This document shows positions 1 to 64,000 of a stretch of DNA of 64,000 nt, in pieces (positions within the stretch are counted from its first letter, which is position 1; the number at the start of each line of letters is the position of its first letter). A program made the translations under genes and the position numbers. This DNA comes from Zarea fungicola. Lineage: Eukaryota > Ascomycota > Sordariomycetes > Hypocreales > Cordycipitaceae. The DNA lies in NCBI GenBank assembly GCA_900169235.1, contig FWCC01000005.1, positions 1 through 64,000 on the forward strand. The letters run 5' to 3'. Under the pieces are notes generated by a model. It was not told the DNA's origin. It worked only from the letters and a program-made list of their open reading frames with translations, and searched no databases.

Positions 1-1559
1 CCAGACCATTCCGATCACTGGGGTAACGGAGCCCCCATTGAATCCCGTGCATAACCGTGCACACAAGTTCCCTGCACCTTTCACTGGGAGGCATGCAACT
101 GTGCCGGGTCGGCCCTATGATTTTTAGTAACCAATAATTAGAAAGCCAACTGAACGCTTACAGCGAAGGGGCATGCAGTTCTCGCGCATTCATCAGCGGC
201 GGCACAAATGCGGTCTTGTTCTGAATTTAACCCGCAATGAATGGGATTGGCGCCGGCCAATGCCACAACGGAAAGAATTCCGACGAGCAACTTGTTATTC
301 AGCATCTTCGTCTGGGATGTGGAAGAGAAGTATATTTGGAATGGTGATGTTTTCTTGGTGAGTTTACATCCATCAGTGAGCTAGATTTGGTCTCATACAT
401 ATATACTTGTTTTTCTCAATACCTACTCCCCACTGTACATACATTTCGCCTGGCTCATGATTACATACTTTGCCGAGGATTATTTCTATGGCATGTGAGA
501 AACACATTTTGCTGATAGTGGGAACAGTTGATACTAGTTGTGATATTCTTGATTTCTATGGGGCAATGTCAGAGTACATTTGCTGTTCCAGGCTCTGACA
601 AAACAAATTTAACTGACCAATCAAGACACGTAAAGAGGGAACCATGCGGAGAATTAAGTATTCCTACAGATCGGGCGCGGAAGATTGGCCACATTCTAGC
701 CCTATTTTGCCACATAAAGCAGCGAATAACGTAAGTAAGCAACAACGAAACTTGTCAAATAGGTTAACAACAAGTCCGTGGACATAAATTCGACACAATA
801 GGCTTGTAGAATCCTAAATCCGCAATATAATGGTCCGTATTTCATGCCCCTCTCATTTTAGTCACCGTTTCTCTCAAAATGATTGGCGACAATAATTGAG
901 AGGTAGACGACATCAAGTAAGTCTTACATAAGATGGCAACGTTGAAGGCTCAATATTTGACGGGCTGGTTGCCGTAATGAATTGGCAGTGTAAATAGTGA
1001 CAAGAGCATACGAAGTGACTGGATTTCTCTAAAAATAAAACAAACAAACCAGCACGAGGCTGTCGACCGCTCGGAAAGAGATAAAGTCCACTGACAAACC
1101 AACAAAATATAGAACTCTACCGGAATCACTACCAATACCTCAAAGAACTATAGATGCCCATATAATGAGGTGGATAAATAACTCAGCGTAGCAGTACGGG
1201 TAAGCCGGAGGAGTGAGGTATGTTGTGGGTTATTTCTACTGGGGTCGGAAATTTAGTATCTGTTTAGTTTCCTCTTTAGAAGCTTTGTAGATATGGCTAG
1301 AACTGTAAATTTATGTCCAAAGTGGAGATATATGCAAACTTGACTTTACTCCGCTTTATTGTATTTTTAATTTATTTTTCTATGCATTATTTAATTCTTG
1401 CAAAGAGTCAGCATAGTATATTATCTATTATCTGAATATGGTAAATAAAGAAAAACCATTTAAGCCCAGTGAAGTTCCTCGTTTCGATCAACTCTTGTTA
1501 TCTATATCACACCTCAATACTCGATAAACCTTTTACAAAACAAAGCTCCACGTTTCAAT
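1..1559. other. AT-rich stretch without a supportable gene
   Basis: Only short open frames (about 60-70 codons) occur, on both strands, with no splice continuation, domain or signal peptide that I recognise. The last 250 bases are strongly AT-rich and are the likely promoter of the secreted-protein gene that starts at 1560. Confidence 0.6.
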
Positions 1560-2204
1560 ATGCGTCTCTCTCGCGTCTTTCAAATTGCCTCCGCGATCTT
1601 GGCAGGTTCGCCTGGAGAGGCAGCCTTTGTCAGTACTAATGGCAACAGATTAGCTGTTGTAGTTGGCACCTTGTTCAATCAGCAAACTTTGAATGCCTTA
1701 CGCGATGCCGGGGTTACGAACATCCCAATAGACCTCGCTGGCGCAGTTAACGACAACCTTCAAGGGACCTTTGGCGGCGGGCCCTTTGGTGCCGGCATCC
1801 TGATTGGAGTGAGATATACTCAGCAGGCCTTGACCTCAGGGGCACAAGGCTACTTCTCAATTACTTGGCTGTTTCCTAGCCCTGGGGACGCTGCCAGAGC
1901 CTTGACTGCTGTTAGCAATTATGTCAGGACGACATATAAGCGTGATGAAGACAACTTTGATCTGATTGACGCGGTGAACCTGACTACTACCGTTGACATG
2001 GCTTCAGTTCCGCCCTCAATCTTCGCGACAGAACAACCGCTGTCTGCTGGAAAGGGCTTACTGGCAAGGCAGTCTAACACCGTCTGCCACAATCCCTCCG
2101 GATTCAGCTTCACCAACCGCGGCTTTAATAAGAATAATCCGTCCGCCAGCACCGACTTCAACCAATGCGAGTCTTGTCTTGGAGGTACACGAAATGGCTG
2201 TTAA
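1560..2204 (+). CDS. Putative secreted protein with a cysteine-bearing C-terminal tail
   Basis: Single-exon frame of 214 residues opening with ATG. Residues 1-21 (MRLSRVFQIASAILAGSPGEA) look like a short signal peptide, with an Ala-rich cleavage region before AF. The body (about 30-130) alternates hydrophobic and Gly-rich stretches (GGGPFGAGILIG) and shows no enzyme motif I recognise. The last 40 residues hold all four cysteines, ending CESCLGGTRNGC, after a possible processing site at LLARQ. I do not recognise the family. The combination of a probable signal peptide, modest size and a terminal cysteine cluster suggests an extracellular protein, perhaps an effector-like one. It stands alone: the nearest gene is about 3 kb downstream. 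The start is the first ATG in frame, and the region before it is AT-rich and promoter-like. Confidence 0.65.
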   Translation: MRLSRVFQIASAILAGSPGEAAFVSTNGNRLAVVVGTLFNQQTLNALRDAGVTNIPIDLAGAVNDNLQGTFGGGPFGAGILIGVRYTQQALTSGAQGYFSITWLFPSPGDAARALTAVSNYVRTTYKRDEDNFDLIDAVNLTTTVDMASVPPSIFATEQPLSAGKGLLARQSNTVCHNPSGFSFTNRGFNKNNPSASTDFNQCESCLGGTRNGC

Positions 2205-5200
2205 ACAAATGGTCGAGGTTAGGCGGATCATCTTCTGGATCGAATCTATTGTCTTTCTAAAGTATTTCTCTGAACTATTGTCTTTGGCATTTCGCTTTTA
2301 AAGCCTACTTCCAACGCTATTGATATATGGTCATGTTAGCAACGAGGAATAGAGAATTATCATTTTGGTTCGTTGTAGGATGGGAAAGGAAATTATTCAC
2401 GGTATCAATTCAATCAGCCATTTTCCCTCTAAGCTCTATTTACCAGTGATGAAAAATCTATGTTATATGCTATATGCCAGAGTTATGGAACTACACTTGT
2501 ATCTTTAGAATCTTTCGCCTCGTTCCACATTGTGTCTCTCACGCCTTGGAAAGCACGAGTCAACGCTGGAATGCTCAAAAACCATTTCTGATAGAGATAG
2601 AACTAGGTGACCATCAAAAGAAAGTACGAGTTCGCGATATTCGGTAGCTATTAATATCTTCGGTTTTAAGATGGCTAGGTCAACGAGAGGCGCAGCTAGG
2701 CTTTCTGTCTACACGCGTGTGGACTAATTAATTCATGTGGAATTCTTCATACCTCCAATTCCATATTCATACGGGAAACTCGTATTCCGTACGCATGGAA
2801 TATGGATGCCATGTACTGTAATATTGTTTGTCCTTTCGTCGACACTATACTACAGACAACCGACTTGACACTCGCTGGCCGAGAATGAACGAACCCAGGA
2901 GACTGCATTACGATATAATTATACCACACAGCAGTCGATCACCGACAACTTTCCTTTGTTTTCTTGGCGGAGCAGAAATCATGAGATGATGGGCTGGGAT
3001 ACGTCATGGGTGGAAGATCCATGGAGTACACCTAGGCGGTAACCGCGCCGTCGGCGTTGCACGGGTGGCCACCGAAGCCAAAGCTGCAGCAGCGGCGAAT
3101 GCGTCGCCGGCAGCTTCAGGCAATGCGATCAAACCAATGAAAGGATTGCCTGGACTTGGTAATCTTGAAAACTTTCCACATTCTCTTTGGGTTGGAGCGA
3201 CGTCGTCGACAAGTCCATACGGCCAGAACCCCAGAGATGGCGAAACGACTGCGAGACGGCAGAACGGGACACGGAATAAGAATGACAAAGAGGATGAGGA
3301 GGAAACATGGGGAGCCGGGATGATTGCAAACGTCAGAATATCTGGGCGAACCAGAACGGTAATGGCGAATCTCTCCGTCTCCTCTTCCAAGCGTCTTGAT
3401 GAAGGCCGCCATGCTGACGAAGCCGGGCCAGATTGCGCCTTGCGGCCTTATAGAAAGTGCACATAATGCCGAACCAGATCTGCATAAACGCGCAGCTTGG
3501 CCCGGCCGTCGGCGCCACCGTTTTTGCGCGCATTGCTCGGAAACCTGCCGATCATCGATGGACCAGCGCCCGAGATAATTGCAAATATTCATGAGCAGGC
3601 AAAGTTTCAAGATTTTTGAAAATACGTGGCATGCTTGGCATGGAAGATTTCCCAACCGTCCGGAGAGAGGCACACTACCATTCGTACCGATCGAAGGGAT
3701 CAAATTTCGGCACCGAGGCTCCTCACCGATTTTAGAAGATTCTAGTGAATCAATTGAGTCAAGAGAAATGAATTGGAACACACAATTTTGATAGCTTCCC
3801 GCGGCAAAGAAGGGAAGGCATCCATTGCCTCCCTCTCCACCACCACCAGCCGCATATATTAGCCCTCATTTTAACTAGTTACATCCACTCTGCAACTGCG
3901 CTATATAGCCAGGCACCAGTTTAATAGTTACACCGTTGCGTTGCACGATCTTCTCCGCAAAGGCGGTGCAATGCTCCACTGCAGAAGGCTAATTACAACC
4001 AGGCTCGGCAGGGCTGGGCTGAAGGCAGTGGAATTGAGGACACCTCGTTTAGTTGCGATCCTAAAGCCTCATTTTAGGCCTACTAACTTGGTCCATTCAG
4101 AACAATACTGTGTTTTGCGCCTGCGTTGCACGTTGCCTTCCTGGCCACTGGTTACCTTGGCTGGCCGGCCGGCTGGATTAAGTATAAATCAGTAGGATTC
4201 GGCAGCATGGTTATCTTCTTGTGTAGCAGACTTTTGAGCCATTAATGCTACATCTGCACCCATTTAATAAGCACCGCATGCTGCCGCAACGCCCCGAGCG
4301 TGGGAGGACGCCGGGCACCTCGACCTCAAGCCTTCCACTGAGGCCGCGTAACCCCCATTGTTTGTTTTTTTTTCAGTGCCCCGCGTAGACCTTGGAGTTC
4401 CCAATTAATGCGTAATGTAGGGCCGGACATTCGGTTTCATGGTTTGCCTATGGAGCTTTGCTGCGTGCACGACGCACTTCTCCACTGCTTACACTTTTTA
4501 TACTTAGTCATGGTACCTTTTCTAGCTCCACCGGGCGTACGCAGGTAAAATGGTTTGGGTGAAGCTTAAGAGTTATGAGCTCCATGCACTTGCTCAACAC
4601 CGTTCCACACCTCGTCCCATTGCGCCTCCACGGCACTGATGGGGTCGGAATGATATCCGGCAACAAGATTTTTTTGCAGTGAAACGAAGCGTGCGCCGCC
4701 CGCATTTGCCAAGCAAAGTCCGTCATCTTAGACGGCACCGTCTTCTAGGCATCGGCAATATGTTTGGCGAGCCATGTCCAAACAGGCTAGTTGCAGTACT
4801 AAGGTCTCGTTTCGACCAATGGCATTTTGCCCCCTTACATTTCAAACACCTCATGACATTATTGCCTTTACAACTGGTATTGAAGCATTTGCAAATGTCT
4901 TTTACGGTACGTGGGCTTACCCCTCTAAAATTACGGTGCTGGATACATTTGAGGATAAGATGAATGGTCTTTCCTCTACTGTGACCCCTGTTCCAATTTA
5001 GCTACAGCAGCTTCTAATGATTCCATGCCAACGACCCACAACCTTCAAATTATAAGCCTCCTTAACCCTTGTCAAGTGCCTGAATCTGTGAGCCAAAATC
5101 TCTCGATTTTGAAGTGCGCGTTGCTTGTGGAGAACTGGGTGGGCTTTTGTCAGCTTCTTTTGAGGTTCTAGAGCTTGATCGAGGAAGAGCCGCCCGGCAA

Positions 5201-5400
5201 CTGTCTTTGCAACGTATAAGCAGAGATTATGGAACTTGGTCGTCTTTCTTTCTTCAATATGGCGTGTTTGTATAGATATATATATCACTATTGCCTCTCC
5301 TCGGTGAATGGAATTATTGGACCTTCACAGCTCTCAACCGGAACGTTCTTCTCGGATCGACCTCTCCCTGTCCATAATGATTTTTATCACAAAGTATATC
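2205..5400. other. Gene-poor 3.2 kb stretch with possible decayed coding remnants
   Basis: No intact gene is supportable. Around 3000-3560 base composition becomes more GC-rich, and several minus-strand frames overlap without resolving into one exon chain. Around 4500-5290 there are scattered short frames on both strands. These could be relics of genes or transposable elements, but I cannot name a family. The remainder is AT-rich and holds nothing recognisable. Confidence 0.45.
3004..3560 (-). pseudogene. Possible decayed gene in a GC-richer island (tentative)
   Basis: Three minus-strand frames overlap within about 550 bases (frame ends near 3004, 3116 and 3333), each protein-like for part of its length. 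One contains the string QIWFGIMCTFYKAARRNLAR and another a hydrophobic stretch CFLLILFVILIPC that resembles a membrane segment. None begins with a convincing ATG, and I could not find splice sites that join them. The composition contrasts with the AT-rich flanks, which fits a relic of a coding sequence. The alternative is a chance effect of GC-rich DNA keeping stops rare. I do not recognise a family. Confidence 0.2.
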
Positions 5401-6429
5401 ATGAACCCTTCTTTCCTTCTTTTATTGGCTAGACTGGCCATTGGTTCACCGCAATCCGGATCGGGCGCGGGCGCGGACCACCCGTATATCCCGTCTAACC
5501 CAGATGAATTCAAGAGCTTTACGCAAGGGGAGAACACTACTATTCTTCAAGCAGACATAGTTCATCAAAACATTCTCCTTGCCATGGATGATAAGTACAT
5601 CTTGCATTCGGACAACTTGCGCGACTATTTTGTCAACAACGATGGCGCCAATCACACAGTTTATGTCAATGATACCCGCGTATTTATTGACATGAGTTCG
5701 GTTAAGCTAGTAACAGATAAGAAGCGACAGTACTCACAGTAAGCGTCTTTGCTTTAATTTATTTGGATTTTTACTGAACGGAGAGCTTAATGCAACTAAC
5801 CCTTCTGGTGCATTTAGGCCCTGCTACGGATATGAGGCTTATTGGGCACCTCAGATTCAGCACTGGTGGGATTCATGGACTCCAGCATCTTCCTGTTTAT
5901 ATACAGGAAAGAGTCCATCCGGTGGTACTTATAATCTTGGATGGTCACACACCAAATCCATCTCCACGAACGCAGGGTAATGTTTCTAGAGCGTCAGATG
6001 CCAGATTGAACAATTCTTCTAATACTTTTACGGCAGGCTGAGTTTGACTATTATCAAGGACATACTTACCGTCACTGCTGGTATTGACGTGACAGAGTCA
6101 TGGACTCATTCTGGTTCAAGTAAGTATTATGCTCACCCTTTTCTAGATCTATACTTGGATGAACATGAAATAGATAAATATATTTAAATATACTAATGGC
6201 ACATTCTCTAGTCACATGTACGATTCCTGGCCGAAGTGTCGGTCAGATTTGGCTCCAGAATTTCTTGGTATGGGGCTGGATGTGGTCCAAGTCCTGTTTC
6301 AACTGTAGTCATGGAGGCTACTGTAACAATGAACGGGCTAGAGGAGGAGCTCTAGCCCCAGCAAAGAGCGCCGATGCTGGCGGCGCTAATTATGGATGCA
6401 GCATTGGATATGACAAAGTTCGTTGCTGA
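5401..6429 (+). CDS. Secreted Trp- and Cys-containing protein of unknown function (4 exons)
   Basis: Predicted exons 5401-5738, 5818-5976, 6037-6119 and 6212-6429 encode 265 residues. All three introns are GT-AG (79, 60 and 92 nt), and the last has a TACTAAT branch site at 6191. The ATG at 5401 is chosen over upstream in-frame ATGs (5308, 5377) because it opens directly into a signal peptide (MNPSFLLLLARLAIGSP) and has A at -3. The mature part has a Trp-rich stretch (YWAPQIQHWWDSW) near the middle, then an amphipathic segment (LSLTIIKDILTVTAGIDVTE) and a cysteine-containing C-terminus (KSCFNCSHGGYC, ending in Cys). The middle recalls a type of fungal secreted protein with a G-L-S/T-rich hydrophobic core followed by a V-T-E motif, some of which are called effector-like. 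I cannot assign a named family, and no catalytic motif is visible. Confidence 0.7.
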
Positions 6430-7233
6430 TCCTGAGCTATTTACAGTATGGTACACATCTAGAAGCGAGAGAGGCTTTTTTTATTCCTTCTCCGGGCTCC
6501 GCGGGTTTTTTTCCCTCTCTCGATATATAGATGACTAATGTAAGATTTGCTTTAATTTTTAACGTCTCCTTACATATCCATTTTTCTTCGCCTTTTCTCT
6601 TGGCCTCGGTTGTAGGGTCTCCTGTCTAGAAAGCTCTTGAGAAATAATCCCAACAGAATTTGTCGTCATTCTCTTCGCTTTTTGTTTTCCTTGACTGACT
6701 GGATAAATGTAGGATAATCCCTTCCTTCATTATCGCCACTCCCAGCCTTTTGATTGGGGTTGTAAAGTGTACCATGTCTTTTCTTTGGATGCTTTATGTT
6801 GAGTAAGCAGTAATTCGTTCAGGCTACAGACAAAAGCTGCTTAATACGTAGTGAACCCATGTTTTCATTACATAAATCCCATTTTAGGATCCTATCGGTA
6901 ATGAGCTACAACACAACACTTTGCGGTGCGATTCGTTGTCAGTTGACAGACAGGGCTGGGCTGGGCGATAGCCCGGACCACCACAAGCAAGATTCGAGCT
7001 CCGTGCCTCCGAATAGAAACATCAAAGGTCAATGACCTCGATGCGGATCCCGGATGCAGCATTCCTTCCGATATGGGACAACGGTGCAACTGTTATCCCG
7101 CAGAGCTTTCAGAAGTTTGCCTGTCTTAAATTTGGCGCAGAAGGTAAAGTAAGTTAGTACAGGTATAAGCCAAAGCCTCAGCAACGCCAAACCACGGAGC
7201 GAGCCTCGCTTCATCATAAAATCCCCATACACA
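6430..7233. other. Intergenic, nothing recognised
   Basis: About 0.8 kb between the secreted-protein gene and the small remnant at 7234. T-rich tracts follow the stop codon. No coding, RNA or repeat feature could be supported. Confidence 0.6.
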
Positions 7234-7631
7234 ATGCTTCAGCATCAATTAGACTTAACTACAGTCTTCTTTGAGCCCGCGCTACTATCTAGGGCACTTG
7301 TAGACATATACGACCAAGAGTATCAGGATACTGACATTTACATGATTGTATTCCGGTCGCAACTCAAGACCAGTGTTGATGATAGTCGCTTAGGTGACCT
7401 CGATATACCAGCTCACCGCGAGGCCATCGAAGGCTGCGGATTTCACAGGTATTTTGCAAACTTCTAGTTTCTTGCTCCTTACGTCTCAATTCTGGTTCGC
7501 GTCAAGCTAATTATTGCAGGCTCTGGTATGGCGAACCGGAATCGAGTCTGCGCAACTTGTCGATAGATCCTGGTGGCACTACCCTAGATCTTAAAGAATT
7601 TTGTAACGAAGTTACAAGTTATAAGCTATAG
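7234..7631 (+). pseudogene. Truncated UPF0643-like remnant (2 predicted exons)
   Basis: Exons 7234-7448 and 7520-7631, joined over a 71-nt GT-AG intron, give 108 residues from an ATG. The middle of the product (VFRSQLKTSVDDSRLGDLD, then a P-A-H-x-E-A element, a W-Y-G-E-P element and R-N-L) resembles the core of the fungal UPF0643 family as I remember it, in which an LG-x-LD-x-x-AH-x-EA stretch is followed by YW-x-G-x-PD-x-x-GRNLA. The family is clearly longer. Here the similarity stops after RNLS and the frame ends soon afterwards, so the N-terminal and C-terminal parts are missing. I read it as a broken copy, although a short divergent gene is possible. Identification rests on recollection of a motif pattern, so confidence is low. 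Confidence 0.35.
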
Positions 7632-10600
7632 TTGTCTGTCTAATTGATGCTCGAATAGTATCAATGCCAATCTTTTGCTAGTTGGCGTAGCAGTTATAGA
7701 CAGTTGTAACAAATTTTATATTATTTGCAGTCTGATGAGCTTGTGGCGAGCCATAATTGGCGTTGATATTTTTCAAGAAGAGAATTCCTTGTCTGCGGTT
7801 GTTGATTTCTAGCCTGCAAGCGTTGCAATTTCTGTCGCGGAATCAATTTTCACAGGTACCTTTAAGTGTTGATACGATTATAACTACGTTGCGATGCACG
7901 CGGCCACGGTCTAACACCTGCTTCTCTCAGACTAGTGTGCAAGTTATAACTTGATGATATATGGAGTCTAGCTACAGCTCGGGGAGGAATTCCTTCTCTA
8001 CATACAGGAAACAAAAGCAAACAATAAACAGGAAATCTATTAACAGCCACTGTCAGGACCTGAATTTCTCGTATCCAGGGCAGGCTACCATGGATACGTG
8101 GCTTGACAAACAAGTCAACAGTCACAAAATTTAGGAAAACTACAGCTGGTAGGTTCAAATTCCGGCAAGGCTTTGCCACAGTTGGCTGGAAGAGTTGGTA
8201 GCATGATGAGCTGAATGCTGAGTACAACCCGGTCTCTCGGTCTCTCCAGTGCCCTGTTCCCGCATTGTTGTACATTAACTGCCAGATGGGGTATAGTTTG
8301 AGTCGAACGTGTTCCGGGATCTTTTCCAATCATCTGACTCACTCTGGCAATACTCTACTGGTTTGTACCCACAAAATTTATATTTACCTTTCCTTCTCCT
8401 AAGAAATAGGTGTTGATAGGCAGAAAAGTTACCTATGCAGGAATAGCCGTACACCTACGAGGGTGGACCAGTAAAATTTACCCATCCGTCCAGTAACTAA
8501 TGCTCTCTTGGAAAAGATGAACGCCGCGGAACGCGCGCGCAAACTCCGAGACACTAGGGCCGCCAAAGATCAGCCAGCACCTGGCCCATTTTACCGAGAC
8601 ATTTTCAAACTGTTAACTAGTTCAAGGTTAAACGGGAGGTAACTTTTCGATTGATTTGTTTACAAATTAGCTTCCTATTGCGTTGGAATATGTGCCTAGC
8701 CCCTATAGTCACCGCCTCGTGTGTTCTAGCTTGAATTAGGACTCGTCCATGCCGATCCCACAAGACATTGTACATATTTCGTCAGCTGTCCAACTCCGCT
8801 GATCCACTGACTGGTGGCGCTGCCTCACAGCGAGACAATGGCAGCAGGGGACGTCTTTGACTACTCATCCCGCTGGTATGCGACCCCTATAAAACTGCGT
8901 TTTAAGCTGCGCCTTCGGATAGTTATAGAATGAAAGCAATTATCCGCCCACAACCCTTTCCCCAGACTATTTGGCCCGTCGGTTGGGATGGCACCGTCGA
9001 CCAACCTTGCGTACTTCGACGGGATATTTCGTAGCGCGCGGCTTAAGGCCCGCCTTGGCAGGAGCTAATTCAAAAGGGATTAGAGAATTCCGATAATCCT
9101 GCCGGTGGCTATACTTCTGTTTCAGCTGACGAGGCAGCTGTGGGAAAGACGAGATCAATAGTATTTGTCAGTATCTGCATCCCTTGGATTTGATGCAGCT
9201 GCACCGTCAATCACCTCGTGCTCGGTGCAGATTCCGGGGTGCAGACGCCAAGCCCATATCTCGATTGACTTATACCACCACCCAGACAGACAGATTACTT
9301 TGGGCTACCTGTACTGCGTACTGCGTACTGCGACTTACAACCGCTTGGAAACTGTATTCTCAAGTAATGGCAACGGTTTCGAGCACAAAAGACTATGATA
9401 ATTGCCGAAACAGCCGAGTCCAGTATCTCTCTGCCTTGGACAACGATGAAATCGGCCCACATTTAGCCTGCCCTGTTGTCTGACTCCCTGATAACTAGAC
9501 TTTAGCCACATTCGTCTGTGCACTGGACTCTTGGCGTTGGCCGGCGCCGAAAGATCAGGCAGCGCCTGGGCGGCTCCATCAAAAGCTGATCAATCAAGGA
9601 AGGTAGATGATACCCAGTACTTGTGAGTTCTCTACTGCCATGGAGAAGGAAATGAAGCCACAACCAATATACATGTCTCGTGGCAGGAGCACATTAATGC
9701 CTCTATGCTAACAGGAGGCAGCAAGGTGGAATCACGGCGGATTCAATTGTTGCTCCAATTGAAGGAAGGGGAGTCTATAACCTTGTGCAGCTAAGCCCAG
9801 ATTGCATTAAACAATTCATTATGCTTCTATATTATTTCCTGCATAGATGTGGAATTGGTGAAAGTCCATTGGAGGGAATAAATCTCCACCGTCATCCACC
9901 AATGGCGTCTAATGCTGAACTTCCCCAGCCAAGTTTCAGCCCGTTTCCCCCGCCAACCCCAGACTGCACGGACCTAAATGCCGGGGTCGGCAGTTAGCTG
10001 AGTTCCTATTTCTCCTTACTTTCCCGTAGAGTATCTACAGAATCTGCGGAGCGGCTAGCTGGCGAAGAAACTAAGCAGATACGGTTATGTGATGCTTACT
10101 TCGCCGGTCGTCATCGGTGCTTTAGCCGGCGATCAACTGTAACGAACTGTGAGCGACGAACGCTGGTTCGCACCAGATGATAGACAGTCATATTTGAGAT
10201 CTGGTATAACTTGTTTAGATATTGCGACATTCGAACAAAATTCGTACTGTGAACCCGCTGTCTCTGTGTTTCAAGCCTTTCATTCACATCAATCTCATCC
10301 AGTCCCGGTTGGCGATCGATACGAGCAGCCAAGGCCATACATTCCCGCTAGTACCTTGTCTTGTGGCACAGGGGCTTGAGAGATAGCAGGGTAATGATGT
10401 GGATACCAACGGCATTACTGATCAATTTTGGCTAGTTCTGGACCTTTCTGGGCTGCCTCCGCCAAGCAATACTGCCCTGACGCACGGCCGAAGACCGCCA
10501 TAATGCGGATTTGGTGTGGACCACTAGCCGTGATAGAGGCTTTCGATCTGTCTGTTAGGCCTATTCTGTCGATATGACTTTCACAATATTTGGGCATAAG

Positions 10601-10760
10601 TGAGGACTTATGCCGGGGTTTGCCGATCCTGCGTGGAATACAATCGTTGAAATACCAGTATATAAGAGCTGGCCAGAGACCGAATTGTCGAATGCCTCAT
10701 CTTCACCACAGCCAGTCTCACAACACCCACAGACAAAACTTCACTGCAACAACAGAGACA
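7632..10760. other. 3.1 kb gene-free stretch
   Basis: No exon chain is supportable. The longest frame (minus strand, ending near 7862, about 155 codons) begins with TTG rather than ATG and has no recognisable domain. A short ATG frame at 8518 is basic and Ala-rich but stops after about 41 codons. A small tandem repeat with unit GTACTGC occurs three times near 9308-9330. The final 150 bases are the chitosanase promoter. Confidence 0.5.
10659..10665 (+). promoter_or_regulatory. TATA box of the chitosanase gene
   Basis: TATATAA about 96 bases before the ATG at 10761, followed by a CA-rich leader (cacaacacccacagac). Position and composition fit a fungal core promoter. Transcription start was not determined. 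Confidence 0.5.
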
Positions 10761-12372
10761 ATGCGCGGCATTACCACAGCACTCCTCGTCCCCAGCTTGC
10801 TGGCGGCCGACGTCATGGCCAGAAGTGTTCCCGCCAACATCCAGGCTCTGTACAAGTCAATCCGCGCTCAGGGCTCCTGCAAGAACATTCTCAAGGGTGG
10901 CTTCTACAGCCAGGAGAAGGACTCAAAGAGTACGCTAATATTAGAACCCATGGCCAATTAGGCTCTTCATTCCGGCAGCACTCAAACTAACTACTTTGTT
11001 AGACTTCTGCTACTGTGGTGACCATCTGGCTTCAGATGGCATCATGTACCTCCAAGGTACTGGTGGAAACCTCGTCAACATGGACATTGACTGCGATGGT
11101 GCGCTTGGTACAGGCGATGGTAGCTGCGACTCCTCTGAGGACACCCAAGGCCAGACTACCTTTGGTGATACTGTCGCTGGCTACAACAAGGGCATCGACG
11201 ACCTCAACGCCTACATCCACTCCTTTGTTGTCCTTGGCAATGAAGGTACCAAGAAGGGCTACGTTCAGTTTGATCCCCAGTCTGTTGGCATCGAGCCTCT
11301 CTCTATTGTCGCTGTTGTCTGCGGTGATAAGATGTTCTATGGTGTTTGGGGCGACACCAACGGTGATGACGGTCCTCCTCTGATTGGCGAGGTTTCTGAC
11401 TCGCTCGGACGTGCCTGCTACGGCAGTGCCGTCAATGGCAACGAAGCCCACGACGACAACGATGTTTTGTACATTGCCTTCACCGGCAGCGGTGCCGTTC
11501 CCGGCGCTAACGGTGCCAAATGGAACGCCAAGACCTTCACTGAGTTCGAGTCGTCCCTCGGAGCTCAGGGTGACAAGCTCATCGCCAAGATTGGTGGTGG
11601 CAGCGGCGGCACCCCGACTTCCTCGGCCCCGCCCACGAGCAGCTCGACTGCTCCCCCTACCAACAGCCCTCCCCCCAGCGGTGGCAGCCTCAACCCCAAG
11701 TGCGCTCCTGGTGGCAACTTTGACCTTAGCTTCTTCAACCTCCAGCTCCCTGTTGGCGGCCCCGACATCATCAAGAGCAAGCAGCTTCAGGGCTGCAACG
11801 GCTATACCGGCGCCACCTTCTTCACCGACAAGAACACTGGTGAGATGGTTCTCCTTGCCCCTGGCAACCCTGACGAGACCGGCTGCGCCACCACCTCTGG
11901 CAGCGAGCACTGCCGTACTGAGCTCCGGGAGGTCGTCCAGAGCAGCGGTGCCAACGCTGCCTGGTCTCCCAAGGGCACCAACACATTGACTGTCAGCATG
12001 AAGGTCGTCACCTCTGACGACGGCACCCACGGCACTGCTATTGGCCAGGTCTTTGCTAGCGAAGCTAGCAAGCCCCTTGCTGAGATGTACTACAGCCCAT
12101 CTGGTGATATCGTCGTGGGCGTTAAGCCCGATGCCGACAGCAACCAGGTCGTCACCAAGCTCGCCAACGTCCCCATCGGCACCAAGTTCACATACCAGCT
12201 CAACTACTCGAACAATAAGCTCAGCATCTCCATCAACGGCAAGAGCACGTCTCTCAGCACCTTCAGCTGGAACTCGCCCGCCTGCTACTTCAAGGCCGGT
12301 AACTACAACCAGGGCAAGTCTGCGGCCAGCTCCGAGGTCCGCATCTACTCCATCGACGTTGTCCACAAATAA
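10761..12372 (+). CDS. Secreted GH75 chitosanase fused to a PL7-type alginate-lyase-like domain
   Basis: Exons 10761-10929 and 11003-12372 (73-nt GT-AG intron) encode 512 residues. A signal peptide (about 1-21) precedes a GH75 endo-chitosanase domain (about 25-250) with the family signatures NMDIDCDGA, DLNAYIHSFVVLGNE and YGVWGDTNG. The catalytic pair of the Fusarium enzyme (Asp175, Glu188) corresponds to D174 and E186. A Ser/Thr/Pro/Gly linker (about 254-286) leads to a beta-jelly-roll domain (about 294-512) with RTELRE (361-366) and YFKAGNYNQ (485-493), hallmarks of PL7/alginate_lyase_2. The usual Q-I/V-H motif reads QVF (405-407), so the catalytic His is replaced by Phe. The chitosanase should cleave chitosan outside the cell; the second domain may bind or cleave a uronate polymer, or may only bind. 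PL20 glucuronan lyase is a related alternative for this half. Confidence 0.9.
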
Positions 12373-12749
12373 GTCAGGAATTGAGATGGGATGCGGAAAA
12401 ATGTTACATAGTGTACCAGTCGGGGAGGATTGGCGGGTCGACGGACGCTCAATTATTCAGATTGGTTCTTTTCAACTTACATATTTTACCTTTGACCAAA
12501 ATCCAGTACACAATTTATGAACATGAACATGAAAAATCTCGTTGCTGTGACTTTTGTGTACTAGTGTGGCTAATTCTTTCCCCCAAGACGGTGCGAATGG
12601 ATACAACTGTCCAGAGATAAATGTCTAGCAACACCGATTTACTGATAGCCCCTGTTCAACTTGATAAAACCAACTTCGGCCGACAGTTGTTTGGCGTAGA
12701 TTCGGATTTGCAAGACAGAAATACTGCAGGGTAAAGGGCAAAAGCTAAA
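12373..12749. other. Convergent intergenic spacer
   Basis: Short spacer between the 3' ends of the chitosanase (plus) and the P450 (minus). No feature seen beyond AT-rich 3' flanks. Confidence 0.6.
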
Positions 12750-14519
12750 TTACTGTGCCATTACACATTCTCGCCGACGAATTATTACTGGCATGGGACC
12801 CGGATTGCTGTTGAAGCGTTCAAAAATTTGCAGCTCGTTTGCTGACTCGTCCGTCAACTCCAAATCGTACCTACATCTCCAGTTAGTACTATTTCAGCGG
12901 AGAATTGCCGAAATATAAGCTTGGACTTGCCTCATAAAGAGTGACGAAATTAAAATCTGCAGCTCAATAATGGCCAGATGTCGACCAATGCACGCCCGAC
13001 TCCCTTGGCTAAAGACAATGTTGTATTTCTTCAGGTCTTCCCTCTGCTCGGGAAACAACTCGTCAAAATCTACCCACCGCTCCGGCCGATATTCCTCTGG
13101 TGCCCTATAGAGCGATGGATGTCGATGAACCGAGTACGGTGCAACCGCAACGACGGTGCCGGGCAGCACCGTCCGCCCAGCAATGGTTACTGGTTTAGAC
13201 ACGAGCCGCGGAAGCTGGTACGCAATAGGGGGACGAAGGCGCAGCGACTCGTCAATGCATGCGCGCAAAAAGGGGAGATCTTTAACTTGGTCATACGTAA
13301 AAATGGATTGTTCTGGTGAGAGATTGACATGGTACTTTTCTCGCAGTCGTGCAAGCTCGTTGCGTAGTCTGGCGAGTGCCGAAGAGTTGTGCAGCAGAAA
13401 CCACACGGTGGAAGTCAATGCGGCGGCGGTGGTGTCGGACCCAGCATTCATCATCATGACTGAATCGGCCACAAGGGAGTGGAATTGGGATGGGGAGAAG
13501 GTTTTCGACCCCGTGCCATCCAGAGAGTCGCTGGCCCTGCCCTTGTCTTGCAGAATGAATTGCAAAAAGTCACCAGAGTCTCGCGGCGTCATGCCTCTTT
13601 GAATCCGACTGCGGAGCTTTTTAATGCAAATATTTTCAAAGTCCTCGCCGCATGTTACTCCAAGTGACTCGTGAAGCGAGGGGAAGAAGGAGACAATTGA
13701 GCGCAGGGTCCGAATGACGCGGATAGAGGTAATGTTACCTAATGTCAATGAATATCGTACTCCTTTGTGGAGGGTATTAATGGTCTCAGGGACCATGTAA
13801 CTCGCTCCGACTCGAGATTCCGCCTCTGTCGAGTCATGGATCTGCTGAAGGAAACCCATTGGCTCACCGAAACCCGTGTCGCCAATTACGTCGAGCGTGA
13901 AAAAGTTAAGCCTAACCCAGATGATTAGTATCTTTTTTTTTTTTTTTTACACAAGTTGGGGAGTTTTGGCCTACCATTCTCTCAAGTTCACAGCTTCAGA
14001 TCCAGGAATCTGTGCTGTAATATGCTCATCAATGATGGCAAACAGCTGTGATAGGGTGGAGCGTATGATGGGCTCCATGTTGACCACAGTCTTGGCTGCA
14101 AAAGCATTTGCCAGCGCCTTGCGTCTTTCTGTGTGCTCACCACGATCGCGAAGCTGCACAAGATCGTGTGCGTCACCGGCCACTCGGTCATAAAATTCGT
14201 CCTTGGCCACACCGCGCGAGAGTGCCAAGACACCGTAGATGTCCTTGATGGCCGCTGGGTCATTGAAGATGATGTGATTGGGGCTGACTCGGATCACATC
14301 TCCCAGTCGACGGAACTCTTGATGCAGAATCCATGATCGTTTCTGGCTCCACGTTATCTTGACGAGCCAAAAGGGTGTCAAACTGGCCAGCAGGCCCGGT
14401 GAAGGGTAACGCCGAAGTTTCAATGGATCACGAAAATACTGAAAGACAGGGCGGAGGAGAAGAGGGTACAAAATAACAAAGACTACGCAAGCAGCCAAAT
14501 TGTGAGCGGATAACAGCAT
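12750..14519 (-). CDS. Cytochrome P450 monooxygenase (3 exons, one GC-AG intron)
   Basis: Exons 14519-13975, 13911-12931 and 12870-12750 give 548 residues. An N-terminal membrane anchor (about 6-25) is followed by the P450 fold: I-helix AGSDTTA (338-344), ExxR as ESLR (403-406), PERW (458-461) and the heme loop FSQGSRACIG (482-491) with Cys489 as the predicted iron ligand. Intron 1 (63 nt, GT-AG) has a poly-T tract and a TACTAAT branch site. Intron 2 (12871-12930, 60 nt) begins with GC. Splicing there yields a normal fungal P450 end (RYDLELTDESANELQIFERF), whereas reading through gives a short unrelated tail. It should be an ER-bound, NADPH-reductase-dependent oxygenase; substrate unknown. 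It shares a 1.2 kb divergent promoter region with the MFS transporter. GC-AG splicing is an inference from conservation. Confidence 0.9.
12871..12930 (-). other. Predicted GC-AG intron in the P450 gene
   Basis: On the minus strand the donor reads GAG|GCAAGT and the acceptor ATGTAG|GTAC. No GT donor nearby keeps the conserved C-terminus in frame; the GT three bases later shifts frame and meets a stop. The rest of the donor (GCAAGT) matches the strong consensus typical of GC-AG introns. Confidence 0.75.
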
Positions 14520-14989
14520 TCTCGATTCTGTAAGAGTGACGGTTGCCGGTTAGAGTGTGAAAGATGCTTCGTAAACTGGAAGTAGCATAGAATAGTACGA
14601 GCTATATAGTGCTCATAGATGCACGTCGTTGATATTGAGGAGCTGCTGGAAATGGCGACTTGAGATCTACTTCCACGAGGTCTATCATTTTGTTGACCCC
14701 ACGAAGTCATTCGGGTTATACTGTGGATCGGGACAATGAGCCTAAAACGAACCATAATCCTCCATCAATGCCAATTCCGCAGCCAATATCCAATTTTATT
14801 TCAAGGATCCGGGCCTTTGAACTGCTTTCAATCGCAGTGGTGGGGGTGACTGAAGCCACTACAGCCCGTTGCTTCAAAAGTAGTCAAAACTTCCGATAGC
14901 CAATACAGGGAGTAGACAGCAGAGCATGGGTTTTCTTAATTTATAATAATATGCTAAGTAAAATAGAGTATTACGCGATTAAATAGTGC

Positions 14990-15129
14990 TAGTAAGATTA
15001 AGACGATAAATAAAATTAAGAAGATTAATACAATTAAAGAGATTAAGAGAATTAAGAGAATTAAAATAATTAAAATAATGAAGTAAATTAAGTGAATTAA
15101 GTAAATTAGGAAAATTAGAAACATTTAAT
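14990..15129. repeat. AATTAAG-type AT-rich tandem array
   Basis: Imperfect tandem array of 9-base units close to GAGAATTAA and AAAATTAAG, richest around 15030-15090. The same unit recurs at 34139-34246, inverted at 34736-34815, and in a related form beside the N gap at about 31700. It lies in the P450/MFS promoter region. Confidence 0.7.
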
Positions 15130-15604
15130 TGTCAAACGTAGTACAACAGCTACCATCCGGCGACACAGGCTTAGACGCTCTAGTAGGTAACCTTTGCTTG
15201 GTTGTGCCATAGCGACGCTGTTAAAAAGCCTATGGCTCTACAATTCTCCCCAGACCAGACGATTAACTAGTTGAATGATCTACATGCGGGGAAAGAGACA
15301 TGCCCGATGACCGGCGGTTGTCCACGTGTCTGTGCTGGGCTTCTTAGCCATTGCGGGGGGGAATTTGCTAGTTACCGCCTCTTAAATCCAGTTTGTTCCC
15401 CGAAGCCCAAGGATGGCAAAGTGATCCGAGCAACCTACTCCTTTGAGTCAAAAATTCCGCAAGCCATGGCGTTACGCCACACAAAATGGTCGGCACCACG
15501 GCGAGGCTAGCAATTCTCGTCAAGTACCTGACTCAAGGCTCGAATGGAAATAGTCAGCAAAAATAACTCTGAATGAGACGTGGATCGCATTTGATTCGCG
15601 CAGG

Positions 15605-15611
15605 TATAAAT
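15605..15611 (+). promoter_or_regulatory. TATA box of the MFS transporter
   Basis: TATAAAT about 113 bases before the ATG at 15724, in a plausible core promoter position. Confidence 0.4.
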
Positions 15612-15723
15612 GTAGACTGAAATCCGGGGAAAAAATCCGGGGAACAAAAACCAAAGTTTAATGCCAATTTAACCATCTAATTAATCTCTTTCAAGACTGC
15701 TGCGTCTCTTCTGACTATACAAC

Positions 15724-17854
15724 ATGGCAGAGTCCAAAGGAAGCCTTGCTGGCGTTGAAGACAACTCGGATGGCTTGAACAGCGGAAATTATGACCCAGG
15801 AAGCATGGAACTCATCAATGACAGCTTGACCAAGGTGCAAGTTGAGCAACGTGCCAGAACACTGGCCACAGATGCACAATTAGGTCCCAACGAGGCCGAG
15901 ACCTTGGTACGCGGTGCTCACCTTGCACACGACCCGCGCAGCTTCTACACGGTTGACGCATCTGATGATGAGAAGCAGGTAAGTTTTATTCGCCGGCGCG
16001 TGTGGCACGAGAAAAATGACAGAGTCTCATATATCTTTCAGGCCCTTCAAGACGAAGTCCATCACCGCTTCCGCCAACCCTGGGCTGTGTGGTGGGTTTC
16101 CCTCGTCAGTGCCCTCGCCGCCACGGTGCAGGGCATGGACGAGACCGTCATCAGCGGCGCTCAGCTCATCTTCCTCAAGTATTTCGGCCTCGAAAACGAC
16201 CCGCGCCTCATTGGCTTCATTAACGCCTGCCCGTACCTCATCTGCGCCACCGTCGGCTGCTGGATTGCCATACCTTGCAACCACTACCTAGGCCGCCGCG
16301 GTACCATCTTCCTCTGGTGCCTCGTCTCAGTGGGTGCCTCATCGTGGCAGGCAGTTTCCACGTCGTGGCAGTCCTTCATGGGGTCTCGTCTTGTTCTTGG
16401 CCTGAGCATCGGCGCAAACTCGGCCACGGTAGCCGTGTACACGGCCGAGTGCGCGCCAACGGCGATTCGCGGTGGTCTCGTCATGTTTTGGCAGATTTTC
16501 GTGGCATTTGGCATCATGTTGGGTTACGTCATGGGTGCCGCGTGTAAGTTACAATTCTCTACTACCGCCCTCTTTTGCAACCTCGTTATAAACTGACATG
16601 ATGTTAAAAACGGCAGTTGTGAATGTACAGGAGCCGCTGAATTGGCGTCTCATGATTGGAAGTCAGCTCGTCCCGCCCATCTTTGTCGTGGCCACCGTAT
16701 ACTTTGGACCAGAGTCGCCGCGATACTACGTCTCAAGACAGCGCTACGGGCAGGCATACAAGTCGCTGATGCGTCTCCGGCACAGCAAGCTCCAGGCGGC
16801 GCGAGACCTCTTTTGCATCGTCGAGGCCGTCAAGAATGAAGAGTCGCTTCGGTCGGGGCGGACGTTTTTGTCCGACGTGCGCGACATTATCCAAGTGCCG
16901 CGCGTGCGTTATGCGGCGTTTTCCAGCTGGTTCATCATGTTTTCGCAAAACTTTTGCGGCATCAATGCGTTAGTTGCAGAATTGGGACTGGCTATTTCCA
17001 GGCGCACTTGCATGGCTAACGGAAGTCTTTCTTAGTACAACGTATTACACGGGACAAGTGTTTGCGGATACCGGCGCCTCCACACAGACGGCCATTTATG
17101 CCTCCCTTGGAGCTGGTGCCATGGCCTTCATCTTTGCCCTGCCCATTGTCAAGTACATTGACATTTGGGGTCGACGGTTCTTACTCATCTCGTCGCTCTT
17201 TGCCATGTGTCTCTGCACACTCTGGACAGGGTTCTCGTTCCTTGCAGAAGATGACAAGACGCGGCTCGCTCTTGTTGCAGTCGGCATGTATGTCTACGTG
17301 ATACCTACATTCAACGATGAAAAACACTGCTGACATCAACTAGCTACCTGTTTCAGACGGCATACGCTCCCGGCCAAGGTGTGGTGCCATTCGTCTATGC
17401 CAGCGAGTCATTCCCTCTGTACATGCGTTCGCTCGGCATGAGCTTCGCCACGGCCACGACCTGGCTTTTTAGCTTCAGCCTGACCATGGCGTGGCCGTCG
17501 CAACTGGTTGCCTTCACGCCAACGGGCGCCTTCTGCTGGTACGCGGCCTGGTGCCTGTTCTGCGGGACAGTGGCGTATTTTGTGATTCCAGAGACGCGCG
17601 GTCTGAGCCTAGAGGAGCTCGACTTTGTCTTTTCCATGCCCATGACGATGCATGCCCAGAACAAGCTGCACCAGCTTCAGTACTGGCTGAGACTCAAAAC
17701 GGCGCCGCCCACTGATTTACAGCAGTCTGCGCGTGAATTCTACACGAGAGCGAGAGAGGAGAATAGGCGTAGTGAAAAGCCTCGGAGCTCCAAGTCTGAC
17801 GTGCATCAGGTAGAAATTGGGTCTCGGGATGACGAGAACCGAAACCAGGTGTAA
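15724..17854 (+). CDS. MFS sugar/polyol transporter (5 exons)
   Basis: Exons 15724-15978, 16042-16543, 16617-16968, 17036-17287 and 17344-17854 give 623 residues. A cytoplasmic N-terminus of about 90 residues precedes about 12 hydrophobic segments. Sugar_tr family signatures are present: VQGMDETVISGAQ in the first membrane segment, LGRRGTIF in the loop after segment 2, PESPRYY in the large central loop, WGRRF after segment 8 and PETRGLSLEELD near the end. The protein should be a plasma-membrane, proton-coupled carrier for a sugar, polyol or related small molecule; the substrate cannot be read from sequence. Intron 1 is 63 nt with no in-frame stop, so retention would add 21 residues without breaking the frame. 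Its perfect GTAAGT...TTTCAG ends support removal. The gene diverges from the P450 and lies upstream of the SDR gene. Confidence 0.9.
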
Positions 17855-18491
17855 TTTTTAAATTGGCTCAGCTTTGAACCGCTTCCCCTCGTCTTCCTCG
17901 TTTCCTTTTCAACTTGGCGTCGCACGCTCCAAGGCTCTGTATAGTTTACGCTGGACATGATGTCTGATCGGCTGGTGCAGCATACCATGACGTTTAGGCT
18001 ATAACTTATAATTTAAATAAATATGTCAAGATTATTCCTATCGCTAGTAGCCAATCACTGCTCATGAGAACTAAGTTTTCATTTGGCTAGGCGTAACTAG
18101 GTCTATTGTCATCAGACAATAATTATGAGGACGATATGGCTTATGCTATTTAAGTCTAGATATACATAAGATAAGTTTCTAAAAATTATCGCCTCTCTTT
18201 ACTTCCTAATCAAGAAACCTGAGCTGAACTGACCACTCAATAAAATTACATCCTGAGCCAGCACCAGTGCGTCCCTGGTTCAACCTAAGCTGATTGATTT
18301 CTCTTGAGCCGAGTTTGGCACTGGATAGAGGCACGCCTCCTCATTCGTTCATTTCATAGATTTGTCAAGTTCATCGATGCACGTTGTAATAACTGCGCTG
18401 CGTGACAGTTGATGCCACCAGCTTGGGTATACTTGACCAGACACGTGACTGTACGACAGCTGAAACTAAGAATTACCAGTCGTCTTCAACT
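17855..18491. other. Intergenic, nothing recognised
   Basis: AT-rich spacer between the transporter stop and the SDR-like gene. A GTG-started extension of the SDR frame exists from 18402, but it has no ATG and is treated as leader. Confidence 0.6.
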
Positions 18492-19520
18492 ATGTCTTTG
18501 CATTGCAATCATAGAATCATCAAGCCTCCTGCCGCAACGGTGAGCAACATAATGCTATACCTTCTGGCAGCCATTGGCGCTGGACTAGTCCTCGCTTTCG
18601 CCAAACCAGCCATTCGCTTCATTTCGCTCCACTTCCTCCCACAATCCCAGCCATTCCACGACTACAGGCGGCCCCGTCTGCAACCAGCGCATGCCATCAT
18701 TGTTGGGTGCGTGACCGGAATTGGCTTAGGTATTGCAAAGGAACTAGTTAAGAATGGATTCAGCGTTTTCCTATTGGGAAATAACTCGGATGAGCTGCAG
18801 GCAGCAAAAGAAGCACTGGAGTCAGCCACGCCATCTGCGCAAGTTGTGTGTGTCGTGATCGACCCTGCGACCGCCACCGCCATGGAAATAGAAGACCTGG
18901 TGGATGTATTTAAACGATTGAACACGAATGTATCTGTGTTGGTCAATGATGTGGTGGATAGCGGTGTTCCCAGGCTGCCGTTGGAACACCCTAGCGCAGA
19001 TTCTTCCGCCAAGAGCGCCATTGCTCACGGGAAACCCCTATTTGCTGCCCGTCTTGCGGCTGCTATGCGACCTATGTTGTCCCAATGTCGACAGACGTTC
19101 GCGGAGCGTTCGCTGATACTCAACATTACCAGTCATCGCATACCTGGTATGCCTTGCAGCGCCATGTACGGCGAGGCGATCATGGGCATCAATCTCGGAT
19201 ATAGGATCGAATTCGCCAAAGAGCTCGACGGTCCTCAGGCCACAGACCATATCGATTATCTGGTCGCTCATGTTCCTGAAAACGTGCGTTCTCCGCAAGC
19301 GAACTCCATTGCAGGTGCGGAGTACTTTGGGAAGCTAGTTGCTCGATCTGTAGAAGTGGCTGCGAAGGAGAAGTCAAGAGCGCATTGTCCTTATTGGTGG
19401 CACCATTTACAATGGAGCGTTATGAGGTGGATTAGTGCAGATGTGTTGAGCCCTGAAAAAGTTAAGAATGTTGGTATGAAGCGGTACGCTAGGCGTTTCG
19501 ATGATGAGAAGACAAAGTAG
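18492..19520 (+). CDS. SDR/3-ketoacyl reductase-like protein lacking the catalytic Lys
   Basis: Single exon of 342 residues from the first ATG in frame; an alternative start is the ATG at 18552, just before the hydrophobic anchor MLYLLAAIGAGLVLAF. The anchor plus Rossmann fold resembles the microsomal 17-beta-HSD12 / fungal 3-ketoacyl-CoA reductase branch of the short-chain dehydrogenases. The nucleotide-binding motif GCVTGIG is at 72-78 and fits G-x3-G-x-G. The active-site Ser is plausible at 214 (NITS), and Tyr226 lies 12 residues later as expected. The lysine that should follow four residues on is Ile230 (Y-G-E-A-I), so the Y-x3-K pair is broken. It may be an inactive relative, a binding protein or a decaying gene. 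It sits directly downstream of the transporter on the same strand. Confidence 0.75.
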   Translation: MSLHCNHRIIKPPAATVSNIMLYLLAAIGAGLVLAFAKPAIRFISLHFLPQSQPFHDYRRPRLQPAHAIIVGCVTGIGLGIAKELVKNGFSVFLLGNNSDELQAAKEALESATPSAQVVCVVIDPATATAMEIEDLVDVFKRLNTNVSVLVNDVVDSGVPRLPLEHPSADSSAKSAIAHGKPLFAARLAAAMRPMLSQCRQTFAERSLILNITSHRIPGMPCSAMYGEAIMGINLGYRIEFAKELDGPQATDHIDYLVAHVPENVRSPQANSIAGAEYFGKLVARSVEVAAKEKSRAHCPYWWHHLQWSVMRWISADVLSPEKVKNVGMKRYARRFDDEKTK

Positions 19521-19889
19521 CCAGGATGGTCAAACGGCGCAGCAATATACTGAAACAGAATATTGCCTGTCATATTGGGAGTGTGCGACAATGGCAAAGT
19601 TGGCAACTTTTGTGGATGATCCTAGGTCAAAGAAGACCGCCACCAAATTAACTTTTCCCATCTCTGCCCATCTGCACTCAGACTCTTATGCGTTTAAAGA
19701 GCCTAACCTTTCTTCTAATGGTTCCAAAAAAAGAAAAAGATAGAAACAATATCCAACACTCCAACAGCATCCCATCTTCACCGAACGAGGAGCTGCTACC
19801 AACGGAAAACACCACACCAATTCCACCGACCGATCATTGATTTTTTTTTACATCATTTCCATTATTTCTACCATCTCACTTCCTTGATC
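19521..19889. other. Promoter/leader of the downstream orphan gene
   Basis: Spacer of 369 bases whose last part is CA- and pyrimidine-rich (ccatctcacttccttgatc), typical of a fungal leader. No other feature. Confidence 0.5.
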
Positions 19890-21194
19890 ATGGCATCAAT
19901 TGACAACGAGTACCTTGTCAGAGCCAACGAGAGTGTTGCCGAAAGATACAAGAGGCTGGCTAAAGAATACCACATCTCGGTCGAGTGCTTTCCTCTGAAT
20001 AAATCCCAGATTCTTCATCTACTCCGTGGCGTTCTAGAGTCGATGCACCGCTTCAAAGTGTATCAATATTCTACGATGTGGAAATATCTCATCAGCTACT
20101 ACCACAAGCCCATCGATTTCAACAGCATTGCGGGCCTTCGACTAGGGCATGCCGATGACTGCTGCGGTCGCACCGCGCCAATTCTTGTCCTTCGCGACGA
20201 TACATATCCCAAAGGGCCTCTCCTTGACCTCCCTTTTTTCAAACTGAATAATAGGACCATTAACGTGGACATACCTGACAGGCAAGTCTATGCTCTCTTG
20301 TGCCACATGCAAAATTACATATACAAGCGCTGGCGCCGACCCTTCAAAACTGAAATCGATTGCCGTCGCCAGTTCCTGACAAAAACAAATCTCCCACCCC
20401 CCCTNNCCCCCCCCCCCCCCCGCGCTCTTCCGCAGGGCACCTGCTCACCCGCCATCGTGGACTTGGTTCAGAGGATGAGCGCCAATCTCATTGCCAGAGT
20501 CAAGCACACCAAGTCTCTCAAGCTATCTCGGGAGGAAGAAGACGCCAATAAATTGTTTTATTATTTGACGCCGCTTTTTGAAGCTATTGCCGTCTCCATC
20601 CGCGCAGCCAACTTTGACTACCTGGCGCCAGACGTGGCCAACATGCCTGTGCTACTTGTTCGCACCGGCATTGAAAAGGACTTGACTGCCCCCATCACAT
20701 TTGACGCGATTCCAGCGGACGATCGAATAAACGCATGTATGGGCGATGACGGTGTACTTGTTGCTGTGGAGACACGGCTCGAGACAGCCGTCACGTTTCT
20801 CATCGAGCTTGAACTGCGTGAAGGTGAAGCAATCTGCCCTCCTTTAGATCCAGCACGCGTTCCACAGGACAGGAGCACCATTTTTATGGACTGGGACATC
20901 GAAGATACCGCAGTCGAGCTCGGCTGGGATGCAGCAACCATGGGTCCGTTGCGCGGTCCGTCCTCTAGTTGGGGTGACCCGGACAGGTACCCAAACTGGC
21001 CGCCAGACAGTCTGCAAAAGTCTGATGAGTTTTACGCTACACTGGAAAAACAAGCGGTCAAGGACGCCCAGACAGAAATGGACTCCTATGCTGCACACAG
21101 CCTGGTGACGATCGCTCGAAGCCAGGGCGAACGAGGGAGGTTGACTTTTAGGGTCGGAAACGTTCAAGTCACGAGTGCCGCTTACGACGAGTAA
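19890..21194 (+). CDS. Orphan protein with an assembly defect inside
   Basis: The frame from the ATG at 19890 gives 434 residues, including two undetermined residues. I do not recognise the family. The N-terminal half (about 1-170) looks helical and basic (SVAERYKRLAKEYHIS). The C-terminal half contains acidic, aromatic stretches (FMDWDIEDTAVELGWD) and a Trp/Pro-rich loop (WGDPDRYPNWPPD). No signal peptide or membrane segment is visible, so it is probably intracellular. Between the halves lies a Pro run coded by poly-C with NN at 20405-20406, a sequencing or assembly fault. The true length of that run, and so the frame across it, is uncertain, although both sides are open and protein-like in the same frame. 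An intron or lost bases there cannot be excluded. Confidence 0.6.
   Translation: MASIDNEYLVRANESVAERYKRLAKEYHISVECFPLNKSQILHLLRGVLESMHRFKVYQYSTMWKYLISYYHKPIDFNSIAGLRLGHADDCCGRTAPILVLRDDTYPKGPLLDLPFFKLNNRTINVDIPDRQVYALLCHMQNYIYKRWRRPFKTEIDCRRQFLTKTNLPPPXXPPPPRALPQGTCSPAIVDLVQRMSANLIARVKHTKSLKLSREEEDANKLFYYLTPLFEAIAVSIRAANFDYLAPDVANMPVLLVRTGIEKDLTAPITFDAIPADDRINACMGDDGVLVAVETRLETAVTFLIELELREGEAICPPLDPARVPQDRSTIFMDWDIEDTAVELGWDAATMGPLRGPSSSWGDPDRYPNWPPDSLQKSDEFYATLEKQAVKDAQTEMDSYAAHSLVTIARSQGERGRLTFRVGNVQVTSAAYDE
20397..20420. other. Poly-C run with undetermined bases (assembly defect)
   Basis: A run of C with NN at 20405-20406 inside the coding frame of the orphan gene. Homopolymer length is unreliable here. 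Confidence 0.9.
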
Positions 21195-22878
21195 AATACT
21201 GCTGGCTTGCGACTTATTACTTGGGTGCCATTGCCCATCATGTACAGGGAAAAGCCAATTGTAGGAATAGGCTTCTTCTGCTGGATGGCGCAAATTACAT
21301 TATTGACCTGCTGCGCGCCGGGCACGCAGTCTTGCTGAGCGATGGAGCGAAGCTGTCTTGACTTATGATGGGGCACCGAATGTCGTTAATGATTAGTGAG
21401 GGAAAGACCTTGCTGCTTATTTACTGCCTAGGCACGAGTAGGGATTTTAGGTTAGAGTGTCCACTAATGAGGCAACCTCCTTCGCGCTGCGGGCACATGG
21501 CAACCTTGTTGTGATAAGTAGGCCATCCAGGAACCGGCGGCATAAAGCTGAAGCGGTGAATAGAAAAACACGGTGTTATGAATCTAGCTACTTTTGCGCA
21601 TACTACGTACATGTAGGCATAAGGGCAAAAAAAGAGTACTGGGAAACTCGGCAGGCCGACTTCAGCGAGGATTAGAGGTATATAGACAGGAGAAAGTTCC
21701 CTTTTTTCAAGTATTGATAGAGTAAGGCAAATTACTAATAGTTCCTTTAATTCAAACTTATTCCTTTAGGCGAAATTGCTTGCAGTTGTGTTTAGCTATC
21801 TGTTCAATTCTAGCGGCTGATATAATTCGCGAAATTGTTTTCGTGGGGGCCTTTGTGCGTTGTGGGACCCAAAAGGATGGGTCAAATTAAATAAATGAAG
21901 CCACAGCCATGAGTCTAATGAAATCGAGGTGCAATACCTATCTATCAGTGTGTGAGGCGATCTTGAAAGTGCAGTATATGCAAGAAGATGAGTGCAAACT
22001 ACGAGAGACCTTTACAGCAGCGTTGATTGCGCAAAGCTGTTGAGACGGACAACGAGGAATATCAGTTTCATGTCACTGCGCTTTTTCTGTAGCTTCAAGT
22101 CACGGAAAACTTGTCCATGGCTTACAATTAGTGCTAGTTCATTCCTATTCTCAATGCGACTCCCTTTTTATGCAGCCATTCAACTCCTATAAGCCCGTTG
22201 GCTTCGACACGCAGCCAATAGCTGCTTAATACATTATTTATCAACTCCCTACCCTCTGTACTAAACCATGTTATTTACTCTGCTATAAAACCGGATTGAA
22301 TACCCTACTGTTTCAACGTAAAACAAGCCAGCGGTTAACTGGCGTCAAACTGATTATGCTAATCACACTGAGTAGTCATGTTACCCTGCCCTCCTTCCAA
22401 TCCGGCGAGTCCCTAGTTGCCTCGCTTCAGCCTGGCCATCCTTTGGCCAGCCATCTCGCTTCATTACATTTGTAACACTAGTTTGCCAAAACGCAATAAA
22501 TTACACTGCTAGTGATGTGGTAATTATAGGAAAATTAGCTGCAATGCTAGGATACGTGAAAACAAGTAGAGGTCACTTCTTTAGAGGATTTTAAGTAGCT
22601 TTTATTATTAATAATTTATTTTGTTTTGCTGTGGTTGGCTGTATACTATAGGGTCATGGAAGGTAGCCCACTCGCCCGTGAACTACGTCAGTTAGTATTT
22701 TATATAATATCTTATGGCTTTACCGCAGCCTGCTGTACATAAGCACTTCTGCTATGGATTTTAGATTAAACCACTGTTATATAATATTAGTGAAACTATA
22801 TAATTCATTACAAAGGATGTATAGTCATTATTGGCAGTATGTACATATCAAAACGAGATCCTTCACACATAGAGACTG
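21195..22878. other. 1.7 kb AT-rich intergenic region holding one repeat copy
   Basis: Between the orphan gene and the 3' end of the permease. Apart from the diverged repeat copy at about 21985-22175 I see no gene. The 22500-22850 part is very AT-rich. Confidence 0.5.
21985..22175 (+). repeat. Diverged dispersed repeat, copy 1
   Basis: This stretch resembles 25360-25530. Both share the ordered blocks TGAGA-GGA-AACAAGG/CGAGG, a TTCATGTC block, CTTCAAG, CCATGGCTTACA and TTCATTCCTA-TCT, and the short plus-strand frames through them translate to related strings (CPWLTISASSFL here, FPWLTVHTNSFL there). The two copies flank the NCS1 permease in direct orientation. Many transitions separate them, as expected of an old element, possibly repeat-induced point mutated. 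Confidence 0.6.
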
Positions 22879-24877
22879 CTAAACCTGGAAAGCCCGGGTA
22901 AAGATGTTTCGCTTGTGTACAGCCCGTTCTGCTTTCATCTGCTCGATATTCCTCGCATCCTGTTCCGCAATAATCTCTTCGCCTGTTTCGGGATGATCCA
23001 GCAAGGATTCCTGGTGAGGGAAGAATTTATTGAAGCCCCAGTAGAATACACCGCCGGCAACAAAAGAGTAGACGTATCCAATAGCGAAGCTGTGATTCAC
23101 TAAATTAGCGCGACATTCAATCCACATCCAGATTCATCAAAGCGGCTTACAGGTTCTGACCGCCAACAGATACACTTGTGCTTTTTCCACCAGAAACGGC
23201 AATATTGTTGACGAAGCCTGGTAAAGGCGGAATGCACCCGATAAGAAAAGCAACCAGAGCGCGCCAGTTTGTGGCAGCCTTGGCAGAGTAGCGGTAGATG
23301 CCGTCGAAGTTGTACATGTCGGGCACAGACACGTTTCCACGCTTGACAAGGAAGTAGTCGGTCATGAGAATCGACGTCATGGGGCCCAGGAAGATGGTAT
23401 AGCCTCCAAGAAAGGCAACAAAAGTCTGGGCCGATGCGAGAATCTTCCATGGGACAAAGGCCCAGCTCCCGATAAAGGCAGCGAGCAGCTGGCCACGGCG
23501 AATGTTGATGTACTTGGGTGCGAACGCCATAAGGTCGTTGGCAGCGCTGATGGAGTTTGCGGAGATGTTGATGCCGAGAGTGACGATGATCAACCCAATG
23601 GCTCCAAATGCAGCAGCGGCACGTCCACCATGGGAGCCAGACTCCATCCACAGCCCGATAATCTCAATCGGGTTCCATATAACTTTACCGTATGCCGACT
23701 CAGCTGCGGCAGCCGTGAAGATGCCGAGCAGGCCAACGATTGCTTTGAAATTTGTCAGGATATTCTCCCTATACAATTGAAAATTCTGGCAGGACTCACT
23801 GAAAATGCACGGGATGACAATGGCTTGGATGTTCGGAGCGCTGGGCTTGTTGGCGTATCTTGAGAAGTCGGCAATATTCAGACCGAGAGTCGCGTAGTTG
23901 CCCAAGACTCCGTTAAGATCTGGAAGTAAATGCCGTTAGCACTGGGACCAAATTTCCATGGTATAACTAGAGAGAAATTTACTCGAGAAGAAAGCCCATA
24001 CGAGGACTGAGCCGTTGATTGTTGGACCCCGGCTAATGACGCTGCTATTGCTGATGGTCCCGCCAGCCTTGCTAATCGTGCTTCCAAGGACCGCAAAGAA
24101 AATGATTGGTGCAATGATGGACTTGAACCCGAAGAAGTATTGGATCTTGGCAACGTCAGCAAAGCTCACAAATTATTCCGGCTACGGAGGAAGTACCTTG
24201 GTGTATGGGATGCACAAAAAAGGAAGCTGGAGAAGAAAATAAAGCAAAAATGCAATCATTCCGCCGGTCGTGATGCCCTCGTCTTCGGCAATATGGTTTG
24301 GAATTTTCGCGAAATTGGGCCAGATGGCCGTGAGCAGCAGTTCCATGCATTGGCCACCTGTGGTTGTCTGGACACCAAGCCAGACAATGGCGAGAACGCA
24401 TCGCGACAGAACGATGAAGTAGCTGAAGTAGTAGCCGAATGGCATTCGCGCAAGGACCGGGAACGGAGTATGAAGAGTAGCGCCGATCCTGCCATTGACA
24501 GTAATCACGATGCCCATGAGAAAGTTGCCCAAAACACATGCGCCAATAGCCATCCGCCAGTCGAGACCAACCGCAATCATGGACGAGGCCACCTCCCAAT
24601 TGGAGACGGCCCAGGCATCAGCCATCCAATATGCAGTGTATGCGGCCCAAGTCCATGTTCGCTTCGAGGGAGGGATCGGGTCGAAATCGGCATTAGACGC
24701 TCTAGCAGTGGCCGCAAAGCTGCTGGGCTCCTGGCGGACCTGCCAGCTGAAGTGGGGGAAGCGGCTGATATGATGTGTCCCGCCGACCTCGATAGCCTCG
24801 TCGGACGAGCCGTCGGCGGCGCTCTTCTCGAAGATTTCGCTGCTCTTATCGGGCGCCATGACTGGAACTTGGTTCAT
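22879..24877 (-). CDS. NCS1 nucleobase permease, Fur-type (5 exons)
   Basis: Exons 24877-24197, 24145-23983, 23919-23800, 23742-23151 and 23089-22879 give 588 residues. All four introns are GT-AG, of 51, 63, 57 and 61 nt. The product has about 12 hydrophobic segments of the cytosine/uracil/allantoin permease family. Membrane segment 1 (YTAYWMADAWAVSNWEVASS) matches the Fur/Dal/Fui branch, and the family signature LGNYATLGLNIADFSRYA lies mid-protein. The C-terminal tail is long, charged and cytoplasmic. It should import uracil, uridine, allantoin or a related compound across the plasma membrane with protons; the exact substrate is not predictable. The intron at 23743-23799 is 57 nt without a stop, so an unspliced model would insert 19 residues into a membrane segment. 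A second in-frame ATG (24859) is an alternative start. Diverged repeats flank the gene. Confidence 0.88.
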
Positions 24878-26050
24878 GTCTCAGTAATGGATCGTGGTGA
24901 TGAACTGACAACAGCGACGGAACCAAGAGTGTGCTCCGCCGATCCTCACGCTCGGGGTGTAGCATATTTATAGTTATATTTAAGCCAGCCGCACTAGCAA
25001 GCAAGATAAGAGTAAGTCGAGAGTTTGTCACACCCCGAGCATCTTCCTCTATCAAGTACCCGATAAACGGCCAACCTGCTCCGCCATGGCGTCGATATCC
25101 AAGGGTAATTGGCCTGTCGCGTGGGGGGAAGTAGGGAATCCGCGGATCGAATGATAAAGGGCTGTGGCGGCCAATGACAGAAGGGTGATAGTGCCTGTAA
25201 GCCCAGTTTTTGTGCGAGGCTAATAAATGCCGACGGCTAGCATAGATATGGACTCAATTCGTGACAATTCCTGAGCTAACCGACTCGAACCCGGGGTTAG
25301 CGCATCCCCCATTTAAGCACACGTGGAGCCTGGTAGATAGCGATTTTCTTGCCGAAAGTTAGCATTACTATAACTCGCTTCTATAGTGCCGTTGGTTGTG
25401 CCACGGTGCTGAGAGGGATAACAAGGTTCTTCGAGACTCTTCAACTTCATGTCCCTATGCTTCTCGGTATCTTCAAGCCCTATGAAACTTTTCCATGGCT
25501 TACAGTTCACACTAATTCATTCCTACTCTAAATGGTTTGTGGGTAATCCATGTCAATGAGACAAATTACTCTTTAGCCCCCAGTTTGCCACCTACCCGAG
25601 CAGTGGATAAGGAAACCGATTGGCTGATTCCCTTATCATAAAGCCATTTAATTTACTTGACAGATTGATACTGCGTGGAGCGTTGTGCCAGAACTTGGAG
25701 TCCATTTGCAACGGCTGTCAGCCTATGCTTTGGTACAGATACTAATCACGGGACGACTTGTCAGAATTGCTCAGCAGAAACTCTGACACATCAGTTCTGA
25801 AGTTATTTTGGCGATCTTTGGAGACGTTAAATACATGCAAATAGGCATAACGTTCAGGCTCCGAACGTCCCGTTGTGTGATGTATGGCAGTTAGGTGAAA
25901 CGGCATGGAGTGCGATGAATGGTCACTCATAATTCAATGTCCACTGACTGAAGCTTTTTTTCCTTGTAGACACAGTGTACATAGAGTGAAAGGAATTTAG
26001 TGTGTAATATAAAACAGTAACAAAATGAGTCAATCTAAGAGCAAATGTCA
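24878..26050. other. Intergenic, permease promoter and NLR 3' flank
   Basis: About 1.2 kb holding the second repeat copy (25360-25530). No gene is supportable. A tRNA-like T-arm/D-arm fragment near 25280 was examined and rejected. Confidence 0.55.
25360..25530 (+). repeat. Diverged dispersed repeat, copy 2
   Basis: Partner of the copy at about 21985-22175, in the same orientation and on the other side of the permease gene. The best-conserved block is CCATGGCTTACA followed by TTCATTCCTACTCT. The outer limits are estimates. Confidence 0.6.
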
Positions 26051-29000
26051 TCAGAAACTACCAAACTCCATGAATATCATCTGTGAAGACTCAAGCGCCA
26101 TAGTTATGGCCGACGAATATCCCCTAACTTCCTTGGGACGATACTGTGGTGGCACCCATAGCACAGGAGTGTCCCCTCGCATCACCCAGCTGGACTGGAA
26201 ATCATAATCGTAGCGCAGGCCAACACATCTCAATGACTCCGCTCCATCCTCGACCTTTCTATTTGAGTATGCCGGTTCAAGTTGATACTTTGCTCCACCC
26301 TGCTCAATTTCCATCGTTGATGGCCGATATTCGAAGTGGCCGGGTAGGTCGTCCTCGAGCCGGTACAGCCGCCTGTGCGAGGCTACATCCCAGATTGCGC
26401 AGCCGTCTATCGCCAGGTGGGCAATAATTTGGGTTCCATCACTCGAAAACTGCGCCGCAGAGACCTCTGCGTCGAAATCGTGAATTATTTTTCCAGTCTT
26501 TGCGTCACAAAGCTTGAGGGTTGGAGACCAAGTGACCAACAGTGACTTGTCAGGCGACAAGCTGCTGTTAACTTGCCCCTTTGTCGGCAGGCTTGGAACA
26601 CTAGCTCTTATTTCTGCCAATCGGAGAGATACAATTTCATCCAGGAGAGTACCGCCGGCAGGGTCCTCGGCTGGCGCAGCTGTCTCCTTGGCATTGCGCA
26701 GGCATGTCAGCGACGGCGCATCCCACGTCTGCATGACCTGACGGCTGTACCCTCGCACGTAGAGCTTGTCGTCCCTCGAAAACTCAATCATGGCAAAACT
26801 GTTGCTGGACGGAACCGCCTGGCGCGTTGCCGTCTCGGTAGACCAGATCATGATGCAACTCTCCCCGGCTGTATTCGGGGGCGCGGCGAACCCAGCCGGC
26901 GAAAAGTCCGAGCTGTCCATTGACGCGGCGAAGCGTCCGCTGGGAGAAAAAGCAAACTCCTGCAAGCCCCGCGACTCAGATTGAGTGGCGAGGCTCTGCG
27001 GGTCGGAAATGTCCCATACCCGCATCGGCTGGCGGCGCTTGGCCGAGAGGAGACGGCCTCCGTCGTTGGATATCTCGACTGTGTAGCTGTCGTTGACGCC
27101 AAATTGAAGAATCTTGACTTCCTCGCCGCTTTTGACGTCGCGTACGATGAGCGGGCCCCATATGGACTTTGCGTACAGGACTTTACTGCAGTCTTGGTTC
27201 CATCCAAACTGGTTAAATTTTGCGATGTTGCCGGTTCCGAACGAGACTGCTCGGAGACCAGAGGTCTTTGTGCCTTGGCAAAATTCCTCTACAAAGGAAC
27301 GGTTCTGAGCATCGAAGACGAGACAAGACATCGGTCGTCCCTTCATGACAAAGTCAAGCGACAGGACAGCAGGATGGTCTTGCAGCGTAGCTACGCAGTG
27401 CCCTGTTGAAGTACCATAGATGCGGATGGCCTTGTCCGTCGCCGCGAGCGCCACCAGGGTCTCATCCGCGGAGAATACGCCGCCAACAAAGCTGGCCTCT
27501 GTTATTGAGATCGCGATATTATCCGAATTGCTTTGCACAATGCAGCAACTTTCCTCAGCTTCCAATGCTGCATCTCCCTCTGGCTCACCGGTGTGGGGCT
27601 CATCCTCTTCCTCCGGCCCATTCTCAACACATATGTCATTGTCGCCATAATGATCAATCTCTTCGAGGACGTCTGTCGTTGACATGATATACTTTCCCAT
27701 CGAGGAAATGCAGAGAAAACGCGCGGCTCCAAAGATGGGAAACTGCTTCAACTTCTTTCCTGACGCAACATCGTACGTCACAACCGCACCGTCTCTGAAG
27801 ACACCACAGATACAAGTGTTGTTGTCAAAAAACTGAACTTTCGTGAAGCCAATTTCCTGTGTCTCGGTCGAAATTGAGCTCAGCAGCACGCCGGTGTCAA
27901 CTTCCCAAATACTCACGCACCGGCGCCAGGGGGAGCTGCATGCGCAGAGCCGGCCATCGGGAGAAATGGCCGTTTCCTGCGCGCTGTATGAATCTTCAAA
28001 GGTCATCACACACTTTCCCCATTCTTTATCGATGTTTCCTCGCAGCGTAATGTTGTCGGGTAAAGGCGTCGTGTTGCGAAAAACAGCCTGGACCCAGCTT
28101 TCCAGCGGACAGAACAAGCGACCCGAAACATAGACTTGCAATGGCGCATCAGGAATACCGGCGAGGAAGAAGGCTACAAACTTGGCGACATCGTAGAAAA
28201 TAGGAGACGTGTTTCCAAGCTTCACCTGTAGAATTAGTCTCTCGGGGATCGATCTACTGCAGACTGACTTGTTTACATACCTGTATCGAACTGCATTTTT
28301 GGAGAACAATGCAATTCTCCGGAAGGCATCGTAGAACACTAAGCGCTTCAATCCATGTAAGAAAATGGTTGGAAAAGAAGCCAATAACTGACTGGGGCAG
28401 CGTGAGATCAATGTCCTTGCTCAAGGCGACGCGATCGTAAAAGTGACGCAGAAAGTACCTGCAAGAGTATTCCACATCCAGGAGTGGATCGTTTTTAGGT
28501 CGGTTAATATCGTGAACTTTAGTCCCAAAGCTTTCCAGACTGTAAATATTGACCCTCAAGACATGTCGCAGGGCAGCGATGGACATTTTATACAGCTGCT
28601 CGTGTTGCGCTGCCAGACTCGTCGAAAGCAGGCCCGAAAAGTCATCAAGCAAAAAGTCCTTGGCTGACTGATGAACAAAGTACACAGATCCCTTCTGCAA
28701 TGTCAAAAACGAGCCGCACGACTGAATGACCTCCTCCGTTTCGTCTTCTGCCAGCTCGGCAAAGCCTGTGGAGAGGCGACGAAGCTCAGCTACCCGAACC
28801 GGGCGGTACACGGTTGACATGATGGCTAGGATCGCTTTGAAGAGCTGTGCGTCAAACGAGTCATTAATCTGCTCCATCATGCGGGTGTACAGTTCGGGGA
28901 GCCCACGAGGTAATCCGGCGAGGATCCGGTGCGTGTGTCGCTTTGCCACCTTTGGTGCAGACAGCTCTTTGCACACGAGCGCCACCCAGAGAAACGTGTC

Positions 29001-29876
29001 GTTGGAGTTTGTAGTGAGATGATTCTTGACTTCCACTGCCAGTTCATTATCGTACTTTTTTGCCGCTTGCAATTTGCAAACCTGGTGGTTAATGTATACG
29101 CCGATGGCGTCGGAAACCTGCTGCTGGTTGAGCTCTAGGTTGATTTGGTAAAGACTCTCGTTCAGCTGCAGGTCTTGCTGAATATCCGGCCAGTTGCGAC
29201 TCGAAACAAGCCACTTGCAGCCAGTAGCCTCGGAGCATCCTGCCAGAAACGACGTCAAGTCCTGCAGGCCCTCCAGGCACTCGTCCAAGCCGTCAATCAC
29301 CAACACCATGTTCTGCGCCAAGGGGTCTTTCAGTATGACTCGCAAGGTGTTTCGCAGTGCTATCCACGCATTGTGGTCCTCAAATACCTCTTTGTCGGCA
29401 TTCTTGTATGTGTTTTTGACATGCTTCCGGAGCGATGGCTCCTTCATGACCAGGAGGTAAATGAGACCACGAAGGACAGAGGTTGCGCTTCGGAGGGCCT
29501 TGTGCGCGGCCTGGCAGAAGAAATAGCTGACGATTAGAGACTGATTCTTAGACAGCTCGTCGATGATGCCACAAAGCAGCATGGTCTTGCCCTTCCCGGC
29601 ATCCCCCCTCACCCACAGTACTGGATGGGTTGTTTCGGCCCGCCATTGGAGGAACTCTTGATTGGCAAGAACCCAGGAATAAGCATCGTGCAGGATGCCG
29701 CCCCCGGCTGCTTCTATTCGGTCCTTGTCATCTCTCGGATCGGTCGTTCGCAAAGCAGCCAGCAGATCTGCTGACGCCGTGTGACTATGGAAATGGGTAT
29801 GATTGCCAACATAAAGCTGACCTTGCTCACTAACATGAGCAGTTTCCACGACGTTCATGGTTTTTGCGTCACCCAT
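26051..29876 (-). CDS. NACHT-WD40 NLR with N-terminal amyloid motif (NWD2-like)
   Basis: Exons 29876-28281 and 28225-26051 (55-nt GT-AG intron, phase 0) give 1256 residues. Residues 8-25 (NVVETAHVSEQGQLYVGN) form a HET-s-type amyloid motif, R0. A NACHT STAND ATPase domain follows: P-loop GDAGKGKTML (91-100), Walker B LVIDGLDEC (192-200) and the fungal NWD signature YFVHQSAKDFLL (399-410). From about 600 to the end are roughly nine degenerate WD40 blades (RVWDIS, IMIWST and AIWDVA type cores). In this family ligand binding by the repeats triggers nucleotide-dependent oligomerisation, and R0 templates amyloid folding of a HeLo effector. The effector gene lies head to head 501 bases away. The start is the first ATG in frame; the frame stays open upstream to 29948 without ATG, so a leader exon is possible. 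Motifs are seen directly; signalling is inferred from HET-S/NWD2. Confidence 0.88.
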
Positions 29877-30377
29877 GTATCTTTTGAGGCAACATTCTAC
29901 TGTTTCAAAGCAAGGAAAAGCAAGTGAACCCGATTGCAACGCTGCCAACGAATTGGAAGCCTTGCGCGGGGCTTACTAACACCTCGCGCTGCCTAATTTC
30001 ACCCCAAAATGCCGGCGGTATTATGTTAATATCTGTATATTCCAAAACACATCAACCCATTACGAGACAGCTGCTAGCTCTTCCGCTTTCTTAAACCCAT
30101 TTACCATGGATCTTTCAACAAACCAATTGCAGCACCACTTCGTGGGAGGCGGTCCGCCCCCTTCCAGCACGAAGCCACTACCGCACGAAGTAACCAGGCG
30201 GGCTGTAAAATATCAAAAAACAGGATGTAACAGCCTAACAGTAACTAGTTGCACCTTTTGAGGTTGACTCAGCGCATGCAGCCCACTAACAAGCTGGCTA
30301 TAGCACAGCCCCTCGGGTTGCTTTTCTGAAGCAAACATATGCCCTGCGTCAAGCCTCGATGCTGATTGTACACCGCC
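29877..30377. promoter_or_regulatory. Shared divergent promoter of the NLR and HeLo genes
   Basis: 501 bases between two head-to-head ATGs. No further gene fits inside. A shared promoter would allow joint expression of receptor and effector, which is inferred from arrangement only. Confidence 0.55.
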
Positions 30378-31247
30378 ATGGCTGAGGTATTCGGCATCGT
30401 GTCTGGCGCCCTGTCAGTAGCCAGCCTGTTCAACAACTGCGTCGACTGCTTCGAGTACATCCAGCTCGGCCGCCATTTCGGCTCCGACTTTGAGCGCTAC
30501 CAGCTCCAGCTCGATGTCAGCCGGGTGCGCCTGTCGCGATGGGGCGCTGCCGTCCGCGTCAACCAGCAAGACCGCTTCGACGAGGCCAGCCCCGACCCCG
30601 AGGTAGCGCTGGCGCGGGACATTCTCGAGGACATTAGGGACATGTTCCAGAACCTGCACCAGAAATCATCAAAGTACCGCTCCAGGGCGGCGCTGGAAGC
30701 TCCGGCCGTGCAGGCTGTTGCCGACCCGGAGACCATGAGCGCCGGCGCCCGACGACTGCACGGCAGGCTAATGGCAATCGCGCGAAGCAGGCAGAAGACG
30801 ACGTCCCTGTCGAAGAAAGTTAGCTGGGCCATCTACGACCAGAGGCACTTTGGCAACATGGTAAGGGAACTTGCAGGCCACATTAACGCGCTGGAGAAGC
30901 TGTTTCCCGTGGGGCCGGTGGCGAAGCAGCTGGCGCAGGTCGAGGTGGACGAGGTGAATGAGGAGCCGGAATTAGAGGCACTCCGCGCGGCGTCGACGGA
31001 AATAGACGGCGTTCTCGCCAGGGCTGCCGAGGAGAAGCACAATCGACTGTTTGTAAGGCACGTAGCGGAAAACATAGAGGTCGAGGGGCACGGTAAGACA
31101 CACTTTGGATCAAATTGGAGGAGACGGGACGCCCCATTCGGAGTTTTTGGGACGCATACCAACACTCTCAAGATCAGAGGCGCTGCGACGGTCCAGGTTG
31201 GATTTAACTTTGAGGACCCGACTCCGAGCACTACAGAGGGAGAATAA
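30378..31247 (+). CDS. HeLo-domain protein with two amyloid repeats (HET-S-like)
   Basis: Single exon of 289 residues, the same length as Podospora HET-S/HET-s. Residues 1 to about 222 are a HeLo domain (opening MAEVFGIVSGALSVASLFNN) that follows the HET-s protein along its length. The C-terminus holds two pseudo-repeats of the amyloid motif: R1 at about 228-247 (core EGHGKTHFGSNW) and R2 at about 259-278 (core RGAATVQVGFNF), G244 and G275 being equivalent. Their spacing of 31 residues is shorter than the 36 of HET-s. Position 33 is His, the residue that marks the active, membrane-targeting HET-S form rather than the prion HET-s form (Pro33). In the family, amyloid folding of the tail refolds the HeLo domain into a membrane-permeabilising state causing cell death in incompatibility. 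The neighbouring NLR carries the matching motif. Fold and role come from the family; the sequence match is direct. Confidence 0.93.
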   Translation: MAEVFGIVSGALSVASLFNNCVDCFEYIQLGRHFGSDFERYQLQLDVSRVRLSRWGAAVRVNQQDRFDEASPDPEVALARDILEDIRDMFQNLHQKSSKYRSRAALEAPAVQAVADPETMSAGARRLHGRLMAIARSRQKTTSLSKKVSWAIYDQRHFGNMVRELAGHINALEKLFPVGPVAKQLAQVEVDEVNEEPELEALRAASTEIDGVLARAAEEKHNRLFVRHVAENIEVEGHGKTHFGSNWRRRDAPFGVFGTHTNTLKIRGAATVQVGFNFEDPTPSTTEGE

Positions 31248-31694
31248 TAGAGGACGGAAAATTAGAAGTTGGTGCTGCATGCATGGAGCGAAAACCAGGA
31301 GTAGCATAGGCGAGCCGTCAACTCTGGCTGATTCCATGGTTGGTGAATAAGACTTGTGAATGAATGATGTTGATGGCTGATCTCAACGTCCCTCCTAAAA
31401 TTCTGGTGTATACAGGCTTCTCTGCATTGTTCATATCTTCCTGTAAATCATCACATAGCTTCTTCATCTTGGACGGAACATCAGCATGCACAGATACTTT
31501 TCGATAGAGTACAGCATATTCGTGGATGGTGTCTCTGGGCCCTCTCGGTGTTCAACCGAGACTCCCTTGCATAGAATCTTGTGTTTCCTTGATGAGATCC
31601 TCGGTCATGGGCTCCCTCTCGATAGCAAAGTGGTGAATCAGGTGTTGAGAGGCCGTTACATGCTACACAAAGTTGCCTGGCTAGTGCTACTGTA

Positions 31695-31731
31695 TCTAGT
31701 ATTTCTATTAATTCTACTAATTCTACTAATT
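31695..31731. repeat. ATTCTACTA tandem repeat at gap edge
   Basis: Short tandem of TTCTACTAA units, related to the AATTAAGAG arrays elsewhere in the window, running into the N gap. The gap probably hides a longer array that did not assemble. Confidence 0.6.
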
Positions 31732-31802
31732 NNNNNNNNNNNNNNNNNNNNNNNNNNNNNNNNNNNNNNNNNNNNNNNNNNNNNNNNNNNNNNNNNNNNN
31801 NN
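31732..31802. other. Assembly gap (71 N)
   Basis: Run of undetermined bases, followed by a homopolymer of 17 A. True size unknown. Confidence 0.98.
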
Positions 31803-32067
31803 AAAAAAAAAAAAAAAAAGATAATACATGCTGCACTTTTCTTCTCTTTCATTAGAAACTCATTGACTTAACAGTATTAAATCAAGAAATGTACAGGAAA
31901 AGTACAGGAAAAGTAAACTTTGTTCATAAGCAACAAGGATCGCGGGGTAAGTCAGCCACAGCCGATCCCGGCTTGGTGTCCTGCAGTCGCCTGCCCGACG
32001 TTCCATTGAATGAGCAAGGCTACCATGTCCATCAAATGGCATACGCAGAGCGCCATCTTTCAGCGTC

Positions 32068-33935
32068 ATGGCACGCGTAGAAACTCGAAAAGCATGCTTC
32101 AACTGCCGAGAGCGCCATTTAAAATGCGACCAAGAGCAGCCCTCCTGTCGCCGGTGTAGAGTATCAAATTTACAATGCCAAAACCGTGCCAACCACAGCT
32201 TTCGACGCGTCACGTTTAACCAATCATCTCCTTCGCCCACAAGCCAAAGTGAAAGGATAAGCTCTTTACCCTCTGGCCAGGATGAGAGGAGGGATGCCAG
32301 CCCCCGGCGCGGCTTGACTGCCCGCTTTGTCGACCAAACCCAGTCGGTGATTCAAGCTCACCAAGAGCAAAGGCAATCTATCACAGACGACACAAGCGAT
32401 GAAACCATGGATGAGGCGGTGGAAATCACAACTGACACGCAAGTGCAAATGCAAGTGACATCCGCAACCGCAACCAGTCCATCTATGCCCAGCCCCTCCG
32501 TGCTTCGCCTGTCACCATCTGCATCGTACTTTTTCAACAATCCCCCGTCCATCATCGGCCTTCCACTCGCGACAAGCGTACAGCATTTACCAACTTTGAA
32601 TGAGCAAGACGACAAAGGCGCGCAAACGGCGACATCGACTCAGCCTCAAGCTGTCTCTTCTCAATGTGTACCAGCCCAATTCATGCCCAGCATCACCCAT
32701 CCGCGAGAGGCCTACCTTTTAAAAGTGTTTACACAAACGTGGGGTCCCATCTTTGACTGTCTTGATGCGGATCTCACCTTTACCAAATCAGTGCCGCACA
32801 TTGCCTTGACATCCAGCCAGCCTCTTTTCTGGGCCATCCTTGCCACCTCGGCACTGCAGCTGTCGCGCATCTCCAATTACCCATTCTCGGCAGCGCAGTA
32901 CTACAGGATGCAGTGCTCACAGTCAATACTACCACTGCTGCTGCAGTCAGCTAGCCCAGAGGTAAATGAAGAGGCGTTATTGGCCACTTATGTGATGCTG
33001 CGCAACTATGATCAAATGACTGGTAGGTGTCCAACGTGCAGAACGCACACTGGAAAGAATATGAGATGCTTATAAGAGGCGCAGAAAATTTAATGGAAAA
33101 GAATACAGAGGGACTCTTCACGTCCGCGCTGGCCATATCTGCCAACCCGTCCGAAGCAACATCGGAGCAGATGGATCTCGGTCGCGCCGCGTTTTGGGTC
33201 CATCTGCGACAAGACGTCCACGTGGCGCTGCTGCTCCAGGTTCCCATCAACACCGACTACCCGCCGTGCCTCAACAGACAGAGGATCATGGAGAGCCTGG
33301 ACCGCATCACCGACGGGGAAACGACGGTGCGCCAGGACACGCTCGACTGCGCCTGGGCGAACCGCATGGTTCTTCTACTGCTCGACGTCATAAACTACAG
33401 CTTCCAGCCGGGCGCGCGTTCCCTCCAAGACTGGGTCGGGCTCCGGGGCCGCCTCGACCACTGGAGCATGGCCAAGCCGCGCAATTTCCAGTCGTACTAT
33501 GAGCGAAGCCCCGACCCGAGCGACGGCCGCGTGTTTCCGGACATTTGGATCCTGCTGGACTGCTGCGTCCTGGCGCAAATGTACTACCACACGGCGACGA
33601 TACTGCTCAAGACGTATCCCCCAGTGGCGGCGGCGGCGGCGGAAGCAGGCACCGATGTGCGAACCGGTGCGCCGAGCCTGCGGGACATGGAGTGCAGGGA
33701 GCAGGTCCTGCTGCATGCGCGATCCATCTGCGGCATTGCCGTCACGAATCCAAACGCGCAGGCGCTGATTGTGTTTTGCCACATGGCTACGATTTCGGCC
33801 ATTTTCTTCACCGAGGAGGCGGAGCAGAATGAGACGATTGCCTTGCTGCAGATGGCGCACTCGGTGACGGGGCATCCGCTACATGATGTTCAGCGTAAAC
33901 TGTATAGGGCTTGGGGGCGTGCGACCCCGACCTAA
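32068..33935 (+). CDS. Zn2Cys6 transcription factor
   Basis: Exons 32068-33022 and 33085-33935 (62-nt GT-AG intron) give 601 residues. The binuclear zinc cluster is at residues 10-37 and follows C-x2-C-x6-C-x6-C-x2-C-x6-C exactly, with the basic stretch RERHLKCD between the second and fourth cysteines. A low-complexity Ser/Thr/Gln linker (about 45-210) leads into a helical region with the feel of a fungal-specific regulatory domain (HPREAYLLKVFTQTWGPIFD and onward). It should be a nuclear DNA-binding regulator recognising CGG half-sites. No target is evident. It lies between the HET-S/NWD2 pair and the HET-ZZ gene, but co-regulation is not shown. The splice is inferred because the plus-strand frame changes between GGTAGGT and CGCAG. 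Confidence 0.85.
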
Positions 33936-34241
33936 AATAAAATGTATAAAAATGACATCCATACTTTGACAACATTCATTCCTCAGTCATGTTCACCGGC
34001 CATGGCAGTGGCCAGAGTTGACGGGCTCGCCACGCCCATGTTACTCGAAGTTTCTACCAACAGCCTCAACCTCTCTATTGCCTAAATTTAATAGGCACCA
34101 GGTAGAAAGCGGTTTTAATAGTAATAACTATAGTAATAGTAAAATTAAGAAAATCAAGAAAATTAAGAAAATTAAGAAATTAAGAAATTAAGAGAATTAA
34201 GAGAATTAAGAGAATTAAGAGAATTAAGAGAATTAAGAGAA
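33936..34241. other. 3' flank of the regulator with tandem array
   Basis: Short AT-rich flank leading into the array at 34139-34246; no gene. Confidence 0.5.
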
Positions 34242-34246
34242 TTAAG
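34139..34246. repeat. Left arm: AAAATTAAG / GAGAATTAA array
   Basis: Tandem 9-base units, first AAAATTAAG-like and then about seven GAGAATTAA. The right arm at 34736-34815 is its reverse complement with the same order of unit types, so the two form inverted arms around about 490 bases. Confidence 0.85.
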
Positions 34247-34660
34247 CAGTGGGCTTGTTGTTCTTGTCTAGGGCGATATCACACGCTGCCGCATTGTCGT
34301 CATCTTGATTCTGGTCGCTAACCTCATCCTGCTTGCGCTTCTTGCCCTTTGCATTTTTCACTGGAGCTACAGGACATGTCGTACTCCCAGACGCTTTACC
34401 TATGCTTCACATGAGTAAAATAATTAAAAGGAGTATGCGCTTTTTATAGACAACGGACCCGTTATGTCAGCCTTTCCTGTATACTTCTTTCGATCCTTTT
34501 TCTTGCGGTCATATCCTGGGATAGTCGGGTCAAAGTACCCCTTCTCATAGTCCTCATTAAACACAACGACTGAGCTCCCAGGCAGACTACAAAGCTCATG
34601 ATGCCAGCAATCGAGGTCACCGGGCGAGGCAGCTCAAACTGCGCGCGGCGTGATATGGCC
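34242..34660 (-). pseudogene. 3'-terminal gene remnant between inverted arrays
   Basis: On the minus strand an open stretch ends at 34459 with a donor-like GTCCGT. A 59-nt intron (34458-34400) ends in CATAG, and a second exon 34399-34242 ends in TAA exactly where the left array begins. Exon 1 reads GDLDCWHHELCSLPGS and then SVVVFNEDYEKGYFDP, PTIPGYDRKKKDRKKYTG and onward. Exon 2 is Lys/Asp-rich (KNAKGKKRKQDEVSDQNQDD). Upstream, the frame closes at a TGA about 15 codons before GDLDC, while another frame stays open (MAISRRAQFELPRPVTSIAG), so the 5' part is missing or frameshifted. It looks like the end of a real gene broken by repeat expansion or captured between the arms. The family is not recognised. 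A short ATG frame at 35080-34808 (MVDLEELPRLGTKEYG) on the same strand could be its lost 5' end. Confidence 0.35.
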
Positions 34661-34735
34661 ATTGCCAAGCATCCGACCTATAGAAGGAGGAATGCCACAA
34701 GCACGCCGAAGACGGGATGCATCCTGACCTGTCCA

Positions 34736-34815
34736 TTAATTCTCTTAATTCTCTTAATTCTCTTAATTCTCTTAATTTTCTTAATTTTCTTAATTTTCTT
34801 AATTTTCTTAATTCC
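34736..34815. repeat. Right arm: TTAATTCTC / TTAATTTTC array
   Basis: About five TTAATTCTC units followed by about four TTAATTTTC units, the inverted counterpart of 34139-34246. The translated minus strand gives a meaningless RELREL/RKLRKL run. Confidence 0.85.
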
Positions 34816-35398
34816 CTCGGTTCGCACCCAAGGCTTGTGCCATGAGAGAAAACAGGCAACGCGCCAGTGACCGTTGCTTGCGGCCTTCTGGAATGGCTGC
34901 AGAGGAAGACATGAGAAAATGGACAGGAAATAATGCCAGGTGAGGAGTAAAATCGGCGTGAGATATTAATACAAGTCGCAGTCTTCCCGTCGTCCCTTGT
35001 TCCATGTCGGCCGAGCCGCTTCTCTGGTGCTTCCCGTATTCTTTTGTGCCTAACCGCGGTAATTCTTCCAAGTCTACCATTTTTATTCTTATTTATTTTC
35101 ATTTATTTTTGCCAATTTTATTCTGTCAAATCTGATTAATTGGCCAGGTTGATTAAATCCGACTTTAAAAGCCCATCTCGTACAGCTCGTCTTCTTTGAA
35201 GTGGGGTGTCGACTAACTTACTTTGATCCCGCCAATTATCTCAGCCTCGTTCCCTCGTAACCTCGCCGTTGAATCATCGCAATGAGCTACAGAAAATTCA
35301 TTTCACGTCGTCCTTTTTATTTAATTTTCATTGATTTTTAGCGATTAGTATCTAAAATTCAGTCAGCGGCCTAATTGGCTACCCAGCCTCGTCTGAAA
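34816..35398. other. Promoter region of the HET-ZZ gene
   Basis: AT-rich with several TTTATTTT tracts near 35090-35100 and 35320-35340. A short minus-strand ATG frame starts at 35080 but runs into the array. No separate gene is claimed. Confidence 0.5.
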
Positions 35399-37361
35399 AT
35401 GCATCTCGTCAACGTCAAGACCATGAAGCTCGAGTCCTTTGCGGAGAGCGACACGCCTAAATACGCCATCCTCTCGCACCGCTGGCAAGACGGCGAGGTA
35501 CTCTTCCAGGACATGCAGCCCGGCCATGACGCGACACCAAAGGCAGGATACGCCAAGCTGGCTGCCTTTTGCGCCAAGGCGGCCGCCGCAGGCTACGGCT
35601 ACGCGTGGTGCGACACCTGCTGCATCGATAAGAGCAGCAGCGCCGAGCTCAGCGAGTCCATCAACTCCATGTTCAAGTGGTACCGGGACGCGGGTGTCTG
35701 CTTTGCATACCTGTATGACGTGGAGGCCTCCGAGGTGCACGACGACGACTCAGAGTCCCTCCGCAGCGAGTGGTTTACGCGCGGTTGGTGCCTCCAGGAG
35801 CTCGTGGCCCCGCGGGAGGTTATCTTCTTCAACGCCCGCTGGGAGCCGCTGGGCAGCCGGGGCACGCTGAGTCGCCTGATCCACGAGATTACCGGCATCG
35901 ACGCGGATGTGCCCGAGGGGGCCAGCCTGAGCCGGTTCAGCGTCGCGCAGCGCATGGCGTGGGCGGCGGACCGCAAGACGACGCGCGGCGAGGACGTGGC
36001 GTACAGCCTGCTGGGCATCTTTGGGGTCAACATGCCGCTGCTGTACGGCGAGGGCGGGGAGCGCGCGTTTCGGCGGCTGCAGGAGGAGATTATCCGGCAG
36101 AGCCCGGACCAGTCGATTCTGGTGCACTCGCACACAGGCCTGTTTGCGCGGTCGCCAGCCGACTTTCGCGACTCGGCGCGCATTGTATGCACGGGGGCGC
36201 CGCTGATCGGGGAGCCGTACAACCTCACCAACGCGGGGCTGTCGGTGTCGCTGCTCCTATTCCCGTGGGCCTACGAGACGTACCTGGCGCTGTTGGACTG
36301 CCACGAGGATGGGTGCAGCGATTATGTAGGCATCTTTGTGCAGCTTCGACGGCGCGGGTCGAGCTGGTTCAAGACGGACCATGCGATGCGAGTCAGCGTG
36401 GACGGGGCACTGTGGCTGAAGAAGCCGCGGATTGACGGGCTCCCGAGAAGCGTGTGCAAACTGTATATTGAGAGCCTCGTGGGACTTGCTGCCTTGCTAC
36501 CGCCGCAGCGATATGGATTCTGGGTGCGGCGGTTTGAGCGAGTATGGAGCTCCAAGCAAGAACAAATGGACGAGACAGAGGCAGGCAGCGAGGAGCGGAC
36601 ATGGGCGGTGTCGGCCAACCAATGGAATGACAAGGAGCGGTTCGTTTTGCTGCCGAACGGCAGGCATGGGACGGCGGGCATCGTGGCCCGTCAATCAGGC
36701 GACGGCCACCCAATGCTGCTGCGTCTGGGGTTTTCGTTTGACTTTCGGCCCATTCTGGAACTGGGCGGTGAGGATTACACCATGTTTGACAGCAAGCCGG
36801 GTGGGATTGTGGTGGACATCAAGGGGCCTAACTCGTTTCCCATCAACGAAAGGCTAACGCGTAAGGAGCAGATGAAGGATAAGGGCCCATTTAGCAAGGA
36901 GTACGTGCTGTCGAGCACGCAGTGGATGAAGGACAACAACAATGGATGGGGCAAGACGCCAGCAACGGTGCTACTGGAGTGCACGAGCCGAGATGCGCCG
37001 CTGCATTCAGAGGGCAGGCGGGGGCTGGCTGGCGGGTATGAGGTGTTTTGCAGGAAGACGCTTGTTGATGGCGCGGAGATGTGGGTGGTTGATGTTGAGT
37101 GGTGGCGATATTCTCCAGATCGGAATGCTGGGGAGTCGAGAGGGGCGCTTTGTGATTGTTGTGAAAGGGTATGTGTGTTTTCTTTTATCCTGCTTTGCCT
37201 TTTGATTCCTTTCTGACATTGTTTTACTGACTTATCGAGTGCAGGACATACATGGCGAGCGGTACAAATGTCAAGAGTGCGCGGATTTTGATTTGTGCAG
37301 GTTTTGCATTGGCGACAAGGATAGAATTCATAATGCCGATCATGATTTTGAATCTATTTAG
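35399..37361 (+). CDS. HET-domain protein with C-terminal ZZ zinc finger
   Basis: Exons 35399-37168 and 37245-37361 (76-nt GT-AG intron) give 628 residues. The HET domain (about 18-160) shows its three blocks: YAILSHRW near 21-28, GYAWCDTCCIDKSSSAELSE about 66-85, and WFTRGWCLQELVAP about 124-137. Then follows MPLLYGEGGERAFRRLQEEI, the usual distal element of the HET-E/HET-R-like group. The last 45 residues, completed by exon 2, form a ZZ-type zinc finger (CDCCERDIHGERYKCQECAD, then DFDLCRFC and the closing His pair H-N-A-D-H). HET domains trigger vegetative incompatibility cell death; ZZ fingers bind proteins or ligands. There is no NACHT or repeat domain, so how it is activated is unknown. 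The start is the first ATG of a frame open a little further upstream. It neighbours the HET-S/NWD2 pair. Confidence 0.9.
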
Positions 37362-38619
37362 ATGCACTGGGGTATGCCTTTGTCATGGTGGATTTTGAGC
37401 TGCTCGAAACTTTGTTCTGGACTGCTGGCACACTGTCTATCAGCACATTTTGATGCAAGTGATTTTTCGATGTGTCTTTGCACTCGCGGCGAAAAAGTCA
37501 ACAAATGCACGGGTGCTGAAGCTTCCCTTTTGATAGAAAGTCTTGCGAATAATGGAATGGGAGATTTTATTTCGATAGATAAGGCTATGAAACCTGTAGA
37601 TTTGGATAAAGGAGCGGTTGGACACGACGTTTGTGTATGCTGCTAGACAAGTAGGATGGCGTTTGGATCTCGGCGGGCGACGGTGAGCAGTCGTATAAAA
37701 TGATGCCGTCGCTGCTGGTTGATGGTGTTGAGAGTTGGATTGATGACTGTGTTTTGGCGTAGCAGGGATGAGATGGACGGCAAGAGATTCCCGAACCAGG
37801 ATATCGATGTGCTGATGCCTGGCAACCTGGGGCCTGGGATGGCCAGACTGCTAGGTATCTGGGACCGTCGTGGTGCCCTGTGCGGGCTGGCTTCCCCGCC
37901 CCAACAACTGACAGCCTGACAGGTACGTACCAGTTCGTACTCGTACTGGTACTGTCAAGCAGCAAGCAGCAGCAAGCAACGCGGGTAAGCATGCAACAAT
38001 GTTTTCTCAAGATAATACCTAAATAGAAAGTCGAGGATATTCCGGCTTCTCAATTTACTGCCTAAACAAGAATTGCTGCAACCCACCCGCCCAGCACAGC
38101 AACAGTGGTTCCCCAGATGCGCCACTGACCCCAGATGCCCAGTTTCCAAGCTGCAGCTCAGCAAATCGTTTCGCGTTGAGATGCGCCGCCGCTAGCGGAC
38201 TTTGTTGCGTGCGCTGGCTTGTCCCTGTTCCAGATCTCCGTTTCCGCTCTCAACATGCCTGTACAAATGTACAAGTATTCAACCAGCCTTCCTTGTCCTG
38301 CAACGTTTTATTCCGTTGCTTCTGGCTGCCCATCACATAGCAAATTTTATTCGTCTTTTTTTCATTTTCGCCTCATTTTTATTCATATTTATTCATATTT
38401 ATCCCATTCTTACCCAAACTGGCCAGTCATCCCAACCATCTGGCCGCCCCAGTTTTAACAGGAACAGCCGGGTCCGGGCTTCTTTAGTCAGTCCACCTGC
38501 AAATTGTCTGCGACCAGACACACCCTCACACTCGGCCGTCGCGGGGTCCCTCACTCTTCTCCTACACTACCTTTTTTTTTTTTAATCTTTTTCGCGTCTC
38601 CTCGTCCTTTGCTTCATTC
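37362..38619. other. Intergenic; pyrimidine-rich adenylate kinase promoter
   Basis: 1.26 kb without a supportable gene. From about 38200 it is T/C-rich with poly-T before the ATG, typical of a well-expressed fungal housekeeping promoter. A GTAC-rich cluster lies near 37922-37955. Confidence 0.55.
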
Positions 38620-39507
38620 ATGTCGGCGCCACCGACAATGCGTTTGAACCGTGCCGCCCGCGTCCTCATTGTCGGTGCGCCCGGTGTCGGTAAAGGCACC
38701 CAGACCGAGCGCCTGCTCAAGCGCTTCCCCCAGCTCCAGGCCATTAGCACTGGTGATCTCCTGCGAACCAATGTCAAGAAGCGCACACCACTGGGTATGT
38801 CTTGCCATAATTTGCTCTGATTCTTTGACTTTTCTTCAGCGCACAACTAACTTTGTGCAAAAGGTATCCAGGTCGAGAGCATCATGAAGTCGGGCGGCCT
38901 CGTCGCCGACAACCTCATGCTGCGCCTCATCTCCAACGAGCTTCAACAGAGGGGCTGGCTCGGAAAACCCCCCGTCATGACCCTCTCCGCCATGGCCACC
39001 ACCGCCGACGCCTTTCACCACTCCACGAGCGACGAGCTATACTCGGCCGATGTCCTGGCCCATACCGGTGGCTCGCCGCCCGCCGCCTCCGAAGACCCGA
39101 CGGCCTCCTTTATCCTCGACGGCTACCCCCGCAACGCCGCCCAGGCCCTCAGCCTCGACAGCATCGTCCCCATGAACCTCGCCGTCTCCATCACCACCCC
39201 CTTTGACGTCCTCCTCGAGCGCATCGCCGGCCGCTGGGTCCACCTCCCCTCGGGCCGCGTCTACAACACCACCTTTAACAAGCCCCGCGTCGAGGGCATC
39301 GACGACGTCACCGGCGAGCGCCTGGTCCAGCGGCCCGACGACAACGAGCAGGTCTACCGCGCCCGCTTCCAAAAGTTTCAGGAGACGAGCGAGCCGCTGC
39401 TCGAGCACTATGCCAAGAAGGGCGTGCTGATTGAGGTTGAGGGCATGAGCAGCGACGAAATCAGCCCCAAGCTGTATGCCGAGTTTGAGAAGCACTTTGT
39501 GCACTGA
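38620..39507 (+). CDS. adk2: Adenylate kinase, GTP:AMP phosphotransferase type
   Basis: Exons 38620-38794 and 38864-39507 (69-nt GT-AG intron) give 272 residues. The P-loop GAPGVGKGTQ is at about 18-27, the AMP-binding STGDLLR at about 43-49 and FILDGYPRN in the centre. The LID region (GRWVHLPSGRVYN, then GIDDVTGERLVQRPDDN) lacks zinc cysteines and resembles the mitochondrial AK3/ADK2 branch that uses GTP. The enzyme interconverts GTP+AMP and GDP+ADP, probably in the mitochondrial matrix. The N-terminus (MSAPPTMRLNRAARVLI) is short and basic rather than a long presequence, as is usual for this branch. An insertion of about 40 residues before FILDGYPRN (TTADAFHHSTSDELYSADVL and onward) is unusual compared with the core family. 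Codon use is strongly C-ending, suggesting good expression. Confidence 0.9.
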
Positions 39508-41824
39508 TCACGTCTTCATCCATCATTCAGCAAATTCGGGCATCTGCGGACTGGGAGGATATTTTATACAATTTGTAATTTTACGCTGTGCTTCAGCTCG
39601 GCGTGGGCGTTTTGAGCGGCTTCTACTACTAATACGATTATTCTTATTTCTTGCCGAGAAATGGCAAATGCGCCTCTGACGGGGACAGAAAGTTGATTAC
39701 ACCCTCGGGTTTTTTTGTATATAAGAAAAGTGCTGACGAGGGTAAATGAATGGGCTGATTGGGACATGTGGCCTGGCGATTTTGTACGAGAGATGTTGGG
39801 GGGTTGGGGATTCACCACTGTCACTACTATTCCTGCAAGCTGCAGCTTCAAACACACACAATGAAATATTAAATAAACATAGTAAAGGAAAGCCCACCGT
39901 AATGTACGATATTAGTGATGCATGCAAACTGCGTCAGATGTGGAGGCTGCCGTAAACTCGGCTTAGAAAGGCGGGGGCAAGGCGTGTAGCTTGCATCATA
40001 TGCTCCCTCGCCATCTTCTGTTTATGACCTGAAAAGTACAGGAATGCGGTTATACCCAGAGCTTGCTATTATTACTCATGGGCATCGGCGGTGTTTGATT
40101 GTGTTCCTGTCGAGATGGGCAGGCGGAAGCTACCGGGTAGGTCGAGTGGTGGCGGTTGTACCCGGCACCAGACCGTTTTCACATGGGAAATTATACCTTG
40201 GAAACAAACGTCACCGGCTCCTTGTTCTATCATCTCGGAATGGGGCGCTTGAAAAGAGTTCCGTTCACACATGAAATCCTTCTGTCCTCCCGATCATCGG
40301 GGCTAGGGAAGTCGGAAAGATTCGCGTATCACAAATGGTTTCTTGCCGAGGTGTAATGGACGACATCCTCGGCGCAGCACGATGCATGGTCCCAGTCGAA
40401 CTGCTCGAAACTGGTCCCGTATTATGAATTCATTTCCATGATATTCTTTGAAATTTGTGCTTCTTTGGCGGAACTTTCTGCCATGATGATTTGCACGGGC
40501 TTGAGCGAGACAGGGGCGTGATTAATTTCGCGACAGGTGGCCGCAGAAGCACGCATCCTTCTGGCTCTCAGGCGAGAGAAAGGACTTGTAAAATGAGCAT
40601 GACATTGCTCGCAATGGAATAAATGCTTTTCATGCCACATAAAACCACAAAATGAATAGCCAAGGGCCTTTTTCCTTGCGTGTTGCCGTGCTGGCAGCAG
40701 TGTAGGGGTGCGCCGTGAGTGCTGAAGCTTCAAGGGGCGTGTCCTGAAATCAACAGGCAGCTAGGGGTATGATTTGGGGGCGTGCAAAGACCATACCTAG
40801 GACAAGAGAGCCCATATGCCAGAATTGGAGGGGAGAGCATTGAACGTCTCTCTTTAAAATAACAATAATTCTATTTTATTTTATTCCTTATTCCTTATCA
40901 TTTTCAGACTTTTTCCTCTTAGCTCCATCACTCTGCTTCTTGCTGCATTCCTCTCTCTCACGCGGTATACGAAAGCCAGTACAGTTTTTGTGCTTGTAAT
41001 ACCCATGTAATGAACTGTGACTTTCCGCACTACTAGCACTCACTCTTCTCGTGGCTCGCAAGATAAAAGGACATGCTTACTCCTCGTCCAGGGGATCTGT
41101 TGACGTCCTGTCTCGGAAATGCTTCACCGAGAAGCCGACAAGAGCGAAGAGTGGTTGGCATTGCTGTTTCTGGCCAGCCGCTGGAAGACAAGTGGCCCAG
41201 CTGTGAATACAGTGGGCTACGGCACGTTTTTCTATTTATAGGCCGATGAATCGATTGGGTTGTCGTCAACACGGACAAGATGCACAACAGCTGCATCATT
41301 CTACAAATCCATTTGCTGTAAATACTCGAAGCGTCTAAATGAAAAGACACATAATTGCAACATACCATATTTCGTTGGGAGCAGCTCAAGGTACAGCAGT
41401 CAAGCATACGTTGTGCGACATGCGTCAAGTTTCAAGGCACCCCAAAGTCTAATTATACAGGCCATGACCGCTAAGTGCCTTGTCTTCCCTGGATTCTAGT
41501 TTTATTCCCTCCCAGAACAACTGAATCCAAAGGAATACCTCAGTCTAGCCCGGTTCCATAGGTACCACCGATTTCAGCTGAACCCTTCTTGGCGTGCCCG
41601 CATGCAATGCAAGCCTTGAGGGCTTGCAGAAACGCATGGCGAACCATTCGCGGTTGCCTTTCGGGCAGCGACAGGCTACTCAGCCAAGTACAAAATCATT
41701 TTATAACTTGGGAGCCCATCCACAAGGTAGACTGCTGCCTACCTGCTGTCAAACCTAGTCCTGCCTTGACCTTGCTAAGACATCACTCCCACGTTTGAAT
41801 AACCTGCGCCCAACGTCTGCAAAA
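39508..41824. other. 2.3 kb gene-free stretch
   Basis: Short frames only. A minus-strand frame at 40422-40733 contains a Cys/His string (CGFMWHEKHLFHCEQCHAHF) but starts with TTG and has no exon partners. Nothing else was recognised. Confidence 0.45.
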
Positions 41825-42787
41825 ATGGGACAGAAGCAATACTACGCCATCTTCAAGGGGCCCCATGTAGACGAGCCAACCATTTACACGTCTTGGTAAG
41901 TGCTCTGTTTTTCCTTGCGTTAAAACTTTCTACCTCTGCCATGGTGACCAGACTAACTCTTTTGTGTCTGAACTGTGTTACCGTTAGGGGTACCGCCCAT
42001 CCGTACGTGATAGGATGTAACGCAATCCAGTCAGGCCATCCCACTCTAAACGAGGCGAAGGCATGGCTAAAGGAAATGGGCGCACAAGGTGAACCGCGCC
42101 TTGTTGGCGAGGCTCCTGTAGTCCGCGGCACCAAGATCCTTAATGGCTTTTATGCTGTAGCATACGGGGCAGACGTCGGTGTTTATGAGTTTTATTAGTA
42201 AGTTGGACATTCTTGCGTACAACAGCCAACCTTGATTTAAAAAGGGAAATTCAAATTCTTTTTTTTTCTTTTGAGAAAACGACACTCATCTAGAATTTTT
42301 CTTATTCTACAGCGGCAAGAATGGTGCCCAAAGCGAAGTGAACCAAGTGCCAAACGCCTGCTACAAGCACTTTCAGACAAAAGTGCAGGCCCGGGCCTTT
42401 ATCAAGGACTGGAACGAGTCAGTCGCCGACATTTACCGCCGAGAAATCAAAAAGGAACTTGATGCCCGTGATGTGAAGCCACCGTATTTAGGCTCCAATG
42501 TTGCGCAGCTGTTTGACACGGAGCCACCACCAGTCAAGAAGGAGGACGAAGAAGAAGCCGAAGGAGAAGTAGGCGACAACAGGGCCGCAGCGGACACTCT
42601 AGCAGAGGCGTGGAAGAATTGTATAGCTGACATGTATCGGGAAGAAATCAAGAGACAGCTGGATAAAGGAGCGCGACCGCCGGATCTGAAATTTGACGTG
42701 ACGAGCCTGTTTCAAGCTTCGACAAGCGACGGAGAAGATTGCCACGGCGTTGGTTCTTTAAAGTTAAACGAGCTCAAGATAGAGTGA
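41825..42787 (+). CDS. Protein with two RNase H1 N-terminal (hybrid-binding) domains and no nuclease domain
   Basis: Exons 41825-41895, 41988-42197 and 42313-42787 (introns 92 and 115 nt, GT-AG) give 251 residues. Domain 1 (about 5-56) begins KQYYAIFKGPHVDEPTIYTS and domain 2 (about 77-130) begins GFYAVAYGADVGVYEFYYG. Both match the caulimovirus-viroplasmin / RNase H1 N-terminal fold (PF01693), whose pattern is YYAVxxGxxPGIYxSW followed by a hydrophobic helix ending in an A-x-A-F/W stretch. Each intron falls just after the Y-x-S-W position or its equivalent, which fits an ancient domain duplication. The C-terminus is acidic, with two copies of a WN/K-x2-ADxYRxEIKxxLD element (WNESVADIYRREIKKELD and WKNCIADMYREEIKRQLD). 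The catalytic RNase H domain is absent. In RNase H1 this domain binds RNA/DNA hybrids and duplex RNA; here the role is unknown. Confidence 0.82.
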
Positions 42788-43089
42788 CTTCGAAGAAGAA
42801 TTTATTACAGATGTATTCATTTTTGTATTTTCTCTTCTTTTGTGTGTGTTCTTTTGCTCCACGTATGTGCCAGCAAGCGAGCCAAATGCCTTTGTCTCTT
42901 TCACAGACGGAGATATTTGCACTAAATTTTTCAGAAACTGGTACGGAAACAATATTTTTTAATGAGTACATAAACTATTCAGAGAACCGACCGCGCTGCA
43001 CTACCGTAAACGATACAACCGAAATTGTAATGGTAATGCGCCACAAAAAACCACCAGGCTATACAAAGATTCATGTACCGGTTCCTCGT
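42788..43089. other. Convergent spacer
   Basis: 302 bases between two convergent stop codons, AT-rich, nothing recognised. Confidence 0.6.
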
Positions 43090-45372
43090 CTACAACGACG
43101 TATTGAGTGGGAGGATAAACTGTCGAAGCTTCGATAGCAGCCAATTCAAAGCACTGAAACCAGTTGACAAAGACTCGACAGGAGCGGCATCAGCCACTGT
43201 TGCAGCACCTTCGATCTCAGCTTCGGGCTCAGCTTCAACCTGTCCCCATGTGGTCGCGTCATAGTCATCCCGCCCTCGGTCGCAATTTGTCATCCCCTGA
43301 TGCGCATATTGCGTATTCGCGATAACTGCCATCCAAATCGCGCCGCTCTTCCACATAACAAGCAGAAGCGCCCACAGCGCGTGAATCTTCTCCGAGTGGC
43401 GACGGCTCATCGTACCCTGCAGGACGTCTGTGCAATACTCAATCTCGATCGGCAGACACGTTTCCTTGCCCTCCGCGTAGTCCAGGACCGGAATAACAAG
43501 CTTGTCAATAAGACCTTGCAAGTCCGTGACGTCAGCCTCGTCGAGTGCAGCCCGAATTCGCTCCACCTCGGCTCGCTGGTCATCAATAACAGTCTGACCC
43601 GTCGTAAACTTGATGCCATTATCATGCGAAATGGCTGCAAATGTTGGCTCCGACGTGAGCTTCGCCGGGCAGACGGCATACTCGGGCGACGGCTCAATCC
43701 GACTCATGAGCGCCACAGGTCTATGGCGCAGATTGCACAGCTGCCACCAGTGGGTAAAGAGAATCGCGAGGCCCGTCGTGTTGAACGGATCATTGTTCGC
43801 GCACCACTCGAGCGTTGCCACAAGTCCAATGTACACCGACCGCAGTGCTTCAATGGACAAGTCGCCACCCGTGAGGGACGGGATAATATTGCTCACCTCG
43901 CCGCAGGACACATCAGGCCCGATATCAATCAGATCATGAAGGGCGCAGCCCAGACCACCGAGAACCAAGCTCCGCTGATCATTCGGGCTGTCATACCAGA
44001 CATGCGCAAACGCAGCATCCGCCATCCTGTACCGGGCCACGGCGGCCAAGTCATCCCAGATCGCGATGCACGGCTTGGATTTTAGCTTTCTCTTGTCCTC
44101 CAGTGCAGCTTTGGCCTTGATGGCTGTGAAATTGCAAGACACCACTGTGACGATATCCGACAAATGGGCGTCGAGGTCCGCGTTGCCCGTCTCCTGGCCG
44201 CGCACAACGGCAAACGTGTCGCCAATGCGGCCGTTGAGGTTCTTGCTAAAGTTGCCCGTGGAGTAGTCGTACATGAAGCCCGAATCCATGAGAGCCCACA
44301 TGCCGGCGATGCTGCCGCCGTACACTCCACGGTCATACGCCAGCGACATGGCGAGAACGCTGGTGTTGCTCATAGCCCCCGTCGCCCCCTCCCGCTGGCA
44401 CAAGTCCTCAAAGTCCCGCGCCGGGCTGGTCGCGTACCCGCTCAGCTTCGGGGGCAGCGAGTTTCCCTTGATGGGTATCTTGGTAAAGTGGGCGCCCTTC
44501 AGGGTCGTTCTGAGCCCGCCGATACGCGTTTCGAGGCCGCTCGCCATGGTGGCGTCGCGCATCTCCAGCAGCTTGGCCGCCGTGTGGTACAGCTCCACGC
44601 AGCAATTGACGGCGCTCAAGACTCTCGCGTTGCGGAGCGCGCCCACGGCGAACATCCTGTAGGCTAGCTCGTCCTGGGCGGTGCCCAGCAGCGGAATCTG
44701 GCACTGGTTCGTGAAGCAGCCTTCTGTGCGGTCGTTTGAGATTGTCTGCGCGGCCCACGGCTCAGTCTCGGCCGTGTCATCGACACACTGAACCTCAACG
44801 GCGCGTAGGCGCCATGCGGAAGCTCTCTCAGCGTACGATATTGTGCCTGGGAGCTTGGAGACTGGAGTCTGGACCCAAGAGTCCACTAGCTTGAACCCTT
44901 TGGTGCGCACGTCAAAGAGTGCAGAGTAGCTTGGGGCTGGCACACCAGAGATGGTGCCTGGGAACCATGGACTCGACTCTTCCAGTCCATCCCAGGCAGG
45001 TGATCGGCTACTTCCACCCGAAATTTGCTTGCCAGGAAAGAGAACTGCGCTGCTCGGACTGGAAGGATCTGTAGTAGTCCCTTGCTCGGGTTGTACCTTG
45101 TCCGCAGCTGCCCTCAGCTGTATAACCTGCGAGCGCAAGTCGGTGACGCAGTCGGAGGCAGCCTTCTGGCATGCTCCAGTACACTTGAATGTCCAAGTAA
45201 CTGGGGAGCTGGGGGCTGACCCCGCCTGCTGTGCAGATTTTACAAACGTGGCAGCATCAAGACAGCCTATTTCATCATGGAAACTTGTCTGCTGTCTGTC
45301 AAAGTTTGAAACGCTGCCTCCAGTGGCGGCAATGGCTGGAATTGCATTTCTGCTATCATAGGTAGCTGCCAT
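43090..45372 (-). CDS. Large orphan protein (760 residues)
   Basis: Uninterrupted ATG-to-TAG frame. I do not recognise the family. The first 130 residues are Ser/Thr/Ala/Gln-rich and look disordered, with a Cys-containing element (CTGACQKAASDC). The rest is a continuous globular-type sequence rich in helices. A striking string is LGCALHDLIDIGPDVSCGEV (around 43890-43950), preceded by WYDSPNDQRSLVLGG and followed by LRSVYIGLVATLEWCANNDP. Asp-rich helical elements of this kind can be metal-binding, but I cannot match them to a named terpene-cyclase or hydrolase motif. A hydrophobic stretch near the C-terminus (ALWALLLVMWKSGAIWMAVI) may be a membrane segment. There is no signal peptide, and no introns are needed. 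It faces the hybrid-binding-domain gene tail to tail. Confidence 0.8.
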   Translation of the reverse strand: MAATYDSRNAIPAIAATGGSVSNFDRQQTSFHDEIGCLDAATFVKSAQQAGSAPSSPVTWTFKCTGACQKAASDCVTDLRSQVIQLRAAADKVQPEQGTTTDPSSPSSAVLFPGKQISGGSSRSPAWDGLEESSPWFPGTISGVPAPSYSALFDVRTKGFKLVDSWVQTPVSKLPGTISYAERASAWRLRAVEVQCVDDTAETEPWAAQTISNDRTEGCFTNQCQIPLLGTAQDELAYRMFAVGALRNARVLSAVNCCVELYHTAAKLLEMRDATMASGLETRIGGLRTTLKGAHFTKIPIKGNSLPPKLSGYATSPARDFEDLCQREGATGAMSNTSVLAMSLAYDRGVYGGSIAGMWALMDSGFMYDYSTGNFSKNLNGRIGDTFAVVRGQETGNADLDAHLSDIVTVVSCNFTAIKAKAALEDKRKLKSKPCIAIWDDLAAVARYRMADAAFAHVWYDSPNDQRSLVLGGLGCALHDLIDIGPDVSCGEVSNIIPSLTGGDLSIEALRSVYIGLVATLEWCANNDPFNTTGLAILFTHWWQLCNLRHRPVALMSRIEPSPEYAVCPAKLTSEPTFAAISHDNGIKFTTGQTVIDDQRAEVERIRAALDEADVTDLQGLIDKLVIPVLDYAEGKETCLPIEIEYCTDVLQGTMSRRHSEKIHALWALLLVMWKSGAIWMAVIANTQYAHQGMTNCDRGRDDYDATTWGQVEAEPEAEIEGAATVADAAPVESLSTGFSALNWLLSKLRQFILPLNTSL

Positions 45373-47376
45373 GTCTTTTGTCTAAGCTTAATCAGCATCA
45401 TGTGTTTATTTGGACTGTGTAAGGATTGTTTACGAACCATAAGATGAGAGCCCTGCAAACTGAATTGGGCTGCCTTGCTGGGTGCACAGTTAACCTTTCT
45501 GTCTTGTCACTCCTGTTGGATTGGGCCCAGTGAAGTCTCAAAAGGAAATCCAAAAGAAGACCGGTAAACAGAAGAAATTACAACTGATGTGCCTCGTATT
45601 ACTCACCCAGCAGGCCTGGAAAACGCTTTGTTTTATACCGATAATGATCGACAACAGCACTAGACAACCTGAGTATAGTTAAGTTTAGTTGAGGCCTCCG
45701 TGCCATCTCTTCTCACTAGCCAACAAGATTATCTCGGCACGAATGCGCTGCCGTTCCGTTGTCTGATTAGTTGTTCGCAAAGTAGCATGATCATCGCACG
45801 CTCATGTGATCTTTCCGTCTTGCAAGGCATGGTCGGAATGCCTGGAGTACACCGTCAAACGCCACCAATCCTGAGTCAACTCGCTCGATTGACATCATGT
45901 CTCGTCGCGTCACTTGCAACAGCTTGGCTGCAAAATTCTGAATTGGTACGTTAGCGTTGGAACGGCGTACGCTGATCTTTTAGTTGGTACTACTATTCAC
46001 GACAACTAAAGGTATCCCAAAATTCACCTCAGGCCATTCATCACAGCTTCCTCACTATAGCAGCTAAACTATACTGAAAAGTACTCAGAGAGATGCAGGA
46101 TTCATGTTTTAGATGGCCACAGATAAGGCCAAACAATACAATACCATGTCCGAGTATCTGTAAATCGAATTCCATGCGTTTTTTTCGCCTTTCCCATATG
46201 CAAATCATCAGTCAATCAAAATTCCATCCGTCTTTTTAGTCTTTCTTAGCATTGCCGAGGACAGGCGGCGAGACATGTTTGAAGAGTAACGAGTGAGAGA
46301 CATGTCTTGGCTCCATTGAAGCCAGCAGGCCCGGCCCGGCATCCGCTGCCTAGCATGGATTTTGTTTTACTGTTATGCCGAGTAATACTATAGACTCGTA
46401 AGACAAGACATCCCGAGACAGTAAGGGTACAAAATGGACGTCAATGCTTGATGAGGGGGTTGAGAGACAGTTCTGTAGCCGAGTTTCCCCGCTGTTGCCA
46501 TTTTATGCATGCCACAGCTTGCAAGGTTTACATTTCCTATATTTCTCTCGCGCCTCTGCGTTTCTTTTTTTCTCTTTCAGAGGATTTGGCGATCGACACG
46601 CCGCATTTGTGCAGTTGTCGTCCCCAGTATAAATACTCCATGTCGCAGTCTTCATTCTTGCCAAATGTGGCGCCACTGTGGGCCAAGCCAAGACATTCCG
46701 TCCAACTGGCCAACTGTGAGCACCATCTCGTATTTACGATTCACATGTGTTGAAGAAAATCAATACCTTTCTTACAAGACCCTTCGAAAATCTAGCTCTG
46801 GGTCTACTGGCGGTCTGCCGCTCAAGACATCTGCTGTTAAAGTATCTGCCGTTAAAGTATCTGCTGGCATCAAAGCTGCTCTGTTCAGGACTTGGCATTG
46901 CTGCGTTGTGCTACGAGACAATTCAGCTAGCCACTGGCGTAAATGTCTAAGCTACAGACAGTATCTCTTGTCAACAGGCATGCCAGCAACTAACTCAGGA
47001 ATCCATAGCCTCGTTAAACCGATCCAAATAATCCCTCATGAAACCATGGGAGTTTTGCAAATCCCATCCAACAGTCCTGCATGCTGCGGAGTTATTTCCG
47101 CCCTGGCACTCCTACAGCTGTTATCCGAAAAGTACTGATGGGATACCAGTGAGACAGCAATGAGTCTGTTTTGAAAATCTGCTCAAGGAAGTCATAGATG
47201 AACATCGTTCTGCTCAACTACTAAAGGGCCACGACGGCCGCCGAAATCGACACTTGCTCATCCAGATCATCAGCATCCTCCACTCCTACTTCTCCAACAC
47301 CATTCAGATTGCTATTCCATCCCCATACACTTCTTTTCGAAGCATCTTTCAGTTTTCCACCTCCAAAAACATCAAT
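45373..47376. other. 2 kb without a supportable gene
   Basis: A plus-strand frame of about 209 codons (46509-47138) overlaps others and lacks domain or leader logic. It contains a short direct duplication (gttaaagtatctgc twice, near 46840). The 47230-47376 part is a CA/TC-rich leader for the next gene. Confidence 0.45.
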
Positions 47377-47814
47377 ATGAAGGTCTCTTTCACTCTCATC
47401 ACGACTCTGGCCGCTAGCCTTGCTGCCGCCTACCCTCAATTTCCAGGCTTTCCAGGCTTGGACAAGTGCTCTGTTGTTGACAACGCAATTGTAGCGTCGG
47501 TCAAAGCGCTCAACACTGCGCTGGTTGGATTCAAAAACCCCAACCTGCAGTACGCCACTCAGTATGGTGGCGATTGTTTCAGGGAAAGCATTGGTTGCGG
47601 TACGAAGGGGGTAGGTCCCCATGCCAGCGCCGACCCAATTGATTGCGGTGGTATCGTTGACACGGCGCTTACCACGGCTGTTGGTGCACTCAAACTTGTT
47701 CTCAAGCCTATCAGCCTTCTTCCTGGAGCCCCTGACTACGATAAGGGTGTCGACGCTGGCCTCGCGTGCTTCAAGACCGGCCTCGGCTGCACGGCCGCTA
47801 GTACCACGACGTAA
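47377..47814 (+). CDS. Small secreted six-cysteine protein
   Basis: Single exon of 145 residues. A clear signal peptide (MKVSFTLITTLAASLAAA, cleavage before YPQ) precedes a mature protein of about 127 residues with six cysteines (DKCSVV, GGDCFRE, IGCGTKG, IDCGGI, LACFKTG, LGCTAAS), enough for three disulfides. The second half is amphipathic (VDTALTTAVGALKLVLKPIS). Inner ATG 47377 is chosen over the longer frame because it opens the signal peptide and follows a typical CA-rich leader. The family is not recognised. Size, secretion signal and cysteine pattern fit an apoplastic or host-interaction effector, or a surface-active protein. The C-terminal ASTTT could be O-glycosylated. Confidence 0.8.
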   Translation: MKVSFTLITTLAASLAAAYPQFPGFPGLDKCSVVDNAIVASVKALNTALVGFKNPNLQYATQYGGDCFRESIGCGTKGVGPHASADPIDCGGIVDTALTTAVGALKLVLKPISLLPGAPDYDKGVDAGLACFKTGLGCTAASTTT

Positions 47815-49708
47815 AGCGCCCTGTATGTGGAATCATGGTTGTTTTCGGTCGTTTCGTGGGGTTTCTTGTTTTGCAAAGTCTAAGCTCGGCCGGGCATCGC
47901 TGGGCTTTTATCAAAACTTGCTCAATTAAATAGCACAGCCGGAAACTCCAGAGGAAGGACTAGTTAGCTAGTTGGAAAGAGAAACATCAAACTATCGGTT
48001 TTCAACGGTTTTGAATTCTATTTGTATTCTTTTGTTCACGGCCTTGTGATCGGTGATGCTTCAAATTGCTTCGTAGTAAGCTAATTCGTGCATGCTTACC
48101 ATATCCAGTATATAATGCCGCTGCATTCAAGACAACTTTTTATATTGTGTATCCTAGCTTCAGACAGATTGTTCATGCATCAAGGCTCAACCTCTACCAG
48201 GGTATCCTCGGACCTGGATGTCTTTGTGAAATTTTCATGTAGCCTGATCATCTCATGTCAGGTGAATCGACCATTCCGAGTGTTATAGTGCACGTACCGA
48301 GAGGGCAGCTCTCACCAAGTATACAGGATGTGACTTGGTTCAGCTCATAGCTAATTGATACCGAGGACCTCCCTATATACTATGGTATCAACAGGAAAGA
48401 GGAATACAGTAACGATCATAAGAGTCATCCTCTGGTATCAACAGCAGATATCGGAAGCCTCGTAGCTTGATCCATCACTCCATCGGGGAGCCGCAACAAT
48501 CTCTTGCTATAATTTGCCACGAGCAGAGACAGAAGTTTCAGTTGATTTGGCTTTCAACGGAAAATTTGGCATGTTCGATCATAAGCCCTGGTATCTTCCA
48601 TAGTAGAAGTTAATCCAACGGGCCAAGGCTGAACCATCTTTCAGCTCACTTTTGCGCACTGCCGCATACTAAAACTTTTGAGCTACCTGGTGCAGGATCA
48701 ATCTAGGGTCAGGGCCAGCCAAATCAACTAAAATTTCTGCCTCTCGATGCATTTTCTAGATAGGGTTAGCGCCAGATAGACCCAGTGTCAAATATAGCTG
48801 TCACGTTTGCAAAGCTCACTGTGCAGCAGATTGAAGAGTTCCTCCTTTCGTAGGCAAAATACCCCTATTTACGAGTCATTTATCCCTCACTAATTTCTAT
48901 ATTCGTGATCAGTCCCCTCTGTTGGTTATACAGCAGTTGCATGTGGCTGGTGGTGGTGGTTAAGGTTGCCCACACTACGCGGTACCCATGTAGCAGCCTC
49001 TCAAAGAGCCTTGGTTTGGTAGTCAGACCTTTCAATTAGGCCATCGCAACCGCCTGTATAGATAGTCAATAAAGGATTAGTGCTTGCTGGGGAAAAAGTT
49101 GGCTGGTGATTTTGTGGAGAAAACACCTATGGCCTAATATGGTAATTTGCGGTAAATCGCGGACTGGTGAAAGCGGCCGTCTTCTGGCATGAGAAAAGCT
49201 CCAACTGCTGCGGGTGTCTGGGTGAATACTCTCAGTGCCTCTCAGGGCCTCTTAGAGGGCCTTATATAGAAATACAAAGAACGCGGATGCTCGGGATGCA
49301 AGTCGGCGCAAGTCTCTGAGTGCCGTCACTTATAGAAGAAGGACAGTGAAGCCTCGAACAGCGCCCAGAAGGGCAGAGAAAAAGGCATTGCAGTGTGAGA
49401 AAAAGGAGTAAGATTGTCTCAAAAGCAGAACAAGAGTTCTATTTTAAAAATTACTCTGGTTTTATTTAATTGGAAGCTAAAACTAGTACATCCATGACTC
49501 AGGCTGGATTGACGCGCACCTTGTTGGCAGACTGCTCCTGAATTCAGCAAAATACGAAAAGCACGTAGTGGGGACGCCAACGACGAAAATAATCCATGTA
49601 GAAATAGACTAGCGGGTCATGTATAAGTGTAGGGCTCTTGAAAGTGACTTGACATTAGCAGCTAACTCTTGACCACTGGGTGTCAGATCATGCCAACAAA
49701 CTTTCGAA
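47815..49708. other. 1.9 kb intergenic, nothing recognised
   Basis: AT-rich, no frames worth reporting. A GTATCAACAG string occurs twice (near 48385 and 48436). Confidence 0.5.
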
Positions 49709-51106
49709 ATGCTACCCAGCATGCAATTATATCGATATTTAACTCGGAGAAGTTATCTTCTGATCGGTACTTTTCTTTTACTCTGTTTTGTTCTGCAACT
49801 TTGGATATCTGGGCCGGGCATAGATGTTTATAGGATTGCGTCGCAGCACAGAGCTTCCTTCGGCCACGTCTCCCACGACGCCTTATCCAACCATGCACAA
49901 AATGAGACGCTAGGTTTCGAGAGAATTTTCTACATTAGCATGCCTCAGTAGGTTTCAACAAGGCTCTATCGAAGGTTTGCAAATAATAGAGGTGCTAATC
50001 TTTGTGACTTCCACTAGTCGGCCAGATCGACAAGATAGCATGACCATGTTGGCCACTTCGACCAACATTCGATTAACCTTGCAGAATGGAGTAATTGCAC
50101 CGCCTCAGCTGACAAACTTATGTGTAATACTAATCCCGGTGACCTAGGTTGATGGTAATACTATTCACGAGAAAGCCAGGCCGAAAGGGAGCGAAGGCCT
50201 ACGACCGGCGGAGCTAGGCTGCTGGCGTAGCCATGCCAACGTTTGGCGCCGAATTATTGAAGAGAAGGTCCAAACAGCTGTCATTCTGGAAGATGATGCT
50301 GACTGGGATGTCGCGATTCACGAAATATTCCAAGCTCTAAGCGTTGAAATAAGGCGGGCGCCATTACGGAAGGACAAGCCCACGAGTTACGAGATTGCAC
50401 ATGCACCATACGGTATAATCCCCGCTCAAGAACTATACAATGACTGATAGAGGCAAATTGATACACGATAACAAAATCTAACCTCATTTTAGGCCTCGAC
50501 TGGGACTTATTATATGTTGGTACCTGCTGGAACGTCAATGCTGACACTCGGCCGCTGTCCCATATTTACGAGGATTTGAATGCGCCAAATTTAACAGAGT
50601 ATGCTACTACGAACATATCAAATGCCTTTCCAATTACTTGATGAACAAGAAATAAAACATTTCAGCCACTATCTAACGGTGCGAACACTAACATACTATA
50701 AACTAGAATGTCTCATGCTTACCAGAAAGAGCTCGAGTACTGGGGGGCCGACTCGTTCAAAAAATCCCGCGTTCGAGTGATAGCCCCTTTATGGTATCCC
50801 GTCTGTACAATTGGGTATGCCATTACACTGCAAGGAGCTCAAAAACTGCTGTACTCGATAGGAAATGAGGGAGGTGTGGAGGCGCCTGTTGACCTTGCCA
50901 TGATAAACAGAATTCAGTCAGGCTATCTCAGATCTCTTACAGTTGTTCCTCCTCTTATTACCCCTTGGAGAACAGGAGAAGTATCAGACAGTGACATTAA
51001 AGAACTTGACAAAGCCGAAGGCAAACTGCCTCAAGGTAGCGAGAACTTGCGACACAGTGGGAGAGTTGCGATGGCAGCGGCACTAAACAGCCACGTTGGA
51101 GATTAG
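49709..51106 (+). CDS. GT25 family glycosyltransferase, type II membrane protein (5 exons)
   Basis: Exons 49709-49947, 50018-50090, 50148-50412, 50493-50598 and 50707-51106 give 360 residues. Introns of 70, 57, 80 and 108 nt are all GT-AG, the second with a TACTAAT branch. A short cytoplasmic tail and one transmembrane anchor (about 16-34, SYLLIGTFLLLCFVLQLWI) suggest Golgi residence. The catalytic domain follows family GT25 (LPS biosynthesis type, PF01755): IFYISMPHRPDRQDSM at the start, LQNGVDGNTI, AELGCWRSHANVWR, the metal/nucleotide-binding VILEDDADWD, LDWDLLYVGTCW, and PVCTIGYAITLQGAQKLLY near the end. It should transfer a hexose to a glycan or protein; donor and acceptor are unknown. 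An in-frame ATG four codons later (49721) is an alternative start. The chain is supported by in-frame joins at every junction. Confidence 0.85.
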
Positions 51107-51780
51107 TTTAGAATCCAGGCTTACATTTCCTCTTTCTAGCACCAAGAAGCTATGTACTTTGGCACGAGTGAGGCGATTGCCAGCTCCATGTATACAAAAA
51201 AGTCGACGATTTCTATCGTTGAAGGCCGCCATTTGGCAGAGTGATCAGGGATCAAATTGATGACTATGCCAACGATGTTAGACTTGAAGGCGCTCGATGT
51301 CCAATTAAAGCTTAAGGTCTGCCGGGCTTTCACAGCCATCAATCATCGCAAAGCTGGACAACTTTAACTAGGGCGCTAGGTAAATCAATCTTAACAGCGG
51401 TTTAAATACCCCAGGCATATAATTTTTGCCTTCCAGGCCCATAATAGCCACTGGTGAAACCTCTACCTTCCTGGCTGTCTCGGTGGCGTTGGCGAGGTGT
51501 TGAGGTGCCATTGTAACTCATAGCTAATTGATTTTTTTTTGATTCCTTCTATTCAAAGCACTTGGTTCTTTTGTCTCCTCTCATATGTATTGGTTGTTCC
51601 AGGACCAAAAAGTGGAGTGCACAACTGGGCTTTGCTTTAGCCTTCATTCCGGTTGAGTCGTAGTACTTTTTGTTTTGAAGCTAACAACCCCGCCGCTTTC
51701 CGACGGTCTTCGTTGGATCAAGCTCCTTCTGAGGCTTGACTCTTCCAATCACTCCAGTCAAAGTGTTCCAGGTTGACGCA
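51107..51780. other. Promoter region of the downstream regulator
   Basis: 674 bases, T-rich near 51530-51660; no other feature. Confidence 0.55.
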
Positions 51781-53686
51781 ATGGCTCCCAAAAAACGCAG
51801 GGTCCTGTCTTGTGATTCCTGCCGTCGTCTGCGAACGCGCTGCGAAAAGCTTGGCAACGCTAGCGGCTGCAGCCGTTGTGAGAGGTTGAGGCAAGTTTGT
51901 CAGCTCCGTAAACACAACTCACTGCTAGGCTCACTGAACTGATATTGACCGGCCACAGACTGGTTTGCAACTTTTCAACTAAAGCCCCGACCTTGGAATC
52001 TACCCCCTCCGATTCCTGCGCTTCAGAGGGCCGCAAACCTGCAGTGTTCGTCCCAAGTTTCCCTGAAGATCAGCTCCCGTCGGCTGAACTGAGGTAAGTT
52101 CAGTCCTACCACAGCGCACACTCACCGTTTCTAAAACTTTTCCAAGAGTGATTGAAATAGAAAATGCGATAGCGGGACTCAGATCACTATTGGTCCCCTC
52201 GGGATCAGAGAGCAAGCCAACCTCGCGGCGAACTGACCCCCCAGTTGCTGATGACCACAGTAAGCTTATGGGATCGTTGGGATCCCTAGATGGATTCTCG
52301 CGAACTGCGCCCATCAGTGTTGTACGCGACATGAAGCATAACATCCTAGGGACTACCCCTGGTTCGCCTGTGCCGATAAGCATTGACTGCATTGCCCTTG
52401 GTTTGATCTCTGAGGAGCATAGCAAGAAGCTTATCCAAGAGTATAGACTATCGGCAGCTCATTTGATAAAATGTAGCTAACTATGAATAGGTTCCGCAGC
52501 CTCCCGCTTGAAAGGCTTGGCTTGGACGTGGACCCTTGGAAGATCAGACAAGATTCGCCGCTTCTCTTTGCATCTTGTCTTCTTGTTGGTCTTCACAAAA
52601 TCCCAAAACTGTCTCAGTCACAACTCCATGACTCGCTATACACATATACACAGAAATTGCTCTCTGAGACACTCCTCTGCACGCCACTTTCTATGGAATC
52701 CGTGCAGGCAATGCTGATTTTCTCGCATTGGCATCTTGCACCAGCACAGTACCTCACGTACATTGATAGCTGGTTGCTCGCCGGCGTGGGAATTTTACAT
52801 GGAAGGCTGTCTCTAGATTATGCGGCCTCTCAGGACTCTGCGCAAGAGACTTCAGAATCTTCTCAGAAGAACTCTATACAGACTTGGAATAATGTCTGCA
52901 TTACTCACATACGGTCCGTCGGGCTATTCAAAGATGCCATTCATAATCCTACCCGCTAACGAAGTTTACAAGATTCTCTGTCGGCACCGGCCAGTACCCC
53001 ATGGTTAACCAGGATAGTCTCCGTCATTACACCAGTGATAAGGAAGGTGATACCAACCCCTGGGACCGTATACTTATCGCCGAGGCACGACTCTACTCTA
53101 TGATTTTCCAGAGTATAACGACAAAGCTCCAAGCGGTATCACCTGAGCTCGATGGTGATGAAATCGAGAAGTGGAGACTGAATCACAGCACATTAATCGG
53201 TAAATTTATTGCTGCCATTTAAAGATGTCAACTTTCTGGCTAACATTGGCTCTTGCTCTAGATGCAGACATCTCTGGGTCCCTGCTCTTCGCGTACTCCT
53301 GTTCGCATCTAATAGTCGCTCGTCACCTGCTCAAGGTAATTACTGGCGCACCTCCCAGCGCATTCGAAAAAGTTGGCTGGACCTCCAGTGAGGTCGATTC
53401 CCGGATAGAGATACAGACCAACCGTGCTCTAGCGCATTCTCTGAAAATTCTCAATACCTGTCGGGACATTTTTCGGGCTCATGGAAATGCAACACCAGCA
53501 TATACTTATATGATGTGTACAACGGCAGCAATCACCGTCATGGAGTTCCCTGAGAGAATTGCGAGCTTGGGTAACACACGAGAGACTCGAAGCCTGATAG
53601 AAGATATCCAGCGGTGCATAAGCGACTGCGGCAGAAAGGATGTTGTGTTTGGATGGGCTGCAAATGTGATGAGGGCATCATCATGA
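51781..53686 (+). CDS. Zn2Cys6 transcription factor (6 exons, first intron GC-AG)
   Basis: Exons 51781-51890, 51959-52093, 52147-52440, 52491-52913, 52973-53199 and 53262-53686 give 537 residues. The zinc cluster at residues 11-40 reads C-D-S-C, then C-E-K at +7, C-S-R-C and a final Cys, spaced 2-6-8-2-6. The last Cys comes from exon 2 (ERLR|LVC). The first intron (51891-51958, 68 nt) starts with GCAAGT; only this donor joins the cluster in frame to the downstream reading frame. Intron 4 has the weak donor GTCCGT but restores THIRFSVGTGQYP. The central region (DSPLLFASCLLVGLHKIP, IFSHWHLAPAQYLTYIDSWL) is typical of fungal regulators of this class with a regulatory middle domain. Probably a nuclear DNA-binding regulator; targets unknown. 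It follows the GT25 gene on the same strand. Confidence 0.82.
51891..51958 (+). other. Predicted GC-AG intron in the Zn2Cys6 gene
   Basis: Donor TTGAG|GCAAGT, acceptor CCACAG|ACTGG. It splits the loop before the sixth cysteine of the zinc cluster, a common intron place in this family. Reading through meets a stop 15 codons later, and no GT donor gives the right phase. Confidence 0.7.
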
Positions 53687-53892
53687 GGAGTAATTATCTG
53701 TACTATCAGTGTGAACTATCTATACCTGCAGAAGGTGCATGGGCATGGGCTAAAACGCACAAAAAGTCTCAGCGCTTCAAGTGACATTTGTTTCGCAATC
53801 ATCGGCCTGCTGGTAAACTAAGGTAATTTCTAAGAACATTAAACTATTATTGTTTAAGTTTAAATTTCTATATCTTCTTTATAGCAGTCCTG

Positions 53893-55702
53893 TTATACGT
53901 TAGGCTGGAGCTTCTCAGTTGGCTGTTCCATTTCCTTCGTCTCCAGGATCCATGTGCAGAATTTAATCCATTCCTTGTTGAAGTCCTGGCCAACCCGTCT
54001 TTTCATCTCTCCATCCATACAGCTGTGCTCGATGCTCCATTCAGCAAGGACTCGCCATGCCAGAAGAGACATGTTGTTGCTTCCCATCATACTCTGGTAG
54101 AAATCGTGCGACATGACGTCCGCGCTGTGCAAGTTAGCGGCAAGCCCTCGAATGACACTACAGGGAAAATATCCTACCTCCATGATCCAGGGTCGTCGCT
54201 ATTGATGGTACATGGCACTCCGTTAGAGAGCAGCACCGGAAGATGGTTCGTCTTGGTGGTTGGGTTCAATCCAAGAATCTCGTTGGAAAGTGGGCATGTC
54301 TCAATCGCAATGTTCCGCTCTTTGCAGAGTTGCATGAGGAGCGGGTGCTTTGTAATGCTGAATCCATGCCCGATGCGCTTCGTGCCGAGAAGAATGGCGT
54401 CGTAGAGGTTGGAGTCCGTCTCACCGCCGTGGTCATGCGTCTCGCCAGCGTGCAGAATAAAAGGGAGATCCAGACCGAGTGCCGTGATCTTTTCGCGCAT
54501 CGCTAGCAACTCTGGAAGCCAGTATCGAAGCGGGTATCCGGCATCTTCTTGGCCCTGTAGGTCGAACCCTGAGAAATCTTTTAGTAACTATTCGTAATGC
54601 GACGCATGTGTGCCACGGTGAATGTTTAGCGTACCACAAATGAGATCTGGGAATGCCTGTTTGAGCTCAATGCAGGTGTTCATGCACCACTCCATGGCCT
54701 CTTTTGTGGCTTTCCGCATGCAAGCATATATGACCTTGATTCCGTAAAAGACGAGGCCGGCGGCTTGAATCTTAGGAATCTCCTCTTTCAAGACGTCAGA
54801 GACGAGCTGCATGATTTCGTGGTGTCCATAGTCGCGGCTTCCATCGTCGCTCTTGATTACGAACTGGTAGTTCATGGCGAAGCGAATCTCGGCATAGAAA
54901 ACCCCGTCTCGCGCAAACGCCCAGAGAATTCTTCGCAGGTGTGCCGCGTACGCAGACTCATAGCATAGCATGGACCGGCCAAGAATGACGGCGCGGATAA
55001 ATCTCTGCCAAATCCTAGTCCAGTTAGCTCCAAATTTCCTGCAGACGCACACATTTCAATACCGTACCCGTCAACTGTTTGTCTTGAATGATAGGCATCT
55101 GTGGCATCGATAACATTAAGGCTCGTAAGCCAAGACTCTGCTCTCTCGGCCCCGCCTGGGAACATTTCAAGAAAAGACGAGTACTTCATCCACGATCCGG
55201 GAACATAAGTCGGTTGAAAAAGATTGGTAGTTTCTGTTAGAGGACCATGCTCTTTTAGCACAGTGAACTGAGGCAAGGCATGCTCAAAGAGGCCTTCGCG
55301 AATGAGTGGCACGTCTGATTTGATGTACAGATGATCCTGCTTCCGCGCGTCGCTCAGCATTCCGTCGGGCGGTAAAATGGCATCAAAGTGGCAATGGAGC
55401 AGGCATCCTTTGGGAGCTTTGAACGCGAATTCGGCAATCTTGCTCTTCTTCAAAAGTTCAAGACCGTAAAGAAAGCGATGACCGGCCTCGCATCCGGAGC
55501 CATCCTTGTTCACTCCGTAGAGGTCATCGCGATCCAAAATCTTTTGGTTTTGAAAGACCTTTTCGGCAGCCGACTCGAGCTCTGTTCTTTTGGCGTGACC
55601 TTCATACCCAAACTGTTGTTCAGCGTCAATGAGAGCGGCGCGGGCAGAAAAATAATCCTGGAGTGAGGCGAAGCCTCTTGACTTCTCAGCACTATAAGCC
55701 AT
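53893..55702 (-). CDS. Adenosine deaminase, ADGF/ADA2-like (4 exons)
   Basis: Exons 55702-55068, 55014-54635, 54568-54178 and 54124-53893 (introns 53, 66 and 53 nt, GT-AG) give 545 residues. Metal-dependent deaminase motifs are intact: HCHFD (H103, H105), FILHAGETHDHG (HAGE at 378-381), RIGHGFS (H406), CPLSNE (430-435) and NSDDPG (SDDP at 462-465). The long N-terminal region of about 95 residues before HCH and the QTVDGIWQRF element place it with the ADGF/CECR1-type enzymes. It converts adenosine (possibly deoxyadenosine) to inosine with zinc. Family members are often secreted, but the N-terminus here (MAYSAEKSRGFASLQDYFSA) is not a signal peptide, so it is probably intracellular. It lies on the same strand, just downstream of the xanthine dioxygenase gene. 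Confidence 0.9.
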
Positions 55703-56458
55703 CCTACCAGAGTCGAGACTGCTTATTCGTATTGATTCACCGTGGGCATAGAGTGACTGGTAGAAAGTGAGGTGTCAAAATAAGGCAGCTAGCGGAGCTT
55801 TCCAGATACGACTGCGATCGAAGCTGATTTCTCGGCTTATATGTCCTGACTAGCACCGAGTTTGTGAATGCCAATTGGCCCAAACTCCACACCAGCCCGA
55901 CCGCTTGCGGGATGTCTCAGACGGTTACCGCCGGAGACTCTCCCTTTGTCTCATCCACCATTGGCCATCCCTACTGGTCAGGCACTGCACTATGACCAAT
56001 CGCCGGGGTTCTTTACGAGGAAATTTCTCTCAGTGAAGCCAAAATGCTGTGTTGTAGGTCGTATTTGCTATTCCCACTTCTGGGCTGGACTCTGGTCGAG
56101 ACTTGTAAGTTCGCACCAGCAAGGCGAGTAATTGGAAAAGATGTTGACACTAGGCTCCGACTAAAGTACAAAGCATTCAAACAGATCAAATGCACATTAA
56201 TTAAGCCTACAATCTTCTATAATAATATTCTCGTGTTTCAAGTGCGATCCAGGAACCCAAAATGGGAGACGCCGAAGCTCCAATACCTTTTTTTCTAGTA
56301 GTGACCTTTCAGCCTTCTAATACAGCAGTCAAAGTAAAGAATAAATAAAGAGACCCCTATGTATGCTAAGCCAACGGAGCTCAATTATGCACCATCCCAC
56401 CTTCGGATATGACCCCGTGTACACACCAGACGACAAAATAAAAATACGCGCTCATCGT
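55703..56458. other. Spacer between the two purine genes
   Basis: 756 bases holding the promoter of the deaminase and the 3' flank of the dioxygenase; AT-rich, no other gene. Confidence 0.6.
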
Positions 56459-57743
56459 CTACGCCTCCAGTCCGACGGGCAAATTGCCGCCCGCAATATT
56501 GCACTGTCTAAACAGGCGCAGCTCATCCGGCGCAAACGCGCCCGTCACGGAGTGAATGACGCCGCGGTTGTGAAAGATGACGAGGTCGCCCTCCTCCCAG
56601 TCGTGCGCGTAGACATTCCGCGGCGCGATCCCCGGCCGCTGCAGCCTGTACACAATGTTCCTCACCGTCGCCAGGTCGTCAATGACGGTGCCGTCCTTGA
56701 GGTGCAGCTTCAGCACGGCCGACGGGTGGACCTGCAGCGCCGGCTTGCCCGTGACGGGGTTCACCCACAGCATGGGCAGGATCTGAATCTTCTCCTGCTC
56801 AATGGGCGGCAGGTCCGAAAAGGCCAGCTCCTTGCCCTCGGACACCAGCCCGAGACCGGTAGGGCGCGACTTGGCCCCGGACATCCAGATGTACGGGTGC
56901 GGCGCGTACTCGGCCCTCGTGGTGCGCACAAACTCCTTGTCCTCGGGCGAGAGGCGCTCGTACATGGCGTTTCCGGACACAAAGGCCGTCGAGCCGGGCG
57001 GGACAATCATCTCGTCGCCCGTGCCGTCGTCATAGCGGAGCGTCTGGGTGCGGCCCTTGGGCACCTTGACGGCCAGCAGCGTGGTGGCCATGGGCGGCGC
57101 GAGGCCGTACAGGGCCGCGTCAATGTGCCACCGGTAGAAGCGCGTGGCGACGAGGTCCTCGTCCTCTGGAATCGAGGTGCCGTGGAAGGTCTTGTGGTGC
57201 GGGTGCCGGAGCTGCACACCCTTGAGGCCCTCGTAGTCCTCCACGAAGCCGCTCCCAATGACCTGCACCTGGGGCTGGTGGGGGATCGTCTTGAGGTCCG
57301 GGTGCAGGATGGACCGCTTGGCATCCAGGGTCTTGCCGTGCCCGTACGAGCTTCCGGCGGCGGGGTCAAAGCGCTGTGTGACCTCGAACTGTGCCTTGGG
57401 TGTTACGTGGGACTGGTTCTTGACGACGAGAACTTGATGAGTGAAGAGAGCTTCGCGGAGAATTTTAAAGTCATCGTCTACATGGGCAAGTCAGCTCCAA
57501 GCATAAGAGACGGGGATTGTATACGTGGTCGCAGAATCTCAGGCAGTTTTGTCACTGTTTATAGAAATGAAATAAAATGAAATTGACAAAATGAAAAGGG
57601 ACAATATAGCGACAGTGTCAGCTTCATCACTCACCTGTCAAGTTTTCAATGTCAACATTTGCAACTGTTGCGCCAAAGTTGACATCCGAACCAGGCACCT
57701 TGGGGAAGGGCTGCACAACCGGGGAGGTTGTTGCCGAGGGCAT
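56459..57743 (-). CDS. xanA: Xanthine dioxygenase, alpha-ketoglutarate-dependent (XanA type)
   Basis: Exons 57743-57635 and 57477-56459 (157-nt GT-AG intron) give 375 residues. The TauD-type fold carries its Fe(II) triad: H154 and D156 (WHIDAALYG) and H345 (GVIHSV), with R357 as the likely 2-oxoglutarate anchor. These sit exactly five positions after the XanA residues H149, D151, H340 and R352. Further elements typical of XanA are RYDDGTGDEMIVPPGSTAFV, YAPHPYIWMSGAKSRPTGLG, LPMLWVNPVTG and HDWEEGDLVIFHNRG. XanA hydroxylates xanthine to uric acid using 2-oxoglutarate and oxygen, an alternative to xanthine dehydrogenase in fungal purine use. Other TauD relatives (taurine/sulfonate dioxygenases) are less likely given these strings. 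The start is the only ATG before the first exon. Confidence 0.9.
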
Positions 57744-60004
57744 GATGAATAACGATTAGTGATGAAAAATATTAACTGAGTGCAAAATGAATTCAATTGA
57801 AAATTAACCCCATCGTCTCTGCGAGCATGAGAGTGGCTTAAGTAGACACTCTTGACGAATGGCCATCCATCTAAGTCGGCACCCTCCGACGGTGCCGCGC
57901 AGCCGAAACAGGTAAAATGATAAGACCTGTCAGTTAAAACCGGGCCAGATTCCGGATAATAATAACCGGCGACTCAGGCGCACAATGACAAAGCACTGTC
58001 GCGGCGCATACAATAAGCACTTGTAGGATTAGCGCCTACACGTGGAGGGTAAACCGGTTGGTTATAGACACATCAGGAAAACGGTTGTAAAGGACTCCCG
58101 CAGCACCCGCGTTGCGGTCACCTCCGACGTAATCGAGGTCATTCCCAACGTCAGGCGAGTTGGTCGATCAGCTAGTTGGTCAATTTTGGAAATTTCGGTC
58201 AGATAACAACTCGGAGGTGCCAACAAGTCGGAAGGAAAGCAACGGATACAGTACAGGATAAAGTATACTGATTAGTGAGCAACATTAGTACATTGTTTCT
58301 GGAATAAATATTTCTAAAAAAAAAAAAATGCCATCAATAAATGATTCGTAGGCTCTTATCAGCCCAACTTGTTTGTTCTAGCCGACAACTGCTCGGGTAG
58401 CGCTGCTGGGCAAATGTGGCTGGGTCGCATGGCGCAGACTCAACGATTATATTCAGAAGCCATCGTTAAGGCCGACGTTACTCCGTAACTGCTCTCAATA
58501 CAGTATACATACATGTATACTCTCGTAATTCCTAGGCTATTAGAAATCCTTCTTGTTCCTTTCAAGTGACGCGTAATAGCGGCTCCTAGTCATGAAGAGA
58601 GGCTTACTCCAATGCCTGACTCAACTATAACTTGCGGGCCTATTATCAAAAGCTCCTTTAGGGCCCTAGGAAACTCAGGGACGTTTTGACCGCATCGTAT
58701 CTAAAAATTCCAAAAGCCTCCATCTTGCCTGACTACTCCACCCCCGCCCCCTTTTCCCTGTGATTGTGATTGAAAGCAAACACCGGATTAATGTTGGACC
58801 GTACATAATGAGGTGGCAGGGATTGGAAATACCCTGAATGGGCTTGGCGGCGTTGGCTGCCGCTTAACAGGACACGGGCATGCTCAGACACTGACGGAAT
58901 CCAGGCCGTCCTACCAACTTGCCACACATTGATCCTCTGTCGGAAAAGTCACCTATGCCTCTTTTTTCACTCATTCTCTCTCTACTCACTCACTCACTCA
59001 TCGCCAAACATGAGCCTGTTTCTTCTCTGTTGGCCCAAGGAGAGATGAGACTTGGTGTCGATTGTGGGTGGGGTGGTAGTGGGCGAACATTGACGTGATT
59101 TTCTTGACAGGTCCCCCTCTTGGCGCCCGTTTGAGAAAACGAAACTAGACTCTATCGATCTAGCTTTTTTCCATCAAGCGCACCTGGCGACCAGCGAAGC
59201 GTTCGCTGGACGGTTGGTACTGAGACAGCGTGCAGTTTATCGGCGACTCTAGCTTCACAAGGAGCAACTTCTCTCCGAGACCTGTAAACGATCGTATTGT
59301 GCTTTTAAACCCCATCTTTAGTTTTGTTTTCTGTCGTTATTCGTGTTGTTCTTTAGATTCGCTTAGCCCTGTTCTAGCCAACTCGCTTGCAAGTAGTCTT
59401 GACCCTCCCAGATCGGATCGATGTGCTGATACTACATCGCCTGCATTTCGTCCCTACAAAAGGGTGTGAAAATGTGAAAATGCTCTGGCAGATTCCATCC
59501 ATAGCAGCTGCACACGCTGAATAAATCCCTCACGCTTTCGTCCTTGATTCATTAAGTTCTTCACCCTGGGGCAGCGGTAAAACGCTCTGCTCATTCACCC
59601 ACACACCCCCTTGCTCGTGCAGGGCGGTGGCTCCCAAGCATCATTTTCATCCAATAAACTGGACCAAGCGCGCAGCCTGATTTCCTGCACCCCAGAGAGC
59701 AGCTGCAGCTGCATGTCCGCAGGACAGAGTCGCCCTGTTTCTTAAGCTGGTAGTCTGAAAATAGAAAAAATGAAGAGATTTTTCACCCCCCTTCTGGGGT
59801 GCTGCCTGGTGCTGAAGTTGGGAGGAGGGTGGTTTGCTCAGCACACAACCTGGACGCCCCCCCAATTTCCCTGCCAACACTCCCGCTGTCGAACCAACTA
59901 ACAAGAGAAAAAGAAGACGATTTTTGCTTTGTGCTTAAAACATAAAGGATAAATATCTTTCTGTTCTGATTTGTGTATCGTTCGCACATGACAAAGATCA
60001 AACC
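57744..60004. other. 2.3 kb intergenic region
   Basis: No gene is supportable. It includes a CACT microsatellite at 58984-59000 and several T/C-rich stretches from 59100 on, which probably form a long leader for the DUF3716 gene. Confidence 0.5.
58984..59000. repeat. (CACT)n microsatellite
   Basis: About four tandem ACTC units following a TCTC stretch. Confidence 0.7.
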
Positions 60005-63000
60005 ATGAATTCGTCTGAGCGCCTACCAGCCAAGGTTCGTCTCGGCGAACTGGGCCCTCCCGAGCCAGCGTGCATGGTGCTTAGCATCACGGAGCTGCGT
60101 GAGAGACTCGATTATGCAGACCGCAACAAGACCCGGGTATTGGAGTTTCACAAATCTCTTCATGATTTCGCGCTCTTTTTCAGGTCCACGGCCGGCATCC
60201 GCGGCAATGAACTTAGATTCTGGGAGAATAGCAGACATCGGCTCGGATTCTTTGAGCTTGCGGATTCTTGGTATTCTCCAGATGGTGGTGGTGGTGGTGA
60301 GTTCTTCTGGCCAAACGAGCCTGGCCTCCCAAACTACAACAGGCTCAAACATGGAAGAGACGAGAAATTGTACGTACATGACTAGTCCTGCTTTTGTGTT
60401 CTTATGATGCATCGATTCAACTTACTAACAAAGCCTCGCAGCATCATGCTGCATTTGATGCAGCTCTTCTATCGAATAAACACTGCTAGGCCGAACGAGC
60501 TCGGGCCGTTTATGCATCGGGACCCTCAGCAGAAAGCCCCCTCGATGGTGCAGCCTCAGTACGGCTCCATCAATGACCCCATCGATGTAGACGACGATTC
60601 CCAGCAGTCGCTGCCCCGTCCGCAGGAGTATTCTACTGCGTCACGCGCTCATGAAGGGAATCCCAATCAAGGATACAGCAGTGTAAAGTTGGAGAGTCAA
60701 CCCGAAATCCAGCAACAACCCGAGCAGCAACAGCAGCCTGAAATTCAGGAACAAGTCACTGAAGAGCTTCGTAGCGCATCAACTGCCAGTGATGCCTTTA
60801 CCTTCCCAGATACCCCCTGGCCTGAGCCGCCCCAGGTACGTGCCATCGTGAACGGGACAGACAGAGAAATAAAGCTAATCGGCGCCAAAAATGTAGCCTC
60901 AATCCGCAACCCAAACAACCCAAACAACCCAAAGGATTGTGACTTTTCGCTTTTCTTCTGGGGAGCATCTCCGTGCCGCTCTCAAGAGTCGTGCGAAAAA
61001 GTCTAAAAAACGCAAGCGGGCCACAGCCGAAACGGCAGCCGACAGCGAAGCAGCGACGCCCAGCCGACGACGACGACGTGCGCAAAGGGATCCCGACGTG
61101 CGTGTTTCATACCATGATCCAAGCACCGAAGAGTCAGCGACCGAGAATCCTCTCCCTCCCCGGGAAGAAGCCCAGCCAATCCTTCATGGCACGTCAATGG
61201 AAGGTGCGGTCCAAGTACAGGACAGTCAGCCAGCACACACCGACGGACGTTTTGCTCCATCTGCAGACCATCTTGTCAGAGCTGGCTATGAACAAGAGGT
61301 GTCCTCAGTCGCTCCAGCTGCCCAGTCGAGCGAGGGACTGGCCGGCGCTACAACCGCGACGGCCGCCACGCCAAGTCCACAATTTCAGGATCCGAGAACC
61401 GCGACGGCTAAGCAACCGGTGATTATTGAGTCGATGGAGCCCGTAGCGAGTGTGGTTGATGAGCATGGCAGATTCATTGGCCCTCTACGGGGAATCCAGC
61501 CGTGGAATCCATTGGTGCAGATGTTACTGGGACTGCCCATCCAGAGAGCCATCAAGATTCGTAACAGACGTGAGTTCACCGCCAAGAAGTTGGACAAACT
61601 GTACGTTGTCAGAGAGCCCAGGGGCATTAAATGGCTGTCCTTTATGATCCAAGCCACGGGGACCATCCAGGCGAGAGGATGCAGCTCGTGCCAGAGAGGG
61701 CACGGCATTTTCGCCGAGTGCGTGTTTGTCGAGAGCTCCCCGTTCACTAGGTGTGGCTGCTGCGAGTGGAATCGCCACTCATGTGACGCACTGGCTTTTG
61801 TTGGCTTAGAGAACGAATTGAATGGCGAAGCGGCAGCAATCTCTAGTCCAGCGACGGCAGCGGCGGCGGAGAATCAAGTTACTGCACCGGATGAGTCGCC
61901 GAGCCGCACGACCGGGGCTTCAACCGCTGTGCCAGTAACCGCAGAAGCCTCAAGAGAGACACAGGTACCAATGGTTAATGCGGCGTCCACCGAGACTACT
62001 TCTCAGGTGCAGCCAGCTCAGACGCAGGTTCCTCAGACGCATGCCGATCGTGAGGTCCTCTCCCCGCCAACACTTGCTGTTCCTGATGCGACGGCACCAC
62101 CTTCCCCGGCTTCGCCGAGCAGCAGCTCTGGTCGGATGCAGATGAAGGAGAAGCGTCGGACACAAATGGACACGGCTTTCCAGGCACCGATGGCGCAAAT
62201 GGGGACGGTTTCGGAACAGAATCATGTAAATGAGCCTGCTGAGGCGCAGCCCGCTGAGATGCATCTACCGACGCCAGCAGTCAGTCCGGTGCAAGCTTCT
62301 CATACTCGAGTGGCGTCTGCGCTTGATAATCCTCCGCCGCAGGCTTTCGAGACGGAGGCCGGTCCAGCGGACGCGGCCCCAGCGGAAGCAGCCCCAACGG
62401 AAGCAGCCACAAGGCGGGAAGGTACTGCTTTGTACACTTTTCTGGCCGAGCCTTCCAGGCTCGAGGCTGCCAGAAGAGAGGTTTCCAGACTGGAAACCAT
62501 CAGGCTAGAATCTCCCCGGGGAGGCGGTGCCGCACTGGATAATTTCTGGGCGCAGGCTTCCAAGCTGGAGGCTGCCAGGTTGGAGATGCGGCAGCGGGTG
62601 ACAAGCTCGGCGGCTCTCCTGATGGATGCGTCTGCGCCGGATGATGCTCAGCTGAATGCTTGGAAACAGCAGATGGAGGAGGCTGCCCGGCCGGCGATTA
62701 GCATGGCACTGCCAAACGAGGTTGCTCAGGCATCGACCAAGAAGTACCAAGCCTATGTGACGGAGGGTTCAGAAGGCCCAGAGACAAGACAGCCTGAAGA
62801 AGCGGCGTTGCCGTCGTCTCATCAAGCCGCCCCAAGGCCAGAGGAGCCATGTCAATCAGATGACGTTGTCCGGCCGTGTCAGTCAGTTACTGTTGTCAAG
62901 CCATGCCAATCAGATGCAGTTGTCCAGCTGTGTCAATCTGATGCAGTTGTCCAAGCCGGTGCGAAAGAAGAAAAAGTTCGCCCAACAGCCAGTCCTATTG

Positions 63001-63413
63001 CCACGCCCCGGAAGAAGCCGCGCGTGGAGATGCTGTACACCGTCGTCACGAGCCGGAACCCAATGTATGTTGACCATGACTGGTTGCCACGGGGTTTGTT
63101 GGAGGACTATACACTGGATAGGTTCAAACAAGAGATTGGGCTGGTCTTGTCGGACAGGGCCAAAGGGTTCCGGTGCCGGCTGACGGGGCCTGGCGTGGAC
63201 TCTACCAAGTATCTGAGCCATGTCAAGGACAGAAGTTTTGAGCGTTTCATAAAAGGTGTCAAGTTGGCCGTTAAGAATGCCTTGCGGCTAACAGAGCCAG
63301 ATGCGTCTTGCCGGGAAGTGGCGTTCAATCTCGTGATTGAGGAGTGGAGGGAAGGGGACCAGGTGGCAGACGTGATGAGCGACGATGTAGACGATATGAG
63401 CGGCGTGATCTAG
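60005..63413 (+). CDS. Large DUF3716-type protein with nuclear-type basic signal and tandem repeats
   Basis: Exons 60005-60369, 60442-60835 and 60966-63413 (introns 72 and 130 nt) give 1068 residues. The first two exons encode a helical N-terminus and a Gln/Pro-rich stretch (PEIQQQPEQQQQPEIQEQ). Exon 3 opens with a strong basic cluster (KSRAKKSKKRKR, later SRRRRRAQR). Around residues 430-510 lies a domain that fits DUF3716: GRFIGPLRGIQPWNPLVQML, KLDKLYVV, then CSSCQRGHGIFAECV and CGCCEWNRHSC, the usual C-x2-C...C...C-x2-C...C pattern that may bind zinc. A long Ala/Pro/Glu-rich segment follows, then four tandem PCQSDAVV-type octads to decads, a second basic patch (TPRKKPRVEM) and a globular C-terminus of about 120 residues. 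Probably nuclear; function unknown. The exon 3 acceptor is the least certain junction (60966 or a later in-frame AG). Confidence 0.72.
62847..62960 (+). repeat. Coding tandem repeat, about 30-base unit
   Basis: Four copies of a 30-base unit encoding P/L-C-Q-S-D/V-x-V-V plus two residues within the DUF3716 protein. Copies 3 and 4 are nearly identical at DNA level, indicating recent duplication. Confidence 0.8.
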
Positions 63414-64000
63414 GACTGGGAGTAGATTCTTTTTGTTTCCCTTTGTGGTTTGTCTTTTGTGTTTTTTAATGTGTGCGTGCAGAGATACCTTTTCTTGTCA
63501 TCCTGTGTCGTGTATTAGCACGACTTCAAAATGCTGTTTGTTATGCAAAACTTTGTCAGAAGTCGACTGAACTTGTCCAAGAAAATATCTGGTTGTCCTC
63601 TATAACTAACCTTGTGATCCAATATTGAAATGAACCGTTCTAGCCCAGCAGGGAATCCAAGAGTCGAGTTGATGATTTGAGGCCAATATCGTCGTCACAT
63701 TCTGGAGTGCTTTGTGCATCGTTGACGACTTGGCTGATGTGAAAGAGGCGGGGTTGAATGCGCAAGAGAATATCATGGCATTTCGAATGGTGCTCTCTCC
63801 GATGGCTATGTACGACGGAACATGTTGTCGCGGGCCCAGCCAGACGCCGTTTGCATCCAGGGACTACGATGGTGCGGGTGATGAATCTGGCGTTTGTGAG
63901 ACTGGAGCTGCCTTGGTGGGAAGTGCTCCGCTGTGGACAAGCTTGAGGCACCCGACATGCTCGTTTATGCAGCCAACCGAAAAATAGCAAGTTGTACAGC
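63414..64000. other. 3' flank, window end
   Basis: Short overlapping frames on both strands near 63640-63990 (up to 116 codons, minus). The longest starts without ATG support, and a continuation beyond the window cannot be judged. Confidence 0.4.

Follow-up and report, generated by a model that had tools for sequence, protein, structure and literature searches.

Amyloid signalling from an NLR to a HeLo effector is an established principle. Pairs of het-S and nwd2 genes have been described in several fungi, where the two genes diverge or run in the same direction depending on the species (PMC3321046), and the adjacency of pairs of this type is recurrent (PMC3321046, PMC4518210). In the survey of PMC4518210, motif classes co-occur in 17 species, and the single receptor motif (r0) groups with the first and second repeats of its own effector (r1 and r2) in 82 of 95 published pairs. 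In the NWD2/HET-S system of Podospora anserina, a HeLo effector with two C-terminal repeats lies in divergent adjacency, at about 0.5-0.6 kb, to a NACHT-WD40 receptor with one N-terminal repeat, and exon 1 of the receptor contains the motif plus the NACHT domain (PMC4344463); the locus described here shares all of these features. The PP (HELLP/SBP) and sigma (SESA/SESB) amyloid systems likewise pass an NLR motif to an adjacent effector and, by description, are set apart by other motif signatures and other effectors (PMC5485727, PMC3321046).

The locus lies in a window of 64,000 nucleotides, the whole stretch of Zarea fungicola DNA analysed, on a contig (C280) of a genome of 43.1 Mb in 456 contigs. 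An NLR gene on the minus strand and a HeLo gene on the plus strand are direct neighbours with divergent ATGs. The 289-residue HeLo protein, the NLR and the spacing of 501 bases between ATGs given in the original prediction were all confirmed at their positions. The two genes comprise the following features:

30378..31247, plus strand: HeLo-domain effector gene, ATG at 30378, stop ending at 31247, 289 aa (intron-free open frame and Pfam match)
30393..30983, plus strand: HeLo domain (PF14479), effector residues 6-202 (Pfam)
30474..30476, plus strand: codon of His33, a residue of the toxic HET-S type (alignment with 2wvo/2wvn)
29877..30377, no strand: intergenic region of 501 bp between the ATGs of the divergent genes
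29876-28281, minus strand: NLR exon 1, residues 1-532, with the N-terminal motif and the NACHT domain (open frame, ATG at 29876, GT donor at 28280, Pfam)
29196..29681, minus strand: NPHP3_N nucleotide-binding domain, receptor residues 66-227 (Pfam)
28280-28226, minus strand: predicted 55-bp NLR intron, GTATGT..CTACAG (the single such combination found, bridging two long frames)
28225-26051, minus strand: NLR exon 2, residues 533-1256 and stop, a degenerate WD40/beta-propeller region (open frame, Pfam propeller models)

Other features were observed around the pair. A run of N next to a poly-A stretch (31732-31802) lies about 0.5 kb past the HeLo gene, and a HET-domain heterokaryon-incompatibility protein (PF06985, 40.7 bits; 35375-37216) is encoded about 4 kb downstream of it. 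Elsewhere in the window, a single open frame (10945-12372) fuses a GH75 chitosanase (224.9 bits) to an alginate lyase domain (144.7 bits), and a further NPHP3_N NLR is located on the same contig outside the window (80192-80719).

In the gene model, built from sequence, the two exons predict a receptor of 1,256 aa. Exon 1 matches both NPHP3_N (PF24883, E 1.9e-34, 119.7 bits) and NACHT (PF05729, E 9.6e-12, 45.5 bits), with intact Walker A (GDAGKGKT, residues 91-98) and Walker B (VLVIDGLDE, residues 191-199) motifs. Exon 2 matches many beta-propeller models, nearly all under their curated cut-offs, and the repeats are therefore regarded as degenerate; ANAPC4_WD40 (PF12894) exceeds its cut-off and plain WD40 (PF00400) falls short. 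The NACHT-WD40 receptor with P-loop and Walker B that had been proposed was thus recovered, with a degenerate propeller. In the receptor tree, this NLR sits on a long branch, outside any group of motif-bearing receptors.

The effector carries the intact HeLo domain that had been predicted (E 4.6e-52, about 177.3-178.3 bits), so that both the HeLo and the NACHT profiles suggested as a check gave matches. This domain is 43-45% identical, over the aligned part, to the HET-s/HET-S crystal structures. The search returned 210 effector homologues at E up to 1e-3, and the best 120 of these 210 were used. Among them, the closest is P0002 (57% identity over 97%), followed by HET-S relatives from many ascomycetes at about 40-47%. 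The window effector and P0002 cluster together in a 49-row HeLo tree (99/99), and between these two proteins the tail is as conserved as the HeLo domain. Regarding the mark that separates the toxic HET-S type from HET-s, the window effector has His at position 33, as do 47 of 61 aligned homologues. At position 23, it has Asp, as in HET-s and 38 of the 61, where Podospora HET-S has Ala. In Podospora, H33P makes HET-S HET-s-like and the converse change requires D23A plus P33H (PMC3531502), and D23 is therefore one point of unlikeness between the window effector and Podospora HET-S.

HET-s-type motifs were sought with profiles built from 116 (r1) and 112 (r2) aligned homologues among the best 120 of 210, with the window protein and P0002 excluded. 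The r1, r2 and joint profiles were scanned over the effector tail and the receptor head (residues 1-80), which placed the motifs and the remaining tail as follows:

29799..29855, minus strand: r0, HET-s-type motif, receptor residues 8-26 (top profile place in residues 1-80, score 11.8)
31059..31115, plus strand: r1, first HET-s-type repeat, effector residues 228-246 (top place of the r1 profile in the tail)
31152..31208, plus strand: r2, second HET-s-type repeat, effector residues 259-277 (top place of the r2 and joint profiles in the tail)
31209..31247, plus strand: C-terminal end after r2, lacking a GG/aromatic end (comparison with the homologues used)

All three profiles agreed on the place in the receptor. 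Among 2000 shuffled sequences of each kind, the observed score was matched by 6, 10 and 17 effector tails and by 4, 21 and 8 receptor heads (r1, r2 and joint profiles, respectively). The expected single motif copy at the NLR N-terminus and the two expected C-terminal pseudo-repeats with G19 are thus present, at modest scores. G19 is found in r0, r1 and r2 alike, and the core hydrophobic positions are kept in 5 of 5 cases in r0 and 4 of 5 in each of r1 and r2, which are both hydrophobic at positions 8, 10 and 18 and have T at core position 16 (r1) or 5 (r2). In the AF2 model, strands at residues 228-237 and 240-243 and at 259-268 and 271-274 coincide with r1 and r2. When the tail is folded by itself, its strands have a mean pLDDT of 53.9, which indicates that the solenoid of the main model depends on the homologues.

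The tail departs in several ways from the canonical prion domain. The HET-s amyloid profile, also suggested beforehand as a check, failed to match, with no PF11558 hit on the window effector at E up to 1. The Pfam domain is present in 114 of the best 120 of 210 homologues and is lacking in the window protein, in P0002 and in four more. Asparagines were sought at positions 3 and 20 of both repeats and found at neither; position 3 is H/T and position 20 is S/F, so that neither ladder could form. Of the 111 homologues in which both repeats are present, 106 keep at least one ladder. Both are missing in the five others, namely P0095, in which r2 is apparently misaligned, and P0009, P0012, P0015 and P0019, with I/S at position 3 and N/H at position 20. 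Since these last four carry PF11558, the ladder is a usual rather than a strict mark, and its loss is not unique to the window protein. They are HET-S relatives, at least partly from Fusarium oxysporum. Furthermore, F or W occurs past the first residue after r2 in 98 of 114 proteins, and the 16 without it comprise the window protein, P0002 and 14 others. At positions 9 and 11, the charges of r1 and r2 complement each other only to an average degree, with a value of 2 for the window effector against a family mean of 1.8. Unlike the Podospora pair, the window pair combines a tail lacking PF11558, both ladders and the F/W end with low motif identity between receptor and effector.

Compared by description with the classes HRAM1-5, the window motifs resemble them in the three G19 copies, in the hydrophobic positions 8, 10 and 18 and in the opposite r1/r2 charges at two positions. 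H3 of r1 is as in HRAM3, but r2 has T3, and Q at 18 or 16, described as the marks of HRAM4 and HRAM5, is lacking (PMC4518210). The divergence of the tail, together with the long receptor branch, could be taken as signs of a non-functional pair in decay. We regard such decay as highly improbable, given that both frames are open over 289 and 1,256 residues, that the Walker motifs, H33 and all three position-19 glycines are intact, and that the tail is conserved with P0002.

The receptor motif was then placed in the context of other receptors. Among 76 sequences of the genome with a nucleotide-binding ORF (the window gene being counted twice), the window receptor ranks first; the other 74 have a mean motif score of -3.8 (SD 4.4) and a best score of 9.1. 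For homologous receptors, 120 of 3,720 hits were used, and in 37 of these 120 the P-loop lies within 150 residues of the start. Nine of the 37 outscore the 11.8 of the window. A clear motif is visible by eye in eight (P0171, P0163, P0143, P0221, P0138, P0182, P0121 and P0122; 15.5-32.0), and it is doubtful in the ninth, P0231 (13.6).

A six-frame scan of 116 loci (487,020 positions) identified seven places with a score of at least 11.0. Three belong to a second pair on contig C169 (32.1, 30.5 and 22.0), three to the window pair (11.8, 11.4 and 11.0), and one (L034, 12.0) to neither pair, at about the level of the window scores. By score alone, the window motifs would not be conspicuous in a blind genome scan. 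A chance origin nevertheless seems unlikely because of where the motifs stand rather than how they score: one is at the start of a receptor and two are in tandem at the end of the adjacent HET-S-like effector. The second pair has the following layout:

G000:C169:155983-160459, divergent: C169 pair (L117, L118), HeLo ATG at 159620 on the plus strand, NB-ARC NLR from an inferred ATG at 159314 down to 155983 on the minus strand

Like the window pair, the C169 pair is divergent, with one receptor motif and two effector motifs. It differs in having PF11558 (44.6 bits, the sole match in the genome search, in which the window locus was unmatched), motif scores of 22.0-32.1 and NB-ARC instead of NACHT. 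Its receptor motif (32.1) lies in a short upstream frame, the inferred first exon of the NB-ARC frame, and the inferred ATGs are 305 bp apart with the splice predicted. This pair is an internal positive control, in which the method recovers a canonical case within the same genome. Two further HeLo loci were observed. At G000:C226:15423-16739, HeLo and NPHP3_N both match within a single frame of 1,039 residues, a design that fuses effector and receptor. At G000:C115:99315-102026 (L063, L007), a HeLo-type gene is accompanied, at a distance of about 1.7 kb, by an NPHP3_N match on the opposite strand, and HET-s-type repeats are absent from this locus by eye and by profile.

The original prediction also held that the receptor and effector motifs match each other. 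The HET-s-type pattern is borne out by the shuffle tests, but in a residue-by-residue comparison over 18 positions r0 is identical to its own r1 at only 5 and to its own r2 at only 3, compared with 6 and 4 for r1 and r2 of C169. BLOSUM62 sums over the 18 positions are 25 and 5 with its own repeats and 30 and 13 with the C169 repeats. The receptor motif of P0171 reaches 37 against the window r1. V10 and G14 of the window r1 are unusual among homologues (11/116 and 0/116, respectively), and r0 has the same letters at these two positions but not at 3, 16, 18 and 20. As r0 is no closer to its own repeats than to others', the grouping common in published pairs is not evident here from these sequences. 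The view of the locus as a complete receptor-effector signalling unit is supported in part: the families, the divergent adjacency, the one plus two motif copies and the second such pair in the genome favour it, and the low similarity of r0 to r1/r2 leaves the cognacy of the motifs unsupported.

These comparisons bear on two other arrangements. In one, r0, with the more usual N3/N20, would also or mainly activate the HET-S-like effector of C169, and both receptors would serve the window effector. The higher sums of r0 against the C169 repeats point in this direction. The gaps are small for 18-residue motifs, however, and the NB-ARC receptor next to the C169 effector carries a motif that fits the C169 repeats (27 and 41) better than those of the window (24 and 18); we therefore judge such crossed signalling to be quite unlikely. 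In the other, the two genes would be neighbours without a functional link, the effector tail having drifted from the amyloid motif and come under other regulation, and the receptor signalling to another partner. The loss of ladders, aromatic end and PF11558 match, the lack of preference of r0 for its own effector and the near-chance scores in the wide scan are what such neighbours would be expected to show. This arrangement is unlikely all the same, since the tail is conserved as strongly as the HeLo domain between the window protein and P0002, the three motifs occupy the expected places with the receptor motif first among the scored ORFs of the genome, and adjacency recurs in pairs of this kind (PMC3321046, PMC4518210).

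We consider it probable, by analogy with Podospora, that the locus is a cell-death pair of the HET-S/NWD2 type in which the receptor seeds the effector by amyloid templating. As in Podospora, the NACHT-WD40 receptor would sense a ligand through its propeller region and oligomerise by its NACHT domain. The assembled copies of the N-terminal 19-residue motif could then form a beta-solenoid amyloid seed, and this seed would template the r1 and r2 repeats present in the effector. By comparison with HET-S, refolding would free the membrane segment at the N-terminus of the HeLo domain, and this segment would pierce the cell's own membrane.

On this reading, the tail would fall into a subclass of the HET-s-related amyloid motifs that has diverged and differs from the canonical C169 pair. 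Because of this difference, the window and C169 pairs may act as separate channels. A more specific proposal, which we put forward tentatively and hold to be doubtful, is that the tail is an unrecorded subclass of the motif, forming a solenoid without ladders or an aromatic end and providing a second amyloid channel insulated from the canonical HET-S pair. Pairs of this kind are known, and the tail is a variant; we make no claim that the subclass is absent from print.

Since NLR-to-HeLo amyloid signalling is already established, the window pair in itself simply adds a case. Its tail could serve as a natural test of tolerated motif change. In HET-s of Podospora, combining N226A with N243A abolished activity, and F286A and W287A belonged to a small number of single mutants with a strong effect (PMC4055769). 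The features thus flagged as essential by mutagenesis, one asparagine ladder and the aromatic end, are missing from the window tail, yet this tail is conserved with P0002. For channel insulation, the canonical C169 pair in the same genome is a ready control.
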